NCBI GenBank assembly: GCA_028280065.1
Contig: JANQMN010000104.1
Span: 1-64,000, forward strand
DNA length: 64,000 nt
Direction: 5' to 3'
DNA from: Hahella sp.
GTDB lineage: Bacteria > Pseudomonadota > Gammaproteobacteria > Pseudomonadales > Oleiphilaceae
Position 1 is the first letter of the stretch. Each line of letters opens with the position of its first letter. Under the pieces are notes generated by a model that worked only from the letters and a program-made list of their open reading frames with translations, was not told the origin of the DNA and made no database searches. Of the stretch, positions 1-64,000 are shown piece by piece. A program made the translations under genes and the position numbers.

Positions 1-228
1 TCGATTTCTTCGTCTTCCTCTAATTCTTCCTCATCCTCATCGATTTCTTCCTGTTCTTCGATTTCTTCGTCTTCCTCTAATTCTTCCTCATCTTCATCGA
101 GTTCCTCCTGTTCCTCGATTTCTTCGTCTTCCTCTAATTCTTCCTCATCCTCATCGGTTTCTTCCTGTTCTTCAATTTCCTCGTCTTCCTCTAGTTCTTC
201 TTCATCCTCTTCGAACCCTTCCGGCTCT
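1..228. repeat. 57-bp tandem repeat coding for a 19-residue acidic unit
   Basis: Copies begin at 1, 58, 115 and 172 and are exactly 57 bp apart, so the reading frame is kept. The first three are nearly identical; the fourth is diverging. The repeat continues beyond the left edge, so the copy number is unknown. On the coding (minus) strand each unit reads as runs of Glu and Asp broken by Leu, Ile, Gln and Thr. Confidence 0.95.
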
Positions 229-680
229 TCGGTTTCATTATCGTCAACAGACCCTTCTTCTTGGATCGCGTCTTGTACTTCTTCCTCCACTAACTCGGAT
301 ACGAGAACCTCGTCACTTGGTTCATCCGTCAATACTCTTTCATCTTCTGGGCTTTCTTCCAGTTCAACTTTAATTGGAATCAATGAGTCTTCTTCGGGAA
401 CTCCTTCGAGTTGTATTAGTTCTCGCAGGTCTGACTGATCTTCGATGACATCAGAGATTGTATCGACAGTCTCAATAGTTTCATCCGGTAAATGACTTTC
501 ATCCAGGCGGTTGAGTCGGGCGAAATCTTCTTGCCAGTCGTAGTCTTCCTCCATCGCTCTGGAAACAATGGGAAAGAGCAGAAGTTGAATGGAAAAAATA
601 CAAATGACTGCCGCCTTGCCTAACGGTCTTAGTCGACCGCGACTGGTGGTATGTAGATTATTTACCGGCAGGCTGCGCAT
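1..680 (-). CDS. Secreted acidic-repeat protein (partial, C-terminus beyond window)
   Basis: An open frame on the minus strand starts at ATG 678-680 and runs off the window without a stop. Residues about 20-40 form a hydrophobic segment ending in VSRA, consistent with a signal peptide or membrane anchor; the mature part would begin near MEEDYDW. The middle (about residues 45-145) is acidic but complex. From about residue 150 it becomes a Glu/Asp-rich repeat of 19 residues, encoded by a 57-bp tandem repeat. I do not recognise a family. Very acidic repeats in exported proteins often bind calcium or act as flexible spacers, but that is inference. The downstream end and total length are not visible. 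Confidence 0.75.
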   Translation of the reverse strand, partial: MRSLPVNNLHTTSRGRLRPLGKAAVICIFSIQLLLFPIVSRAMEEDYDWQEDFARLNRLDESHLPDETIETVDTISDVIEDQSDLRELIQLEGVPEEDSLIPIKVELEESPEDERVLTDEPSDEVLVSELVEEEVQDAIQEEGSVDDNETEEPEGFEEDEEELEEDEEIEEQEETDEDEEELEEDEEIEEQEELDEDEEELEEDEEIEEQEEIDEDEEELEEDEEI

Positions 681-760
681 GGATTCTCTTACAGTTATTC
701 CAGGTTACTAGTATGGCAGTTTTGCGTTTTGGAAATTATCATTGCTTTGACTGGAAAATG

Positions 761-2377
761 TTAGCTTATGTTAGACGATTGAAAATATTGACCTTTTGGC
801 CATCTGAAGGTAAAGCAAGCGCCGCCGAGTTTGCTTTCTCCCAGGGCTATTGTCCCGCCATGCATGCCGGCTATTCTTTTGACAATTGCCAGGCCTAAGC
901 CGAATCCCCCCATTTTTTTGCTGCGACTGGTTTCAATTCTGGTAAAGGGATTGAAGATGGTCTCCCATTGCTCTTTCGGAATGCCTTCTCCATCGTCTTC
1001 AAATGTCAGTTGATAGAAGTTTGATTCCATTGAGAAACCGATTTTCATTTCTTCCGACGCATATCTAAGACCGTTGTTCACCAGATTTTGCAACATTCGG
1101 GCGAGATAGAACGGATAGGCCGTCACTTTGATATCCTCTGGCAAGTCCATCACTAAGGTTTTGCCGGGATATAGGTTGGCGGTGAACTCCTTTACCTCCC
1201 GTAGCAGTTGGTGAATGCTGACGGTTCTCAGTTCAGGCTCATTGCCGGCAGATTCCAGGACGCTTGATTCCAGTTGGTGATAAAGGAGTATTTCGTCGAC
1301 TAAATTATTGAGGTCTTTGATATCCTTCCTTAACCCAGTTATCTGCTTGGACTGGCTGGTATCGGTGGTTTTGCTTTCAAGCAGATCAAGCCGGAACTTC
1401 ATTCGGGCAATCGGCGTTCTCAGATCATGGGAAACGGCTTGGGTGATATGCTTTTGCTCGGTCAACAGAGATTCAATTCGTCCCGCCATAGTATTGAAGC
1501 TCCGCGCCATATCGGCAATGGTATCTCTTCCCTTATCATCGATTCGGGCATTTAGGTCTGCCGGACCCAGTTGAGCCATGGCTTTGTTCATTCGTTTCAG
1601 GCGTGTTTCCACACGATGAATAAGCAGGTAGGCAATGGAGCCGGTTATCAACAGGGAAAAGGCGACTATCGCGACAATCAGAAACGTGGAAGTTTGGCTA
1701 AATTGGGGAATAGGTCCCAGTACCAGAATATTGTCCGATTTACCGAAGGGTGCATAGACCAGAATTTGTTCGCTGCCGGATAAACTGGTCTGCCAACTAA
1801 CCACGATATCGCCTTCGGCAAGCCTTCTCTTTTGCGCTTTGTCTGTTTGCAACTCTGAACCTGTTAGCAACTCAACAGGGAAGGAAAAAATTGACCGTAG
1901 TCGAGTCGCCTGTTGAGGTATTTCTTGCTGTGAATACCGCCCTAACTCATTCAACGCTAATAGCGCGGCAACGCGCAACTGTTGCTCAGCAACACTTTGA
2001 ATCATGGCGACAAGCGCCAAATCAGGTTGCTTGGGTACTTGCCCGATGACTTCGAATTGGTCGCCTAATTTTGTTGGACGAAAGATAATTTCGTTGCGCT
2101 TTAAGGCCTGGATTTCCCGGCCCGTAAGACTTAATGAAGACCTGTTTTTCAGTTCGAGCCGCAGACCGCTGAGTCTTGCGACAATTTTCAACCATTCTTG
2201 CTGCTTGTCACCTTGGTGCCGCGCCGCGCCTTCCTGAATAAGGGTAAAAGTACCGGCGAATATAGAGTGATTGTAGGCAGCCAAGCGGTGTTCGTTCACC
2301 TGATTAAAAATGAGATAACTACCCATACCGGCCAGTAGCACGGCAATGACGACTCCAAGGTAGATTCTTAAAAACAT
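761..2377 (-). CDS. RstB-like membrane sensor histidine kinase
   Basis: Start chosen at ATG 2375-2377, because MFLRIYLGVV opens directly into the first membrane helix as in RstB-type kinases. An upstream in-frame ATG at 2450-2452 would add 25 residues; neither start has a clear ribosome site. Order: TM helix (about 5-25), periplasmic sensor region (about 30-230), second TM (about 231-253), HAMP (about 254-305), HisKA with phospho-accepting His in SHDLRTPIARMKF (about residue 317), and a HATPase domain with N-box LQNLVNNGLRYA, G1 DDGEGI and G2 GGFGLGLAI. All catalytic boxes look intact. No response regulator is adjacent: the upstream gene is a LacI regulator and the downstream gene is the acidic-repeat protein. 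Its partner must lie elsewhere or beyond the left edge. Confidence 0.9.
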   Translation of the reverse strand: MFLRIYLGVVIAVLLAGMGSYLIFNQVNEHRLAAYNHSIFAGTFTLIQEGAARHQGDKQQEWLKIVARLSGLRLELKNRSSLSLTGREIQALKRNEIIFRPTKLGDQFEVIGQVPKQPDLALVAMIQSVAEQQLRVAALLALNELGRYSQQEIPQQATRLRSIFSFPVELLTGSELQTDKAQKRRLAEGDIVVSWQTSLSGSEQILVYAPFGKSDNILVLGPIPQFSQTSTFLIVAIVAFSLLITGSIAYLLIHRVETRLKRMNKAMAQLGPADLNARIDDKGRDTIADMARSFNTMAGRIESLLTEQKHITQAVSHDLRTPIARMKFRLDLLESKTTDTSQSKQITGLRKDIKDLNNLVDEILLYHQLESSVLESAGNEPELRTVSIHQLLREVKEFTANLYPGKTLVMDLPEDIKVTAYPFYLARMLQNLVNNGLRYASEEMKIGFSMESNFYQLTFEDDGEGIPKEQWETIFNPFTRIETSRSKKMGGFGLGLAIVKRIAGMHGGTIALGESKLGGACFTFRWPKGQYFQSSNIS

Positions 2378-2546
2378 GCGGTTATCGGTTGGTTTTAGGT
2401 ACGAACTATAAAAGTGTAGCCTTTTTCTTCTGTCATTATGAAAAATGGGCATGATGGAGACGTGATGGCTTTCATCCTCTGAACAAACTCAGCCCGAGGG
2501 AAACAGATCAGCGTAGAGGTGAGATGCTTGAGAAACGGTACCTGAA

Positions 2547-3590
2547 CTAAGCCGTTTGCCCTGTAAATACCGACGTTGGAATCACTGTGTGCTGATCAAT
2601 TTGCCCGTCTATCAGAAGCTGAACAGCCATTTTACCTTTCTGGAATACTTGCTGATGCACGGTGGTAACCGGTGGAAGATTATGTTCCGCTTGGGTAATG
2701 CCGTCAAAACCGGCGATGCGTATGTCTTCCGGAACCTTTAAACCTGCAAGCGTTGTCGTACGCAGAGCTGCCAGAGCGAACACGTCGCTCATACAGAGTA
2801 ATAGTTCCGGGCGTGGATTGTGAGCGAGGGCTTCTCGGGTAGCCATTTCCGCATGCTCGGGCAGGTTTTCCGGAATTGTCCAAATGTATTCCGGTGGAAT
2901 CACTACTTTTTGTTCTTCGGCGGCACGCAAATAGCCACGCAATCGGCGGCGGCTGATAGATTCGTCGTCGTCTAATAATTCTTCATGGGTAATTCGGCAA
3001 ACCCGGTCGGTATCGACAAGACGTAAACCCAGGATGGCAACGTGCTTGGCCTTGCCCATAACTTGCTTGGCCAGAGAATAAGCACCTTCCAAGTTATCGA
3101 TGTTTATTGACCCATATCCCTCGTGGTCGAAATCGACAGTGATCAGCGGTTTATTGAATTTAGTCGCCCTGTCAAATATACGCGGATCCCGCGGTGCGCC
3201 GTAGACGATAATGCCATCGGCCATCGCCAATAAGCTGGTTTGCTGGTTATCCGCATTGTCGCCGGGAATGAGCAGTAATTGCAGATTGTTTTCCGTAAGT
3301 ACTTCAGAAACGCCCTTTAAGAACAAGCTGGCAACCGGGTCCGAAAAACTGTAGCTCAGACTGTCGCTCAAGATGATGCAAATAGTATGGGACTGTTTTA
3401 CCAGTGCTTTTTCAGGCGAGCTTTTGGGACTGTTGTAGCCATATTTCTGACATTCGCTGAGAATCTTATGTCGAAGTTCCGGGGAAAGCTGATGGGGATT
3501 GTGGAAGGCGTTGGAAATTGTGGCGGGAGATACCCCGATTAGCTTGGCAATTTCTTTTTGGGTAATTCGTTTTCCGCTGGATTTCTTCAT
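2547..3590 (-). CDS. LacI-family transcriptional repressor of the sucrose module
   Basis: A 347-residue protein, the usual LacI/GalR length. Residues 9-36 carry the DNA-binding helix-turn-helix and hinge (TQKEIAKLIGVSPATISNAF), and the rest is the periplasmic-binding-protein-like effector domain (for example ITVDFDHEGYGSINIDN and IRIAGFDGITQAEHNLPPVTTV). It lies downstream of the porin gene on the same strand, with a terminator between them, so it probably has its own promoter in 3591-3760. The near-perfect palindromes in the porin/amylosucrase intergenic region are likely its operators. The effector is probably sucrose or a derivative, inferred from the neighbours. No close ribosome site is seen before the ATG. 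Confidence 0.88.
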   Translation of the reverse strand: MKKSSGKRITQKEIAKLIGVSPATISNAFHNPHQLSPELRHKILSECQKYGYNSPKSSPEKALVKQSHTICIILSDSLSYSFSDPVASLFLKGVSEVLTENNLQLLLIPGDNADNQQTSLLAMADGIIVYGAPRDPRIFDRATKFNKPLITVDFDHEGYGSINIDNLEGAYSLAKQVMGKAKHVAILGLRLVDTDRVCRITHEELLDDDESISRRRLRGYLRAAEEQKVVIPPEYIWTIPENLPEHAEMATREALAHNPRPELLLCMSDVFALAALRTTTLAGLKVPEDIRIAGFDGITQAEHNLPPVTTVHQQVFQKGKMAVQLLIDGQIDQHTVIPTSVFTGQTA

Positions 3591-3762
3591 AAGGTGAGTT
3601 GACGAATTAAGTAAACAGAGGAGTGGATTTAGTATTCACTTCATATAACTAAAAAAGACGAGTAAAGCAACTAGATAGAACCGGCATGGCCGATGTACGG
3701 CAACAAATAGGGAGGGGCGGAAGTTCCGTTCGCATCCAGGTTTCGCACTTTTGACGAAATCT

Positions 3763-3786
3763 AAAAAGCGGGGCCTTTCGACCCCG
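3763..3786 (-). terminator. Rho-independent terminator after the porin gene
   Basis: Read on the minus strand: a GC-rich stem CGGGGTC / GGCCCCG closed by a GAAA tetraloop and followed by CTTTTTAG. It lies 25 bases beyond the porin stop codon, so it should separate most porin transcripts from lacI. Confidence 0.85.
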
Positions 3787-3811
3787 AACACACTTTTCGC
3801 AGGAAAGAGCT

Positions 3812-5203
<1,392 letters not shown>

Positions 5204-5237
5204 TTAAGTGACACGCGATGTCTTGAGAAACATGCTA

Positions 5238-5253
5238 ACTAAATAAATTAAGA
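5238..5253. promoter_or_regulatory. Candidate secondary LacI operator, porin side
   Basis: ACTAAATAAATTAAGA has the same left half and centre as the strong operator at 5328-5343 and matches 5 of 7 bases in the right half. Another imperfect AT-rich palindrome (CTAA...TTAG, 5269-5282) lies nearby. Both sit 70-110 bases upstream of the porin start, where a repressor could act on the porin promoter. Confidence 0.5.
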
Positions 5254-5319
5254 TTATCAATAGTAAATCTAAAATAAATTAGCTGTGTGGGTTATAAGCT
5301 GTTGTTTGTGGCAATATAA

Positions 5320-5348
5320 TTGCCTTAACTAAATAAATTTAGTAAAAT
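5320..5348 (+). promoter_or_regulatory. Amylosucrase promoter with LacI operator in its spacer
   Basis: A -35 box TTGCCT (5320-5325) and a -10 box TAAAAT (5343-5348) are separated by exactly 17 bases. The spacer holds a perfect 16-bp palindrome, ACTAAATAAATTTAGT (5328-5343). It extends to a 22-bp imperfect palindrome from 5325 to 5346. A repressor bound here would block RNA polymerase directly. Confidence 0.75.
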
Positions 5349-5464
5349 GATTTCCATTCTTTTAAAATAGTGGGCACAGACGACTGGGTGGACCCATGCC
5401 TTTTTTGTGTTCTTGGTTTGAATCGCTAAACTGAAAAGCTTGATGCTTATCTGAGGAATGTGCC

Positions 5465-7393
5465 GTGCAAGAAAACGCTCAACGGAAAATGCCTGTCAAT
5501 AAACTGCTGGATAAACTTAACCTGGCTTCGTTGGATGCATCGGCCAAGAACGCGTTTATAGAACGGCTGAAGGATAATTTTGCTCGGCTAACCGGTTATC
5601 TGGAGTCGCTATATGGCCATCGACAAGACTATCTGCCCTTTCTTGAGGAGCTGTTGACGACGCTGATCGCGGCGGAAGCCGCACGGCCCAAATCCCTGCG
5701 CGACCAGGATAAAGACCGGCAATCCCACCCGGATTGGTACAAAAATCAGGATATCGTGGGCATGGCGGTATATGTAGATCTGTTTGCCGGTGACTTAAAC
5801 GGATTGAAAGAGAAAATTCCTTACCTGCAGGAAATCGGTATTAACTATTTGCATTTGATGCCGCTTTACGCCTCTCCCGAAGGTCACAACGATGGTGGCT
5901 ATGCCGTTTCTGATTATCGAACGGTAAATGCGGATCTAGGCAGCTTTGACGACCTGGTATCCCTGGGCGATGCACTGCGTAAGGCAGGTATCAAGATGGT
6001 GCTGGACTTTGTCTTCAACCATACCTCTGACGAGCATCGATGGGTTCGTGCGGCATTGGAAGGGAATCGCAAGTATCAGGATTTTTATTACCTTTTTGAC
6101 TCCAAGTCCGAGGTTGATGAATACAATAAAACCGTCAGAGAGATATTTCCCCAGGTCCGGCGAGGCAGTTTTACGTTTGTACCCTCGCTAAGCAAATGGG
6201 TTTGGACGACTTTTAACTCTTTCCAGTGGGATCTCAACTATTCCAACCCTCATGTCTTTAGTGCAATTTGCGGCGAAATGCTGTATTTGGCTAACGCCGG
6301 TTGTGATGTGCTTCGGCTGGATGCATTGGCATTTATCTGGAAGGAAAAAGGAACCGTATGCGAAAGCCTGCCGAAAGCGCACACCTTGATAAAAGCCTTT
6401 AATCTATGCTTGAAGATTGCGGCGCCCTCGGTGGTATTTAAGTCCGAAGCCATTGTTCATCCGGACGAAGTGGCGGAGTATATTTCCCGGGACGAATGCG
6501 CTTTATCTTACAATCCGTTACTGATGGCGCTAGCCTGGGAAAGCCTGGCGACTCGGAAAACCAACTTGCTCACCGCATCGATGTTTAAGAGTTTTGCTAT
6601 TCCGGAAGATTGCACCTGGGTGAACTACCTGCGTTGCCATGACGATATCGGTTGGACCTGGGACGACGCCGTTTCCGGGCGCCTCGGTATAAACGGCTAC
6701 AATCATCGCTTATTTCTGAATCAGTTTTACACCGGCCGGTTCCCGGGTAGTTTCGCCCAGGGCGTTCCGTTTCAGGAGAACCCGTCCAATGGCGATTGCC
6801 GGGTTTGCGGGTCCCTCGCCTCTCTTGCCGGACTGGAGCAGGCGTTGATGGTGAATAATCAGGAGCTGATCGAACACGCGGTAAGAAGAATCGTCATGCT
6901 GAACGCCGTTAATCTCGCGATGGCGGGTATTCCGCTCTTGTATCAGGGCGACGAGTTGACTGTTCTCAACGATTATTCCTACGTATATGAGCCGACTAAA
7001 AGGAACGATGGCCGGTGGGTGAATCGGAAGAAAATAACGCCGGTGGATATTCAGCGGGCAAAAAATCCGAACACTCCCCATTACACCATATTCAAAGCTC
7101 TGAAAGAGATGATCGCAACCCGCAAGTCTTACCCGGTGTTTGGCAAATCTACAACGACAGTTCTTGAAACGTACAATCCACATGCATTCGCTTTTTTCAG
7201 GGAGCATGCTGATGGCGGAAGATTACTAGTTATCGCAAACTTCAGCGAACATCGGCTGGAGATCCCATACTCCATTACCGATATCCTGACGTCATCGAAT
7301 ATCGAAGACTTGCGGGGAGGGGCGCGTCCTGATCCGGGCTATCCTCTGGCTTTTGAGGCCTATGATGTTAAATGGCTGTACGCAAAAACTTGA
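5465..7393 (+). CDS. Amylosucrase (GH13, sucrose to alpha-1,4-glucan + fructose)
   Basis: A 642-residue protein starting at GTG, with GAGGA 8 bases upstream. It follows Neisseria polysaccharea amylosucrase (family length about 636) closely along its whole length. Examples are WTTFNSFQWDLNYSNP, FKSEAIVHPDEV and GDCRVCGSLASL. The catalytic residues fall at the same numbers as in that enzyme: nucleophile Asp286 (DVLRLDALAF), acid/base Glu328 (KSEAIVHPD) and Asp393 (CHDDIGWTWD). The enzyme transfers glucosyl units from sucrose to a growing glucan without a nucleotide sugar. There is no signal peptide, so it should be cytoplasmic. No inner-membrane sucrose transporter or fructokinase is beside it. 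It ends 24 bases before the convergent small gene at 7418. Confidence 0.95.
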   Translation: MQENAQRKMPVNKLLDKLNLASLDASAKNAFIERLKDNFARLTGYLESLYGHRQDYLPFLEELLTTLIAAEAARPKSLRDQDKDRQSHPDWYKNQDIVGMAVYVDLFAGDLNGLKEKIPYLQEIGINYLHLMPLYASPEGHNDGGYAVSDYRTVNADLGSFDDLVSLGDALRKAGIKMVLDFVFNHTSDEHRWVRAALEGNRKYQDFYYLFDSKSEVDEYNKTVREIFPQVRRGSFTFVPSLSKWVWTTFNSFQWDLNYSNPHVFSAICGEMLYLANAGCDVLRLDALAFIWKEKGTVCESLPKAHTLIKAFNLCLKIAAPSVVFKSEAIVHPDEVAEYISRDECALSYNPLLMALAWESLATRKTNLLTASMFKSFAIPEDCTWVNYLRCHDDIGWTWDDAVSGRLGINGYNHRLFLNQFYTGRFPGSFAQGVPFQENPSNGDCRVCGSLASLAGLEQALMVNNQELIEHAVRRIVMLNAVNLAMAGIPLLYQGDELTVLNDYSYVYEPTKRNDGRWVNRKKITPVDIQRAKNPNTPHYTIFKALKEMIATRKSYPVFGKSTTTVLETYNPHAFAFFREHADGGRLLVIANFSEHRLEIPYSITDILTSSNIEDLRGGARPDPGYPLAFEAYDVKWLYAKT

Positions 7394-7417
7394 ACCATGC
7401 CGCAATACGCTCGCCGA

Positions 7418-7684
7418 TCAGGTTGAGCGTTTTGCAAACTTCTCCACAAGCTCTATCGCCCGAAATGCATCCTGTAGGGTATCCATGCTGCAAAGATATT
7501 CTCCATGGCGATAGGATTCCCAGAGGGCGTTGAACTGGGTGGCATCTTTTTGGACATAGCCGTTTATACGTTTCTGTTTGACTCTTACCATTGTGCCGAT
7601 CGTGTCTACCGACTGGATGAGATAACTGCCCATGGTTTCATAGATATGGTTAACCAGATCGTCTACCGCCTTTGTGTTATTCAT
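7418..7684 (-). CDS. Small unknown protein, last gene of the VirD4-like/PEGA unit
   Basis: An 88-residue soluble, helix-rich protein with no signal peptide or membrane helix. I do not recognise a family. It follows the PEGA gene by 65 bases on the same strand, and the reading frame and composition look like real coding sequence. It contains a basic patch (VRVKQKRINGYVQK) and a C-terminal helix (LQDAFRAIELVEKFAKR). It may be a partner of the two membrane proteins upstream, but that rests only on position. Confidence 0.6.
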   Translation of the reverse strand: MNNTKAVDDLVNHIYETMGSYLIQSVDTIGTMVRVKQKRINGYVQKDATQFNALWESYRHGEYLCSMDTLQDAFRAIELVEKFAKRST

Positions 7685-7749
7685 GGTGGCTCAGCTCTTT
7701 GCCAGATTGATTCCCATCGCTGAAAACACGCGTCTCGCAGAAAAGGATT

Positions 7750-8808
7750 TTAGGAGCCCAGATTTCTAAACCAGTCAAGCAAGCCTCCGTCTTCCTTTTT
7801 TTCCTCTTTTTGTGTTTCCTCCGGTTTGATGGCCGGGTCCGCTTGTTCTTCGGCGGCAATTTCAGCCGGCGTTGGTTCAGGTAGTTCGATTGGCTGAAGA
7901 TCGACATCCAGGACGATATCCTCGCGTAGTTCATGCCATAAGTTGCGGGTTTCAAAGCCTTCAGCGGTTACTTCAATGTGGTATGAGCCGTACTCCAATA
8001 ACATTCCTGGGCTATAGCGCGGTTTGATATTAAGGATGCGAATTTTTGCTCCTGGTACGGTACTTACCGCAAAGGTATAGGTCGGGACCGGAGGTTCCTG
8101 TGCGGACTCTTCAACTGGCTGGGAGTCTTCAGGCTCAGCCGCTGCGGTGGCTGCCGCCTGCTGTCGGGCTTCTAGTTCAGCCAGGCGTTGTGCCTCGGCC
8201 GCGGCCCTTTCCTGTTCCTGAATCAGCTCTTCCTTAACGGTAATCTGATCCTCTAACTGATTTATATAAAAGGTTAAATCTTCTATGTTGGCGATTATGA
8301 ACTCCCGCTCCTTCTCCAGCTTTTCTTGGCTGGCTTGTAAATCTGCTACCGTATTTTGATGATCCGGCTGGATTACCGAAGGTTTCCAATCGGTGAGATT
8401 TTGTTGTTCGAAAGAAACCTCAAGTTGGAGCGCTTTGGTTTCTGTACGCCGTAGCTTTTGGATCTGTGCGCGATAGTCGCGTACGGCAAGGTTGTAATCG
8501 ATTTGCACCTGGGAGAATATCTGCCAAGCTTGGTCAAACTTGCGTCTTTTTTCTTCCTCTATTCGAAGTTGCTCCTGGCGTTGCGCTTCGATAGCGGCAA
8601 GGCGTCTTTCCTCCATACCCTGTTGGAGCATTTCCGTGCCTTTAATGCCGCCGGCTATCAAAGCGGGAATGATCAATGCCAAAACCAAATAGCCCAGCAA
8701 AAACGAGCGCAGACGTTGTCGGGTAAGAGCGCGGTCCGGTTCGACCACTGTGGCCTCGGTATCGGCGTCGACGATGCTGGTTTTGAGGATTTTCGCCAGT
8801 TCATTCAT
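7750..8808 (-). CDS. Single-pass membrane protein with long coiled coil and PEGA domain
   Basis: Start chosen at ATG 8806-8808, because GAGGTG lies 5 bases upstream. A GTG at 8818-8820 overlaps the stop of the preceding gene but has a worse site. The 352-residue protein has a cytoplasmic N-terminus (1-33), one TM helix (about 35-55), a long coiled coil (about 60-220, interrupted near 140) and a Pro-rich linker. A PEGA domain follows at about 244-303 (VSTVPGAKIRILNIKPRYSPG...YHIEVTAEGFET). An acidic tail ends in LLDWFRNLGS. PEGA domains are small beta folds usually found outside the inner membrane, often near the cell wall. It is translationally linked to the VirD4-like gene, suggesting a joint envelope complex. 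Confidence 0.8.
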   Translation of the reverse strand: MNELAKILKTSIVDADTEATVVEPDRALTRQRLRSFLLGYLVLALIIPALIAGGIKGTEMLQQGMEERRLAAIEAQRQEQLRIEEEKRRKFDQAWQIFSQVQIDYNLAVRDYRAQIQKLRRTETKALQLEVSFEQQNLTDWKPSVIQPDHQNTVADLQASQEKLEKEREFIIANIEDLTFYINQLEDQITVKEELIQEQERAAAEAQRLAELEARQQAAATAAAEPEDSQPVEESAQEPPVPTYTFAVSTVPGAKIRILNIKPRYSPGMLLEYGSYHIEVTAEGFETRNLWHELREDIVLDVDLQPIELPEPTPAEIAAEEQADPAIKPEETQKEEKKEDGGLLDWFRNLGS

Positions 8809-8816
8809 GCTGCACC

Positions 8817-11462
8817 TCACACCCTTTCCAATGGTTGTAAGCTGATAAGATCTCGTCGCTGGACTTTACCCCGCATCACTTGGGCGAGGGCCATGTTCGG
8901 CGCCACTAACAGGGCATTGATTTCCTCTGGCTCAATATTCCTGTAGTTTCCAACGGTTTGATTTTTAAATGCTTGGCGGCTGGCTTGAGCTTGCTCGGTA
9001 AGAGGTGCTTGCTGTGCTAAGGCGTCAGTGTCAATTTGCGAGGCATCCAAGCTGGTGGTACTGCTGAGAGCAAGCAGTTCGTCACTACCGCTTTTTAGTC
9101 TCAATTGCCGATTGGGATGTTTATCTGGCAGCACCATAAACCGATAAATATCCGCCGGTAGCGTCGCCAGTCGATAGCCTGCCTTCTTCAGTTTAGACAG
9201 TAAGCCGGAGGATTCTTCATGGTAGGCCGCCAAGGGCGATTGCAGCGCCTTGTGAATCCGGTGACTTACCGAGTCAAATGCCGGAGATCTCTCTATCCGT
9301 GGTTTAATGGACGTTCCCATGCGCCGGCTGACATATTCACCGGTCTTTTCAGACTGCTGCCGCAGACCGATCAGGCTTTTGAAATTGCCTAATAACTGGT
9401 CGGAGTACAAGTCGCCAACGCGAACCTGGACGCTGTCCACATACTGACTATTAAAGAGACAACACAAACCGCCTGTTGTGAGGTTATGCAGGAGTTGGGT
9501 TTCGTCCTTGGTGCCCAGTTCCTGGAACTCGTCAATTGCCAGCAACACCGGCATTTGCTTTTCGGTTTTTTGCCAGGTTTTACCTCGTTTGAGAATAGCG
9601 TTATAAAGCCTCTTCTTAATGAAAGCAGAGGCTAATCTGCCTGCGTTTCCATAGCGCAGCGCCGGCAGGCTTATCCCGATTTTTTTGCCTTCGGTCACGG
9701 ACTCGATCGGTATTCCGGTTTGGCTGTTCGCCCATTTCGCCAAAATTTCATGATCTACAATTTGGTAAAGCCAAATGGCAGCCAGATTAATCGCATTGTC
9801 CCGCAACAGTTCGGGGATGAGATCAAACTCCTTACGTAGAAAACTCACTGAGCCTTGCTGGGCCGGCGACATGGAAGTGAGTTCCTCAGGCGTTAGCTTG
9901 CTGAGTTGCTGGATCAGACCCCGTCGGGCGCTTGGATTAACCGTCAAGAGGTAAATTTTCTTCAGGGTGTAGGGTTGATTGGTTGCAACTACTGCATGGG
10001 CCGCCGCACGAATCAGTTTGCTGGCGAGTAACGCGGTGGGGTTCGCTTCGCCATTCTTGTTGTTCAAATCGAAAATAGTGTCGGCGACATCTTCCGGAGT
10101 GAGATTTTCAATGGGATTGATGGGAATACTTTCCGGAGGAATTAACTGGTACTCCTTATTCCGTATTTCTTCCGGTAAACCCTCTTTGCCCGAAAGCACT
10201 AACAGCCCACCAAGTTGAAAATTCAACCACTGCCTTAACAAAGGGCGAAATACACCAGCGGAAACCGAATGCCAATTCCCGCCCAAGATCAGCATATGCT
10301 CGGAAAGATCGTTGACGCTCAGTCCGAATGGCAATCCGGCCATGGAAGGTGCAAGACAGTCGTAGCGTTTATAGAGCGCGCCGGTGGATTCGCCTAATTG
10401 CAAAAAACGCGATTCGTCTTTTTTTGCATTTTCAATCTGCGTCCGGCGGGCCTTTTCCGTTTGCCGGGCATTTACGTGGAAGCCATTGGCTATGGCGTCG
10501 GCGTCATTGCAGCGCTTACTGACGAATTCCAGTTGCCGCATTCGGGACATCAGTTCGTGGTGTTTGGGTTTAGTGAAGCTGATGATTAAACCAAGCAACG
10601 CCAATGCCGCAGAGACAGAGGTGACCATTGCCGCTAATAGCTTCGGATCGGGAAAGTAGATGGTCCAGGGTTGATGTAATAAGTTGACCGCGCCGAACAA
10701 CAAGCCAACGACAATGGTGAAAAGAATCAGGTAAAGCAGACAATTAAAAACAAAGGCGAGGAATTGGGCGCCACGAACTTCAGCCACGGCTTCCTTCACG
10801 GTATTGTAGAAATAGGGCGTCACTAAATCCGTCTCCGTGATCTGCTCGCTTACCGGATGGCCGAGGGCATCAAGCAAAAGTACTCGCCAGGGGTCCCGGA
10901 GGTCGACAGACGCGTCAGCGGTATAAGTTCGGACGATCGTTTTGCTGACCAACTGTACTGCAATCTGTTTGTCTTCGGCTGATATGGAGTAGGGTAAAAT
11001 ATTGGCCAACACGCCGCGTATGCCAAAATCATTGTTGAATACGATGTAGACCATTACCACCGCCGCCAATGTGAGCAAGGTGCTGAACCAAGGCCAGGGC
11101 GAGAGCGCCAGCACCAGAATAAAGAAAAACGCGAACCAGCGCCCGGCGCGCACAAAGGGTTTCTTCGCCTCACTCTTGTAACTTTCGGCATTTCGAAGCG
11201 TGCGCTCGGCCAGTCTGACTCCCAGCATGACATCCAGAAGGCGTTGCGCCATGGCAGTTTTTCGTTCGGATTCGCTTCCGTCGAAGTTAGGTGGATCGGT
11301 CTTGCATATGGAGATGCCTTCATCGCCGAAGCGCGCCATCCAGGTACGCAGCAAAACGGTTCGAAAATGCAGTCGATAGGTGCAGGCTTCCGCCACCAGT
11401 GCGATAAAAGGAATCTTGCTTAATAGGTTCCAAATACTGTGCAGCACTTTGTTCCTTGCCAT
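8817..11462 (-). CDS. VirD4/DotL-like membrane protein lacking Walker A
   Basis: An 881-residue protein. TM segments lie at about 106-142 (a pair), 232-260 and 274-296; a large cytoplasmic domain follows. That domain matches the layout of type IV coupling ATPases such as DotL/IcmO. FGLSVNDLSEHMLILGG stands where the family has its pre-P-loop strand. A LLVLSGKEG strand follows, then KKIGISLPALRYGNAGRL, a Walker B-like LLAIDEFQELG (639-650), and LLGNFKSLIGLRQQSEKTGEY near the end. The expected P-loop GxxGxGKT is replaced by GGNWHSVSAG (394-403), with no Lys-Ser/Thr pair, so nucleotide binding is doubtful. AAGG lies 2 bases before ATG, with GAGG further upstream. No relaxase or VirB genes are nearby. 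I am confident of the fold family and unsure of the function. Confidence 0.72.
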   Translation of the reverse strand: MARNKVLHSIWNLLSKIPFIALVAEACTYRLHFRTVLLRTWMARFGDEGISICKTDPPNFDGSESERKTAMAQRLLDVMLGVRLAERTLRNAESYKSEAKKPFVRAGRWFAFFFILVLALSPWPWFSTLLTLAAVVMVYIVFNNDFGIRGVLANILPYSISAEDKQIAVQLVSKTIVRTYTADASVDLRDPWRVLLLDALGHPVSEQITETDLVTPYFYNTVKEAVAEVRGAQFLAFVFNCLLYLILFTIVVGLLFGAVNLLHQPWTIYFPDPKLLAAMVTSVSAALALLGLIISFTKPKHHELMSRMRQLEFVSKRCNDADAIANGFHVNARQTEKARRTQIENAKKDESRFLQLGESTGALYKRYDCLAPSMAGLPFGLSVNDLSEHMLILGGNWHSVSAGVFRPLLRQWLNFQLGGLLVLSGKEGLPEEIRNKEYQLIPPESIPINPIENLTPEDVADTIFDLNNKNGEANPTALLASKLIRAAAHAVVATNQPYTLKKIYLLTVNPSARRGLIQQLSKLTPEELTSMSPAQQGSVSFLRKEFDLIPELLRDNAINLAAIWLYQIVDHEILAKWANSQTGIPIESVTEGKKIGISLPALRYGNAGRLASAFIKKRLYNAILKRGKTWQKTEKQMPVLLAIDEFQELGTKDETQLLHNLTTGGLCCLFNSQYVDSVQVRVGDLYSDQLLGNFKSLIGLRQQSEKTGEYVSRRMGTSIKPRIERSPAFDSVSHRIHKALQSPLAAYHEESSGLLSKLKKAGYRLATLPADIYRFMVLPDKHPNRQLRLKSGSDELLALSSTTSLDASQIDTDALAQQAPLTEQAQASRQAFKNQTVGNYRNIEPEEINALLVAPNMALAQVMRGKVQRRDLISLQPLERV

Positions 11463-11622
11463 CGCCTTAATCCTCAGATTCCTATGCAGAGTTGTTAGGG
11501 TTTTTGATAGAGGTAGCCCTTTATTTATTTATAACAAATTTCTTAAAGGCCGTAACAGCCCCTTGTCAAACCAACACCACTGCCGGTGGCTGTCATGGCC
11601 TGTCGAGACTTGATCCTCGGTC

Positions 11623-11925
11623 CTATACGCTGTTGCTGCTGTCATTGGCCGGTACAAATCCTTCCGGGGTTTTGCCTTGGAGAATGTAGGCAAACGAAAT
11701 GATTTCCGCGATAACGCGGTACAGAACTTCGGGGATTTCTTCGCCAAGTTCCAACGTACCGAGCAGTTTAACCAGCTCCCGGTTTTCATAAAGCGGAACA
11801 TCCGACTCGCGGGCGATGCGGATAATTTCGTCCGCAATTGCCCCTTCGCCGCTCGCGGCCACCTGCGGCGCGCCGCTGCCTTCATATTTTAAGGCGACGG
11901 CTTCCGAGAGAAACTCAGTTGTCAT
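11623..11925 (-). CDS. Stand-alone FlhB C-terminal domain (export-switch-like)
   Basis: Start chosen at ATG 11923-11925: GAGAGG stands 6 bases upstream and directly follows the fliK-like stop codon. The 100-residue product matches the cytoplasmic C-terminal domain of FlhB/YscU/EscU, seen as VALKYEGSGAPQVAASGEGAIADEII, AREsDVPLYENRELVKLL and LELGEEIPEVLYRVIAEIISFAY. Full FlhB has four membrane helices and a self-cleaving NPTH loop. This protein has neither; its GSGAPQV stretch replaces the region just after the cleavage site. Such FlhB-like orphans are often paired with a FliK gene, as here. They may tune export-specificity switching, though their role is not firmly established. Confidence 0.85.
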   Translation of the reverse strand: MTTEFLSEAVALKYEGSGAPQVAASGEGAIADEIIRIARESDVPLYENRELVKLLGTLELGEEIPEVLYRVIAEIISFAYILQGKTPEGFVPANDSSNSV

Positions 11926-11935
11926 GACAAACCTC

Positions 11936-14900
11936 TCATGCTTCAATATCGACCAAATGCTGGTCAATCCTTGTTTTAGTTCCTACCGGCGTACCTCGTC
12001 GGCATTGTAATTCCTGTACATCTAAACCAATCTCGGTCAGTTTGTCTCGAAACGACGGTGCTTCCTTGTTGATAAGCCGCAGCGCCGCCGGGCTTTCGGC
12101 CCATATAGTCAGGCCCAGCCGTTCGTCAATCAAAGAAGCCTGGACATACATGGGACCCAAGGGTGCGAGGTCGAATGCAAGGCTGATCAGCCAGCGTTTT
12201 TTCTGTTCGGACTCCACGTTCCGATCCTTCTGCGGCGCTTCCTGATCGATGCGAATCTGAAACGGATCAATGCTCTTTTCACCGGTTAAGAAGGGTACTT
12301 CCATTTGAACGGTGCGCACTGTCGTTTGATCGTTGGATTCGGTCAGGGCGCGGTGGGCGCTGCTGAGTTGATGGAACTGTATCCGATTGAGAGCACCGGC
12401 CAATAATCGCAGTAAAATGCCGACGTTGGCATCGTCATAGGTAAAGTCTTTTCGGATTGGAGTACTGGGTGTAATTAGCTGGGGGAAGTTAAACGGCATA
12501 TTCAATAACTGCGGTTCAGCCGCTGCGGTGATTGGGGACAATAGGCGTCCGTCAGATTCAGGCAGTGGCTGGCCGGTCTTTAAAGCAGCGAATAACTGGC
12601 TGAGCTGAACCTTTAGATCTCTGGCCAGCAACCTTTCTGCCTCTAATCGTTGGTGTTCTCGGAGAATGCTTTCGGCAGATTGTTGCAGCCGGGTATCCGG
12701 CAGAGAGTTTTGTTTTGATGAATTTGCGTTCGGTTTAGACGCGTTCAGAACCTCAGTTTTTTCACTTTCAACTTTCCTTAGTAGCATTTCCGGGGACGGC
12801 GGGATTTTAAGGTTGGCGTCCGGGTTTTTCGCCTGGTTTGGTTGAGCGCCGGACGCCTGATTGGTAGACAGAATCTGCTTCAGTGCATCTTCCGCCCCCA
12901 GTTTTACCAGGGTACTTTGCCGTTGTTCCGCAAATACCCCTGACTGCTGAATTGCCTGCTTCACAGCTACCGTAAGCTTGCTAAAAGTAGCGGCTGGCTG
13001 TTCTTTTGTGTTTGGGGATAAAACTGGGGCGGTAGTTTGCTGAAAGGTTTGTGATTTCGGCAGCGAGTCGAGCAGGTTCCGGACGATGGTTTTTACTTGT
13101 GGAGGAACCGGCTTGTCCTTGCCGATGACCTCCGGCAAGACTTCCAAGACCTGATTCAGCGGCTGCTGGAAAGGCAAAATGCTGCTGAGTGCCCGCAAAA
13201 GAGTACTTAAGCCGGAAGCGGGTTGCGAAGGGATGAGCAACTGCTGGTTCTCAAATTTTACCGATAGGGTTTGCCCCTTCTCCAATGGAAATGTGGTATG
13301 AACGGCGACTGCTTTACCGACGATTCGAAGGATCGATTGAAACAGCTCAGCCGTTTGCTTGTCGTTGCTAAGTTTGTTTACCTGCTCCACCGTGGCCTGA
13401 TATAGCTCGCCGGATTTTAGGCCAAGCGACTGAATGTTGTCCCTGGTCAACGGGGAAACCCTGTCTGACTTTGAAGGTGAATTGGGCGCGATTGGCAGCG
13501 TGGAGTTTATGGTCGAATCCAAAGACGTCGGACTTGACTTCAGCAACCCGCTGGCCGCCAGGATTTGCAATATCTTCAGTTCCGCCGGTAGCGCTATCTT
13601 CTGTAGGTTCTCTCCAAAAGGTTGGGGCACAGGCGTTGGTTGGACGCCTGTCTCGGTAACTCTCTGCAATACAGATTCAAGTTTTTGCGCCAGGGCGAGT
13701 ATTTCGGTTACCGTCGGCGAGGTTTGAACAGGCCTCGCGGAGGTGTTAACGAGCGGTGATCTGGTTGAATCTCTCACTATTGGTGTCCTGGCTTCTGGTG
13801 GTGCAGGGACCAGATCCGGTGGTGCTTTTTCGGATAGTGGGGTGGAGGGTTTGTGTTTGGTTGGTTCAGCGGATGTTTCCGGCCGAGTTTCTGTATTCCT
13901 ACCAAGTGTCTGCAATTTTAGTTCAATAAGCCTGTCACGCAATCTAGTTGCAGTATCCACAAGCTCTTTTACCAATGGCGTATCTGCCGCACCCTGGGTA
14001 GTCGAAGGCTTTCCTGGTGTAGAGTTTAGAGAAGTCGCTGCGCTTGCCGTCTTCTCAGTCTGAGTTGCGGTACCGACAGATTTTTGAAGATTATTTAAGG
14101 GTTGTTGATTGTCGTTTTTTGCCTGGGATTCCTTCGGCATGATCGGAGGTTCGACCGCCTGGGTGCTGACAAATCTTTGGTCGAGTATCTTGCTTATATT
14201 GCCGAGGAAGAACTCAGTTTTTATAGCAGTCGCTTTTAATGCAGTGTTGGCATTACTTATTTCCCTTACAAGTTGCTGACTCTGTTCAACCACTTTTTGC
14301 AACTGCCGAAGCTGGCTATCCGTCTCTCTAACAGGATTGGCTTGTTGCAGTTTGGATGCTTGGTTTTCGGCGGAAATCTGTCTGTGACTTTGCCTGGATA
14401 GGCTATCCGAAATTGTTCTATCCGCTGCCGATTCCACTAGCGGAGCAGAGACTCTTTGCAACGCCTGAGCCAATCCCTGCCAAACGTCTCTCCTGGAAGA
14501 ACTACCCTTGCCGTCCAACAGATTGGATTCGGCGATAATCCGCAGTACGCGACGTTGAATATCGGCGGTTGGTTGCGCCTCGCTTTTCGATGTTGATGAA
14601 CCGGCACCTCCGCTGACTTCGGTAGCAAGCACACTTAAGCTATTTTGTATTGCGCTCTGCAATGGTCTAGGCAGGTTAGCGCTCTCGGTCAGCGCCGCCA
14701 GTTTGGCGATTTCAGCCTTAAACTCCCGCGCGACCCTGTCCGTTTGAAAACTGCTGGCGTTTGTCGCCGGCGTCTGGGTTAGAGAAGTGGCTATGGTTTG
14801 GTTTGCACTCTGCCTTGCGCCGGTCTGTTCCACTATTGTTGGAGCAACAGGCTTTTCCATCCTGTTTGTGGCGTCTTGCCTCGACTGAACAGTTGCAGGT

Positions 14901-15823
14901 TTTTCGCCTCGATTGGTTTGGCCAGATGATACTGCCGAAGACTCTGCTCTTGGACTGGCGTTTTGTGAAGAAATCTTGGCGCGCATTCGGATTAGCGCTT
15001 CGTTTGTACGTGAGTCTTCAACAACGTTTCTATTTTCACCCAATATGTTCAGGTTGCCGGGCGTCACTCTGTTTGAGGAAGGTTGATTGGTTGCTGAAGC
15101 TGCTTTTTCACCGGCAGGACGGCTCTCCTTCGTGGAGGTTGCTGAGGGTGATCCTCCAGCAGGTGATTCCGTTACGGCCGCGCCCGCATTTGCAGAGCGC
15201 AGTAGATTGAGCGTTGCGGTTGTCGTTAATCTGGTACCTTTTACCGGGTCCTGCGCCGGCCCGGGCGTTGGCGTTGGTTTGTTGGCCTCGGGCTTATAAA
15301 GCTTTTCCAGGGCCGGTTTTTGTTCAGTCTGTCTGACTGTATCTTTCGGTGCAGTATTCTCCGGGGCTACGGATTGCTTCCTGTCCGGGACTATGGCGCG
15401 CTGCTTGGATTCAGCGCTAACTTGCTGGGGATTTGATAAGCGCGTTTGCCTGGCGGCGTTGCCATCCACTTTTTCGATTCTCACACTGACCTTATCGCCA
15501 GGTTTGAATTTTGCGTCGGAAATGACCTCCACCGGTCTGTTGTTAATCAGGAGCGTTCGGCTCCGGGAATTTGCCGATGCATCTGATATCGGTCTTTGAG
15601 GAACTTTTGCGTCGTACGAGTTGCCAGGCTTTAAATCCAGTCTTTTAAGATCGGTTTCCATTACTTGAATTTTAATCGGTTGTCTCTGCTGATTATTGGT
15701 CGAACTGCTGACGGACTGGCTGGCCGCTGCATTCCCCGGACTGCTGGCGCTGGCGGTTTGCCTGGTGTTGGCGATTTCAGCAGGAGTACGTTGCTGAGAC
15801 CCTTTGGGAATTTCAATGGACAT
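11936..15823 (-). CDS. Very long FliK-like hook-length control protein
   Basis: A 1295-residue protein, far above the 400-700 usual for FliK. Residues 1 to about 1170 are low-complexity and rich in Ser, Gln, Thr, Pro and Ala, as expected for a disordered ruler. The C-terminus (about 1190-1290) carries the Flg_hook fold: RWLISLAFDLAPLGPMYVQASL, then LTIWAESPAALRLI and LTEIGLDVQELQCRRGTP. A conserved patch near 830-930 (SLGLKSGELYQATVEQV, FPLEKGQTLSVKFENQQLLI) looks like the N-terminal domain seen in some long FliK proteins. It ends 10 bases before the FlhB-like gene, so the two are surely cotranscribed. No other flagellar genes are in the window. If it is a molecular ruler, its length could mean an unusual hook or a different substrate. 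Confidence 0.82.
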   Translation of the reverse strand: MSIEIPKGSQQRTPAEIANTRQTASASSPGNAAASQSVSSSTNNQQRQPIKIQVMETDLKRLDLKPGNSYDAKVPQRPISDASANSRSRTLLINNRPVEVISDAKFKPGDKVSVRIEKVDGNAARQTRLSNPQQVSAESKQRAIVPDRKQSVAPENTAPKDTVRQTEQKPALEKLYKPEANKPTPTPGPAQDPVKGTRLTTTATLNLLRSANAGAAVTESPAGGSPSATSTKESRPAGEKAASATNQPSSNRVTPGNLNILGENRNVVEDSRTNEALIRMRAKISSQNASPRAESSAVSSGQTNRGEKPATVQSRQDATNRMEKPVAPTIVEQTGARQSANQTIATSLTQTPATNASSFQTDRVAREFKAEIAKLAALTESANLPRPLQSAIQNSLSVLATEVSGGAGSSTSKSEAQPTADIQRRVLRIIAESNLLDGKGSSSRRDVWQGLAQALQRVSAPLVESAADRTISDSLSRQSHRQISAENQASKLQQANPVRETDSQLRQLQKVVEQSQQLVREISNANTALKATAIKTEFFLGNISKILDQRFVSTQAVEPPIMPKESQAKNDNQQPLNNLQKSVGTATQTEKTASAATSLNSTPGKPSTTQGAADTPLVKELVDTATRLRDRLIELKLQTLGRNTETRPETSAEPTKHKPSTPLSEKAPPDLVPAPPEARTPIVRDSTRSPLVNTSARPVQTSPTVTEILALAQKLESVLQRVTETGVQPTPVPQPFGENLQKIALPAELKILQILAASGLLKSSPTSLDSTINSTLPIAPNSPSKSDRVSPLTRDNIQSLGLKSGELYQATVEQVNKLSNDKQTAELFQSILRIVGKAVAVHTTFPLEKGQTLSVKFENQQLLIPSQPASGLSTLLRALSSILPFQQPLNQVLEVLPEVIGKDKPVPPQVKTIVRNLLDSLPKSQTFQQTTAPVLSPNTKEQPAATFSKLTVAVKQAIQQSGVFAEQRQSTLVKLGAEDALKQILSTNQASGAQPNQAKNPDANLKIPPSPEMLLRKVESEKTEVLNASKPNANSSKQNSLPDTRLQQSAESILREHQRLEAERLLARDLKVQLSQLFAALKTGQPLPESDGRLLSPITAAAEPQLLNMPFNFPQLITPSTPIRKDFTYDDANVGILLRLLAGALNRIQFHQLSSAHRALTESNDQTTVRTVQMEVPFLTGEKSIDPFQIRIDQEAPQKDRNVESEQKKRWLISLAFDLAPLGPMYVQASLIDERLGLTIWAESPAALRLINKEAPSFRDKLTEIGLDVQELQCRRGTPVGTKTRIDQHLVDIEA

Positions 15824-15939
15824 GGCGTAACTACGGCTTCAGTCACTTCAAAATGGGGGATCTTCTTCAAAGTATGGGACTTGCTGCAGGATTGTCCACT
15901 GTTTGTACATAAAAATGAAACTTTGATTTCAGCTCTAAA

Positions 15940-15952
15940 CTACAGTTTGTAG
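15940..15952. promoter_or_regulatory. Short inverted repeat upstream of the glutamine-synthetase-like gene
   Basis: CTACAGTTTGTAG is a perfect 5-bp inverted repeat with a 3-base centre. It lies about 75 bases before the GS-like start, in the divergent gap with fliK. It could be an operator half of a larger site. The support is only the symmetry and position. Confidence 0.25.
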
Positions 15953-16024
15953 AACCGGAGGAACTTGTTAAGATCGAAGTTTCGTGTGAAATTCTATCGA
16001 TCCCTTATTACGTAGAGGTGCCCT

Positions 16025-17392
16025 ATGCAACCAAGACAGGTTTTGACGGCAGACGATGCGAGGACCATTGTTGAACACCGTGGTTTAAAACATGTGAAGG
16101 TGGGCGTTTTCGATATCGACGGAATACTGCGCGGCAAATACATGTCGCGGGAGAAGTTTTTTTCCGCCCTGGACAAAGGCTTTGGTTTTTGCGATGTGGT
16201 GTTGGGTTGGGATGTAAAAGATCAGCTATACGATAATGTGCAATATACCGGATGGCATACCGGTTACCCCGATGCACCGGTGAGGATCATCCCCGAAAGC
16301 TGCCGTAACTTACCGACTGAAGACCAGGGTTTATTTTTTTTGGGCGAGTTTGCCGAACCCGCGAGTGAAATATGTCCACGGGGGGTGTTGAAACGGGTGA
16401 TCGCCCAAGCCCGTGACGACGGATTTATCGCCGATTGCGGATTTGAATACGAGTTTTTTATCTTTAACGAAACGCCCCAGAGCGTCCGGGAGAAACGGTT
16501 TCAAAATCTGACGCCGATGGCGCCTTCTGAGTTCGGCTATTCCGTGATACGAAACAGCGTGGAATCCGATACCTATCTCAGTATTTTACGGCTATGCGAG
16601 GAGATGGATTTTGGCTTGGAAGGCTTGCACGAAGAAACCGGCCCCGGCGTATTGGAGGCAGCGATAGCACACGGGGAGGCGCTGGCGTCGGCTGACAAAG
16701 CAGCGTTGTTCAAGACCTTCACCAAAATCGCCCTGCAGAAAGAACAAAAGATGGCGACCTTTATGGCCCGCTGGTCTGAAGAGTATCCCGGCCAAAGCGG
16801 CCACATCCATTTATCCCTGACCGATATGGAAGGGAATCCCTTATTCCGCGATGCGGACAAACCCGCCGGTATGAGTGGCTTGATGCGCCATTTCGTCGCC
16901 GGGCAGCAGCGCCTGATGCCGGAGTTCCTAGCGATGATTGCGCCGACAATTAATTCATACCGGCGGCTGGTTCCGGGATATTGGGCACCTACAGAAGCCA
17001 GTGCCGGCATTGATAACAGAACCTGTGCGATACGGGTGATTTCCGGATCGGCCAGCAGTCAACGCCTGGAGTATCGAATTGCCGCAGCGGACGCAAATCC
17101 CTATATCATCCTGTCTGCGGTCATCGCATCGGGTTTATGGGGCATTAAAAACAAACTTGAGCCGGAACCCTTTGTGGAAGGCAATGCCTATGAGCAATCC
17201 TTCCCCGCCGCCATGCAGTTGCCCGCCACGCTATGGGATGCAGCTCAACGGTTCAAATCCTCGACAGTGGCGCGGGAATACTTCGGTGATGTTTTTGTCG
17301 AACATTATGCCGCCACCCGCGAATGGGAGGAGCGGGAATTTCGCAAGCACATTTCTCAGTGGGAGCTGGAGCGGTATTTCGAAATAATTTGA
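16025..17392 (+). CDS. Glutamine-synthetase-family gamma-glutamyl-amine ligase
   Basis: A 455-residue GS-fold protein with GAGGTG 4 bases from ATG. GS motifs are intact: CGFEYEFFIF (metal-binding Glu), EETGPGVLEAAIAHGEAL, the GQSGHIHLSL loop, NSYRRLVPGYWAPTEAS and RLEYRIAAADANPYI. The Tyr-adenylylation loop of GlnA is absent. Proteins of this type (PuuA, IpuC, GlnA4 relatives) attach glutamate through its gamma-carboxyl to an amine, using ATP. The next two genes are an aldehyde and an alcohol dehydrogenase. That fits a pathway in which an amino alcohol is glutamylated, then oxidised to an aldehyde and an acid. The amine is unknown; ethanolamine or 3-aminopropanol are candidates. No gamma-glutamyl hydrolase is nearby. 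Confidence 0.85.
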   Translation: MQPRQVLTADDARTIVEHRGLKHVKVGVFDIDGILRGKYMSREKFFSALDKGFGFCDVVLGWDVKDQLYDNVQYTGWHTGYPDAPVRIIPESCRNLPTEDQGLFFLGEFAEPASEICPRGVLKRVIAQARDDGFIADCGFEYEFFIFNETPQSVREKRFQNLTPMAPSEFGYSVIRNSVESDTYLSILRLCEEMDFGLEGLHEETGPGVLEAAIAHGEALASADKAALFKTFTKIALQKEQKMATFMARWSEEYPGQSGHIHLSLTDMEGNPLFRDADKPAGMSGLMRHFVAGQQRLMPEFLAMIAPTINSYRRLVPGYWAPTEASAGIDNRTCAIRVISGSASSQRLEYRIAAADANPYIILSAVIASGLWGIKNKLEPEPFVEGNAYEQSFPAAMQLPATLWDAAQRFKSSTVAREYFGDVFVEHYAATREWEEREFRKHISQWELERYFEII

Positions 17393-17481
17393 ACCCAAGT
17401 CGGAGGTCTCCGGGAGTAGCGGATTTGAACACCCGGCATCTCATTTGTAGAAGACAGAGTTGTGAACAGGATTAACGCCAT

Positions 17482-18861
17482 ATGATTCAGATTGTTTCAC
17501 CCATTAACGGTGAAGTCATCGCGGAACGGCAGCTTGCCGGTACCGGCCAAATACAAGGGGTGCTGGATTCCGCGCAGGCGGCGCGGAAAAACTGGCAGTC
17601 ACTTAGCCTTGAGCAACGGGCTGACTATTGTTCCCGGGCTATCGACATCATGGTGCAGGGAAAGCAGGTTGCCGGAGAAGAACTCACCCGCCAGATGGGG
17701 CGGCCGATTCGCTACACTCCCGGCGAGATCGATGGCCTGGCGGAGCGTGGCAGGTCGATGATTGGCTGTGCGAAAGCAGCGCTTGCCGATATCCCTTTAC
17801 CTCCGAAAACCGGATTCCGCCGGTTTATTCGCAAACAACCCTTGGGAACCGTATTCACTATCGCCCCGTGGAATTATCCTTATTTGACGGCGGTTAACTC
17901 GATCATCCCGGCGTTAATGGCAGGCAATACCGTTATTTTAAAACACTCTGCGCAAACCCTATTGTGCGCGGAACGTTTTGCTGCGGCATTTACCGAGGCG
18001 GGATTACCTGAAGGAGTATTCCAATTTTTACATCTTGACCATGAGCAGACGGAATGTCTGATCCAGGATCGCAATATCGACTTTGTTTCCTTTACCGGTT
18101 CCGTGGCCGGCGGACGGGCGGTGGAAACGGCTGCTGCCGGTTTATTTAAAGGTACCGCGTTGGAGTTAGGTGGGAAGGACCCCGGCTATGTGATGGCGGA
18201 TGCGAATCTGCAGAATGCTGTGGATGGCCTGATCGACGGGGCTTTCTTTAATTCCGGGCAGTCCTGTTGCGGTATCGAACGTATTTATGTGCACCGGTCG
18301 CTGTACGACGATTTCGTCGATGCCGCAGTGGTGGCGGTCAATGGATACATATTGGGAGATCCGTTGCATCCGCAGACAACCTTGGGACCGATGGTGAACG
18401 GCAAGGCCGCTAATTTTGTCAGGCAGCAGATAGAAGCCGCCACCGCCGCCGGAGCGAAGGCCTGCATTAACATCGATAACTTCCCGCAAACCGGCCTGGG
18501 TGCCGCCTATCTGGCCCCACAGTTGCTTATCAACGTGGACCATAGTATGGAGGTAATGCGGGAAGAAACCTTTGGTCCGCTGGTCGGTATAATGCCGGTA
18601 AACGATGACGATGAAGCCATTCGGCTGATGAACGACAGCCCTTACGGATTGACTGCCAGCCTTTGGAGTCAGGACGACGAGCATGCCCTGCGGGTTGGCG
18701 ACCAAGTTGAAACCGGCACGGTGTTCTTGAATCGCTGTGATTATCTTGATCCGGAATTAGCCTGGGTCGGAGTCAAGGATTCGGGGCGGGGCTGCTCGTT
18801 GTCACGCTTGGGGTATGACCAGTTAACAAGGCCGAAGTCTTTTCATTTAAAGCAGCACTAA
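17482..18861 (+). CDS. NAD(P)-dependent aldehyde dehydrogenase
   Basis: A 459-residue ALDH-superfamily enzyme. Visible motifs are the cofactor and oxyanion region APWNYPYLTAVNSIIPAL, FTGSVAGGRAV, the catalytic Glu in ALELGGKDPGYV, the catalytic Cys in FFNSGQSCCGIERIYV (about residue 262), and EETFGPLVGI. It lies 89 bases after the GS-like gene and 110 before the alcohol dehydrogenase, all on one strand. In that context it probably oxidises a gamma-glutamylamino aldehyde, or the free aldehyde, to the acid. The substrate cannot be read from sequence. Confidence 0.92.
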   Translation: MIQIVSPINGEVIAERQLAGTGQIQGVLDSAQAARKNWQSLSLEQRADYCSRAIDIMVQGKQVAGEELTRQMGRPIRYTPGEIDGLAERGRSMIGCAKAALADIPLPPKTGFRRFIRKQPLGTVFTIAPWNYPYLTAVNSIIPALMAGNTVILKHSAQTLLCAERFAAAFTEAGLPEGVFQFLHLDHEQTECLIQDRNIDFVSFTGSVAGGRAVETAAAGLFKGTALELGGKDPGYVMADANLQNAVDGLIDGAFFNSGQSCCGIERIYVHRSLYDDFVDAAVVAVNGYILGDPLHPQTTLGPMVNGKAANFVRQQIEAATAAGAKACINIDNFPQTGLGAAYLAPQLLINVDHSMEVMREETFGPLVGIMPVNDDDEAIRLMNDSPYGLTASLWSQDDEHALRVGDQVETGTVFLNRCDYLDPELAWVGVKDSGRGCSLSRLGYDQLTRPKSFHLKQH

Positions 18862-18971
18862 TCTATCTCCCGAAACCTGTGCCGGCTACGGCGTTTCGCG
18901 GAATCGGATCGAAAAAACCGCCATGACGAATAACGATCAATACCGTCTATTTACCTGAGGATTCTTGCAAA

Positions 18972-20153
18972 ATGGGTTCTAAAGAAGATATTAGCCACTT
19001 AGTGGGTAATTGGAACTATCCGACCGACATGAGATTTGGGGTTGGAAGAATAGCCGAACTGCCGGCGCTTTGCCGGGCACAAGGGATGCAACGCCCGCTC
19101 ATCGTTACTGACCAGGGCCTTGCGGATGTCGGCTTTGTCAAGGACATAATCGATAACTGCCGGCAAAACGATCTCGGAGCCGAATTGTTCAGCGATGTAA
19201 AATCCAATCCTACGGGCGGCAATATTAATGCGGGAGTAGAGGTTTATCGAAGCGGCAAGCACGATGGCGTCATCGCCCTAGGGGGCGGAAGCGGCTTGGA
19301 CGCCGGCAAGGCCATCGCATTGATGGCGGGGCAGTCCCGGCCGATCTGGGATTTTGAAGACGTCGGCGACAATTGGACGCGGGTGAATGTTGACGGTTTA
19401 GCTCCCGTGATCGCTGTTCCTACCACTTCGGGAACCGGTTCCGAAGTGGGAAGGGCATCGGTCATTCTTGATGAAACCGTGCAAATCAAGAAGATTATTT
19501 TTCACCCTGGGATGCTGCCGGAACTCGTGCTTGCCGATCCGGCGCTGACTAAAGGGTTGCCGGCGCCTGTCACGGCTGCAACCGGGTTGGACGCATTTGT
19601 CCATTGCCTTGAGGCCTGGTGTGCGCCTGGATACCACCCAATGGCGGACGGCATCGCTCTAGAGGGCATGCGGCTGATTAAAAAATGGCTGCCGGTGGCT
19701 GTGAAGGAAGCCGACAATCTAACCGCCAGGAGCCATATGATGGTGGCGTCTTCGATGGGTGCAGCCGCCTTTCAAAAAGGACTGGGCGGCGTGCATGCCC
19801 TGGCGCATCCGTTAGGCGCGCTGTACGATAAGCATCACGGTTTGTTGAATGCGATCCTCTTGCCCTATGTGCTCAATCGCAACAAATCCGCGATCACGAA
19901 ACCGATTAAACGCCTGGCAAATTACCTCAAAATCAACACGCCCGGTTTTGATACCTTTATGGAGTGGGTTCTTGATTTTCGGGACAAATTAGGTATTCCG
20001 AATGATCTGGGTGCTATCGGCATTGGTTTTGAACAGTCCCAGAAGATTGGTGAGATGGCGTTTGCCGATCCTTCCGCGGGAGGAAATCCGATTTCCCTGA
20101 CACCGGAAGAGTATGAGGACATTTTTCGTGCCGCGGTAAATGGGGACCTTTAA
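18972..20153 (+). CDS. Iron-containing alcohol dehydrogenase
   Basis: A 393-residue group III (Fe) alcohol dehydrogenase. The NAD-binding GGGSGLDAGKAIA is present. Metal ligands are in TGLDAFVHCLEAW and in GGVHALAHPLGALYDKHHGLLNA, with the expected Asp and three His. It closes the GS-ALDH-ADH set on the plus strand. The pairing with a glutamyl-amine ligase suggests it oxidises the alcohol end of a glutamylated amino alcohol. Members of this family also reduce or oxidise many short alcohols, so other roles are possible. Confidence 0.92.
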   Translation: MGSKEDISHLVGNWNYPTDMRFGVGRIAELPALCRAQGMQRPLIVTDQGLADVGFVKDIIDNCRQNDLGAELFSDVKSNPTGGNINAGVEVYRSGKHDGVIALGGGSGLDAGKAIALMAGQSRPIWDFEDVGDNWTRVNVDGLAPVIAVPTTSGTGSEVGRASVILDETVQIKKIIFHPGMLPELVLADPALTKGLPAPVTAATGLDAFVHCLEAWCAPGYHPMADGIALEGMRLIKKWLPVAVKEADNLTARSHMMVASSMGAAAFQKGLGGVHALAHPLGALYDKHHGLLNAILLPYVLNRNKSAITKPIKRLANYLKINTPGFDTFMEWVLDFRDKLGIPNDLGAIGIGFEQSQKIGEMAFADPSAGGNPISLTPEEYEDIFRAAVNGDL

Positions 20154-20176
20154 TCCTTGCTCCAAAATTGAGTAAC

Positions 20177-20208
20177 AGCGCTTGCCCCCCGGAATTCCGG
20201 GGAGCGCT
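20177..20208. terminator. Strong inverted repeat between convergent genes
   Basis: AGCGCT and CCCCGG arms flank an AATT centre (CCCCGGAATTCCGGGG plus outer AGCGCT on both sides). It lies in the 64-base gap between the alcohol dehydrogenase and the convergent peroxidase gene. No clear U-run follows on either strand, so it may be a bidirectional transcription stop that needs help, or an mRNA 3' stabiliser. Confidence 0.6.
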
Positions 20209-20217
20209 GACCATGAC

Positions 20218-21927
20218 TTACAACGCCTCGCCCAGGCGATTCTTGCCGACCAATACCTGACCATCCGGATTATCCTGTACCGGATCGGCTACCCATGGAT
20301 CGAGACAATCCCGGTTACCGGCGCAACTATCTGTCAATCCACGCATAAAGGCGACTAATTGTTGCTCTTCTTGTTGGCTTAAGTTGGGATTTGCCAAACG
20401 CGAAACGCCTTCTTGCTGTTCCTGGCGAAGTTTGGTTAGCGCCAGACGGCTATTTGCCTCCGCCTCGGGAAAAACGGCTGCACAGCTCTCCTGGTCGGCA
20501 AACTGGTCAAGCCTGCAGGGTTGTGCAGTAAAGAAGTTATTTATTGTTCGCCCCGGATTCTCGTAGTGCCGTACTACCTGGCCCAGTGTTTCGTAGGTGC
20601 CTGCATGCCCATAAGGTGCGGTCAATTCGATATTGAGAAGGCTGGGGGTGCGGAACCGATACCGGTCTTCCGCTAAACCGGTGACTCGTTCACGTCCGAA
20701 ATCGTCCAGATTGCCATCCCCTTTACCGGGACCGAATTGTGGGAAAGCGACAGCGTGATGTTGACCGTCTGACAGTAGCGGCCCGCTATGACAAGCCCCG
20801 CAACCGGCGCCGCCATCTTCCACGGAAGTGAAAAACAGAATCGCACCTTGTTTCTGCGCGTTGTTCATGGCGGTTACATCGCCGGCCAGATATCTGTTCC
20901 AGGCGTTATCGACGAAGACCATGGAGCGTTCGTATTCCCCGAGGGCGTGCGCAATGGCATTAAAGTTTATCAACTCCTCGGCAGATGCGGTAACGCCATA
21001 GGCTTGTTGGAACTCCGGAAGCCATTCATTAACGTCCAACTCGTCTTCGCCAATACCGTAGTCGCCAATTCGTGCAGCCAAATGCTCCCGTATAGCGTTA
21101 TTGTCGCTGCCGGATTCGAACTCCGGAGTTTTCATTTCAGCGGCGGAGGTAACCGGAAACCGGGCTTGAGCCACTGCAAGGTTGGCCCCGGCTTCGGCAT
21201 CGCCAATTCCAAAACCCGAATCCGGTGTTGCAATACCGGAAAGTGCGCCGTTTGAGTGTTCCTCTCGGCCAAGGCTTTCAACCCGTGAATCCCAAAACAG
21301 GCCGGTATCCCAAAATCCCAGATTGAATACGGTCGGCGCGTTTCTCGGCACTTCAGGTAATCCATCCAAAAATTCGCGCCCTGGCCCGAGCAGCTCGGGA
21401 TCAACCGCATTGACTCCGACCGACAAGCTCAACGCATCGGCGCCGCCAAATCCTGGGTGATGGCAGGTGACACAAGCGGAGTCGAAACCACCGCCCAGAC
21501 TTTTACTAAAAAACAGTTTCTTGCCCAGTTGAGCCACCGGATCGCCGATATCGGGTAGTTCTCTTGCGGCGATATCCGCCGGCTCCATTTGAAACCGGGT
21601 AATGATCTCTTGCAGCTCAACATCGAGATTTGCCGGTTGGTCAGGTCGCGGACCCGGTCGATCTCCAGGTCCGTTGGGATTTCGAGGGGGGCGGTTGGCA
21701 TTTCCGGTATTGGCTTGTTCGTCCGGTTGCCGGTTATTCTGGTCCGATTGGTTTTGTCTAAGTTCTTGAGGGGGACGCTGTTGGTCAGGATTATTTGGCG
21801 GGATAACCTGCTGCGCCAGACTCGGAGCCGTCAAGCCGGCAATCAAAACGCCCCCCAACAAATTCTTCGAAATGGATTGTATCTTAAGACGATGTGCACA
21901 ATTGCCCGTTGTTTTGTCCCGCCACAT
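20218..21927 (-). CDS. Di-haem cytochrome c peroxidase / MauG-like protein
   Basis: A 569-residue exported protein. The signal peptide is preceded by about 20 extra residues and ends near APSLAQQ. Residues about 40-105 form a linker rich in Pro, Asn, Gln and Arg. Two c-type haem sites follow, CVTCH and CGACH, with the family contexts LGKKLFFSKSLGG, SRVESLGREEHSNGA and YRFRTPSLLNIELTAPYGHAGTYETL. This architecture belongs to bacterial cytochrome c peroxidases and the MauG group, which act in the periplasm. Substrate (H2O2 or a protein side chain) cannot be decided here. The polar linker before the catalytic part is longer than usual and could tether it to the envelope. Confidence 0.88.
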   Translation of the reverse strand: MWRDKTTGNCAHRLKIQSISKNLLGGVLIAGLTAPSLAQQVIPPNNPDQQRPPQELRQNQSDQNNRQPDEQANTGNANRPPRNPNGPGDRPGPRPDQPANLDVELQEIITRFQMEPADIAARELPDIGDPVAQLGKKLFFSKSLGGGFDSACVTCHHPGFGGADALSLSVGVNAVDPELLGPGREFLDGLPEVPRNAPTVFNLGFWDTGLFWDSRVESLGREEHSNGALSGIATPDSGFGIGDAEAGANLAVAQARFPVTSAAEMKTPEFESGSDNNAIREHLAARIGDYGIGEDELDVNEWLPEFQQAYGVTASAEELINFNAIAHALGEYERSMVFVDNAWNRYLAGDVTAMNNAQKQGAILFFTSVEDGGAGCGACHSGPLLSDGQHHAVAFPQFGPGKGDGNLDDFGRERVTGLAEDRYRFRTPSLLNIELTAPYGHAGTYETLGQVVRHYENPGRTINNFFTAQPCRLDQFADQESCAAVFPEAEANSRLALTKLRQEQQEGVSRLANPNLSQQEEQQLVAFMRGLTDSCAGNRDCLDPWVADPVQDNPDGQVLVGKNRLGEAL

Positions 21928-22293
21928 GTTTGCTCCTCCGCAGGTAGTCGTGGATATACCGAGGCTCAGTTGCCGGGTGCTGTTATTTTTGCTGAAAAAC
22001 CTGTGACCAACTGAGCTTTTTGGTTTAACGAAATTAAGGAAAGACTACGGAGGAAATGTGATTGAAATGTGCAAACAATAAGGAAGGTCAGAACCATGGC
22101 AGCCAACCTGTGGCGCTACCTTGTGGTGCACCAAAATCGCATGGCTCCTCGGACTATGCCCACTTTTAGCTCAACTCTACTGGGCGTTACGTGAAAAAGC
22201 TTTTGAAAACATGGTGTTGGGATTTGGCATGATCAATGCATTATTGCCAGGGGTAACCACCTGGTTTTCCTAAGCGGGGAAGGGGAGAATGCA
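21928..22293. other. Gap between peroxidase and ATP-grasp genes
   Basis: Divergent promoter space for the peroxidase and the plus-strand genes. Apart from the frameshifted small membrane gene at 22096-22273, I see no RNA gene or clear operator. Confidence 0.5.
22096..22273 (+). pseudogene. Small membrane protein gene with a one-base frameshift
   Basis: ATG 22096-22098 has a good ribosome site (AGGAAGG, 8 bases away) and encodes MAANLWRYLVVHQN before the frame runs to an early stop. The +1 frame picks up at the AAAA run (22133-22136) and reads IAWLLGLCPLLAQLYWALREKAFENMVLGFGMINALLPGVTTWFS to TAA at 22271. Removing one A would give a continuous 58-residue protein with one or two membrane helices. 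It could be a sequencing error, a real frameshift or programmed slippage. The family is not recognised. Confidence 0.5.
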
Positions 22294-23415
22294 ATGTCGA
22301 TAGCGTTTGATCATGGTTATCTTCCGGCGGGCAAATACATAATCAATCACGATATTATGAATTGCACTGCCGATGGGGTGTTGGGTAATCATCTATATTC
22401 CGGCCGGGCGCTGGGCCTATCCGAGCCTTGGGATATTATTCAACTGCATCCGGACCTGGAACCTCTCTGGCCGCACATTACCGCACACTACAAACGGATT
22501 GGTCTGAGCCACAGCGAGAATGTGATCTGGAATCTGGACCTCAAACAGCTTGGCCAGCATGTGGGCCATCAACCGTCCGTTTTTTATTTTGGCCCGACGG
22601 AATGCAAATATTGGGGCGACCGGACCTGGCTTGAGGCGGTCGAATATATCAATTCGAAAAATAACTTTATTTCGTTGGCAAATCAGCTGGGAGTAGACGT
22701 ACCCGAAACGATTTGTCTGGATCGCATCCGGGATCTCAATGGCGAAATAATGTGTGAAATAGCGTTTCCCTGCTACTTGAAAGCCTCTATATCCGTATCC
22801 GGCGTGGGTATCTACCGTTGCGATAACATGCTCGATTTCGTTCGGGCAGCCTCGACCTTTCATCCGGATACACCGGTGCAGATTCAAGAGGGGCTGGAGG
22901 CGGAAACCTTTCTCAATATGCAGTTTCAAATCATAGACGGGGAAGTTTATCGTCTGGTTGCCAGTGAACAGATCCTGGACGGGTTCGCCCACCAGGGTAA
23001 CCGCGTTCCCTCTCGCTATGCGCCATGGGAGGCGGTCGAGCCCATGGCCAACTGGTTGAGCGATCATGGAATGAAAGGGATTTTTGCGTTTGATGTGGCA
23101 GTGGTACAGTCGAATCGAGGTCTGCAATTTACGGCGATCGAATGTAATCCGCGATTTAACGGCGCATCCTATCCGACCTTGATTGCGCAAAAACTCTCGA
23201 TACCTGAGTGGAGCGCCATATCCGTGAAAACCAAGCAGATAGATCTGGCGGACATCGATTTATCGGGACTGGAATACGACCCAAATACCGGGCAAGGCAT
23301 TATTATCGTCAACTGGGGCATTATTCTTACCAAGAAGCTGGCGGTAATGCTTGCCGGTCCTCCTGAGGGGCAGGCAATACTAAAGAAGGAGCTGGAGCGT
23401 CGATTAAAGTTATAG
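22294..23415 (+). CDS. ATP-grasp ligase of unknown substrate
   Basis: A 373-residue protein with AGGGGAG 6 bases before ATG. The N-terminal third (about 1-125) is family-specific. Residues about 130-340 form the ATP-grasp fold: SLANQLGVDVPETI, FPCYLKASISVSGVGI (nucleotide loop), PVQIQEGLEAETFLNMQFQI and the magnesium-binding TAIECNPRFNGASYP. ATP-grasp enzymes join a carboxylate to an amine or thiol through an acyl-phosphate. The convergent neighbour is an isoaspartyl peptidase, raising the idea of a beta-aspartyl peptide product. Convergence means they are not one transcript, so this is suggestive only. Confidence 0.82.
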   Translation: MSIAFDHGYLPAGKYIINHDIMNCTADGVLGNHLYSGRALGLSEPWDIIQLHPDLEPLWPHITAHYKRIGLSHSENVIWNLDLKQLGQHVGHQPSVFYFGPTECKYWGDRTWLEAVEYINSKNNFISLANQLGVDVPETICLDRIRDLNGEIMCEIAFPCYLKASISVSGVGIYRCDNMLDFVRAASTFHPDTPVQIQEGLEAETFLNMQFQIIDGEVYRLVASEQILDGFAHQGNRVPSRYAPWEAVEPMANWLSDHGMKGIFAFDVAVVQSNRGLQFTAIECNPRFNGASYPTLIAQKLSIPEWSAISVKTKQIDLADIDLSGLEYDPNTGQGIIIVNWGIILTKKLAVMLAGPPEGQAILKKELERRLKL

Positions 23416-23438
23416 TAAGAGTGTCCAGGCGGTAGGGT

Positions 23439-24380
23439 CTAAAACCTCACCATGGTTTCGCCGCCTTTTTCGATCCAGCCATGAATCATTTTTTTCGTGG
23501 TAAAGCCGCTGGCGCAGTTACCATTCCTGTCAATAACGATCACACCGCCTCTTCCATTGACTTTTCGCCGCAGGTACTCGATACCGGCGGCGGTTGCCTT
23601 GCCGGCATCCATTTTCTGCATCCAGATAAAATCCGAGATGGTTTTCGAGATGACGGTCCGCATGAAATCTTCGCCGTAACCGGTAGCGGACACGGCACAA
23701 GTTTCATTGTCCGCATATACGCCCGCGCCAATAATGGGAGAGTCACCTACGCGCCCCTTGCGTTTGTTGACGATGCCACCGGTTGAAGTCGCCGCTGCCA
23801 GATCGCCGTTCATATCCCTGGCAATCGCACCGATGGTGCCGTATTTTTGGTCTTCGCTGCCTTCATCGGTTTCGTCATGATCCAGCATCATCTTGTTTTT
23901 GAGTTGCGCCTGTTTCAACTGTTCAACCCGCTCAGGCGTGTAAAAGTAGAATTCGGTCGCGCGTTTTACCCCGCAATGATCGGCAAAGCGCATGGCACCG
24001 TCTTCTATCAGCATGACGTGCTCACTTTCGGAAAGCACCAGCCGCGCTAATTGAATAGGGTTGGTAATATTATCCACCGCCGCAACGGCGCCCGCCGACA
24101 GATCCCGCCCGTCCATAATGGCCGCATCCATTTCGACTTTGCCATCTTCGTTCAGAACCGAACCGCATCCGGCATTGAATAGGGGGTCGTCCTCCAGCAA
24201 GGATGCGCAGGATTCCGCTGCTTGTAAAGCCGATCCGCCGAGAGAAAGAATCTCCCGCCCCTGTTCCAGAATCTGCCGAATGGATTCCAAATACCGGACC
24301 GCGGTTTTCTGGTCTTTAACATTGTCCAATGCCCCGGCTCCGCCGTGAATCATCAATGAAAAGTGTGCTTCGTCTATCAT
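23439..24380 (-). CDS. Isoaspartyl peptidase / plant-type L-asparaginase
   Basis: Start chosen at ATG 24378-24380, so that MIDEAHFSLMIHGGAGA fits the family N-terminus; an upstream TTG would add 12 residues. The protein is about 313 residues and belongs to the Ntn-hydrolase asparaginase 2 family. The autocatalytic Thr lies in KYGTIGAIARD (about residue 182), followed by the substrate loop STGGIVNKRKGRVGDSPIIGAG. The enzyme cleaves beta-aspartyl dipeptides and asparagine in the cytoplasm. The linker before the Thr is acidic (HDETDEGSEDQ), as is usual. Its stop is 23 bases from that of the convergent ATP-grasp gene. Confidence 0.92.
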   Translation of the reverse strand: MIDEAHFSLMIHGGAGALDNVKDQKTAVRYLESIRQILEQGREILSLGGSALQAAESCASLLEDDPLFNAGCGSVLNEDGKVEMDAAIMDGRDLSAGAVAAVDNITNPIQLARLVLSESEHVMLIEDGAMRFADHCGVKRATEFYFYTPERVEQLKQAQLKNKMMLDHDETDEGSEDQKYGTIGAIARDMNGDLAAATSTGGIVNKRKGRVGDSPIIGAGVYADNETCAVSATGYGEDFMRTVISKTISDFIWMQKMDAGKATAAGIEYLRRKVNGRGGVIVIDRNGNCASGFTTKKMIHGWIEKGGETMVRF

Positions 24381-24581
24381 TGTCAGGTTGCTTGTTTCAC
24401 ATTTAATACTTGCCAAGTATAGTGACTAATTTTCTGCTGTTTAGAAATAGTTAAGTTGGCTAAGATTGCATACTTTCAACAGGACCGGTCTGCATTGAGG
24501 TTTATCTGCAATCGGTTGAAGTTTATTACTGAGGATGTTTGACATTTGCTGACCATCTAACTGCCCGATTAATTGATTGCT

Positions 24582-25505
24582 ATGAGAAATCTGATAAACC
24601 TGCCTTATTGTCATCGGCTAGTAGTTGCTTTGCTACTAAGCGGTTCGTTTCCCGCCTTCGCAGCGACCTGCTTCGAATCCGGTTGGACGAATGACAAATG
24701 GCAGGCTTTAAAAGCCGCTAACTTCGTTGTTGCAGATAAAAACAGTCGCAATCATCTGGCGTTACAGCTAATGGATTGCCTGAAGAGTCCTAATGCGGAT
24801 GTCAGGGATGCAATCGGGTATCAGGCGCTGTTCAACTGGCTGCGCGAAAACGCCCTCGACGACATCACGAAGATAACGATATTCAATAAGCTGGTCGACG
24901 ATTTGGAACATAATCGGGAAGATCCGCATGGCGTGTATTTACCCTTTGCCGCGTTAGTACTTTCCGAAGTGGTCCGTGCCGATTATGTAAAAAGCTATCT
25001 AAGCGACAGCCACCTCCAGCGCGCAGTGGATGTGGCAAGCAAGTATTTGGCCGGAACCAGGGATTACCGGGGGTTTGATGAAGAGCAGGGGTGGCGGCAC
25101 AGTGTGGCTCACGCGGCGGATTTCGTCCTCCACCTGGCTGTTAATCCAAGGCTCACAAAGGAGCAATTGGATGTTTTGTGGAAAGCGTTGGATACGCAAA
25201 TTGCTCCCATCCATCATTTCTATGTATTCGGCGAACCCAAACGATTGGCAACGCCGGTCTTGTACATTTGGATGGCTGGAAAACACAGTCAGGAAGAATG
25301 GGAAACCTGGCTCGACAAACTGACAGACTCCAAACCGTTCGAGAGTTGGAAGCAGTCGTACAAATCGACAGTCGGGCTTGCCAGGCGGCATAACCTCAAT
25401 AATTTTCTGCTCAATCTGTATGCGCTAATCCAATCGACCGAGAACGCCCAACTGATAAAACTAAGGCCATCGGTGGCGAATGCGCTGGACGCCATGAACC
25501 AATAA
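24582..25505 (+). CDS. Exported DUF2785 protein
   Basis: A 307-residue protein starting at ATG 24582, with a signal peptide (MRNLINLPYCHRLVVALLLSGSFPAFA). The mature part matches the DUF2785 pattern: helical repeats with SDVR/NADVRDAIGYQALFNWL, GVYLPFAALVLSEVVRADY, RDYRGFDEEQGWRHSVAHAADFVLHLAVNP and YVFGEPKRLATPVLYIW. The family has no firm function. Its alpha-solenoid look suggests a binding role in the periplasm. It stands alone on the plus strand. Confidence 0.82.
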   Translation: MRNLINLPYCHRLVVALLLSGSFPAFAATCFESGWTNDKWQALKAANFVVADKNSRNHLALQLMDCLKSPNADVRDAIGYQALFNWLRENALDDITKITIFNKLVDDLEHNREDPHGVYLPFAALVLSEVVRADYVKSYLSDSHLQRAVDVASKYLAGTRDYRGFDEEQGWRHSVAHAADFVLHLAVNPRLTKEQLDVLWKALDTQIAPIHHFYVFGEPKRLATPVLYIWMAGKHSQEEWETWLDKLTDSKPFESWKQSYKSTVGLARRHNLNNFLLNLYALIQSTENAQLIKLRPSVANALDAMNQ

Positions 25506-25708
25506 TCCTGACTAAAGACGGCTGCAATCAGTAATGGTATAACCATTTCACACCTCGGTTTCCTGATAGCTTTCTAAGGGCGCAAAGCGTTATTTCCCCC
25601 TCGCAAACACTACTCCCTCGAGCGCCAGCTATAGACTAAGCCTAGAAAGGCCGGTCATGGAATAGTCTACACTTGCAGTTACATCCTCAGTGCATTACAC
25701 AGGTAACA

Positions 25709-25804
25709 ATGCCAAAAATATTCTTGATTTCACTAATCGCAACCTTGTTAAGTAGCGAGTTGAATGCAAACGTAAAAACATTTAAGGAAGTGGTTAGAGT
25801 ATGA
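25709..25804 (+). CDS. Possible 31-residue signal-like peptide or truncated secreted gene
   Basis: ATG 25709 opens MPKIFLISLIATLLSSELNANVKTFKEVVRV and stops at 25802-25804. It resembles a complete signal peptide with a cleavage site after LNA and only 10 mature residues. Its stop overlaps the ATG of the next gene (ATGA). It may be a coupling leader for the regulator, or the stub of a secreted gene whose body was lost. The upstream ribosome site is weak. Confidence 0.4.
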   Translation: MPKIFLISLIATLLSSELNANVKTFKEVVRV

Positions 25805-26100
25805 AGGAAAAAGTACCAGAAGAAAGAATCGAAACGCTAAGACAGGAAATACTGGCGTTACTGGAGAACAGAGAGCTTTCTATCGGAGATCTATCGAAGG
25901 CGATAGGGAAGTCTGAAAAAGAGCTCTACGGCCATATTGAGAACCTGAGTATATACAAATCTCTAAAAATAATCTCTGCGGAGTGTGTCAAGTGCGGTTT
26001 TGTGTTTGAAGGAAGATATAGGGCTAAGAAGCCAGGCAAGTGCCCCAAATGTAAAGGCACTCGTATAGATCCGCCGTTGTTCACCTATATAACGGAGTAA
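25801..26100 (+). CDS. Helix-turn-helix protein with C-terminal zinc ribbon
   Basis: A 99-residue protein. Residues 1-58 form a winged-helix-like domain (ILALLENRELSIGDLSKAIGKSEKELYGHIENLS). Residues 59-90 hold a zinc ribbon with Cys62, Cys65, Cys81 and Cys84 (AECVKCGFVF...GKCPKCKG). The architecture matches COG3357-type predicted transcriptional regulators, which are common in archaea and scattered in bacteria. It starts inside the stop of a 31-residue leader-like frame. Its target is unknown; it may sense metal or redox through the Cys cluster. Confidence 0.82.
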   Translation: MKEKVPEERIETLRQEILALLENRELSIGDLSKAIGKSEKELYGHIENLSIYKSLKIISAECVKCGFVFEGRYRAKKPGKCPKCKGTRIDPPLFTYITE

Positions 26101-26114
26101 TTAATTGCTTGCTT

Positions 26115-26723
26115 TTAAAGTATTTCCATCACTAATTTAATCGCTAACAGCACCAGTAAAAGCCCGAAAACTTTCTCCAACACAAACGCTTGCTTTTGTA
26201 GTTTGTCCAGCCATAGCGGATTAGAGAATAACCAGGCTACGATGCAGTACCATAGTGCGTCGATTACCATTGCAGTGGCCGCATATCCGACCTTACCGAA
26301 GAGGGTGGTTTCCACGCCGACTACCTGGGAAAACAAGGCGATGAAGAAAAGCGCGATTTTCGGGTTGAGAAATACAATCATAAAGCCGTCCCGGGCGGCT
26401 TCTTTTGCCGGTACGTCGGGAAGCGCCTCCTGAATCGCCGGCTTTTGCAGCAGGCTCTTGGCACCAATCCAGAGTAGATAGGCCGCGCCTCCCCATTGCA
26501 GAATGGCGAATAATGCTTCCGAGGTGAGAATTACCAGGGCCAGCCCGGAAATACAGGCGAAGGCATAGAGGCCAACCCCCAAGCCATGGGCGATGGCGGC
26601 CGTAAGTCCGCTTTTGCGGCCGCCGGATAGCGTATGTTTCAGAACCACCGCCAGGGATGGTCCGGGCGTCATTGCCCCCAAGCAACAGATACCGACTATG
26701 GTGAGCCAAGCTGATAAGGTCAT
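26115..26723 (-). CDS. LysE/RhtB-family amino-acid exporter
   Basis: A 202-residue integral membrane protein with about five to six helices. It carries the family start (AWLTIVGICCLGAMTPGPSLAVVLKHTLSGGRKSGLTAAIAHGLG) and LNPKIALFFIALFSQVV. These proteins export amino acids or homoserine-lactone-like compounds across the inner membrane. It is a single gene, ending 14 bases from the convergent zinc-ribbon regulator. The substrate is not predictable. Confidence 0.9.
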   Translation of the reverse strand: MTLSAWLTIVGICCLGAMTPGPSLAVVLKHTLSGGRKSGLTAAIAHGLGVGLYAFACISGLALVILTSEALFAILQWGGAAYLLWIGAKSLLQKPAIQEALPDVPAKEAARDGFMIVFLNPKIALFFIALFSQVVGVETTLFGKVGYAATAMVIDALWYCIVAWLFSNPLWLDKLQKQAFVLEKVFGLLLVLLAIKLVMEIL

Positions 26724-27024
26724 TTTATTGATTGGTTAGCGTATTTTCAGAGGATCGCAATATATAGCAGACGGCTGCTACGGCAAAGCCATTTAATGAT
26801 TGCTATCGAGTCCGCTGGGACAAGTGCGCCATCCAATGCCGGCGACCCTCTCACGGTTTGCAATCCAATCCTCATCTATAATGATGTATTGCTGGTCGCT
26901 CACAACCATCAAGGGTGTCAGGATGTCACAGTATTTAGTTGGGAACAAAGTAAACTCCGGTTAAAACCTTTTAGTCGTTCGGGGGTATTTCTTTTTGTCC
27001 ATGTTAGCCATCAAGAACATCAGT

Positions 27025-28413
27025 ATGCCACGCCGATTTCTCGGGACGGGCCTATTGCTTCTATTCGCCGGTATCCTTGCATGTTCGCCGGATTCGGCCG
27101 ACAGATCAGCGTTGGAAGAAATCGATGTGCAAGTCCGGGTCGAGGATATTCAAAAGGCCGGAAAGATCCGTGTGCTGACAAGGAACGCACCGACTACCTA
27201 TTATCAGGGCGCTTTTGGCGAGAAAGGATTCGAGTACGATTTGATAAATGACTTTGCCGCCTACTTGGGTGTCGAAGTTGATCTCATCATAAAAGATAGC
27301 GTAGGCGAAATTCTCCAGGCCCTGGAAAATGGCGAAGCCGACCTGGCCGCAGCAGGACTCACAATCACGCCTCAGCGGGAAAAGCGCTTCTTGTTCGGTC
27401 CTCCCTATATCCATGTCGAGCAGCAGGTAGTATGTCACCGGGATATTGCCCGCCCGAAAACAGCGGAAGATCTGGTTGGAAAATCGCTGTTTGTGATTAA
27501 TGCCAGTAGCTATGTCGAACGTTTGCAGGAACTCAGGAAAGAAGTGCCGGCATTAGTCTGGAAGGAGGAAACCGATGTTTCGACGGAGGAGTTATTGCAT
27601 TGGGTTATAAAAAGGCATGCTGACTGTGTGGTAGCCGATTCCACTATTGTCCGCATTAATCAGCGCTATTTTCCGGAACTCCGAGTAGCATTTTCGCTTT
27701 CTAATCCGCAACCGCTTGGCTGGGTAATGACCAAGGATGCGACAGGATTAAAACAGGTGATCGCCGACTGGCTGCAGCAGCTTAGGGCTTTTGGCAAACT
27801 CGAAGAGTATGAGAACCATTATTTCGAGTATGTTCCTATATTCGACTTTGTCGATATCCGGGCTTTCCACCGGCGGATTGAAAGCCGCTTGCCAAATTAC
27901 CTCCCCATGTTTCAAACGGCGGCGGTAACCCATGAATTGCCTTGGGAACTACTTGCTGCCCAGGCATATCAAGAGTCCCATTGGGACCCGAAGGCGAAAA
28001 GCCCCACTGGTGTGCGAGGCATCATGATGTTGACTCGGCGTACTGCGAAAAGCCTCGGTGTCACCAGCCGGTTGGACCCCCAACAGAGTATTGACGGCGG
28101 TGCTAAATATCTGGCCAATTTGATTGAACGGGTTCCGGACACCGTCGAAGGTGAAGACCGCTTGTTTTACGGATTAGCGGCATATAATGTCGGGATGGGA
28201 CATATTTGGGATGCGCGAAAGCTGGCCAGACAGTTAGGTAAGGACCCCAATAGCTGGAACGATATTCGGGAAACCCTGCCTTTGTTGGCGAAGAAAAAAT
28301 ACTACAAAAATCTTAAGTATGGCTATGCCCGCGGTTGGGAGCCGGTTAAGTACGTTAGCCGTATTCGCAACTACCTGTACATTCTCAACAATGAATTAGC
28401 GGTGGCGGAGTAG
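27025..28413 (+). CDS. mltF: MltF-like lytic transglycosylase lipoprotein
   Basis: Start chosen at ATG 27025, because MPRRFLGTGLLLLFAGILAC is an ideal lipoprotein signal with the acylated Cys at position 20. ATG 27001 would add 8 residues. An SBP_bac_3-like domain follows (about 45-260: KIRVLTRNAPTTYYQG, ALENGEADLAAAGLTITPQREKRF). The SLT transglycosylase domain is at about 300-440. Its catalytic Glu lies in AAQAYQESHWDP (about residue 317), with GVRGIMMLT and FYGLAAYNVGMGHI. This two-domain order is that of MltF, which cuts peptidoglycan at the outer membrane and whose binding domain modulates activity. It is monocistronic. Confidence 0.9.
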   Translation: MPRRFLGTGLLLLFAGILACSPDSADRSALEEIDVQVRVEDIQKAGKIRVLTRNAPTTYYQGAFGEKGFEYDLINDFAAYLGVEVDLIIKDSVGEILQALENGEADLAAAGLTITPQREKRFLFGPPYIHVEQQVVCHRDIARPKTAEDLVGKSLFVINASSYVERLQELRKEVPALVWKEETDVSTEELLHWVIKRHADCVVADSTIVRINQRYFPELRVAFSLSNPQPLGWVMTKDATGLKQVIADWLQQLRAFGKLEEYENHYFEYVPIFDFVDIRAFHRRIESRLPNYLPMFQTAAVTHELPWELLAAQAYQESHWDPKAKSPTGVRGIMMLTRRTAKSLGVTSRLDPQQSIDGGAKYLANLIERVPDTVEGEDRLFYGLAAYNVGMGHIWDARKLARQLGKDPNSWNDIRETLPLLAKKKYYKNLKYGYARGWEPVKYVSRIRNYLYILNNELAVAE

Positions 28414-28458
28414 TGTTTTCTCCGCTTTTATTATAAGAATCGGCGCTATCTGGCAGGG

Positions 28459-30045
28459 TTAGCCAAGCCATTTTTGCAAACAGTACTCCAGTTCGCCCGG
28501 CTTCACGGGTTTTGCGATGTAATCATTCATGCCTGCCGCCAGGCACTGTTGCTTCCCGTCCGACATTGCGTTAGCCGTTAATGCAATGATGGGGATATTC
28601 ATTGCGGAGTTTAACTGTCGAATTTTCTTTGTGGCCTGAAAACCGTCCATTACCGGCATCTGGCAATCCATCAGCACTGCACTGAATGGTTTGTTTTTGA
28701 GAATTTCAATGGCTTCCTGACCGTTTCCGGCGGTAGCGACCTGATAACCTAATTTTTCCAGAAAGCGACCCGCAATCATCTGGTTAACCGGATTGTCTTC
28801 AACAATCAGGATGCGTTGGCCTTGGGCTTTGTTAAGTTCGGATACATCCGTAACTTGCTTAGAGACTGCCGCCAGCGATAACGGCAGTTCAATGGAAAAC
28901 CGGCTCCCCTGACCAAATTGCGAGGTAACATCGATTGTTCCGCCCATTAACTCGGTTAGCGTCGAGGCCACCGCCAATCCGATGCCCATTCCTTGAGAGG
29001 GCATATGCGTGCTCCCCTCGGCTAACTGGTCTTCTTCAATTTCGTTCAGAGTACGAAAAATTCGCTTTTGGTGAATCGGCGAGATACCGATTCCGGTATC
29101 TGCCACTTCAAAGCGGAATATGGTTTCATTGTCGGCGGTTCGGACTCTGCTGACGTCAAAGTCAATATTCCCGATAGAAGTAAACTTGCAGGCATTATTC
29201 AACAAGGCCGCAATGGCCAGCCGAATGTGGTATTGGTCGCCGGTAACCTGCACCTCCGTATCAGGGTTATGCTGATAGTAAAACTGCAGCCCCTTTACCA
29301 TCGCGCGTTTGGCATACTCCCTGGCAAGCTCGTTGACCAGTGTTGCCAGGTTAAAGCGGCCCCGGTTTAGGCATAAGGCCTCGGATTGGAGTTCGGAGAA
29401 TACCAGGATATTTTCAACGATAAGCAAAAGATCAGCCGTTGACTGTTGGGCGGCCTCGATATTCTCAAAAAAATTATCCCGCGAGTACTCCAACAGTTGC
29501 AGACAACCTTGAATACCGTTAATAGGCGTGCGCAGTTCATGGCTGATCGTGTTGAGAAAATCCTGTTTGACTTTATTGCGTCTGGCGAGATTTTTCAGGC
29601 TATTGTTGAGCGCTTTGGTGCGTTGCGCGACCAGTTGCTCCAGTTGGTCCCGATGCTGTTTAAGCTCGATATGGGTTTTTATCCGCCTGGTGAGAATTTT
29701 TGTGGAATAGGGTTTGGTTATATAATCCACCGCGCCCAGACTGAATCCCAGTTCTTCGTCTTCCGTGCTGTTCTTACCGGTAATGAATATAACCGGAATA
29801 TTCTGGGTTCGCTTGTTCCGTTTCAGTTGCCTACAAGTTTCATAGCCGCCGATACCCGGCATCAGAACATCGAGTAGAATTAAATCAGGTAGGGCATTCT
29901 CTGCGATAATTTCCAGTGCGCGTTCGCCGCTCCGGGCGATTTTTAGCTGGTAGTCGTTCTTGAGAGCGTCAGCGAGAAATTGAATGCTGCTGGGGTCATC
30001 ATCCACAAGAAGAATCACCAGTCGGCTGGCAACAGAATCGGGCAT
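28459..30045 (-). CDS. Hybrid sensor kinase: receiver-HisKA-HATPase-receiver
   Basis: Start chosen at ATG 30043-30045 (MPDSVASRLVILLVDDD), where the first receiver begins. A longer frame adds 23 residues. Receiver 1 has phospho-Asp in LILLDVLMPG. A short coiled coil precedes HisKA (FLNTISHELRTPINGI). The HATPase follows (LLNNACKFTS, DTGIGIS, GMGIGLAV). Receiver 2 has Asp in VLMDCQMPVMDGF. There is no membrane helix or sensor domain, so it is cytoplasmic and input must come through receiver 1 or a partner. All phosphorelay residues are present; an Hpt protein would be needed and is not in the window. Next to it, divergently, stand two solute-binding-like proteins that might supply a signal. 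Confidence 0.9.
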   Translation of the reverse strand: MPDSVASRLVILLVDDDPSSIQFLADALKNDYQLKIARSGERALEIIAENALPDLILLDVLMPGIGGYETCRQLKRNKRTQNIPVIFITGKNSTEDEELGFSLGAVDYITKPYSTKILTRRIKTHIELKQHRDQLEQLVAQRTKALNNSLKNLARRNKVKQDFLNTISHELRTPINGIQGCLQLLEYSRDNFFENIEAAQQSTADLLLIVENILVFSELQSEALCLNRGRFNLATLVNELAREYAKRAMVKGLQFYYQHNPDTEVQVTGDQYHIRLAIAALLNNACKFTSIGNIDFDVSRVRTADNETIFRFEVADTGIGISPIHQKRIFRTLNEIEEDQLAEGSTHMPSQGMGIGLAVASTLTELMGGTIDVTSQFGQGSRFSIELPLSLAAVSKQVTDVSELNKAQGQRILIVEDNPVNQMIAGRFLEKLGYQVATAGNGQEAIEILKNKPFSAVLMDCQMPVMDGFQATKKIRQLNSAMNIPIIALTANAMSDGKQQCLAAGMNDYIAKPVKPGELEYCLQKWLG

Positions 30046-30349
30046 AAGAATTAGAAGGTTGGGTATTAGTCGTCCAAATCCACAGTACAGTCCGGAAGCA
30101 CTGTGTACATCCATGGCTTCGTACCTATAAGTCTAGACCTTTTTCTTGGAAATACCTTGATCGTAGAGCCGATATTTTGGTGATGGAAACGGACATTTGC
30201 GGTGTCGCCCGAGACGAGTCCCAGATCCAATTGGCTGTTGATGGAGGAGAATCTTTGAGCTACTTTTTGAACTATTGGTAACAAAAAGTTCATTATTCTT
30301 CTTAGTTGATATTTTCTTGGATTATGCATTTTTAGTAGGTCCAGTACTC

Positions 30350-31189
30350 ATGTTCAGGTTTTCGTTGAAAATATGCGCACTGATTGTGCTTAGCCATGTA
30401 TCTGCAATTTGGTGCCAGGCTGAAGTAGTAAGGGTTACCGTCTATGTCGATGACGCCTACCAACCATACTCCTATTCGCTTGGAGGACAAGCTGCCGGAA
30501 TTTATATAAATGTTCTGAATGCCATCTTCCAAAAAATGCCAGATTTTGCTGTTGAACTGAAACCCATTCCCTGGCAACGGGGCAAACATATCATGGGAAG
30601 GGGAGATGGATTAGCGTTGGCGCCAGTGTTTTATCACGGCCATGATTGGCATTTCCTTTATCCCTATTCTTTGCCTTTTTACACTGAAAATATTATCGCT
30701 GTTTGTCGAGATGATATTCTTAGAGAAGCAAGGCCAAACTGGCCTGCTGACTACATTGGGCTCCGGGTAAATAATATTCCCGGTTTCGACGGATGGGGAG
30801 GGTCTGCTTTTAGAGAGCTGGTTAAACAGGGGAAAATAAAATATAGCGAAGTTAGAGGAGTGATTAGCAATATTATGATGTTGGGCCTGGATCGGGCGGA
30901 TTGCATGATGGCCGAAGAAGGATCTTTTGATGCGATTTATGGTAAATTTCTCCAGCATCAGCAATTCAATACCGGAGTTAACTATTCACCATTGAAAAAA
31001 GCCGCCACTATCGGCTCGGATCCGGTGTACATTGGCTATTCAGCTACCGCTATCAGAGCCGGCCGCTTTTCATTTCATCCGGCCTTTCGGCGTTCCTTTG
31101 ATAATGCGCTGTATCTCATGAAAAAAGATGGCCAAATTGATGCAATCGTCAAACAAGCGTTTGATGATATTGAGGTCATTATTCCTTAA
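30350..31189 (+). CDS. Periplasmic solute-binding-like protein, copy 1
   Basis: ATG 30350 gives a 279-residue protein with a signal peptide (MFRFSLKICALIVLSHVSAIWCQA). The rest is an SBP_bac_3-like fold: VRVTVYVDDAYQPYSYSLGGQAAGIYINVLNAIFQK, then LKPIPWQRGKHIM and SLPFYTENIIAVCRDD. It is a paralogue of the next gene, 22 bases downstream, sharing PYSY, PIPWKRG and PYSLPLFSERV-type motifs. No ABC permease or ATPase is nearby. Orphan proteins of this kind often act as sensors, or are leftovers of transporters. The ligand is unknown. Confidence 0.85.
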   Translation: MFRFSLKICALIVLSHVSAIWCQAEVVRVTVYVDDAYQPYSYSLGGQAAGIYINVLNAIFQKMPDFAVELKPIPWQRGKHIMGRGDGLALAPVFYHGHDWHFLYPYSLPFYTENIIAVCRDDILREARPNWPADYIGLRVNNIPGFDGWGGSAFRELVKQGKIKYSEVRGVISNIMMLGLDRADCMMAEEGSFDAIYGKFLQHQQFNTGVNYSPLKKAATIGSDPVYIGYSATAIRAGRFSFHPAFRRSFDNALYLMKKDGQIDAIVKQAFDDIEVIIP

Positions 31190-31211
31190 ATATTACTACT
31201 CTATAAGACGT

Positions 31212-32030
31212 ATGCGTTTATTCGGCTTTTGGTTCGGCATTGTACTGTCGGTAAGTACCTTGGCAACCGGCAATGAGATTAACAAGGTTGTTTTGTATGG
31301 CGACCAAGATTACTACCCGTACTCATTTACGGAAAAAGGCGTGCAACGCGGCTTATATAGTGAATTATTGAGACAACTCTCTATTCCCGGAATTGAGCTA
31401 CAGCTGGTTCCTATTCCCTGGAAACGCGGCTTGAAATACCTGGAAGAAGGATTGATTTTCGGCTTATACCCACCTTACAAATTGAAACAGGAACGACCCT
31501 ATATTCGGCCTTATTCATTACCCTTATTTAGTGAGCGGGTAGTTTTCTATTGCCACAATAGGGCTGGGCTGGACCAGAATAAACCCCAATGGCCAGAGGA
31601 TTTCCAAGGTCTAAAAATAGGCCGTAACCTCGGCTTTACCATGGTGCCGGGAGGCTTTTGGAATGCTGTCGAAAACAAGCGTATTGAACTTATGGAATTT
31701 GCCGGTACTGACATCAGCCTCCAGGCGTTAGCCTTACAAAGGTCTATCGACTGTTACCTGAACGATGCCGTGGCAATACAGCTTGCCTATAAAAAATTAA
31801 AACGTCAGTGGAAAGGACACAGGCTCTATCACAAAATCGTACCGATTGAACTGGTTCTGGATGTGCTACAGCAGCAAGCGTATATCGGTTACAGTAATCC
31901 TTATTTGCAAAGGCATCCTGAGTATTTGCCGGTAATCGAGCAGTTGGACCAAGCGATAAAGCAGTTTACTCAATCACCGGATTTCGATTCCTTTATTGAT
32001 AGATACTGGTCTAGCATATCGAATGATTAG
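31212..32030 (+). CDS. Periplasmic solute-binding-like protein, copy 2
   Basis: ATG 31212 gives 272 residues with a signal peptide (MRLFGFWFGIVLSVSTLATG). It is a tandem paralogue of the preceding protein: VVLYGDQDYYPYSFTEKGVQRGLYSELLRQL, LVPIPWKRGLKYLEEG and PYIRPYSLPLFSERVVFYCHN. The two copies have diverged strongly, so the duplication is old or they bind different ligands. Both sit on the plus strand as a two-gene unit with no transporter membrane components. Confidence 0.85.
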   Translation: MRLFGFWFGIVLSVSTLATGNEINKVVLYGDQDYYPYSFTEKGVQRGLYSELLRQLSIPGIELQLVPIPWKRGLKYLEEGLIFGLYPPYKLKQERPYIRPYSLPLFSERVVFYCHNRAGLDQNKPQWPEDFQGLKIGRNLGFTMVPGGFWNAVENKRIELMEFAGTDISLQALALQRSIDCYLNDAVAIQLAYKKLKRQWKGHRLYHKIVPIELVLDVLQQQAYIGYSNPYLQRHPEYLPVIEQLDQAIKQFTQSPDFDSFIDRYWSSISND

Positions 32031-32246
32031 AATGGCTGGCTCACCCTCAAGTATTTGCTCAAAACGACTCGATCCATCATATAGAAGTAAGCCTGTTAGG
32101 ACTGCACCGTTTTCCCGTTCTTAAGATGGATATGGTGCGCATGGCGCACTCTACGAATACATCCCGGGGAGTTATGCAAATACCTCCTTTAAAAAAATTT
32201 GCAAAACAAATCGTTATTTTTAGTCAAGTATAGGCGACATTGAGGG

Positions 32247-35200
32247 TCAAGATGGCTGATTTATCCTCAGTGTCTGCATTAACAGAAGCACAATGCCGAC
32301 AAGCAACAACCAGCTCATGATCCACAGGAGATGCACCTCTGCAGTGATGAGTAAATAAACGCCGGGAATAATGGCAAAGATGGCGACTGCCCGCGCCAGG
32401 GGCGCCATACGGTTGCTTGGATACCTGCGGACAACAAACGCGCATGCCACGATTAGGAGCGAGATCAAGGCGACAAAAACGACCAGGCCCCGGTTGATCC
32501 ATTTTGGGGTGTAGTCGATTTTGACATAAACCCCGTCTTTGACCTGGCTTGCATAGAGTTTTTCGAAACCGAAATGAACGCCTTCCAGCGGTAACTCCAC
32601 CGCCACCGGACCCGCACCTTGAATGGCGGAAGACTCCGGCAGATAGCCTGACCAGGCCAGTCGCTGATCGAGGTTTGATTCGATGTCTCCGTACCGGTAG
32701 TCATCGGGGAGGTAGAGATCCCAATGGGTTTTGGTTACCACCATGTCAGGCTCGGGTAACAGAAAAGCCAGTGTTCCAATGTTCCGCATCTTTTCCGTTT
32801 GGCTGGCGAAAATAAGCTCCATTGGGAAACCTTGGTTGGAATTGATCATTTTGACCAGAATTTCCATTCCGCTGCCATTGCCAGTGACTGCGGGTTTCTC
32901 TGCCTTCCCATCGACGCTGAGTGACCAGATTTCGCTGTCTTCCGGAAGCTTGACGCGAATGAACTGACGGCGGTTGTTTTTAATCAGGTAGCTGGCGCGG
33001 GTGACCATGAGGCCATCCGCAGTCATCAGGGTCTGATAGGTGGCTGTTTCAATATTCGCCGCAAGCGTTTGCAGTTCCTTGTGATGGGTAACAGCAAGTA
33101 CCAGCTCCACCGGGGGATTGACGTAACGATAAGCCAGGAGAATCGGATTAGTGGTTTTCAAGACCAACTGGCGGGGAAGCTCGCCGACTTCAACGCTGGT
33201 GAGCTGTTCGGCTTTCGACGGCTTGATCTCAACGGCGGCCAGTGCTTCGATGGCTAATCTGCCATGTTCCACCTCTGCGTCCAACACCGATAGTGTCGGC
33301 ACATCCACCGTACTTAAGTCTTCGGCCAAAATACGTTCGTAATTGACATCAATGCGGAATTGGCCCTCCATTTCCTGGGTATACTCGACTTGGATTTTCT
33401 GGTTACCTGATGTTCCTTGGTTATCATTGCCATCGGCAAGTACCTCATAGGTGCGCAAGGCCGGACTGGTAAGGCCGAGAACATTGACATTGCCGGGAAT
33501 GGACAGGGTCGTGGACATCAGGGAGCCGGACTTCACATTAATCTGAATCGCCGTGCTGCCCGTTAAAGTGACATCGCCAACCGATATTAGCGTGTCCACC
33601 GTGGCGTCAAATTTACCTTGTTCACGGACCGGGGGCACCATGGTGACAGTCAGGGCAGAAGGCTTCACACTATATTTATAGGTATGATCGATTTTTAAAC
33701 TGGTACGCTGGCGAATATCACTGGGCAACTGGTTTTCGCCCACTTTCGTCAGACCGCTATCCTGCTTTGGCAATAGCGTTAGTTCTTGACTTTCCAGTAG
33801 CGCGATCATTCCTCGCTGGCGCACGACTTCCACCATTTCTATAAGTGGGATGGCGAACTCCAAATCGTTTTGTGTCCCGACCAGTACTTCATAATCCAGG
33901 ATAAGCTGATGTTTGCCTTTTTGGAGGCTGCGATTGAGAAAAATAGTGAGTATATTGCTGCCGTTTTCCTCGACAGCGCGCCAGTCGACAATCGCATCCA
34001 TTAATCCGGAAACCCGGTTGACCAGGACGCCATCGGGAACGCGCAGCTTAATCTGATTGGTCTCCCCTCGTGTCACTTCGTATTCGATAAGGGTGTCGCC
34101 ATGCAGCACACCCTCCTCGGCATACAACAAGTGGTAGTTAGTGGCATTGGCTCGCAGTTCGGCTTCAATATCCTCCGGAATGGCTTCCTGCCAGGAAAGT
34201 TCGATTTTATTGGTTGACGATAAATAAGTGGATGCATAAGTAACATCGCCATCGAACTTGGTTTCAACATGCGCTGCATTAGAAACGTTAAGCTGTTTGT
34301 TTCCGGATAATTCCAGGTCCAGGGCATTAATGGGAATGAATGGGACCGCGATCGATGCATGGGGTTTGCCCAGACTGTCATTGATGGCTATGACCAGTTC
34401 AATTTCTACTTGAAAATTTCCGGCGCCAGAAACGACCAAATTCAGCATCCCGTTCTCGTTGATTACACGTGCCTTTTCGCCGTCCAATCTGATCGATTGC
34501 ACGATTTGCGACGCCGGAAACAGTTCGACCTTAATCGGGTCGTTGGAAAAGGAAGCCAGTTGGTAAGCGGCTTCGACAAATAGTGCATCGTCCCGTTCCT
34601 TCACCAAATACCGGCTTTGACTGATCAGATACTCATCGAAAATAGCCTGCTGCCAAATCAGCTGCGCCTGATGTATCGGCGGAAGGTTGGCGCTCAAACG
34701 GGTTTGACCGTTGCTTACAACCACCTTTGTATCTACGCCGGGGGTCAGCCTTAAAGACTTATCTTCAAAGGGCAAAGTGGCGGTGAGACTGGTCGCGATT
34801 CCGGGAGTTGCCAGGTTCAGGAGCTGGTTTCGGGCATCCACCTTATATTGAAGGTCGACGGTATATTGCCCTTTGTTTTTGGTCACCCAGTAAAATATTC
34901 CATCCTCCACTGCCAACTGCGCCTGGCGTCCGTTAACCCGCACTCGACTGACAGACACTTGTTGATTTAATAGCGGGATCGCGGTCCAGCGGCTATCAAA
35001 AACCTCGAGGGTAAATCGAATGTTTACTTCGGCATGGATGGCCTTGGTATCCGGATTCTCCTTTCCCGTTATGGTCATATTGGCAAGACCGAAACCATAA
35101 TTGATCGGTGCTTCCTTATAACGCTCTAATTCGGACGCAATGGATTGAAAGCTGGCAAGAGGAACCGTGACTTCGCCAGAGGCACTACTGATCTGACTCG

Positions 35201-35249
35201 CATTGGCGGCAATACTAATGAAGAGCAATAAAGCGACGATAGTTTTCAT
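32247..35249 (-). CDS. 1000-residue membrane-anchored periplasmic beta protein
   Basis: Signal peptide MKTIVALLLFISIAANA, then about 900 residues of strongly beta-patterned sequence without Cys-rich or enzyme motifs. The C-terminus has three membrane helices (GLVVFVALISLLIVACAFVV, LARAVAIFAIIPGVYLLIT and LLWIMSWLLLVGIVLLLMQ). The large domain should lie in the periplasm, anchored in the inner membrane. I do not recognise a named family. It starts inside the stop of the VWA lipoprotein gene (ATGA), so the two are translationally coupled and likely form a complex. The domain may be several repeated sandwich folds, but I cannot count them by eye. Confidence 0.8.
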   Translation of the reverse strand: MKTIVALLLFISIAANASQISSASGEVTVPLASFQSIASELERYKEAPINYGFGLANMTITGKENPDTKAIHAEVNIRFTLEVFDSRWTAIPLLNQQVSVSRVRVNGRQAQLAVEDGIFYWVTKNKGQYTVDLQYKVDARNQLLNLATPGIATSLTATLPFEDKSLRLTPGVDTKVVVSNGQTRLSANLPPIHQAQLIWQQAIFDEYLISQSRYLVKERDDALFVEAAYQLASFSNDPIKVELFPASQIVQSIRLDGEKARVINENGMLNLVVSGAGNFQVEIELVIAINDSLGKPHASIAVPFIPINALDLELSGNKQLNVSNAAHVETKFDGDVTYASTYLSSTNKIELSWQEAIPEDIEAELRANATNYHLLYAEEGVLHGDTLIEYEVTRGETNQIKLRVPDGVLVNRVSGLMDAIVDWRAVEENGSNILTIFLNRSLQKGKHQLILDYEVLVGTQNDLEFAIPLIEMVEVVRQRGMIALLESQELTLLPKQDSGLTKVGENQLPSDIRQRTSLKIDHTYKYSVKPSALTVTMVPPVREQGKFDATVDTLISVGDVTLTGSTAIQINVKSGSLMSTTLSIPGNVNVLGLTSPALRTYEVLADGNDNQGTSGNQKIQVEYTQEMEGQFRIDVNYERILAEDLSTVDVPTLSVLDAEVEHGRLAIEALAAVEIKPSKAEQLTSVEVGELPRQLVLKTTNPILLAYRYVNPPVELVLAVTHHKELQTLAANIETATYQTLMTADGLMVTRASYLIKNNRRQFIRVKLPEDSEIWSLSVDGKAEKPAVTGNGSGMEILVKMINSNQGFPMELIFASQTEKMRNIGTLAFLLPEPDMVVTKTHWDLYLPDDYRYGDIESNLDQRLAWSGYLPESSAIQGAGPVAVELPLEGVHFGFEKLYASQVKDGVYVKIDYTPKWINRGLVVFVALISLLIVACAFVVRRYPSNRMAPLARAVAIFAIIPGVYLLITAEVHLLWIMSWLLLVGIVLLLMQTLRINQPS

Positions 35250-37390
35250 GGTCGGATACCTTCGGACGCGTCCGTTTGCGACAGGTGGGCCGGGAGCACA
35301 CGGCGATACCGTGCATATTCCAGCGAATCAATTAGGTACTGCATTTGTTCGGGGAGTGAAACCTGACTAAGCGCGTTTGCATATTGGGCAAATATTGCCG
35401 TATCCCTCTTTAATTCCTGGTCATGACTAAGATTGGCCAGCGCTGACTGAAGATGATCGATTTGCTGGATTTGCGCAGAGAAAACCGTTTTAGCGCCTTC
35501 TATATTTCCCTGGTCCAAGAAGCTGGCAGCCTGCTGAAAATGTTGCGTTTGCTGGAAGGCTAAAACATTTTTCAGGACGTTGAATTCCAAAGGACCTCTG
35601 CTTTTCGCAATACTGCCAAGGGCGAAACTGCTTTGGTTGTGGCCGTTACGTAAAAACACCAAATCCTTGTATTTCACACTCACTTCCGCCAAGCGGCCGG
35701 GTTGTTCGGCTAGAACATCCAAGAGAATGACATGGTCGTCTCCGGCGTAATAGCTGGGAATAACAATTTGAATACCCGGGTCGTCCTGGCCACGATCGGC
35801 AGCGATTCCGAGATTGGCCGCCATCCGCCGGTCAATGCTCAACTCCATGGCGCGAATTTGCTCAGAGCGTTCTTCTTCCAAGGGTTCCGAACCCAACATA
35901 TCGATGAGCTTAACATTCGCAGCCAGTCGAATATTGATTCGGATGGCACGGGCTACCACGCGGCTTATGATCGAAAGCTCGGTACGCACCAGCGACTCGA
36001 CCTGGTCGATAGCCGAGAGCATTCGAAATCGGCCCTGCCCGTACAGTGCAATTTCATTGAGTTGAGAGCTGGCCGGAAGGTTGATGCCTATCACACTCAT
36101 GGTAATGCCATTCACCGAACTTTGATGCGCCAGCTCTTTTAGTGGCGCCAAACCATGCGTGATATTGAACGGCGAAACCAACACCACAGCGCTTGCCCCG
36201 AGAGGACTCGTCGGGTCATCCCGCGCTTCAACCTTTCCCTTGGCTTTGCGCAATGCTTGAATCAAGCTTAGAGCGGGTTTCGCCTGCAAATAAGGATCAT
36301 TCCCGGTAAACACCTGCTGCAGAATGACGGAAAGCGGTCCATAGTTAAACTGTTCAGGTGTGATCAATGTTTCGCCGGCTTGTCCGGCAAGGATGAGGGT
36401 GAAACGGTCATCAATGCGCCGTTCCTGGCTGAATTTAAAGAGGAGTTCTTGCAGCAACTTTTGATGCCGCATGGATGGCGTTTCTGGTAAATAGACGACC
36501 ATGGCAATGTTCATCGCGGGCCGTCTTCCACTGAGCTGTTCGGTACCCTTAAGTCCCACTTGTAACATCAGTCTTGTCGGTCCGGCAACGGCGGTTTTAT
36601 CGGCATGGACATAGACATTCAGCGCCGAGTTAGTCGGCGGATCGAAGGGCTGCCAATACTGTGCGAGCAATGTTTCGGGTGTGGCGAAAGGGATGAGATG
36701 ACGTTGCCGGTCCAAACGGTGTTGCAGATAGCGGAAATGCGGGTCGCCGGGTATATAGGTATTCTTCCAATAGCCTTGCGCAGACTTGAACTGAAGGCCG
36801 TCAATGCGGTCACGGCTATCAAAAAAACTCGACAGCCGGCGATCCTTATCATCTCCGGCATCCCGCTGACCAGGGAACTGTCCGGAGGCAGCTTCGCCTG
36901 CCGTCGGCATTGGCGATGCAGGTTTGGGGGAGGGCATAGAGGCATCTTGTTCAATCAACTCAGCGATGACTTCTTCGCTTGGCTCAATGACGCCGCCAAC
37001 AAAGCCATCTGCACGCAGGCGGAGACCTTTAGCGTTATCGGCCATTTCGATGGTAATACGGCTGGAGTCTTCAGGAGCGCCCATGTTGTCACGCTGTTTC
37101 TTTTCTTTTTTACCAGATGCTTCCGGCACACGATACTGGTTAACGGCCTGATTTTGGGTCGTATTGGAGAGGTTGGCCAACTCGTTCTTTAACCGGTCCG
37201 ACTGCTCGCTAGGCAGAATCTTCGCCTGGGATTGCGCCATCTGCGGTTCAGGTTCCATTTCCATCGGCATGGGGGCTTCACTTGCCGCGTCCAGCGTGGC
37301 CTCGGGATGACCGGCCTGATCCTGCGACTGGGAACACCCGACGAGTAACGTGACAATGAAACAGGGTATGAGCCGTTGCAAACAACGCAT
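35246..37390 (-). CDS. VWA-domain (YfbK-like) lipoprotein without metal site
   Basis: A 714-residue lipoprotein: signal MRCLQRLIPCFIVTLLVGC with the acylated Cys at 19, then a disordered Pro/Met/Glu-rich stretch to about 220. Residues about 285-470 look like a von Willebrand A fold: NIAMVVYLPETPSM, DRFTLILAG, GASAVVLVSPFNITHG, LAHQSSVNGITMSVIGINL and IALYGQGRFRMLSAIDQVESL. A YfbK-type C-terminal part follows (RVVARAIRINIRLAANVKLIDMLGSEPL). The MIDAS motif DxSxS should follow the first strand but is replaced by YLPETPSM, so metal-dependent adhesion looks lost. It is coupled to the 1000-residue membrane protein downstream. Confidence 0.78.
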   Translation of the reverse strand: MRCLQRLIPCFIVTLLVGCSQSQDQAGHPEATLDAASEAPMPMEMEPEPQMAQSQAKILPSEQSDRLKNELANLSNTTQNQAVNQYRVPEASGKKEKKQRDNMGAPEDSSRITIEMADNAKGLRLRADGFVGGVIEPSEEVIAELIEQDASMPSPKPASPMPTAGEAASGQFPGQRDAGDDKDRRLSSFFDSRDRIDGLQFKSAQGYWKNTYIPGDPHFRYLQHRLDRQRHLIPFATPETLLAQYWQPFDPPTNSALNVYVHADKTAVAGPTRLMLQVGLKGTEQLSGRRPAMNIAMVVYLPETPSMRHQKLLQELLFKFSQERRIDDRFTLILAGQAGETLITPEQFNYGPLSVILQQVFTGNDPYLQAKPALSLIQALRKAKGKVEARDDPTSPLGASAVVLVSPFNITHGLAPLKELAHQSSVNGITMSVIGINLPASSQLNEIALYGQGRFRMLSAIDQVESLVRTELSIISRVVARAIRINIRLAANVKLIDMLGSEPLEEERSEQIRAMELSIDRRMAANLGIAADRGQDDPGIQIVIPSYYAGDDHVILLDVLAEQPGRLAEVSVKYKDLVFLRNGHNQSSFALGSIAKSRGPLEFNVLKNVLAFQQTQHFQQAASFLDQGNIEGAKTVFSAQIQQIDHLQSALANLSHDQELKRDTAIFAQYANALSQVSLPEQMQYLIDSLEYARYRRVLPAHLSQTDASEGIRP

Positions 37391-37532
37391 GATTATGTCG
37401 CCTTGCTTTCGAGATTGTTTTTCACTCTAAACCAGAATTGGCCGGTAAAGTGTAAACTCTCTGTAAACACAATGATCCCCGGCCCAACATTGATGTAAGG
37501 GTGAAACAATTTGAATGCGGCAGATTACAGTG

Positions 37533-38138
37533 CTATTTAGTTGCTACCTCGATTAGTTCGGACAACACCTTGTCTCCATCCCTGAACACCGGCCAGCCAT
37601 CGCCGGGTAATATGGCATGAATGCCGCCAATAGATGCGAGCCTCACTACCGACTCTTTGGCTTTCACAATGTCCTTAAGCTTGGCGTCCGGCAGCATGCA
37701 AAGACTCCCGCCTTTGTGCGCGCGAATTAGATCACCTGTGATCAGGGTGTCCTTCTCGATGACAAACGCCAGCTCTCCAGCGGTTTTCGAGCCTGACAGA
37801 CTATACAGGTCCAAGCCGTCAACCAGAGCTTTGCCTTCACTCAGCCATCTTGCACAGGCGATTGGAAAACTTTCCTTCTCAGCCGCAGGTCCCCAAATTT
37901 CAGCGCCTGTTTCCGCAGCCAAATGCTCTGCATGTCGAACATGGTCCGAATTGGAAATGATAATTGCGTGTAAATCGCCTAAGGAATTCAGATGTTCCCT
38001 ATCATGCGCCGTTAACGGCAGTGGATCGAAAGCGATATTACCGCCCTCTCGAACCCAAAGATAACTGTGAAAATCTATATTCCGAGCTTCGTCAAAGAGA
38101 CTCCAGCAGTAGAGGTTGTTTTTGTGTAGTGCTTTCAT
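37533..38138 (-). CDS. Metallo-beta-lactamase-fold protein
   Basis: A 201-residue protein with the shape of the MBL fold: a SYLWVREGGNIAFDPLP strand, a metal-site region SNSDHVRHAEHLAA, LAFVIEKDTLITGDLI and a C-terminal ILPGDGWPVF. The canonical HxHxDH is reduced to SNSDHVRH, keeping the Asp-His pair but lacking the first two His. Metal binding may be altered, or the protein may have lost hydrolase activity. It stands downstream of guanine deaminase on the same strand, 75 bases away, and could share its transcript. Confidence 0.72.
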   Translation of the reverse strand: MKALHKNNLYCWSLFDEARNIDFHSYLWVREGGNIAFDPLPLTAHDREHLNSLGDLHAIIISNSDHVRHAEHLAAETGAEIWGPAAEKESFPIACARWLSEGKALVDGLDLYSLSGSKTAGELAFVIEKDTLITGDLIRAHKGGSLCMLPDAKLKDIVKAKESVVRLASIGGIHAILPGDGWPVFRDGDKVLSELIEVATK

Positions 38139-38212
38139 CTTCTATACCGATTCGAACTGAGCGGAATATCAGATTAGTGGCCGGAATGCTGAATATCAAC
38201 TGCTATAGGGCT

Positions 38213-39520
38213 TTAATAAATACGATTTCCCATCACATAGGTAGCTTCCACCGCCCGGTCGTCGCCTAAGATGGAATACACAAAGAGTGTTTCCAAAAGG
38301 TTTTTGCATTTTTTGGTGCGTAGCGACATGAGAGGTGTGGCAGCGCCGTTGAGGACCACAAAATCAGCTTCCTTACCGATGCGAAAACTGCCAATTTTGT
38401 CCTCAAGATCCAGGGCTCGCGCGCCACCTAGAGTCGCCAGGTAAAAAGACTTTAATGGCGTGAGTTTTTCACCCCTTAGTTGCTGCGTCTTGTATGCCTC
38501 ATTCAACGTTTGCAGGATGGAAAAGCTTGTTCCTCCACCTACGTCGGTGCCCAACCCAACGCAGATATTATAGGCTTCCGCCTTCTTCAGGTTGAAAAGC
38601 CCGCTGCCCAAAAACAGGTTGGAGGTCGGGCAGAATGACAGTGCCGATTCCGTTTCGTGCAACCTTGAAAACTCTTCGTCACAAAGATGAGTACCGTGGG
38701 CAAATACACTGCGTTTACCTAAGAGTCCGAACTGGTCATAGACGTCGAGATAGTTTTTGCTATCGGGGAATAGTTGTCGGACCCAGGCAATTTCATTTCG
38801 GTTTTCCGACAAATGGGTTTGCATATATAGGCCGGGGAATTCCTTCAGGAGTTCCCCGGCTTTGGTGAGCTGTTCGGCTGAGCTGGTCGGGGCGAATCTG
38901 GGCGTGACGGCATATTGCAGGCGTCCTTTGCCGTGCCACTTTTCAATGAGCTTCTTACTGTCCCGATAGCTGCTTTCCGGCGTATCGGTAAGATACTCCG
39001 GCGCGTTACGATCCATCATGACCTTGCCGCAAATCATCCGGAGGTTTTTCGCATCCGCAGCCTTGAAAAAGGCTTCAACGGACTGCGGATGAACCGTGCC
39101 GAACACCATCGCTGTCGTTGTTCCCGCAGCTGCCAGTTGCTGAAAAAATATGTCTGCGATCTCAGCGGCATAGGATTCTTCCGCAAACTGCTTTTCCGTG
39201 GGGAAGGTATAGGTCTCAAGCCATTCCAGCAATTGCTCGCCGTATGAGGCGATCATTTCGGTTTGCGGATAGTGGATATGGGTGTCGATGAAACCGGGAA
39301 CAATCAGGCGGCCGCTGTAGTCCAAAACCTGTGTGTTCTCGGGTAACTTATCCAGCAACTCGTCGGCGGAATCTAAAGACTCGATGTATCCGTTTTGCAC
39401 GAGCATAATGCCGTCCTGATAATACTCGTAGCAATCCTCGGCATTGCTCCGTGCAGACTTCGCCGGATCCTCAAGAAAATGCAGGATGGATCCCCGAATG
39501 GCCAGGGTTGATTGATTCAT
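38213..39520 (-). CDS. guaD: Guanine deaminase
   Basis: A 435-residue amidohydrolase of the GuaD type. Metal ligands and substrate contacts are in VPGFIDTHIHYPQTEMIASYGEQLLEWLETYTFPTE, and downstream in MQTHLSEN, VFAHGTHL and GLGTDVGGGTSFS. It hydrolyses guanine to xanthine and ammonia in purine salvage or breakdown. Length and motifs agree with the family. No other purine-catabolism gene is in the window. Confidence 0.93.
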   Translation of the reverse strand: MNQSTLAIRGSILHFLEDPAKSARSNAEDCYEYYQDGIMLVQNGYIESLDSADELLDKLPENTQVLDYSGRLIVPGFIDTHIHYPQTEMIASYGEQLLEWLETYTFPTEKQFAEESYAAEIADIFFQQLAAAGTTTAMVFGTVHPQSVEAFFKAADAKNLRMICGKVMMDRNAPEYLTDTPESSYRDSKKLIEKWHGKGRLQYAVTPRFAPTSSAEQLTKAGELLKEFPGLYMQTHLSENRNEIAWVRQLFPDSKNYLDVYDQFGLLGKRSVFAHGTHLCDEEFSRLHETESALSFCPTSNLFLGSGLFNLKKAEAYNICVGLGTDVGGGTSFSILQTLNEAYKTQQLRGEKLTPLKSFYLATLGGARALDLEDKIGSFRIGKEADFVVLNGAATPLMSLRTKKCKNLLETLFVYSILGDDRAVEATYVMGNRIY

Positions 39521-40178
39521 GCGTTGCTTTCCAGCCTTATGTGAAACGCGTCTACGATGAAGAATATGCCATCAGCGCAAGGTATTAAAACCTCTTGGAT
39601 TTTAGATGATAACCTTTGCGAACATTAGGTATTTCATTGTTCAAGACAATCTCTGAAGTTCGCTAACTTTTTAGTTGTGGAAGCAATATAAAACCACTCA
39701 AATACTGCTCCGTCCTTGACGCTGACTCTAAGATAAACTGCTGATACTGACATAAGTGTCAACTAAAGCTAACTTATAGTTGGATATGCCTTGGGTCAAT
39801 AGAAAGGCGAATCATATTTCCGTTAAAACCAGACCTCAGTCGGCAAATTTCTGAATCAGTATCGGCCTGACAAAAGCTTCATTTCCAGCGGAAAAATACT
39901 GCGGATTGTTTCTCGATATTTTGATCTGCGGAAACTCTCGGCCCTGCTCAGCAGGGTTGCAGTCGCTTTTGCTTTGCTTGAGCCCTGGTGGAACATGAGC
40001 GAATAACAATTGCCTTGGTTCGAAGGCTTTGGATGTCGGATTTTGACCTCTGATTCTCAATGGTTTTCCAGGCCAAGTACAGATAGCCTACAATAGTCCT
40101 CTTAAGAATAGCGAAAGTTTGAATGAACGATCAGGTAGATTGCGAAATCAACTGGCGGACTCTATCAGGAAAAGGATA
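39521..40178. other. Gap upstream of guaD with no convincing gene
   Basis: About 650 bases between divergent genes. A 74-codon minus-strand frame (39836-40060, TTG start) is open but has no ribosome site, and I leave it unassigned. A perfect hairpin CCCTGC-TCA-GCAGGG lies at 39942-39956 without a U-run. GACA-TAAG-TGTC is a smaller inverted repeat further left. The region is otherwise featureless to me. Confidence 0.4.
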
Positions 40179-41084
40179 ATGGCCAATTTTTATACTTCTG
40201 AGAAGATTGCAATACAGAGTATGGAAGATATCGTTAACCGGCGTCGTTACGAGTCCTCCATTCCACCCCAAAAGCTCTTGAACTGCTATGTATTGGCGGT
40301 GTATTCCTTCCCGCGCAAACTGGCCAGCTGCAGTGTTAGCGATTGCTATCAAAACCATAGAAAAGGTTATTTGATTCGGACGTATGAGGATAAAGAGTGC
40401 AATATTTGCGAAAGTTGCGCTAAACGCTTTTTGGGGCCAGAGGCGTTAAAGCCGCTGAAGCGCGAAACCCGAAAAAGTACAGGACCTTCGGTAAAGAAGC
40501 GAGGAGCGGTAACGGAAGCTGCCAGCCGGCAGATGGGGACGGAAATCTTTGTCGCTGAAACTGCCCGAGTCAAGGAACGCGTAAAGGAACTCCAATTGGA
40601 GCATCAGGGGGCCAATTGGCTCTATAAATCACTAAACCAGTTTCGCAAATCCTATCCCGCTGAAGTCTTAACCGCTTTGGAAGACTTGCGTCAGCGTGGC
40701 GATGAAAGTGGCGTGTTGGAGAAGATGATCGAGACTAACGCCAGTGATAAACAGCTACAGGATATTGAACAACTGCAGGGTTTGGAGGTTTTAACCGGAG
40801 ATATTCGAGCATTGTTGATCGAGCAGGTCTTAAAGCCTCTGACGGATTTGGAAAAGAAGGCAAATAGCGCCGGGCCTGGCGGAAAGATATTGGTGCCGAT
40901 TGCCTGGTCGGCCCAAGTGGAATCCAACCTTGAGGCAGCCCAATTACTGATCGAAAACGCCCGGTTGTTCTTCAGCGAGGATAATATTGAACGCTTAAAC
41001 AGCCTTCCGTTATCTGAAGAAGCGGCAAGAAAGGTTCGGAGCATGCATTGGGATAGTGACAAAGGTATGCCAAAACGTGGGTAG
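40179..41084 (+). CDS. Unknown protein with paired cysteine motifs
   Basis: Start chosen at ATG 40179, with AGGAAAAGG just upstream; an upstream TTG would add 20 residues. The 301-residue protein has an N-terminal Cys cluster (ASCSVSDCYQ, then KECNICESCAKRF) spaced like a zinc site. A basic region follows (KPLKRETRKSTGPSVKKRG), then helical, coiled-coil-prone sequence to the end. No membrane segment is seen. The Cys pairs plus the basic patch suggest nucleic-acid or protein binding, but the family is not recognised. It stands alone. Confidence 0.65.
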   Translation: MANFYTSEKIAIQSMEDIVNRRRYESSIPPQKLLNCYVLAVYSFPRKLASCSVSDCYQNHRKGYLIRTYEDKECNICESCAKRFLGPEALKPLKRETRKSTGPSVKKRGAVTEAASRQMGTEIFVAETARVKERVKELQLEHQGANWLYKSLNQFRKSYPAEVLTALEDLRQRGDESGVLEKMIETNASDKQLQDIEQLQGLEVLTGDIRALLIEQVLKPLTDLEKKANSAGPGGKILVPIAWSAQVESNLEAAQLLIENARLFFSEDNIERLNSLPLSEEAARKVRSMHWDSDKGMPKRG

Positions 41085-41316
41085 CTAAAAGAGTCCTCAT
41101 GTTTGTGCATTTAGAAGGCTGGCCTAATCGTCGTAAACCTGGTTAATGGCGTGATCGCATGTAGCCAGTAGTTACTGCGGATTCAGCTCAGTTGGAGCAA
41201 TGTAAATGGGGTCTAAGTAGAATGGCACTTACTTAAGCGAGCTAATCGAGTTCTGCCCGGCGATCACAATGACCCTGTTTATGCTTTATTACGCCGACGC
41301 TAGGTTTTTCAGAATT

Positions 41317-41952
41317 ATGAAGTTTATCCATCTATTCATTTTAATAGTGCTAGTATCAGGCTGTGAAACCAAACCCTTGGTTATTGATCACCAGGGAAAT
41401 TACACCGGCACCGGCAGTAATGCTGTCTACATTGTAAGCCATGGGTGGCATACGGGAATCGTTATTCCTTCTGGATTTGTTTTTCAATCAATGGATAGCC
41501 TGAAAGAGAGATTTCACTCTTATTCATACATAGAGTTCGGGTGGGGAGATAACGGTTTTTACCAGGCGAACGAGATAACAACCGGACTAACCTTACAAGC
41601 TATCTTCATTCCTACTGAATCTGTTGTGCATGCCGTTGGAGTGCCGGAGGATATATATGAATATTTTGACAGCAGTAAAATCGAAGAGCTATCCCTGACC
41701 AATTCGGAAATAGCATCGCTGATAAAATTTATCGATGGGAGTTTCGCGAAAAACACGGATGGCGATGTCATTTCAATCAAGCATGGTATTTATGGCGATA
41801 GCCAGTTTTATCAAGGCGTCGGAAAATATCATTTATTCAACACCTGTAATAAATGGACGGCAAAAGGCTTGAAAAGTTTCGGCATGGATATCGAGCCGAT
41901 GCTTAATCTAACTGCCGATGGCATAATGAGTTTCTTGGATGAACAGGATTGA
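41317..41952 (+). CDS. DUF2459 (TIGR02117-type) lipoprotein
   Basis: ATG 41317 gives 211 residues with a lipoprotein signal (MKFIHLFILIVLVSGC). The mature part has the DUF2459 pattern: VYIVSHGWHTGIVIP, YIEFGWGDNGFYQ, HAVGVPEDI and YHLFNTCNKWTAKGLKSFG. The HGWHTG...NTCNxW layout resembles a papain-like NlpC/P60-type fold, with Cys as a possible nucleophile; that last point is inference. It should sit at the outer membrane. An in-frame ATG 48 bases upstream would hide the signal peptide. Confidence 0.85.
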   Translation: MKFIHLFILIVLVSGCETKPLVIDHQGNYTGTGSNAVYIVSHGWHTGIVIPSGFVFQSMDSLKERFHSYSYIEFGWGDNGFYQANEITTGLTLQAIFIPTESVVHAVGVPEDIYEYFDSSKIEELSLTNSEIASLIKFIDGSFAKNTDGDVISIKHGIYGDSQFYQGVGKYHLFNTCNKWTAKGLKSFGMDIEPMLNLTADGIMSFLDEQD

Positions 41953-41988
41953 CCCGAGAAAATTGACCAACTCCTATAAAGGTAAACC

Positions 41989-42345
41989 ATGAAAGAAGCC
42001 AAGCGGCCGGTAAATGCACACAAAGCGTACCATGCTCATGTTTACTTTAATGAAGAAACCAAAAACATTGCCAAGAAGCTCTGTGATGCCTCCGGTGAAC
42101 TATTCGGTTTAAAAGTAGGCCGGTTTCATGAAAAGTTGGTTGGTCCACATCCCTGTTGGAGTTGCCAGATAACCTTCGGGGAAAAGGATTTTGAGCGCTA
42201 TATTTTGTGGCTGGATGCCAATAGGCAGGATTTGACGGTATTAGTTCACGGGCTTACCGGAGATGATCTAAAGGACCACACCGATTACGCCTACTGGTTA
42301 GGGAAAGAAGTCGACATAAATTTGGATTTTTTCGATCAAAGCTAA
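41989..42345 (+). CDS. DOPA-4,5-dioxygenase-like protein
   Basis: A 118-residue protein of the DOPA-dioxygenase family (PF08883 type): AYHAHVYFNEETKNIA, VGRFHEKLVGPHPCWSCQITF and LTVLVHGLTGDDLKDHTDYAYWLG. The conserved His residues in HAHVYF, in GPHP and in LVHGLTGD are visible. Bacterial members are small cytoplasmic proteins of uncertain substrate. It lies 36 bases after the DUF2459 lipoprotein and may be cotranscribed. Confidence 0.85.
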   Translation: MKEAKRPVNAHKAYHAHVYFNEETKNIAKKLCDASGELFGLKVGRFHEKLVGPHPCWSCQITFGEKDFERYILWLDANRQDLTVLVHGLTGDDLKDHTDYAYWLGKEVDINLDFFDQS

Positions 42346-42450
42346 AATCCGCCTGCTAATGATGTTTTGTAGCTCTGCCTTCTGTGTTTCTGCCTACAAT
42401 CAGCGCTAATCCCCTCGCTGGCGTGAATCTCAAAAATCAGGCTTTGACTC

Positions 42451-42939
42451 TTAAATGCAAAGCTTGTCCAAGAGGCCGGCATGTTGTGGATAGCGTGCTT
42501 GCAAATCGGCCTTGTCGCCCAACTCAAAGTCGGCAAAATCAAAGCCAGGGCTGACGGTACAGCCGACCAACGCGTAATCGGCTGCACTTATACCGGAAAG
42601 TTCTACAGCAAAAAAAGTTTTTGCCGGGATGACTTGCTGAGGCAGGGCTCCATTTTCTGTGCCTAGTTGCCGGATTTCCAAGTTGCCATTAGATGTCAGT
42701 ACATAGATTCTTAGTTGTGTTGTGCCGGTATAGTAATGCCAGATTTCATCGGATTTGATTTTGTGAAAGGCGGAGAACTCCCCTGCCTTTAACAGGTAAT
42801 AAATCGCGCTGGCGCTTGGCCTTGTCGCGTTATGGCTGGGGTAGTGTTGGTGATTGGTGCTTGTATAGTAGCGCCTATACCAACCGCCTTCCGGATGCGG
42901 GGCCAGTGCTAGTCGGCGTATCCAGTCCTCTGCATTCAT
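42451..42939 (-). CDS. DUF985 cupin-fold protein
   Basis: A 162-residue cupin of the DUF985 type: LAPHPEGGWYRRYYTS, SASAIYYLLKAGEFSAFHKIKSDEIWHYYTG and a C-terminal VGCTVSPGFDFADFELG. The His and Glu of the first cupin motif are present. The family is a small-molecule-binding barrel without a settled function. It lies downstream of a GST gene on the same strand. Confidence 0.87.
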   Translation of the reverse strand: MNAEDWIRRLALAPHPEGGWYRRYYTSTNHQHYPSHNATRPSASAIYYLLKAGEFSAFHKIKSDEIWHYYTGTTQLRIYVLTSNGNLEIRQLGTENGALPQQVIPAKTFFAVELSGISAADYALVGCTVSPGFDFADFELGDKADLQARYPQHAGLLDKLCI

Positions 42940-42986
42940 CCAGGTGCCTGACGACCTTTATGAGCGGCAAATATAAGATGGCAAAC

Positions 42987-43610
42987 TCAATCCTTTTTAG
43001 GCGGCATTATTGCCTCGTCAAGTGCATTGCCCTTGCGGTACGCCTCTCGATCGCTGACGCGCTGCCAATAATCTGCAAACACCTGCCGCTTTTCAATCGT
43101 ACCGAATTGCAGGCCCCAACCGATATGTGATCCACAATAGACATCAGCCGCAGTAAATTGCTCGCCGCAAATATATGGATTTGCGGAAAGCGCGCCTTCC
43201 ATGCAATCCATGACCTGCTGGAAGTTGCCATAGCCAATCATCACTCCTTTTTCTGCCGGTATTTCCAGCTTTAATGCCCTATTCATCACCGCCGCTTCGA
43301 CCGGGCCGGCGAAATAGAACAACCAGCGATAATAGTCGGCGCGCTCAGACGGCGGTGGCGCTAACTGCTTATCCGGAAAGGCGTCGGCCAAATAGGCGCA
43401 AATGGCGGCACATTCGGTGACAACCTTTGCGCCGTGCACGATCGCAGGCACTTTGCCCATGGGGTTTATCTTGAGGTAATCCGGGCTTTTCATAGGAGGG
43501 CCGTAGTCCACGACTTCCGTTTGGTATTCGACACCGACTTCTTCCAGCATCCAGCGCGCTATGCGGCCGCGTGACATCGGATTTGTGTAAAAAGTAAGAT
43601 TTGTTGGCAT
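42987..43610 (-). CDS. Glutathione S-transferase family protein
   Basis: Start chosen at ATG 43608-43610 (MPTNLTFYTNPMSRG), with GGAAGGA upstream; a longer frame overlaps selO. The 207-residue GST has the thioredoxin-like domain (MSRGRIARWMLEEVGVEYQTEVVDYG, INPMGKVPAIVHGAKVVTECAAICAYLAD). The helical domain contains the N-capping box FTAADVYCGSHIGW. It probably conjugates or reduces glutathione adducts in the cytoplasm. It is one of three GST-type genes here. Confidence 0.9.
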   Translation of the reverse strand: MPTNLTFYTNPMSRGRIARWMLEEVGVEYQTEVVDYGPPMKSPDYLKINPMGKVPAIVHGAKVVTECAAICAYLADAFPDKQLAPPPSERADYYRWLFYFAGPVEAAVMNRALKLEIPAEKGVMIGYGNFQQVMDCMEGALSANPYICGEQFTAADVYCGSHIGWGLQFGTIEKRQVFADYWQRVSDREAYRKGNALDEAIMPPKKD

Positions 43611-43666
43611 AGTATCCTTCCCGTGGTTTATGTTTTTGCTGATCGGTAGATTTAGTGTGCCAGCGG

Positions 43667-45121
43667 TTAGGTTCCGCAAAATGTTTGATAAACCCGCTCG
43701 CTGGGCGCAGGGGGCGCTTGGTACTGGGCAAATTGCGGATCGTCATCATAGGGTGCAGCCAACGCCGCCAATAATTGATGAAAAGGCCGAAGATCACCGG
43801 CTTCCGATGCTGCTTTAAGCGCTTCTTCCACTTGATGGTTGCGGGGAATGATGGCCGGATTTTGGCGTTGCATCAAGCCCAATGAAGCCTCCTGTGATTC
43901 TGCATTGCGTTCCAGCCGCTGTTGCCAGCGTGCGTGCCAAGCCTGAAAATCTGCCGAATCAAATGCGGTTTCACCACGGCGCCGAACAGTGATTAGCTGC
44001 CTGAAAGTATTGGTGAAATCGAGTTCGCTTTGACGCATCCAATCCAGAAAGTCGGAAATCAAGGCGGCATCCTCTTGTTCCGCACCGAACAGTCCCAGCT
44101 TGCCGCGCATCATCTGTAGCCATTGGGATTCATAACGATCCTTAAAGGAATGGAGCAAAGCTTCTGCCTTTTCTATGGCAATTTTCGTGTTACTGTCGAT
44201 TAGCGGAATCAGCGTTTCCGCAAATCGCGCCAGATTCCATTGGGCTATCGCCGGCTGGTTTTGATAGGCATATCGGCCATAGTGATCAATGGAGCTGAAA
44301 ACCGTCTCCGGATTATAAGTATCCATGAAGGCACAAGGACCGTAGTCAATGGTCTCGCCGGAAAGGGCCATATTATCGGTATTCATGACTCCATGAATAA
44401 ATCCGACCCGCATCCAATGGACGATTAACTCCACTTGCCTTTCCATAACCGCATCGAGTAGCGCCAGCGGTTTGTTTTGCGCCGCTGCAAGTTCGGGAAA
44501 GTGGCGTTCGATCGTGTAGTTCATAAGAGACTCTGTTAGAACCGGATCATCCTGCAAGGCGGCAAACTGAAAGGTGCCGACCCGGACATGTGACTTTGCA
44601 ACACGGGTAAGTATCGCGCCGGGCAATACGGATTCGCGATAGACCGGTTCCCCGGTTGTGACTACCGCAAGACTGCGGGTAGTCGGAATATTTAAGGCAT
44701 GCATTGCCTCGCTGATCACAAACTCGCGAAGCATGGGGCCTAAGGCTGCACGCCCGTCGCCGTTGCGGGAATAGGGCGTCGGCCCGGAGCCTTTGAATTG
44801 AACATCAAACCGCTCCTGATTCTCGGCTAGGTGTTCGCCCAATACCACCGCCCTGCCGTCACCCAGCATGGTAAAGTGGCCGAACTGATGGCCCGCATAA
44901 GCCTGCGCCAGTGGTTCAGCGTCTTCCGGTAAATGATTTCCGGAAAAAAGGTCTGCCAATTGCTGTTCGGAATAGTCAGAAAAATCCAGGTTCAAATTTT
45001 CCGCCAGGTTCTTATTCAGAATGACGAGTACCGGTTCTTTCACCGCAACGGGTGGAATCCGTGTAAAAAACGGCGCGGGTAATTTGAAGTAAGTATTGTC
45101 AAATCGAAAAGTGGCAGACAT
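43667..45121 (-). CDS. selO: SelO/YdiU pseudokinase-like protein AMPylase
   Basis: A 484-residue protein matching YdiU/SelO end to end: AQAYAGHQFGHFTMLGDGRAVVLGE, DVQFKGSGPTPYSRNGDGRAALGPMLREFVISEAMHALNIPTTRSLAVV, GFIHGVMNTDNMALSGETIDYGPCAFMD and PAIIPRNHQVEEAL. SelO transfers AMP to proteins during redox stress and uses an inverted ATP orientation. The C-terminus ends YQTFCGT, with the Cys where some family members have selenocysteine. It lies upstream of the GST gene, fitting a redox theme. Confidence 0.93.
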   Translation of the reverse strand: MSATFRFDNTYFKLPAPFFTRIPPVAVKEPVLVILNKNLAENLNLDFSDYSEQQLADLFSGNHLPEDAEPLAQAYAGHQFGHFTMLGDGRAVVLGEHLAENQERFDVQFKGSGPTPYSRNGDGRAALGPMLREFVISEAMHALNIPTTRSLAVVTTGEPVYRESVLPGAILTRVAKSHVRVGTFQFAALQDDPVLTESLMNYTIERHFPELAAAQNKPLALLDAVMERQVELIVHWMRVGFIHGVMNTDNMALSGETIDYGPCAFMDTYNPETVFSSIDHYGRYAYQNQPAIAQWNLARFAETLIPLIDSNTKIAIEKAEALLHSFKDRYESQWLQMMRGKLGLFGAEQEDAALISDFLDWMRQSELDFTNTFRQLITVRRRGETAFDSADFQAWHARWQQRLERNAESQEASLGLMQRQNPAIIPRNHQVEEALKAASEAGDLRPFHQLLAALAAPYDDDPQFAQYQAPPAPSERVYQTFCGT

Positions 45122-45348
45122 CTGATTAGTCTCGTGGATTTCTCAATCGCTATCAAGTCGATATCAATTCATGCGTTGATTCACCGGGTGAGTTGGTTGA
45201 AACCGAACCGGAAATTGACGGGGGTCCAACCTGGAAGTTTCACTTCCCCTACTTTAATACCTTGTTCCGAGCAGGCCCAAGTATTCCTGATATATTTTGC
45301 AACGACGCTTGGACACTCTATCTAAACAAATAGCTACGGGATAGTCGT

Positions 45349-47757
45349 ATGTTCGGTTTTCTCAAATTGTCGGACCCAGCAGTCATTACGCGAGGCCTTG
45401 GCTACCTCACCGGTTACAGCAAACTCACTGGCAATAAGAACGCACTCGCCGGGCAAGCTGGTTCTGCTAGCGCTGACCAACAGGCAAAGGAACTGATGCG
45501 TGAGACGTTCTTTCAGTATCCCCAGGATTTGCAAAAAATTCTGCAGATTCATTTCGATCGTGCTATCAAAACCTGGCGGGACAATGCCAAACGCAATTTC
45601 GAGCAAATGGAGAATATAGGGAAGAGCTTATTTTCCGGTCGTGCACCCCAGGCGAGCTTGGGATATGCCATTGATGCCGGTCAGCGTGCGGTGCTGTTCG
45701 CCGACGCATTGCGCCGACGGGGAAATTATTTCGTAGAGCACGAAGAGGGCTCGGATAAAACGGTTCTCAGTTGGCCGCATGAAACTATCGTTGAAGGCAC
45801 GAAACTTCGTAGACCGGTAAATTATTCGCTGGTGCAGATCATTCCTCCCGCTGAAGTACCGACAAGAGAAGAAGGGCGACCTTACATCATTATCGACCCC
45901 CGGGCAGGTCATGGTTCCGGCATCGGTGGCTTTAAGGATGAAAGTGAAGTTGGCGCGGCAATTTATCAAGGAAATCCGGTCTACTTCGTGACCTTTACCC
46001 GATTACCGCAACCCGGGCAGACCTTAGCCGATGTCTGTGCTGCTGAAGCGGAGTTCGCCAGGGTAGTGCGGCGGCGTCACCCGAGTTCTCCACGTCCTAT
46101 CATCGTCGGCAATTGCCAAGGTGGCTGGGCCGCGATGTTTTTGGTGGCGACCAATCCGGATATAACCGGTCCCGTGGTGGCCAACGGTGCGCCGCTGTCC
46201 TACTGGGCAGGGCAGAAGGGCGATGATCCTATGCGCTATATGGGAGGTTTGACCGGCGGCGCTGTCACACCCAAGCTACTTGCTGATTTGGGTAACGGAT
46301 TGTTCGATGGCGCGCATCTGGTTTTCAACTTTGAACGGTTAAGCCCGGCCGATACCTGGTGGAGCAAGTATTATCATTTGTGGGATAACATAGACTCGGA
46401 AGTAGAGCGCTTTGTCGGCTTTGAACGCTGGTGGAGCAGTTTCTATTACATGACCGACAAGGAAATAAACTGGATTATCGAGAACCTGTTTGTCGGTAAC
46501 ACACTCGCCCACGGAAAAGCCAACCTGGATGCACGCACCCACCTGGATCTGCGAAACATCAACTCTCCCATCATTGTTTTTGCTTCCCATGGCGACAACA
46601 TCACACCCCCGCAACAAGCCCTTGGGTGGATTGATGATATTTATAGCAACGTGGATGAAATCAAAGTCAGGGGACAGCGCATCGTCTATACCTTGCATGA
46701 TCAGGTTGGGCACCTCGGTATTTTTGTGTCTTCCTCCGTGGCCAATAAGGAACACAAAGCCATCGTATCCACGCTTGAAGTCATTGAGGCACTTCCACCT
46801 GGCCTCTATGAAATGGTGATTACCGAAGCAACGGGCGAGGGGATCAACAAACATTTTAAGGTCGCCTTTCAGGAACGCTCGATTACGCAGATGATGGCGC
46901 AATGCGGAGGCGACGATTCCGATCTTCCTTTTGCCACTATTGCCCGAATTTCACAGTTGAACTCCGAGCTATACGAATTTTCCTTGGGACCACTGATTCG
47001 CGCGACCAGCAATGCTCTTTACGCTGAACTTCTCTCTCAAGCCAATCCCATGCGGTTGCAACGTCGCTTGCAGAGCGATAAGAACCCGCTCATGAAACCC
47101 ATACCGAAGTGGGCAGATTGGGTAAGAAACCATCGGCAAGCAGCAGCGGCTGAAAACCCTTTCCGGCAAATGGAGCGATTCGCGGCTGGACTGGTCACGC
47201 AGGCGTTGCAGGGAATTCGAGCAGCACAAGACCTTTTAGTTGAGTTGAACTTTCATTTACTCTGGGCTTCTCCAATGATTTCAGCTATCGGCAAACCCAT
47301 TGCCGAACGCATCAGCGAGGCCCCGAAAGAAGAGCTGACAGCCTTGGCAAGCGTGCAGGATGCCTTGGATCGCTTAGAAGAAGGCGACTATCCTGAAGGG
47401 CTGGTGAGAATGCTGATTTTACTTGCGCAATCGCGAGGCGAAGTGCGCCGGTCCCGACTTGAAAAAGCCAATGAACTTCTCGAATCCGTGGAACCTTTTG
47501 CCAGCATGCGGCTGAAGCACCGAACAAGGCTGATTCATCGACAGTCACTGATTGTCGCCTTTGCCGGTGAAGATGCGTTACTCAGCCTGCCGAAACTGAT
47601 TACCGACGAAAAGCAACGAAAACAGGCCTTGGCTATCTGTCTTCAAGTCGCAGGTCCTGAAGAGGAAATGCACAGTGCGACGGTTGCAATGATGGGAAGA
47701 CTTGCCGAGGTACTGGAAGTTTCAAGTGTTTTGAAGGAGGAAGGGTTGACTGTCTAG
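45349..47757 (+). CDS. DUF3141 protein, PHA-synthase-like alpha/beta hydrolase
   Basis: An 802-residue protein. Residues about 155-480 hold an alpha/beta-hydrolase fold in the style of PhaC synthases: YIIIDPRAGHGSGIGGFK, VIFRRRHPSSPRPIIVGNCQGGWAAMF (first part diverged) and VFASHGDNITPPQQALGWI. The nucleophile elbow has Cys256 (GNCQGGW), as in PHA synthases. The last 300 residues are helical and DUF3141-specific. Its position alone does not identify a substrate. PhaC-type polymer synthesis is possible, but the family may instead hydrolyse acyl esters. Its stop meets the broken nucleotidyltransferase gene on the other strand. Confidence 0.83.
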   Translation: MFGFLKLSDPAVITRGLGYLTGYSKLTGNKNALAGQAGSASADQQAKELMRETFFQYPQDLQKILQIHFDRAIKTWRDNAKRNFEQMENIGKSLFSGRAPQASLGYAIDAGQRAVLFADALRRRGNYFVEHEEGSDKTVLSWPHETIVEGTKLRRPVNYSLVQIIPPAEVPTREEGRPYIIIDPRAGHGSGIGGFKDESEVGAAIYQGNPVYFVTFTRLPQPGQTLADVCAAEAEFARVVRRRHPSSPRPIIVGNCQGGWAAMFLVATNPDITGPVVANGAPLSYWAGQKGDDPMRYMGGLTGGAVTPKLLADLGNGLFDGAHLVFNFERLSPADTWWSKYYHLWDNIDSEVERFVGFERWWSSFYYMTDKEINWIIENLFVGNTLAHGKANLDARTHLDLRNINSPIIVFASHGDNITPPQQALGWIDDIYSNVDEIKVRGQRIVYTLHDQVGHLGIFVSSSVANKEHKAIVSTLEVIEALPPGLYEMVITEATGEGINKHFKVAFQERSITQMMAQCGGDDSDLPFATIARISQLNSELYEFSLGPLIRATSNALYAELLSQANPMRLQRRLQSDKNPLMKPIPKWADWVRNHRQAAAAENPFRQMERFAAGLVTQALQGIRAAQDLLVELNFHLLWASPMISAIGKPIAERISEAPKEELTALASVQDALDRLEEGDYPEGLVRMLILLAQSRGEVRRSRLEKANELLESVEPFASMRLKHRTRLIHRQSLIVAFAGEDALLSLPKLITDEKQRKQALAICLQVAGPEEEMHSATVAMMGRLAEVLEVSSVLKEEGLTV

Positions 47758-48139
47758 GTGACCAAGGGTGGTAATCGGGGGGATTAAGGCTAATGCGCGC
47801 TTCCGCCACAATTTCAAACTTGATTGGCGTTTGGTCGGCAACAACTAGAAATCGTATACCGTATTGATCAGCTTTAAGGTCACGCGGGAGTTCTAAGTGA
47901 TTAGTGTCGGAGAAGAAAATTTGGGGTTTGAAACTTGCGTTGGCGACGATTTTTCTAAGACGCCTATAACCGGTGCCTATTGGGCAAATAAAATCTACAT
48001 CCTTGCTCCAACGATGTTCGTTATTCAAAAGAGCTATCAGAGTCCCGCCGCCAAAGTAGGCTCCAACTTCTTTAAATATATCAGCGTTTAAGGAGTTTAA
48101 TAAAAGATGTATTTTTTTATGATGGTGATGGTCAAACAC
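47633..48139 (-). pseudogene. Truncated AbiEii-type nucleotidyltransferase
   Basis: GTG 48137-48139 overlaps the stop of the upstream small gene. It starts FDHHHHKKIHLLLNSLN and carries the nucleotidyltransferase signature YFGGGTLIALLNNEHRWSKDVDFICP plus GYRRLRKIV and DQYGIRFLVVADQTPIKFEIVAEARISL. After ARISL (about 47790) the sequence no longer resembles the family. It reads through the 3' end of the DUF3141 gene on the opposite strand to a chance stop at 47633. The C-terminal part of the family, with its DR-x-D motifs, is missing. The gene was probably cut by a deletion or rearrangement, leaving an inactive toxin-like protein. Confidence 0.72.
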
Positions 48140-48362
48140 TAACTTGCAGCCAAGATCCTTTAGCTTTAGCCAAATTAGCAATATATTGTTTTTCCTGAGG
48201 ATTAATATCTGCTAGAACACCCTTATAGCCCCAACCACGTTCGTATCGATCAAGTATCTCATCTTGGCTCAATACGCTTACATCGCGCAGGTCCCAGCAA
48301 ACGGCCTCAAGAAAAGGTAGCTTTTCCGGTTTTTGCAATGTTTGTTTGGCTTGTGTGTTCAC
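48132..48362 (-). CDS. Small partner of the truncated nucleotidyltransferase (antitoxin-like)
   Basis: A 76-residue protein (MNTQAKQTLQKPEKLPFLEAVCWDLRDVSVLSQDEILDRYERGWGYKGVLADINPQEKQYIANLAKAKGSWLQVSV). Its stop overlaps the GTG of the nucleotidyltransferase frame by several bases, as in two-gene toxin-antitoxin operons. I know of no family for it. In AbiE-type pairs the first gene is the antitoxin, but those are normally DNA-binding, and no HTH is evident here. The function rests on position. Confidence 0.6.
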   Translation of the reverse strand: MNTQAKQTLQKPEKLPFLEAVCWDLRDVSVLSQDEILDRYERGWGYKGVLADINPQEKQYIANLAKAKGSWLQVSV

Positions 48363-48557
48363 GGCTAAACCATTGATTTAAAAATTTTTTCTTCGCATTG
48401 AAGGATGCGCATTTTACAAGCAAAAACGTATCCTGCTATGCGAGCAAAGCCAAGACTAAGCCTTTTGGCACTATAGCCTATTTTGCGAAGTCGGGCTACC
48501 ACCGCCATATTTTGAAGGTGCAGTTATGCTGAATACCAACTTCACAGCATAGTAGTA

Positions 48558-48779
48558 GTGTCACCAAGATTTCTTGACAAGGGTCGGGCAAAATATGAAC
48601 TAAACTATCATGTCGCAAAGGAAATCGAAGGAGAAAAGGTCATCCTTCGCATATGGTATAGAGTGACTAAGCAACAAACTATAGAATATAGCCCACTGCT
48701 TGCAGACAAGTTGGCTTTGTCATCTGAAACAATGGCTATTGATGAAATTGCCAACAAAACTATGTCGAGTACTGGTTAG
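48558..48779 (+). CDS. Possible small protein or gene fragment
   Basis: A 73-codon frame with a GTG start and no strong ribosome site (MSPRFLDKGRAKYELNYHVAKEIEGEKVILRIWYRV...). It lies in an A+T-rich stretch between the truncated nucleotidyltransferase unit and the GNAT gene. It may be a fragment of a larger accessory gene. No family is recognised. Confidence 0.35.
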   Translation: MSPRFLDKGRAKYELNYHVAKEIEGEKVILRIWYRVTKQQTIEYSPLLADKLALSSETMAIDEIANKTMSSTG

Positions 48780-48872
48780 GTAATTGGACAAAATAATACT
48801 GCACAATAAAAGTAAAACGTCGCTTTGTTGCACTTTTCTTTATCTGAGGCGTAAGCGTTTTGTTGAGAAGCT

Positions 48873-49385
48873 ATGACAATAAATATCAGAGAAGCCACAA
48901 ATCAAGATTGGAAGGCAATTTGGCCTATCTTCTACGAGATAGTTTCCGCCGGTGAAACCTATGGCTTTGCGACAGGCACCAGTAAAGAACAAGCCGAAAA
49001 GATCTGGCTTGAAGCGCCTCGTAAAACGTTTGTCTGCGAAGACGATAAGCAGATTCTCGGTACTTATTATTTAAAAACCAATCAGGCTGGCCCAGGCAGC
49101 CATGTCTGCAATTGTGGCTACATGGTTTCTTCCAACGCGAGAGGCAAGGGGCTCGCAACATCCATGTGCGAGCATTCTCAACAGATAGCGATTGGACTAG
49201 GCTATAAAGCCATGCAGTTCAATTTTGTAGCCTCTAGTAATGAGGGTGCTGTTCGACTTTGGAGTAAGCTTGGTTTCGATACGGTTGGCCGCTTGCCAAA
49301 AGCATTTAAGCACCCCATTAAGGGCTACGTCGATGCCATGGTAATGTTCAAATGGTTGGCGATATCAAAATCACTGGCATCGTGA
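48873..49385 (+). CDS. GNAT-family N-acetyltransferase
   Basis: A 170-residue GNAT protein: NIREATNQDWKAIWPIFYEIVSAGETYGFATG, KQILGTYYLK, the acetyl-CoA site CNCGYMVSSNARGKGLATSMCEHSQQIA and AVRLWSKLGFDTVGRLPKAF. It resembles phosphinothricin/methionine-sulfoximine acetyltransferase relatives, but the substrate is not fixed. Its last 61 bases overlap the end of the convergent YghU gene. Confidence 0.87.
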   Translation: MTINIREATNQDWKAIWPIFYEIVSAGETYGFATGTSKEQAEKIWLEAPRKTFVCEDDKQILGTYYLKTNQAGPGSHVCNCGYMVSSNARGKGLATSMCEHSQQIAIGLGYKAMQFNFVASSNEGAVRLWSKLGFDTVGRLPKAFKHPIKGYVDAMVMFKWLAISKSLAS

Positions 49386-50203
49386 CGTTCGTGCAGTTGT
49401 TCCTCTTCCGGTCCCCAGAACTTGTTGACTCTGCGACCGCGTTTTACCGCCGGTCTGGCGGCAATGGATTCAGCCCACCGGACAACGTTGGAATAGGATT
49501 TGACGTTGAGGAACTCTGCCGCATCGTATTGTCCTTCTAATACCAGACCACCATACCAAGGCCAGATGGCGATATCGGCGATAGAATATTCCTGACCGGC
49601 CACGTAGGGTTGGTTTGCCATTTGCTTGTCCAGAACATCAAGCTGCCGTTTCACTTCCATAGTGAAGCGATCAATAGGGTACTGCATTTTATACGGCGCA
49701 TAGGCATAGAAATGTCCGAATCCTCCACCGAGATAGGGCGCTGAGCCCATCTGCCAGAACAACCAATTCATGGTCTCGGTGCGTTCTGCCAAGGTTCCCG
49801 GTATAAATCGGTTAAATTTCTCCGCCAGGTATAAAAGAATCGATCCTGACTCAAAGACGCGTATCGGTTTCTCCGCCGAATGATCGACTAATGCAGGAAT
49901 CTTTGAGTTGGGATTCAACTCGACAAACCCGCTGGAGAATTGATCTCCTTCATTAATTTTAATCAGGTAGGCGTCGTATTCTGCGCCTTGTTCGCCAACT
50001 TCCAAAAGTTCTTCCAGCATGATGGTGACTTTCTGGCCATTCGGCGTACCCATGGAATAGAGTTGAAACGGGTGCTTCCCGACCGGCAGGGTTTTATCAT
50101 GGGTCGCTCCGGCTGTTGGGCGGTTGAGCTTTGCCCAAGTACCGCCGTTTTCTTCCTTCCACTCCCAAACCTTTGGTGGCTGGTACTCTTCACTGTCTGA
50201 CAT
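49325..50203 (-). CDS. yghU: YghU-like glutathione transferase
   Basis: A 292-residue GST of the YghU/Nu class: VWEWKEENGGTWAKLNRPTAGATHDKTLPVGKHPFQLYSMGTPNGQKVTIMLEELLE, ELNPNSKIPALVDHS, VFESGSILLYLAEKF and SIADIAIWPWYG. Family members use two glutathione molecules and show disulfide-bond reductase activity toward peroxides and disulfides. It lies 30 bases after the SDR gene on the same strand, so the pair is an operon under the divergent TetR regulator. Confidence 0.93.
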   Translation of the reverse strand: MSDSEEYQPPKVWEWKEENGGTWAKLNRPTAGATHDKTLPVGKHPFQLYSMGTPNGQKVTIMLEELLEVGEQGAEYDAYLIKINEGDQFSSGFVELNPNSKIPALVDHSAEKPIRVFESGSILLYLAEKFNRFIPGTLAERTETMNWLFWQMGSAPYLGGGFGHFYAYAPYKMQYPIDRFTMEVKRQLDVLDKQMANQPYVAGQEYSIADIAIWPWYGGLVLEGQYDAAEFLNVKSYSNVVRWAESIAARPAVKRGRRVNKFWGPEEEQLHERHDASDFDIANHLNITMAST

Positions 50204-50233
50204 TTCTAGTTACCCTTGAGATGCTTGCAATTA

Positions 50234-50971
50234 TTACTCTGATAAATTTGCCGTGATGATGGCATCCGAATAGCTTTGATAAGCTGCCTGGAATTGTTTC
50301 GCCATGGTATCCGGGAATAAATGGAAATCACCGTTTTCCAGGGATGATACGATACCTTCAGCCACGGTTGAAACGGAATCGGCAACTTCAAATCCTGCCT
50401 TGTTAGCCATATCTGTCGCGATTGGGCCGGGATGCACGCTGAGGACCTGGATGCCCTTGGGTGCGAAGCTGTCACGCAATCCCTGGGTAATCGAGTAAGC
50501 TGCCGCCTTGGAAGCGGAATAGGTAGTAAAGTCGGTGAAATTTTTAATCGAAGCAACAGAATTTAACTGGACAAATGCTCCTTGACCTTTCTCCTCCAGT
50601 ATTGGCGCAAATGCCTTGGCCACTCTGATAAGGCCATAGACATTGACGTTGAGTTCCTTATCGAGAGCCTCTTCGGCATGGTCTGATAACGGTCCGGCGA
50701 CCTCTAAGATACCGGCATTGTTAACGACAATATCCACATCTTTGGCATTTTCGGCCAATGCGGCAATAGAGTCAGTTTTGCTGACATCAGCCTGCAGGGT
50801 AACGACCTTATCGCCATATTTTTCAGCCAGTTCCGTTGTTGATTCGGGATTGCGAACGGCCAGATAGACTTTTTTAGCGCCATGCGCCAGGAAGGATTCG
50901 ACGATTGCGCGGCCGATACCGCGGTTTGCTCCTGTAACCAGTGCGACTTTGTTTTGAATGGCTTGACTCAT
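50234..50971 (-). CDS. Short-chain dehydrogenase/reductase
   Basis: A 245-residue SDR: cofactor loop VALVTGANRGIGRAIVESF, VNNAGIL, the catalytic Ser in LNSVASI and YSASKAA. It probably reduces an aldehyde or ketone with NAD(P)H. It is first in a two-gene unit with yghU and divergent from a TetR gene. Palindromic operators between them suggest induction by an electrophile sensed by TetR, which would fit a detoxification role. Confidence 0.92.
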   Translation of the reverse strand: MSQAIQNKVALVTGANRGIGRAIVESFLAHGAKKVYLAVRNPESTTELAEKYGDKVVTLQADVSKTDSIAALAENAKDVDIVVNNAGILEVAGPLSDHAEEALDKELNVNVYGLIRVAKAFAPILEEKGQGAFVQLNSVASIKNFTDFTTYSASKAAAYSITQGLRDSFAPKGIQVLSVHPGPIATDMANKAGFEVADSVSTVAEGIVSSLENGDFHLFPDTMAKQFQAAYQSYSDAIITANLSE

Positions 50972-51042
50972 GATTATTCTCCGTTTGATTTGGTTTTTTG
51001 CAAGTTAGGTGTATCTGAAAACTATTTGTTTCTGAAACATAC

Positions 51043-51058
51043 TGTACCGTTCGGTACA
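51043..51058. promoter_or_regulatory. Palindromic TetR operator 1
   Basis: TGTACCGTTCGGTACA is a perfect 16-bp palindrome in the SDR/tetR divergent gap. It lies 72 bases upstream of the SDR start and just left of a TATAAT box (51064-51069). The shared half-site with operator 2 marks it as a TetR-type binding site. Confidence 0.8.
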
Positions 51059-51070
51059 TTTGCTATAATA

Positions 51071-51086
51071 TTTACCGATCGGTACA
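51071..51086. promoter_or_regulatory. Palindromic TetR operator 2
   Basis: TTTACCGATCGGTACA is the same palindrome with one outer mismatch, centred 28 bp from operator 1. A partial half-site (TGTACCGACAGGT) is seen again at 51151. Together with operator 1 it flanks the -10-like TATAAT, so binding should repress the divergent promoters. Confidence 0.78.
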
Positions 51087-51198
51087 ATATAGTCAACCTG
51101 TTTTTAAAAAACTTTTTTGAATAATCTTATTCTCACCAAATAGTTTTTGATGTACCGACAGGTCTTTTATAGCGGATCAATACGAGTAGTAACGAAAA

Positions 51199-51804
51199 AT
51201 GGCCGGTGGTAGAAAGTTAGCATTTTGTAAAGAGCAAGCATTAGATGCGGCAATGCAGGTTTTTTGGAAGAAGGGCTTCCATGGCGCGTCGCTAGCGGAT
51301 TTAACGGAAGGCATGGGGATAAACAAACCCAGTATGTATGCAACATTCGGCAACAAGGAAGAATTGTTTGTCCAGGCGACTGAGTACTATATGGAGAAGT
51401 TCGGCAAATCCCATACGCAGTATTTGCATGAACTGGACAAGCCGTTAAAAGAGCGCTTGCAAAACTACCTGATGTCTGTGATAGCCGGGCAGTGTAACGA
51501 GAAGCTTCCCAAAGGCTGCTATATCTCGCTCTGTGTTGCAGAAGCTGCCGGCGAGGAAATGCCGGAAAGCGCTTTGGAGACAGTTTCCCGTGTCAGCCTT
51601 TACACCCTAAGTATATTAACCCAGCTATTTGCCGAGGATTCCGAAGCAAGGGATCTTGGTTTGGATAACAACGCGGAGGAGAAAGCGCTGTTTCTGGTCG
51701 CCGTATTGAACGGTACAGCGGTGATGGCCAGAGCTGGAAAGAATCAGCAGGATCTGTCACAGTTGGTCAGTTATGCTTTAGCGGGAGTAGACCTGGCTGA
51801 TTGA
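51199..51804 (+). CDS. TetR/AcrR-family repressor
   Basis: A 201-residue TetR protein: HTH in KEQALDAAMQVFWKKGFHGASLADLTEGMGINKPSMYATFGNKEELF (about 10-55), then a ligand-binding helical domain. The C-terminal motif CYISLCVAEAAGEEMPESAL is typical of a TetR subgroup that controls SDR/GST genes. It is divergent from the SDR-yghU unit and likely represses itself and that operon through the two palindromes between them. Confidence 0.92.
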   Translation: MAGGRKLAFCKEQALDAAMQVFWKKGFHGASLADLTEGMGINKPSMYATFGNKEELFVQATEYYMEKFGKSHTQYLHELDKPLKERLQNYLMSVIAGQCNEKLPKGCYISLCVAEAAGEEMPESALETVSRVSLYTLSILTQLFAEDSEARDLGLDNNAEEKALFLVAVLNGTAVMARAGKNQQDLSQLVSYALAGVDLAD

Positions 51805-51852
51805 GATGGTCATACCAATTTGCTTCGTCAGATAAATGAAGCTACCTGTCAA

Positions 51853-52752
51853 TTAGCTTTTTTCCGGCAAATCCAAGCGGATGACCGTCCTCTCCTGCAG
51901 ATTCAGGGCCTCATATAATTCGCCCCAATGCTTTTGCTGCAAGCGTTGCATCAATCCGCTGCGGGCGGCTTCACGCAGGGCTTTTTCCAATAGCGGTTTA
52001 TATTCCGCATAAGGCCTTGAAAGGTAGAACCGGAAATCCCGGTCATATACCAGGAGTAGATGCGGATCAATAGCGAGTTCCGGGCGGGTCATGGATTCCG
52101 TTAGAATTTCGTTTATCCCCCGAGGGAAGTAATCAATCCGCCGGTTGCCCGCATATAACATGTCGTAAATTCGCTGCCAGTCGCCATCAATGGGCGTCAC
52201 GGCTAGGCTGTTCGATTCCCAAACTTGAACATCAAACCAGTTGAGTCCAAGACCCGCTTTTGCGCCTACCGCTTGAAGCTGCTCTAAACTTCGTACATCA
52301 CTGAACAAATGGATCTTTTCCGGAGCCAGGAAAGCAATCCTTTTGCCGATCAAGCCATTGGTCAGGTCTATCTCCACCGGAGTAAACTGGTTGTCTCGTT
52401 TCGCTGACCGTACGAAAGGGCGCAGGGCGGTCAAACCGTATTTCATATTGTATTCCATGCGGGGCTGGGTCACGATTGCATGGGTATCCAGAATCAAATG
52501 CACGCCTATCTGCGCGGTCGATAGTTCCAGTAGGTCGGCATAGTATCCAAACTGCTCCCCGTTAATGTAATCGATTGGCAATACTATTGTTTCACTAATA
52601 GCCGGGGTCTCAGTAATGGCCGGCTTCGAATCGTCGGCTAACGTGGAATGAGGCGCAACGAACAGGGCTAGCAAGGTAGCAAAGCAAAGGAAAGAGAGTA
52701 CTTTTCCAAACTTGGTGAGATGGAAACAAGAACCCGGGGCTAGTGCGCGCAT
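51853..52752 (-). CDS. Diverged periplasmic solute-binding-like protein
   Basis: A 299-residue exported protein with an unusually long N-terminus; the hydrophobic core is at VLSFLCFATLLALFVAPHSTLA. The rest has the SBP_bac_3 layout: GYYADLLELSTAQIGVHLILD, DLTNGLIGKRIAFLAPEKIHLFSDVRSLEQL, DGDWQRIYDMLYAGNRRIDYFPRGINEI and FRFYLSRPYAEYKPLLEKALREAARSGLMQRL. It is distantly like the tandem pair at 30-32 kb. No transporter genes are adjacent. It may be a sensor or a remnant. Confidence 0.75.
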   Translation of the reverse strand: MRALAPGSCFHLTKFGKVLSFLCFATLLALFVAPHSTLADDSKPAITETPAISETIVLPIDYINGEQFGYYADLLELSTAQIGVHLILDTHAIVTQPRMEYNMKYGLTALRPFVRSAKRDNQFTPVEIDLTNGLIGKRIAFLAPEKIHLFSDVRSLEQLQAVGAKAGLGLNWFDVQVWESNSLAVTPIDGDWQRIYDMLYAGNRRIDYFPRGINEILTESMTRPELAIDPHLLLVYDRDFRFYLSRPYAEYKPLLEKALREAARSGLMQRLQQKHWGELYEALNLQERTVIRLDLPEKS

Positions 52753-53414
52753 AGATACGACTCAACTGCAACAGTTTTCTATCTTGCAGAAAAAACTATA
52801 ACGCTAGAAAAGTAGTTAAAACCTAACTCCGCTCAATTTTTAGGCACTTGTTTCAGTTCTTTACAAAAGGAAACTGGTTCAGCCGCGTTATTAGACCGAT
52901 AGATCCAAGGCCGGATATTGCAGTGCCTACCTTTGATTACCATAGGATTGCGGTCAGGGACGAGTTTGGTTTCCTGATCATGGGTGCCGTACGGCGGCCT
53001 AGTGTGGACAGGTAATTCACTAACTTCGACAGTAGGTGACAGGCTTCTTTATCTCACGCCGGCTAACTAAGCCTAGGCAATAAAAGAGAAAAATTTCGTT
53101 GACTTAACTCTGGAACAGCGACGGCAGTAATGGCAAACTTGACACAGTAGATGGGGCCGAACGTTTTGGATAAACCGGTTGACTTGAAGACTTATTAGAG
53201 CCGCCATAAGTCTCCGTAACCAGTTAACATGCTGTAATATAAGTAGAATATTATCGCGACGGGTATTTTTTAGTACCCCAAGTGAATAAAATATCCCGAA
53301 TAATGATGATTGCGGGGGAAACTATTTCCTGGGAGTTAATGCTAATGCATAACTCGGTTTCCTTTTGCGAAATTACTAGGTCGCCCGGGAGAAACAATCT
53401 AAGGAGTCTACATC
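52753..53414. other. Long leader region upstream of glgC
   Basis: A 660-base gap between divergent genes. No coding frame is convincing. A perfect 7-bp hairpin (GACTTAT...ATAAGTC) lies at 53189-53212, and a smaller one (GGGTA...TACCC) near 53261-53279. The last 110 bases before glgC contain four GGA motifs, including one at the start site (AAGGAG), as in CsrA-controlled glgC leaders. This is compatible with RsmA/CsrA control but unproven. Confidence 0.4.
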
Positions 53415-54689
53415 TTGAACAACAGCAGTAGTCCAAAAATAGATCTCAACAATGCGCTGAATCACACGTTGGCAATCATTCTTGCCGGAGGGCGTGGTTC
53501 CCGACTAAAGAACCTGACTGAATTTAGATCAAAACCGGCGGTACCGATAGCTGGAAAATTCAAGATCATAGATTTTCCACTTTCCAACTGTGTGAACAGC
53601 GGTATGCGGCGGATATCGGTATTAACCCAATACCGTTCCCATACCCTGAACCAGCACGTTCAACGGGGCTGGAACTTTCTTAGACCTGACTTTAATGAGT
53701 TTATCGAACTCTGGCCCGCTCAGCAGCAAACCGACGCCCAGACCTGGTACCAGGGAACCGCAGATGCGGTTTATCAGAATCTAAATCTTATTCAAAACCT
53801 GAATCTGGAATATATTCTCGTCCTCGCCGGAGATCACATCTATAAGCAGGATTACAGCTTAATGCTGAAAGACCATATTGAATCCGAGGCGGAAATCACC
53901 GTGGCCTGTATTGAATGCAGCAAAGAAGAGGCGACGCAGTTTGGTGTAATGGCGGTGGATAATAACCACAATATTACTTCTTTTGTCGAAAAGCCGGAGA
54001 ATCCTCCCGAGATACCGGGAAAACCAGGCCGCTGCCTGGCAAGTATGGGCATCTATATCTTTAACGCCAAGCAGATAACGGAAAAACTGCTGACAGATGC
54101 TGCCAGCGAGTCATCGAGCCACGATTTTGGTAAGGACATCATCCCCAGCAGTATCGGCAGAGTCAAAACCATTGCCCATCCATTTGCTAAAAGCTGCATT
54201 GTGAATACCGGGTATCCGGATGAGCCCTATTGGCGGGATGTGGGGACATTAACGGCGTACTGGGAAGCCAACATCGATTTAGCGGAAATTGAACCGAGAC
54301 TGGATTTGTATGACGAATCCTGGCCGATCCGCACCATGCATTACCAGCGTCCCGCCGCGAAGTTCAATTACAATAATGACAAGCGCCGGGGAATGGCCGT
54401 CGATTCGCTAGTGTCGGCCGGTTGTATTGTTTCCGGGGCGACCGTTGAAAAAAGTGTCTTATTTAATAATGTCCGGGTCAATTCTTACGCGCATGTAAAA
54501 GAATCGGTCATCCTTCCCAGCTGTGATATCGGCCGCCATTGTAAGCTAAACAAAGTCGTACTCGATATGAATTGTAAGCTGCCACCCGAGACTGTGATTG
54601 GCGAAGATCCCGAACTGGATGCCAAGCGTTTTTACCGGAACGACGATGGAATAGTTCTGGTGACACCGAAAATGATAGAGAACCTGTAA
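53415..54689 (+). CDS. glgC: Glucose-1-phosphate adenylyltransferase
   Basis: A 424-residue GlgC starting at TTG, with AAGGAG 8 bases upstream. Motifs are LAIILAGGRGSRLKNLTEFRSKPAVPIAGKFKIIDFPLSNCVNSGMRRI (nucleotide and activator regions), QTWYQGTADAVYQNL, LVLAGDHIYKQDY and EKPENPPEIPGKPGRCLASMGIYIF. The left-handed beta-helix region is at the C-terminus. It makes ADP-glucose for glycogen synthesis. With amylosucrase in the same window, the strain has two routes toward alpha-glucan. No glgA or glgB lies nearby. Confidence 0.95.
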   Translation: MNNSSSPKIDLNNALNHTLAIILAGGRGSRLKNLTEFRSKPAVPIAGKFKIIDFPLSNCVNSGMRRISVLTQYRSHTLNQHVQRGWNFLRPDFNEFIELWPAQQQTDAQTWYQGTADAVYQNLNLIQNLNLEYILVLAGDHIYKQDYSLMLKDHIESEAEITVACIECSKEEATQFGVMAVDNNHNITSFVEKPENPPEIPGKPGRCLASMGIYIFNAKQITEKLLTDAASESSSHDFGKDIIPSSIGRVKTIAHPFAKSCIVNTGYPDEPYWRDVGTLTAYWEANIDLAEIEPRLDLYDESWPIRTMHYQRPAAKFNYNNDKRRGMAVDSLVSAGCIVSGATVEKSVLFNNVRVNSYAHVKESVILPSCDIGRHCKLNKVVLDMNCKLPPETVIGEDPELDAKRFYRNDDGIVLVTPKMIENL

Positions 54690-54697
54690 TTATCCCA

Positions 54698-54727
54698 AGC
54701 GTCGCGGCGATATAGCTCCGCGACGCT
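54698..54727 (+). terminator. Terminator hairpin after glgC
   Basis: A perfect 10-bp stem AGCGTCGCGG / CCGCGACGCT with a 10-base loop begins 9 bases after the glgC stop. The following sequence (CTACTTCCCC) has only a weak T content, so termination may not be fully intrinsic. Confidence 0.7.
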
Positions 54728-54911
54728 CTACTTCCCCCTGACTTGATATTTTTTGCGTTTTCCTCTATGTCGATGGGTTCCTCGGTACTATAATCCTTAA
54801 AACCGCACCCGACTGCAGTTTTAAGGGTTGTCTTTCCCGTTAATTTAAGTCGTAACGTTAACGTGATCACCTATTTTTTCTTGATACTTATCTCGTCAAA
54901 AAGGAGTTCTC

Positions 54912-55382
54912 ATGGCTAACGCGAAACACCATATTCCTGAAGGATACACTTCCGTTACTCCCTATCTGATCATTGAAGGCGCTGAAAAGGCCATTCAGTT
55001 TTATATAGAGAGCCTTGATGCAATTGAAATTATGCGCATGCCCACACCCTCGGGAAGCATTGGGCATGCAGAACTTAAAGTAGGCAATGCCCATATTATG
55101 CTGGCAGATGCGGTAACTGAGCAGGGTTATCATGGACCCAAATCACTCGGGGGAACTTCCGTTAGCCTGATGTTGTATGTGGAGGACGTGGATGCCACCG
55201 TCGCCAAAGCTGTCGATGCCGGAGCAAAGCTAACCAGACCTGTCGAGAACCAGTTTTATGGAGACCGAATGGGAACGATTGAAGACCCATTTGGTCACCA
55301 ATGGCATATCGCCACACATATCGAAGACCTGACAGATGAGGAACTGGCTGCCCGCGCAGAAGAAGCTATGGGCGGTTCTTGA
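54912..55382 (+). CDS. VOC-superfamily (glyoxalase/PhnB-like) protein
   Basis: A 156-residue protein with AAGGAG 5 bases before ATG. It has the PhnB-like VOC pattern: VTPYLIIEGAEKAIQFYIESLDA, GSIGHAELKVGNAHIMLADA, SLMLYVEDVDATVAKAVDAGAKLTRPVENQFYGDRMGTIEDPFGHQWHIATH. Metal ligands of glyoxalase type are partly recognisable (His and Glu). Its substrate is unknown. Confidence 0.87.
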   Translation: MANAKHHIPEGYTSVTPYLIIEGAEKAIQFYIESLDAIEIMRMPTPSGSIGHAELKVGNAHIMLADAVTEQGYHGPKSLGGTSVSLMLYVEDVDATVAKAVDAGAKLTRPVENQFYGDRMGTIEDPFGHQWHIATHIEDLTDEELAARAEEAMGGS

Positions 55383-55411
55383 TACTCATTTGAACCAACT
55401 TCCCTGGAATG

Positions 55412-55437
55412 GGCTATACCCCGGAGAGGGTGTAGCC
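55412..55437. terminator. Hairpin between VOC and GST genes
   Basis: GGCTATACCC and GGGTGTAGCC form a 10-bp stem with one wobble pair and a short loop, overlapping the 3' end of the convergent GST gene and followed by TGATTTT on the plus strand. It may end transcription from both directions. Confidence 0.55.
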
Positions 55438-56331
55438 TGATTTTGGGAAGTGCACATGAACTTTACCGCACTTTCCGTGCTCCCTGGCAAGTATCCACCG
55501 ACGCGCCGATTCTCCAGCCAAAATACCTCTTGTGGGTACTAACCGGTAATCGTTAGGCGTGATCTCCACGGTTTTATTCAGATATTGGCCTTTTTGAAAT
55601 TCTGCGGGTACCGGTCTTGGTTCGGCATTCCTGGCGTTACTCCAGGCTTCGACGGGTTCTACAGCTTGTTCATTGCCATGTCCAAAGGCTTTCATTCGAT
55701 CCATCCAGGCGTTCACTTTTTGATATTTGGCTACAATCGAGCGTTCTCCAAGGTCACGCAAAAACCATAACGGATGATAGGCGGCAAAGTCCGCAATGGT
55801 GGGTTCGGCGGCGACTAAATAGGCTTTATCAATATGATTTTCCAGCTTTTCAAGGTGAGCCTTAACCTGTATCCAGGCATCCTTGTTGCCCACAATCGGG
55901 ACTTTGGCGTGGCGCTTCATATTGATGCGATCCACCACCAACTTGGTTAACTGCCACAATGACATCATTTTTCTGGCTTTGGCCGAAAGGGCCTTACTGG
56001 AACCGGCGACTACACAAGGGAAGAATACTTCGGCTTCCACAGTCTCGGAGAACTCGGCAATGGTAGGATCTGATTTGCTATAGGAAAGCTGATGATTATC
56101 GGCCAGATCTGCGATTTCGTCGGCGATTATGCTGGTATCGCAGAAAATGTCCGCACCAAGTTGGCCGACTGGAATTCGGCCATAATTCCCGGCCAACGGT
56201 TGAAGGGCTTTGCGGGGCGGCATCTCCGGGACCCTGACGGATAACCAGGGGAAGCCGGTATAACCCAGCATTAGTCTGATCTTTTCTGCATAAGGTGAAA
56301 GCGGGTAGTGAAAAAGCGTGAAATTCGACAT
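55414..56331 (-). CDS. Long glutathione S-transferase-like protein
   Basis: Start chosen at ATG 56329-56331 (MSNFTLFHYPLSPYAEKIRLMLGYTG), where the thioredoxin-like domain begins. At about 305 residues it is longer than a normal GST (200-220). The first 80 residues give the GSH-binding fold; a helical domain follows (EPTIADFAAYHPLWFLRD). After about 230 there is an extra C-terminal extension rich in Arg, Lys and Pro. It lies 40 bases after the DUF4442 gene and is probably in the same operon. Confidence 0.82.
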   Translation of the reverse strand: MSNFTLFHYPLSPYAEKIRLMLGYTGFPWLSVRVPEMPPRKALQPLAGNYGRIPVGQLGADIFCDTSIIADEIADLADNHQLSYSKSDPTIAEFSETVEAEVFFPCVVAGSSKALSAKARKMMSLWQLTKLVVDRINMKRHAKVPIVGNKDAWIQVKAHLEKLENHIDKAYLVAAEPTIADFAAYHPLWFLRDLGERSIVAKYQKVNAWMDRMKAFGHGNEQAVEPVEAWSNARNAEPRPVPAEFQKGQYLNKTVEITPNDYRLVPTRGILAGESARRWILAREHGKCGKVHVHFPKSGYTLSGV

Positions 56332-56371
56332 GCGTTTTTTACTTTTTTGAAGAGATTTAAGACGACTAGGA

Positions 56372-56860
56372 TTACTGTTTCTTTTCACTCAACCACATTT
56401 TGATGGTTGCATTAAAGACCACTTCACCGGAAGTATCTTTAACTTCGACTAATAAAGGTACTTCACCGGCAGTAAGAGTCTGGTTAATTACACAACTGCC
56501 GGTAAGATCCGTTGTCGCTTTTTTGAGGTAGTTAACCTCCATGCCTTTCGGAATCCAACGCAGATGACTGGGAATGGTCATTTCCAGAACGGTTCCGGCG
56601 CAGAGTTCCGCCAGATTGCACATGGCTATCGCGTGTACCGTGCCCAAATGGTTGTGGATACCGCGACGGTTCTTTATCTTCCATTCCGCCTTTCCTGACT
56701 CAAGGGTAATGACTTCCGGTTTAATGGTGTCGAAATACGGGGCTTTTAAACAGAGGGCTTTTGCGAACAGCTTGCGTCCGAACGGAATCTTCTGCATGGA
56801 TTCATAGAGTCGGCTGATGAAGGTATCAACGGTCGGTGTGGTCGATGCGGCAGTGCTCAT
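56372..56860 (-). CDS. DUF4442 hot-dog-fold protein
   Basis: A 162-residue protein of the DUF4442 type: FGRKLFAKALCLKAPYFDTIKPEVITLESGKAEWKIKNRRGIHNHLGTVHAIAMCNLAELCAGTVLEM and VNYLKKATTDLTGSC. The hot-dog fold is that of acyl-CoA thioesterases. The GTVHAIAMCNLAE stretch is where such enzymes bind their acyl chain. It is first in a unit with the GST-like gene and divergent from a TetR regulator, so it may act in fatty acid turnover or stress. Confidence 0.85.
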   Translation of the reverse strand: MSTAASTTPTVDTFISRLYESMQKIPFGRKLFAKALCLKAPYFDTIKPEVITLESGKAEWKIKNRRGIHNHLGTVHAIAMCNLAELCAGTVLEMTIPSHLRWIPKGMEVNYLKKATTDLTGSCVINQTLTAGEVPLLVEVKDTSGEVVFNATIKMWLSEKKQ

Positions 56861-56877
56861 AAATCGCTCCGGATTGA

Positions 56878-56907
56878 TTAGAATAGAATTCTAGAATAAG
56901 ATTCTAA
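56878..56907. promoter_or_regulatory. Clustered TetR operator half-sites
   Basis: TAGAAT repeats lie at 56879, 56884 and 56892, with inverted copies ATTCTA at 56888 and 56901, over 30 bases of the DUF4442/tetR gap. TAGAATTCTA and TAGAATAAGATTCTA are overlapping perfect inverted repeats. They end at the ATG of the tetR gene, so they could control both directions. Confidence 0.7.
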
Positions 56908-56908
56908 A

Positions 56909-57544
56909 ATGCAAAAGACAAGTGCAAAATCAAAACAACGACGCCAAGAGATTTTGGCTGCGGCTCTCAAATGCTTTACCGAACATGGTCTTGCTGCCAC
57001 AACGATTGAATCGATACGCAAGGAGTCCGGCGCCAGTGTCGGCAGCCTCTATCACCACTTCGGTAGCAAGGAAGCCATTGCAGGAGCGCTCTATATTGAA
57101 GGTATGCAAAATCACTTCGAGAAACTCAGAGGTAGTCTGGAATCCGGCGGTGGAGTCCGGTCCGGCGACGGCCCGGCAAAGATGGCAGGGCTCGCCGAGT
57201 TTGGCGTTAAGACAATCGTAAGAACCTATTGTGAATGGATTTCCGAAAATCCGTCCTGGGCGAAGTTTATATTCAGTACCCGTGGAGAAATGCTGGATTC
57301 CAGTCAGCGAAAAAGGCTTAAGGCGGAAAATAGGGCGCACATGAACTATCTCAAGGAGTTTTTTCGAGAGGCTCAGGAACAGGGCGAAATAAAAACTTAT
57401 CCCGCTAGTCTGTACCATTCCCTGCTTATCGGACCGGCGCAGGACTATGCCCGTCAGTGGTTAAACGGGCGAGTCCGGGAGCCGCTCGATACCCATACCG
57501 ACATTCTAAGTGAAGCCGCTTGGCGGCTTTTCAAGACGCATTGA
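56909..57544 (+). CDS. TetR/AcrR-family regulator
   Basis: A 211-residue TetR protein with HTH in RRQEILAAALKCFTEHGLAATTIESIRKESGASVGSLYHHFGSKEAI (about 10-56). A Gly-rich loop follows at SLESGGGVRSGDGPAKMAG. The start sits at the end of the operator cluster. It is divergent from the DUF4442-GST unit, which it probably represses. It ends 14 bases before the convergent egtD gene. Confidence 0.9.
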   Translation: MQKTSAKSKQRRQEILAAALKCFTEHGLAATTIESIRKESGASVGSLYHHFGSKEAIAGALYIEGMQNHFEKLRGSLESGGGVRSGDGPAKMAGLAEFGVKTIVRTYCEWISENPSWAKFIFSTRGEMLDSSQRKRLKAENRAHMNYLKEFFREAQEQGEIKTYPASLYHSLLIGPAQDYARQWLNGRVREPLDTHTDILSEAAWRLFKTH

Positions 57545-57558
57545 CTGACAGTAAACCG

Positions 57559-58545
57559 TTAAATGCCGACAAGGTAAAAAATCGCAAACCATTGTTGGGC
57601 ATCGGTCCAGTAGGCTTTTCTGGCAAATCCTGCCTGGCGGGCCATTCCCGTAAAAGACTCGATACTGTACTTATAGGAATTTTCTGTATGGATGCTTTCC
57701 ATTCTTCTAAATGAAAACTGCCGGTCTTCGATGGTGACTTGCTGAGGTTTCAGGCTGACGAGATGCATTTCGACGCGGCTTTCATTTTCGTTGAAAATGG
57801 CTTGGTGGAAAAAATTGTCCGTTACAAAATCTGCAGCCAGATCCTTGTTGACTCGATTTAAAAGGTTCTTGTTGAAGCTGGCGGTAATGCCTTGATTGTC
57901 GTTATAGGCTTCGATAAGGCTGTTGCGGTCCTTAACCAGATCCACACCGATCAGGCAGCCTCCGTCTCTACCCACTTCCTGCCCAACCCCGGCTAAAAAC
58001 CTCCGTGCACCGGCATAGTCAAAGTGGCCGATGGTAGACCCCGGAAAGAAGAGAATTCTTCTGGCATTGCAAATATGCTCGAACTCGCCGCTATCCTTGA
58101 ATTCAGCCAAGAAATCCTGCTCTTTGGAGTGGAGTTGAATATCCGGAAGCTGGCTCCGTAACCGGGTGATGGACCGAATATGGGTTTCCTTGGTGAGTTC
58201 GTCCGGGATATAGGATTTGGGCTGGTGCTGTGCGTCCAGGAGGAGCCGTGCCTTGGTTTTTGCGCCGGCTCCGGGTTCGAGGATGGCCGCATGGGTACCT
58301 ATACTATGGGCAATTTCCGAGCTGTGTTTTTGTAACAACTCGAACTCTATTCGGGTGGGATAGTATTCGCTGAGTTCGCAGATCTGTTGAAAAAGTTTTG
58401 CACCAGTCTGGTCGTAAAAGTACTTGCTTGGAAGTGTCTTCTGAGGTTTAGAGAGGCCAAGCAAAACATCTTCGAGAAATTGATTCGAGGATGCATCGCC
58501 GGAAAGCGTCTGGTTAGTCGCGAGGTTGCTCTGTATTGTTTGCAC
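57559..58545 (-). CDS. egtD: L-histidine N-alpha-methyltransferase (ergothioneine step 1)
   Basis: Start chosen at GTG 58543-58545, with AAGGGAG 6 bases upstream; an earlier TTG would add 14 residues. The 328-residue protein matches EgtD: LPSKYFYDQTGAKLFQQICELSEYYPTRIEFELL, AILEPGAGAKTKARLLLD, LFFPGSTIGHF, GCLIGVDLVKD and FTGMARQAGFARKAYW. The enzyme trimethylates histidine to hercynine. EgtB, which adds the sulfur, is usually adjacent, but no egtB is in the window. An unassigned terminator lies about 110 bases upstream on the same strand, so egtD has either its own promoter or read-through. Confidence 0.93.
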   Translation of the reverse strand: MQTIQSNLATNQTLSGDASSNQFLEDVLLGLSKPQKTLPSKYFYDQTGAKLFQQICELSEYYPTRIEFELLQKHSSEIAHSIGTHAAILEPGAGAKTKARLLLDAQHQPKSYIPDELTKETHIRSITRLRSQLPDIQLHSKEQDFLAEFKDSGEFEHICNARRILFFPGSTIGHFDYAGARRFLAGVGQEVGRDGGCLIGVDLVKDRNSLIEAYNDNQGITASFNKNLLNRVNKDLAADFVTDNFFHQAIFNENESRVEMHLVSLKPQQVTIEDRQFSFRRMESIHTENSYKYSIESFTGMARQAGFARKAYWTDAQQWFAIFYLVGI

Positions 58546-59059
58546 GCCAAACTCCCTTCTATTGCTTATCTTCGTTATTTTCTGCAACAGGAGAAGCTGA
58601 GTATAAGAAGCTGGGCGAGCGATTTACAAGCAGTTTTTGGTTGATATGCATACAAAAAAACCGGCTAATCAGCCGGTTGACACATATTTATGCTAAGTAT
58701 ACTTCTTCCAGGTGGTAAGCACGACAGTACTATAAGCGTTTGTCACTTTTATGACTGTCTGTCACTGCAAATGGTAACAACCTGTAACTTAAAGGTTGTC
58801 TTTCCGTTAGCGCCGGCCGGTTCAAGAGTGCTCTGCACTCGCCTTCAGTGTTTAACTTAATCAAATACCGCCATAAAATCAGCCTGTTAAGCTGGCGAGC
58901 AATATATTTCCTAGCGACTAGGCCAAATGGTCGATTGAATTCCTAGTGTTACAGAATGTAAATTGTTTGGTCGCTTAAGGAGGAGTAACACTCTTCATCC
59001 GGCAAGTCGACATACAGACCACAAGATATATTCAAAAGGAGCAGGACAGAGGTTTTCAT
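58546..59059. other. Gap between egtD and the toxin gene
   Basis: About 510 bases with no coding frame I trust. Besides the terminator at 58654-58678 it holds an inverted repeat ACAACC...GGTTGT (58777-58799) that continues into GTCTTTCCGTTAG. It has a near-copy downstream of glgC (54819-54849). The minus strand of 58680-58960 could encode a small RNA ending at the terminator. The toxin promoter must lie here on the plus strand. Confidence 0.4.
58654..58678 (-). terminator. Unassigned rho-independent terminator upstream of egtD
   Basis: On the minus strand, AACCGGCT-GATT-AGCCGGTT forms a perfect 8-bp stem and is followed by TTTTT. No gene is visible on this strand between here and the toxin gene at 59060. 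It therefore ends an unseen transcript, perhaps a small RNA or a leader from the 58.68-59.05 kb gap, or it is a remnant of a lost gene. Confidence 0.75.
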
Positions 59060-61084
59060 ATGGACTTTGTGAATTTGGATCTTGCCAACTTAGGTACCTG
59101 TATTGCCGTCAATGGCCCCGAAGTCGAATTGCCGGGGTATCAGCGGCTGCGATTTGATCTCCAGGGCACTCTGACTCCGGAACACTTTCTGCTGACTCTT
59201 GCCCCAAATCAAATTCGAAACCTGTACCTGCTGGCCGCCGCTACGCCATATTCCCATCTTCTCCGTCATCTGCCTGCGCATTGGGAAATGAACATCGGTA
59301 TTCCGCAATACATCAGCATTCTCCTGCGTAGCGGCTTCATCCACATTCATATGTATCGCCAGGCGGTCGTAGAATCCGTGGAGCATCCTCAAACCCAGCA
59401 GCTTCGCAGCCAGATCAATAAGCTGTTACAAGAGATTCTGCAGGAAGAAAAAGCCAACGCACTGGCCATTGCCAACCAACAAGCGGAAAGAGGTTTGGTT
59501 GGCAAAGCCGGCGCTTATCTGGCGGCATTCGGGACCGGACTGGGTAATGCCGCCTGGGATATGGCTGTTTGGGTAAAAGACGTCGTGGAGTTAGGCTCAC
59601 CTGCGTTGAAGTTCTATCGAATCGTCAAGGCCGCAACGGAAACGGGCCTAACGACCCGAGACAACGAAGAATGGCACCGGGTTTTCTTTGCCAAAATGCA
59701 CAAGGCGGAGCACAAGGAGTTAGTCGATGTGCTCGGGTTCGATCCGAACAAGATTTCTGCTGAAGTCCTCAAGCAGGCATACGATACAGCTATGCTTATC
59801 TGGCAGGATGAGAAATCGCAAAAGATGCTTATCCAGTTCTCAAAGGACTTTCTGAGCGCACAGCATAGTCTGGAAGTTACTGAGTTCGTGGGAGGAGCCG
59901 CTTTCGAGCTGCTATTGGCGGCAATTATCGCAGCCTTGACCGGCGGTGCCGGAGCCGTAGCCATAGGTGCTTCAAAGGTTCGTCATGCCGCCCGCATGAA
60001 AAAACTTGGGGAGTTGTTCCTCAAGTTGGCAAAGCAGGTGAAACATTATAAGCAAAATGCTTTCGGCCGCTTAAAGCCTGCCAAGTCCAAGCCGGGGACA
60101 AATCTTCCCGGGCCGAAAACGCCGAAGCCGGAACCCATTAAGATTGATCAACCTAAAAAAGAAAAAAAAGCTGTTGTCGCAGAACAAAACAAGATCGCCA
60201 AAGTCGAGGAACCCAAACAAACCGAAATCTCATATCGAAAAGGACTGATTCCGAGGTCGTTGGATGATGCCGCAAATCGGCTTAAAACCATGAGAACATC
60301 CATTGAAACGAATGGTCACCAACCGAAATATTCCGATGCCGAGCTGCTTGCGATGGCTGATTCAGGGACTGTACCCAGGGAGCGCTACCAGGTGCGGTTT
60401 ATGCCGAAACGCTTTTTGAACGATAGAAATGCAAAAAATGAATATTTAAGCGGCAAAATGGGTGGACCCTTTTATGGGGATAATGCCGAGGGAGTAAAAT
60501 ATTGGTCCACCAGCTTTGACCAATTGGAGGATGCGGATACGGACCCCAAGCTCATTTCGGAAAAAGTAGGTATTGATTATACCCCCGATGACTATGTGCT
60601 TATTATTGTGGATAGCGAAAAAGCAGCTCAATTGTCGGGATCGAAAGCAGTCACACCTACCTTCCGTGAACTCGGGGAGTTTGCCGTCGATGAATTGCCG
60701 TCAAAGTATTCAAAAGCGGATATAGAAGCGGTGTATAACGCTGAATTCCAAGAAAAATATAGCACTTTGTATAAGCAAGCTGAAAAACAAGGCATTGATC
60801 TTTGGGATGAACAGGACAGAGCTGCTTTCGAACCTACTTTGATAAAAAATGGCATTGATCCAAAAGACTTTGAAAACAGAATCAGGCTTCATGGTACCTT
60901 GGGTAGCAATGAGGATTTTCTAGGTAATGGGGTAACGAAGAACTTGATAGACTCCTCCTCCAACCAATATGGCGTCGTGGAAACTTTCACTTTTGATACG
61001 TCTCCGCAAAAATTATCCACTCTTGAAGAAAAAGGGGCGATCAAAATCGTGGATAATCTGTCGATTATCGGGAGTGGTAAATGA
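59060..61084 (+). CDS. Polymorphic-toxin-like effector with C-terminal toxin domain
   Basis: A 674-residue protein with AGAGG 7 bases before ATG. Residues 1-110 form an unknown domain. Residues 140-260 are helical and resemble effector trunk regions (GTGLGNAAWDMAVWVKDVVELGSPALKFYRIVKAATETGLTT). A hydrophobic segment spans about 276-304. A Lys/Pro-rich linker at 335-395 leads to the C-terminal domain (400-674), which is more A+T-rich, as swapped toxin tips often are. I do not recognise the toxin activity. Its last base overlaps the next gene's ATG (ATGA), the usual arrangement for a toxin with its immunity gene. No VgrG, PAAR or Hcp is in the window, so type VI delivery is an inference. Confidence 0.72.
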   Translation: MDFVNLDLANLGTCIAVNGPEVELPGYQRLRFDLQGTLTPEHFLLTLAPNQIRNLYLLAAATPYSHLLRHLPAHWEMNIGIPQYISILLRSGFIHIHMYRQAVVESVEHPQTQQLRSQINKLLQEILQEEKANALAIANQQAERGLVGKAGAYLAAFGTGLGNAAWDMAVWVKDVVELGSPALKFYRIVKAATETGLTTRDNEEWHRVFFAKMHKAEHKELVDVLGFDPNKISAEVLKQAYDTAMLIWQDEKSQKMLIQFSKDFLSAQHSLEVTEFVGGAAFELLLAAIIAALTGGAGAVAIGASKVRHAARMKKLGELFLKLAKQVKHYKQNAFGRLKPAKSKPGTNLPGPKTPKPEPIKIDQPKKEKKAVVAEQNKIAKVEEPKQTEISYRKGLIPRSLDDAANRLKTMRTSIETNGHQPKYSDAELLAMADSGTVPRERYQVRFMPKRFLNDRNAKNEYLSGKMGGPFYGDNAEGVKYWSTSFDQLEDADTDPKLISEKVGIDYTPDDYVLIIVDSEKAAQLSGSKAVTPTFRELGEFAVDELPSKYSKADIEAVYNAEFQEKYSTLYKQAEKQGIDLWDEQDRAAFEPTLIKNGIDPKDFENRIRLHGTLGSNEDFLGNGVTKNLIDSSSNQYGVVETFTFDTSPQKLSTLEEKGAIKIVDNLSIIGSGK

Positions 61085-61572
61085 TAACGCCAATTAGGCT
61101 AACTCCGAACGGCAGGGTACCTGACGATCTTGCTTTAATCTGCAAGGTACAAGATAACTTTTCCGAAAACTCCAAAACTTATTACCTGTATCGGTTCTCC
61201 TCAGTTGCTGTATTTTATTCGGAAAAACCGCATCGCCTGCGAGATGGTGAAATGACGACAACGCAATTTTGCTTGCCCTATACAGGTCTCTGCTGGCTGG
61301 CAGAATCGATCAGAGGTTTCTACACTGCTCCCGCTGATGGAGGACAACCTGCCGGTAAAATTGGTGCCGAAACCAAGATTGAAGGTGAGCATTTACTACT
61401 GCACAGAGCAGCAAGTATAGAAGGTACATCCTATTCCGGGTTCGTTTTATGCAACTTAAGCCGAGAAGTCTATGGAAGGACAGGGCGCGGAATCACCCAG
61501 GAACTGCCAATGACTGATAGTTTTCTAAAGAGAAGTGATTTTTTACATATCCTGAAAGGCAAGATTGGATAA
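61081..61572 (+). CDS. Putative immunity protein for the upstream toxin
   Basis: A 163-residue protein without a signal peptide (MITPIRLTPNGRVPDDLALICKVQDNFSENSKTYYLYRFSSVAVF...). Its ATG overlaps the toxin stop, ensuring coupled translation. Cytoplasmic location suggests the toxin acts in the cytoplasm. The family is not recognised; the assignment rests on position, size and coupling. Confidence 0.68.
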   Translation: MITPIRLTPNGRVPDDLALICKVQDNFSENSKTYYLYRFSSVAVFYSEKPHRLRDGEMTTTQFCLPYTGLCWLAESIRGFYTAPADGGQPAGKIGAETKIEGEHLLLHRAASIEGTSYSGFVLCNLSREVYGRTGRGITQELPMTDSFLKRSDFLHILKGKIG

Positions 61573-61627
61573 GGGTTAACGTATTGATATAAAAAGAGAG
61601 TTTTAGTTCTTCAAATGGGCAGCTAAG

Positions 61628-62113
61628 TTACTGCCCGATAGCGTCTGTCAAGTCGACCAGGTCTTCCGCACTGCCAATATAGGTCCGAATTGACGAGTCC
61701 TTGATCACTAGCCATTCAGCTACGTAGCTAGCAGCACCATCTGAAAAGTTACCGCGAATCTTGAAGTTGTCACCCCATATAGATTGGACTTTTATTCTGT
61801 CTACTAGCTGACTATTCGAAAGAGCACTATTAAACATACCTGTTGTGTCTAAAGGCACGGTTACGTCTCTAACAGAAATTTCCAATTTTGTTAAGTATGT
61901 TTTTGGAATCTTTCCATCACTTCCAAAAAAAGGTTTGCCATCAATCAAGCAAAGATAGTCACCGCAGTAAGAAAGCGTATATTTCTCCGAATCAAATGAA
62001 CTGATCTCCCCTTTGATTTCCACTTTTCCAGTATTGCCGGATATCAAACTTGTTTCAGCTGAACATGCTGTAGAAATTATCGATATAAAAGAAATAAGTA
62101 GACATCTATACAT
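61628..62113 (-). CDS. Lipoprotein or exported partner of the DUF5675-like gene
   Basis: ATG 62111-62113 overlaps the upstream stop (ATGTATAG) and gives 161 residues. It begins MYRCLLISFISIISTACSAETS, a lipoprotein-like signal with Cys at about 17. The mature part is a small beta-rich domain with paired Cys (SYCGDYLCLIDG). Coupling to the DUF5675-like gene, plus export, suggests an immunity protein acting in the periplasm. No family is recognised. Confidence 0.65.
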   Translation of the reverse strand: MYRCLLISFISIISTACSAETSLISGNTGKVEIKGEISSFDSEKYTLSYCGDYLCLIDGKPFFGSDGKIPKTYLTKLEISVRDVTVPLDTTGMFNSALSNSQLVDRIKVQSIWGDNFKIRGNFSDGAASYVAEWLVIKDSSIRTYIGSAEDLVDLTDAIGQ

Positions 62114-62543
62114 ATGTCCAACCTTCCCTGATGGTAACCTTGGCCGGTAGCATGGCAGAAATGCATAAAAGAGCATTACCCTGATTTTCAGTTTCCAGAT
62201 CTTCAAAGCGTTTTTTGATTTTGTTCATTAGTTCAATCGACTTAGTCTGTATCAGTTGATTATTCTTTTTGATGTTCGAGTCTCTATTGAAGTGTACAGG
62301 TAAAATGCAACCTTGAATGAAAAGACTTCTATGGGCTCGATGAATTTGAATGTTCGTCCTATGACCAGTACCCTGGAGTTCCAAACGCCAGCCTTTCGGC
62401 CCATCTTTTCTCGGCAATAGCTCATAGTTACCCAGTTTAACTCTGCTTTTGTTGTTCTTTGATTTTCCCTTTAATGTTCCAACTTGATATTCAATCCAAG
62501 GTAACTCATAACTGTAACAAAGCCATTCGAACTCGTCTTTCAT
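62106..62543 (-). CDS. DUF5675-like protein, candidate periplasm-targeting effector
   Basis: A 145-residue protein with a DUF5675-like pattern: LCYSYELPWIEYQVGTLKGK, SRVKLGNYELLPRKDG, GHRTNIQIHRAHRSLFIQGCILPV. The H...GC pair recalls the active site of L,D-transpeptidase (YkuD) enzymes, but this is only a motif likeness. DUF5675 proteins are, as I recall, often found near type VI genes. Downstream, an exported protein starts within its stop codon. Together they look like an effector and a periplasmic immunity protein. Confidence 0.62.
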   Translation of the reverse strand: MKDEFEWLCYSYELPWIEYQVGTLKGKSKNNKSRVKLGNYELLPRKDGPKGWRLELQGTGHRTNIQIHRAHRSLFIQGCILPVHFNRDSNIKKNNQLIQTKSIELMNKIKKRFEDLETENQGNALLCISAMLPAKVTIREGWTYV

Positions 62544-62950
62544 GGTTTTGATATATAAATTGCCCCAGTTATCGCCGCCTAGATAATTATCTTATCTCGT
62601 GCTACGTGGATAAACTCCCAACCCATATTCCTGCTCCCTTAAATTAAGGTTGGAGATGCTAAACAACTAGTCAAGAAAAATATATGGGATATATATGACA
62701 AGCTTTGTGAGATATTTCCTACAGATGTATTCTATGGGTTCTCCACCAATACAAAATTCCAAAAAGGTTAAGACTTAACACTTTGGAGTTGAACGGTTCA
62801 ACATTTACTTCGTTAAACCACAGGCTATCAGTTTCTTAAACATCTATCAGATCATTTAAACTCTGTTCATCCAAATTAGGCGAGGTGCATGGCTTTGGGA
62901 TTCAGATCGAACACCTGAATGGCGGAGCCAGTTTGACAGAAGACTTGAGC
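62544..62950. other. Gap upstream of the DUF5675-like gene
   Basis: About 400 A+T-rich bases on the shared side of two minus-strand genes. I see no gene, hairpin or operator that stands out. It may hold the promoter of the DUF5675-like unit. Confidence 0.4.
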
Positions 62951-64000
62951 TTAACGGGCAGCATCTAACAAAGCCCTGGCTTTCTCCAGTTCCTTGGAGC
63001 TAGGAACGAAACGAGCCGCTTGCTCCAGTAAGGAATCTGCTTTTTCGAGATCGCGCACTTCGATCGACGACTCCGCGAGCTCAATGTATCTTTGGCCGAT
63101 ACGCTTAACTCCTTGTTGCGCATGTAAATTATTCCCGTCAATTGCGAGTATTTCCTGGAAGTATTTGTGGGCGTTATCGCTTGCCGGTTTAGTTAACCGG
63201 TCATTTTTCAGTGCGATATCCGCTTTCTCCGTTAGCCTGTCGATAGTTGCCTTTTGGTAAAGCCGGTCGAGATTTCTTTCCGCCTGAATAGCTTCAACCT
63301 TTGAGCCCATTATGTCCGTTGCCACGCTTAGAAGCCGCCGTCCTTCATCAAAGCTCTGTGCTTCCGCCAATTCAGTTGCCCTAGCGATCAACTTTTTACC
63401 GATCTGCTCCTTGCCGCGCAAGGCATCGACATTCGTGGGTTCATTGTCAATAACCAGGTTGAAATAATGCAGAGCATTGTCGTCTTTCGGAGCAAGCAGG
63501 TTATTGGTTTGAAGACGCTGGTTACCCAGTTGCAACCACACCTTGACCTGCACCTGACGGCTTTGAAGCTGTTCTTCGAGTTTGGATTGCTTGGCTACGG
63601 CTACTTTCTTGGAATCTTCCGTATTCTTTTGAACGGTTTCCGAATATTCCGATTCTGCTTGTTGTACTTCTTTTCGGACATTGAAGATATCCGGGTGCTC
63701 AGGAGCAATCTGCGAAACTGCGGCCACTAGGGCCTTGGCCATGGAAAAATCATTCTTAGCCACCTCTGATTTTGCTTGTTCCAAGAGTCTATCCGCTACC
63801 GTTTTGAGTCCCTTTTGAGCCGCTTCGTTATCCGGAGATTCAATTAAAATTTGCTGAAAGAACTCATAGGCATTTTCACCGACCGGCGATGTTAGCTTGC
63901 CTTCATTTAAGGCTCGTTCAGCAAGCTCTAACAGGACCGAAATTTTTGCCGATTGCCGTTTTTCAAGCGCGGCATTTTGCTGTCGGGTTTTATTCTCCAC
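62951..64000 (-). CDS. TPR-like repeat protein (partial, C-terminal part)
   Basis: The C-terminal 349 or more residues of a larger protein that continues beyond 64000. It contains three repeats of about 93 residues, each with a start like LLELAERALNEGKLTSPVGENAYEFFQQIL, a middle GLKTVADRLLEQA, and an end ALVAAVSQIAPEHPDIF. Copies begin near residues 25, 155 and 255. They resemble TPR-type helix pairs that occur beside kinase or formylglycine domains in gammaproteobacteria. The catalytic or anchor part, if any, is off the window. Confidence 0.75.
   Translation of the reverse strand: MENKTRQQNAALEKRQSAKISVLLELAERALNEGKLTSPVGENAYEFFQQILIESPDNEAAQKGLKTVADRLLEQAKSEVAKNDFSMAKALVAAVSQIAPEHPDIFNVRKEVQQAESEYSETVQKNTEDSKKVAVAKQSKLEEQLQSRQVQVKVWLQLGNQRLQTNNLLAPKDDNALHYFNLVIDNEPTNVDALRGKEQIGKKLIARATELAEAQSFDEGRRLLSVATDIMGSKVEAIQAERNLDRLYQKATIDRLTEKADIALKNDRLTKPASDNAHKYFQEILAIDGNNLHAQQGVKRIGQRYIELAESSIEVRDLEKADSLLEQAARFVPSSKELEKARALLDAAR

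Follow-up and report, generated by a model that had tools for sequence, protein, structure and literature searches.

Can a type IV coupling protein (T4CP) that has lost its Walker A motif still be kept for a use? A nucleotide-binding domain with Walker motifs is described as common to all T4CPs in the accessible text of PMC7434980. The question is raised by an 881-residue protein encoded in the window, i.e. the whole stretch of 64,000 nucleotides of a Hahella sp. draft assembly (151 contigs) that was analysed here. In a preliminary description of the locus, the protein was seen as a non-ATPase scaffold, a subunit with a hidden partner or a new envelope machine. A full-text literature search, which covered few subscription papers, returned no title or abstract start on a natural coupling protein without Walker A.

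Coupling-protein gene and architecture of its product

The gene lies at positions 8817..11462 (stop included) on the minus strand, as do all features given below, and its frame is open throughout 881 codons in the ORF listing. The product matched the Pfam family TraG-D_C (PF12696, TraM recognition; 9309..9551) with 23.4 bits against a curated cut-off of 22, and comparison with the T4CP of a MOBQ plasmid gave a BLASTP E value of 1e-42. The segments KKIGISLPALRYG, LLAIDEFQELG and LIGLRQQSEKTGEY are all present, and each aligns with corresponding T4CP segments. HerA and FtsK profiles of Pfam were not matched at E<=1, and a weak match to DUF87 (HerA) was seen in two relatives. A PDB search with the protein as single query gave no match at E<=10; the profile search gave marginal matches to TrwB of R388 (1e9r, E 0.049) and DotL/IcmO (6sz9, E 0.44), both alignments spanning the Walker B region onward. 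The structure model, with the protein and one relative as input, had a mean pLDDT of 35.4, too low to inform on a hexameric RecA-like fold with an all-alpha domain. In the hydropathy scan the N-terminal membrane region (10581..11156) comprised hydrophobic stretches at residues 103-142, 241-259 and 276-294; the membrane region proposed earlier was thus found, with three hydrophobic regions corresponding to three to four helices rather than to a definite four. The codon-position GC of the gene resembles that of the remaining window genes. Judged by sequence comparison, the 881-residue protein is a real, ATPase-degenerate T4CP relative, homologous across its full length, in agreement with the coupling-protein homology first proposed.

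Loss of Walker A and of further catalytic positions

For the comparison of catalytic positions, alignment A4 was used, which consists of the window protein and ten mobilization-module T4CPs from the same-order genome G661, three Arenicella-type genomes and 6.9-kb MOBQ plasmids; three of its rows, all of the Arenicella type, are closely related to one another and do not count as independent. At residues 394-403 (10254..10283) the window protein reads GGNWHSVSAG, as noted before, whereas GxxxxGKT is found there in all ten relatives. Left out of A4 were the homologues of the genomes G263, G245 and G330, plasmid copies like L003 and plasmid hits that were not fetched; the matching open frame of the G263 and G245 homologues has GxxxxGKT as well, and the frame of the G330 homologue was not settled. 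The preliminary description had suggested examining whether the loss is conserved across genomes, and no relative that shares it turned up.

The segment is devoid of Lys and Arg and is separated from GxxxxGKT by at least 11-13 base changes with the frame intact and no indel. As the changes are in frame and no GKT pattern occurs in the two other frames, a frameshift at this site was rejected. The ten relatives share 21 invariant positions, seven of which are lost in the window protein (four Walker A residues, D424, G453 and R662), and six of these seven lie in Walker A, at the Asp that follows it or at the arginine finger. S424 (10191..10193) replaces the Asp of the DGKG/DIKG motif present in all ten relatives, and T662 (9477..9479) stands where all ten have Arg and where, in the HMMER alignment to 1e9r, TrwB has Arg375, which an excerpt of PMC9886983 gives as the arginine finger of TrwB. 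As aligned with the profile, TrwB and DotL/IcmO also differ from the window protein in that their Walker A is canonical. Leave-one-out counts for the remaining rows of A4 exclude the Walker A and finger columns, which are removed by the deviation of the window protein itself, and the statement on these columns rests on the identity of the ten rows there. In a five-row alignment (A2), five of the six invariant Walker A positions were lost (Fisher p=0.003, a test that covered Walker A alone and not the catalytic positions jointly). Retained are the Walker B residues D644-E645 (9528..9533), which are invariant in all 11 rows and aligned with TrwB in 1e9r, and Q673.

That the T4CP is in fact normal and was altered by an error in sequencing or assembly might be considered for a draft genome and a loss seen in one genome only. 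The number of in-frame base changes and the independent losses at positions 424 and 662, however, make a local sequencing error very unlikely as the cause of the Walker A loss, and error as an explanation of the whole is hardly credible. The preliminary description would have been refuted by homologues with intact Walker A from which the window protein differed only by a local sequencing error; the homologues are indeed intact, but a local error does not account for the difference.

The protein could also be an NTPase that is still active and binds phosphate through an unusual or displaced loop, since a second Walker-A-like string, AILKRGKT, occurs at residues 622-629. T4CPs that can shift the arginine finger into Walker A are described for Cag-beta in the available portion of PMC9886983; there the finger is replaced in cis, whereas the loop of the window protein has no Arg. 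The retained DE of Walker B and Q673 would suit such an activity, and the pattern [AG]x4GK[ST] arises in 4.1% of shuffles of the protein and a second time in none of the ten relatives. The place of AILKRGKT, however, directly before the Walker B strand, is occupied by a GD motif in six of the ten relatives. In RecA-like folds the loop before the Walker B strand lies on the edge opposite the nucleotide pocket, which counts against a role of this string. It was therefore judged unlikely as a displaced Walker A and, the Asp and the finger residue being lost in addition to the loop, an active NTPase is given little probability.

Relatives of the coupling protein

The 6.9-kb MOBQ plasmids (e.g. pYUAHMCS11-2, NZ_CP102758) encode a T4CP about 30% identical to that of the window over residues 319-716. 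In plasmids of the pYUAHMCS11-2 type it is annotated as 'TraM recognition domain-containing protein'. The two have in common the membrane region, Walker B and a C-terminal RRD motif, and a small single-span charged protein adjoins the T4CP in both. Unlike its window counterpart, the plasmid T4CP has GGTGTGKT, Asp and Arg intact and is found on a plasmid with a MobA/MobL relaxase, whereas the window T4CP is chromosomal; the plasmid neighbour (129 aa) differs from the window partner in lying upstream and in having no PEGA-like part that could be seen.

In the plasmid-like locus of G661 (L026), the T4CP is 28-29% identical to that of the window, and the next gene encodes a membrane protein that has a PEGA-like part; in contrast to the window, GGTGSGKT is intact, and a VirD2-type relaxase and a NikA-like protein are encoded nearby. 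The Arenicella-type modules of MobA, T4CP and partner (L015, L016, L017 and L021) contain a T4CP 28% identical over the full length and, as in the window, a single-span charged partner directly downstream, which is not clearly homologous to the window partner. They too differ in an intact motif (GASGTGKT) and a MobA/MobL relaxase upstream; in L015 and L016, ParA- and Rep-like genes, named by eye and supported by similarity, are located near the T4CP gene. In total, a relaxase was annotated or detected within the fetched stretch in 10 of the 11 loci examined, the neighbourhoods of G245, G330 and 12 of 16 plasmid records being left out. In the tree, the window T4CP falls into a six-row clade with a support of 91/93 (not starred), whose inner branching order is unresolved.

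Partner gene and 88-aa ORF

Next to the T4CP gene, a single-span, charged (coiled-coil-like) protein with a PEGA-like part is encoded at 7750..8808, as derived from the ORF listing, hydropathy and the comparison with G661. It comprises 352 aa from the ATG at 8808, which lies 8 bases beyond the T4CP stop and is preceded by GAGG, or 356 aa from the GTG at 8820, which overlaps this stop; the ATG appears the more likely start. The PEGA-like part (residues 245-315 in 356-aa numbering; 7876..8088) was assigned from likeness to PEGA-annotated proteins and to the G661 partner. Pfam did not call PEGA (PF08308) in the window partner at E<=1, so that this element of the preliminary description holds by similarity and not by domain call, and the G661 partner itself is below the Pfam PEGA cut-off. 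PEGA domains are common in general, which calls for caution with the partner match. In the PEGA part, the similarity between the two partners was reached by none of 2000 shuffles; outside of it the similarity is weak and was reached by 18 of 500. In the genome of G661, the window partner has a single match, weak at E=0.0025, in the product of the gene that immediately follows the T4CP gene; this product has a second hydrophobic stretch as well, and the linkage described for the window thus recurs in one independent genome. Moreover, in each of the five lineages that make up its clade, a single-span, charged protein is encoded adjacent to the T4CP or not far from it, in a comparison for which genes were picked by eye from ORF lists at a hydropathy threshold lowered to 1.3 and with no random control. 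These two observations were counted in favour of a kept pair: the neighbour with the PEGA-like part is probably a partner of the T4CP that has been conserved, and there is a hint that single-span, charged partners may travel with the coupling proteins of this clade.

A defence-system reading of the pair was rejected; PADLOC gave mad8 for the T4CP (E=0.016) and LmuB for the partner (E=0.005 and 0.05). For an 88-aa ORF (7418..7684), 65 bases beyond the partner gene and of uncertain membership, none of the searched libraries and loci yielded a homologue, and it was therefore rejected as a conserved member, contrary to the initial grouping.

Genomic setting and distribution

Most genes around that of the window T4CP are of an ordinary chromosomal kind. 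Pfam scans of 46 of the 47 chosen window ORFs recognised neither a relaxase nor a secretion gene, and a genome-wide search for the MobA_MobL family alone found no member in the host. The absence of VirB genes stated earlier applies to the window proteins scanned and not to the genome, in which contig C66 carries a separate VirB/VirD4 set with VirB11-, VirB4-, VirB8-, VirB9-, VirB10- and VirB6-type genes and a T4CP with a normal loop (APTRSGKG). The dead T4CP might co-assemble with an active ATPase such as this VirD4-type protein, or combine with its PEGA-like partner into a fixed scaffold in the envelope that serves another substrate. The presence of the second T4CP in the host would fit such a regulatory or structural subunit, and the retained Walker B and Q673 would be compatible with subunit contacts. 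The two loci, however, are on different contigs with no genetic link, their T4CPs lie very far apart in the tree and the C66 cluster already has its own coupling protein, and this explanation is considered unlikely.

A homologue of the window T4CP was absent from all six other same-genus genomes; among 58 genomes searched as relatives it matched itself alone, and in the order sample two of 341 genomes, its own included, gave a match, leaving 339 with none. Three queries against viral contigs found no relative. The genes fliK and a small flhB-like gene are present in six same-genus genomes, but no clean empty site was obtained, as the surrounding 13-17 kb contained almost no matches to other window proteins (ORFs listed for L039 only).

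This patchy presence is what would be expected of the main rival to the explanation preferred below, namely a functionless relic of an integrated mobilizable element, of which relaxase and replication genes are gone while T4CP and partner drift with stops yet to come. The lack of a recognised relaxase, the 88-aa gene with no relatives found and some losses away from the catalytic residues, at G453 in A4 and at further positions in A2, point in the same direction. On the other hand, 881 and 352 codons are open although at least 11 base changes are packed into one 30-base motif, and stop-making substitutions would be expected early; under neutral drift at d=0.05, the probability that no stop arises is about 0.005. 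Besides, 66 of 87 invariant cytoplasmic positions in A2 are kept and the codon-position GC is inconspicuous. A mere relic is therefore rather doubtful, though a serious competitor.

Proposed role of the coupling protein

The window T4CP is probably a retired or repurposed motor and not the new envelope machine once suggested, its relatives resembling plasmid mobilization modules; the non-ATPase scaffold of the preliminary description may hold and comes close to the explanation preferred here. This explanation, tentative and held at somewhat less than an even chance, is that a T4CP from a plasmid-type mobilization module ended up isolated on the chromosome and has been retained in the membrane for a purpose other than that of a motor, perhaps as a decoy by which coupling is dampened. 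Homologues beside relaxases were counted for the origin, the intact Walker A in ten of ten aligned relatives and two of the three homologues left out for the non-motor state, and the frame that stayed open against drift for a kept use. ATP hydrolysis and DNA pumping would have been lost, and the protein would serve in the inner membrane, from which its PEGA-like partner would extend into the periplasm. Against this explanation were counted the lack of a relative with the same loss, the patchy presence, the weak partner match and the AILKRGKT string.

As a guess at the most likely use, the T4CP may occupy coupling-protein partners, be they subunits, a channel base or the relaxosome, and so dampen the coupling carried out by mobile elements or by the VirB/VirD4 system of the host itself, in the manner of a natural dominant-negative coupling protein. 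Precedents were counted for such a brake. In the accessible part of PMC7431656, mutation of the Walker A Lys of TrwB abolished transfer and the soluble form lost ATPase activity, and a chimeric T4CP beside the native one lowered R388 and pKM101 transfer by an order of magnitude; Walker A was intact in the chimera used for that dominance test, and that part of the paper contains no such test of the Walker A mutant. The fertility inhibitors PifC and Osa, which target coupling proteins and block transfer according to an excerpt of PMC5696584, are comparable by proposed role only. The far-reaching version, in which a chromosomally fixed, motor-dead T4CP and its envelope partner act as a standing brake on conjugation by joining and poisoning the rings, the relaxosomes or the channel bases that belong to incoming elements or to the host T4SS, and thus as a pseudo-enzyme form of fertility inhibition derived from a mobile element's own part, is speculative and, taken as a whole, improbable.

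A full-length T4CP relative that lacks the P-loop as well as the Asp after it and the residue of the arginine finger would represent a natural separation of docking from pumping. If it is kept for use, the window T4CP would offer a ready test of whether cells turn the motors of mobile elements into interference devices.

A coupling protein homologue and two neighbouring ORFs

The locus comprises three open reading frames on the minus strand, encoding a type IV coupling protein (T4CP) homologue of 881 aa (8817-11462), its partner, a PEGA-like single-span membrane protein of 352 or 356 aa (7750-8808 or 7750-8820), and a small protein of 88 aa (7418-7684). If the partner starts at the ATG at 8808, it is separated from the T4CP gene by 8 bases, and 65 bases lie between the end of the partner gene and the 88-aa ORF, for which no relatives were found in the libraries and loci searched. 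The T4CP homologue matched TraG-D_C over the Pfam cut-off; two conjugative TraD models also matched it, with E-values of 1.5e-8 and 1.3e-5, both far under their cut-off. Structure prediction of the protein yielded an uninformative model (pLDDT of 35).

From the list of window ORFs 47 were chosen and 46 were scanned with Pfam, and no relaxase or type IV secretion family was detected among the 46 besides the T4CP. About 9 of the scanned ORFs were without a Pfam match, while the remaining ones were ordinary (LacI, LamB, a GH13 enzyme, FliK, an FlhB-like gene, glutamine synthetase and others); the window yielded no tRNA. FliK (11936-15823, minus strand) has 1295 aa, compared with 463-522 aa for the open frames of six genomes of the same genus, and it adjoins a small gene matching the C-terminal part of FlhB only. 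Two adjacent large ORFs of 1000 and 714 aa (32250-37390, minus strand) and two ORFs of 674 and 163 aa with a stop/ATG overlap (59060-61569, plus strand) gave no Pfam match at 1e-4.

Elsewhere in the host genome, contig C66 (locus L063, 382-15004) carries VirD4-, VirB11-, VirB4-, VirB8-, VirB9-, VirB10- and VirB6-type genes, named after their Pfam matches, and its VirD4-type coupling protein has a normal loop, APTRSGKG. No relaxase was found among 10 proteins scanned from this set, and a search of the host genome for MobA_MobL, the only family searched, detected no such relaxase.

Relatives and their mobilization context

Among 72,556 plasmid records, 16 matched the T4CP homologue (tblastn, E<=0.01), mostly small (about 6.9 kb) mobilizable plasmids from enterobacteria, plus one of 16.9 kb; the pairwise BLASTP E-value to the T4CP of one such small plasmid was 1e-42. 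With the single protein as query, its only match in 58 genomes searched as relatives was the protein itself (E<=0.001). In the class sample it matched 8 of 369 genomes (E<=1e-8), among them the own genome and three from one genus, taken to be Arenicella. Profile searches matched 2 of 341 genomes in the order sample (own genome and G661, E<=1e-10), 9 of 369 in the class sample (E<=1e-15) and 3 of 398 in the phylum sample (E<=1e-20), the own genome being included in the latter two.

Neighbourhoods were compared in 11 relatives' loci (L003, L004, L005, L006, L015, L016, L017, L018, L019, L020 and L026), and in 10 of them the fetched sequence holds a relaxase, either by annotation or by detection. 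It was MobA/MobL-like in eight (by annotation, Pfam or tblastn similarity; the match in L019 is partial only), MobF in L006 and a VirD2-type Relaxase match in L026, the locus of G661; in L018 no relaxase was found with the queries used. The Arenicella loci L015 and L016 additionally contain genes resembling those for ParA and Rep, with names assigned by eye and similarity seen in a search. By their neighbourhoods the relatives resemble mobilization coupling proteins. In L020 two tandem coupling protein paralogues (9110-13086, minus strand), both with an intact Walker A motif, adjoin a MobA/MobL-like fragment. L003 and L004 cover a 6.9-kb MOBQ plasmid, which encodes its own coupling protein and a small single-span charged protein, and the 16.9-kb relative pBK28610, on which Tn4401 with blaKPC-3 is located. 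The MOBQ-linked T4CPs compared here were assigned from database annotation, and in a literature search none of the listed papers (12 of 75) had a title devoted to them. Few mobilizable plasmids are described as having a T4CP of their own, and these as forming MOBC1 (CloDF13) (PMC7434980).

Loss of the nucleotide site

In an alignment with 10 relatives, GxxxxGKT occupies the Walker A position in all 10 and is absent from the window T4CP, which reads GGNWHSVSAG (residues 394-403); GxxxxGKT was also identified in two of three homologues outside this alignment. Of 21 columns invariant in the 10 relatives the window T4CP keeps 14, the lost positions being G397, G399, K400, T401, D424, G453 and R662. 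In a five-row alignment 66 of 87 cytoplasmic invariant positions are retained and five of six in Walker A are lost (Fisher p=0.003). In the alignment to PDB 1e9r, the structure of TrwB (the T4CP of R388), position R662 falls on chain residue 305, which would be Arg375 once the 70 residues absent from that construct are counted. TrwB Arg375 has been named as the arginine finger, and in Cag-beta an Arg inside Walker A has been proposed to serve instead (PMC9886983), whereas the window T4CP has no such Arg.

The Walker A change requires at least 11 to 13 substitutions within 30 bases, the alignment is gap-free at this site, and no GKT pattern occurs in the other two reading frames, so a sequencing or assembly error is very unlikely as the cause. 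The frame is open across 881 codons, with codon-position GC similar to that of other window genes. About 4% of possible single-base changes in the gene create a stop, and unconstrained drift at 0.05 per site, with indels left out, would leave no stop with a probability of about 0.005, which suggests that much of the motif loss took place while the rest of the protein was under constraint.

A second string, AILKRGKT (9576-9599, minus strand; residues 622-629), fits a loose Walker A pattern, which arises in 4.1% of shuffles of the protein. It immediately precedes the Walker B strand, at a site where GD occurs in six of 10 relatives, five of them having it as RGDxW; in RecA-like folds the nucleotide binds at another edge than this one. 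AILKRGKT is probably a chance occurrence.

The partner protein

The PEGA-like part of the partner scored 71 against the G661 neighbour (shuffles 22.9 +/- 4.1, reached by 0 of 2000), and when all of the G661 genome was searched, the sole match, a weak one (E=0.0025), was the gene directly after the T4CP. This gene was not among the matches listed by tblastn across the fetched loci. Similarity of the N-terminal half to the G661 neighbour is weak (score reached by 18 of 500 shuffles), and no clear homology to the Arenicella partner was found (6 of 500). PEGA domains are common, and the PEGA-like part of the window protein shows at least equal similarity to PEGA proteins of Pseudoalteromonas and to proteins of its own genus. 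Throughout the five lineages of the clade, the T4CP has beside it, or two genes off, a protein whose one main hydrophobic span leads into a charged region poor in Pro and Gly; in the small-plasmid protein the span lies beyond the middle, and the G661 partner has a second hydrophobic stretch. A coiled coil may be present, judging by composition only.

Proposed role

The comparisons establish, at the level of sequence, homology to T4CPs, loss of nucleotide-site residues and a partner that is also present in G661. From the lost residues we infer that the window T4CP is without ATPase activity. A TrwB mutant in the Walker A Lys is reported to be transfer-deficient, its soluble form lacking ATPase activity, and a chimeric T4CP to make plasmids that have a T4CP of their own transfer less by an order of magnitude (2.1e-1 to 1.1e-2 and 2.2e-1 to 1.1e-2), the chimera tested for dominance having an intact Walker A (PMC7431656). 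PifC and Osa are described as blocking transfer via action on coupling proteins (PMC5696584). That the window T4CP is a relic is nearly as plausible as a role as a brake. Given the TrwB mutant, the lowered transfer with the chimera and the targeting of coupling proteins by PifC and Osa, it is plausible that a dead membrane-bound T4CP would act as such a brake.
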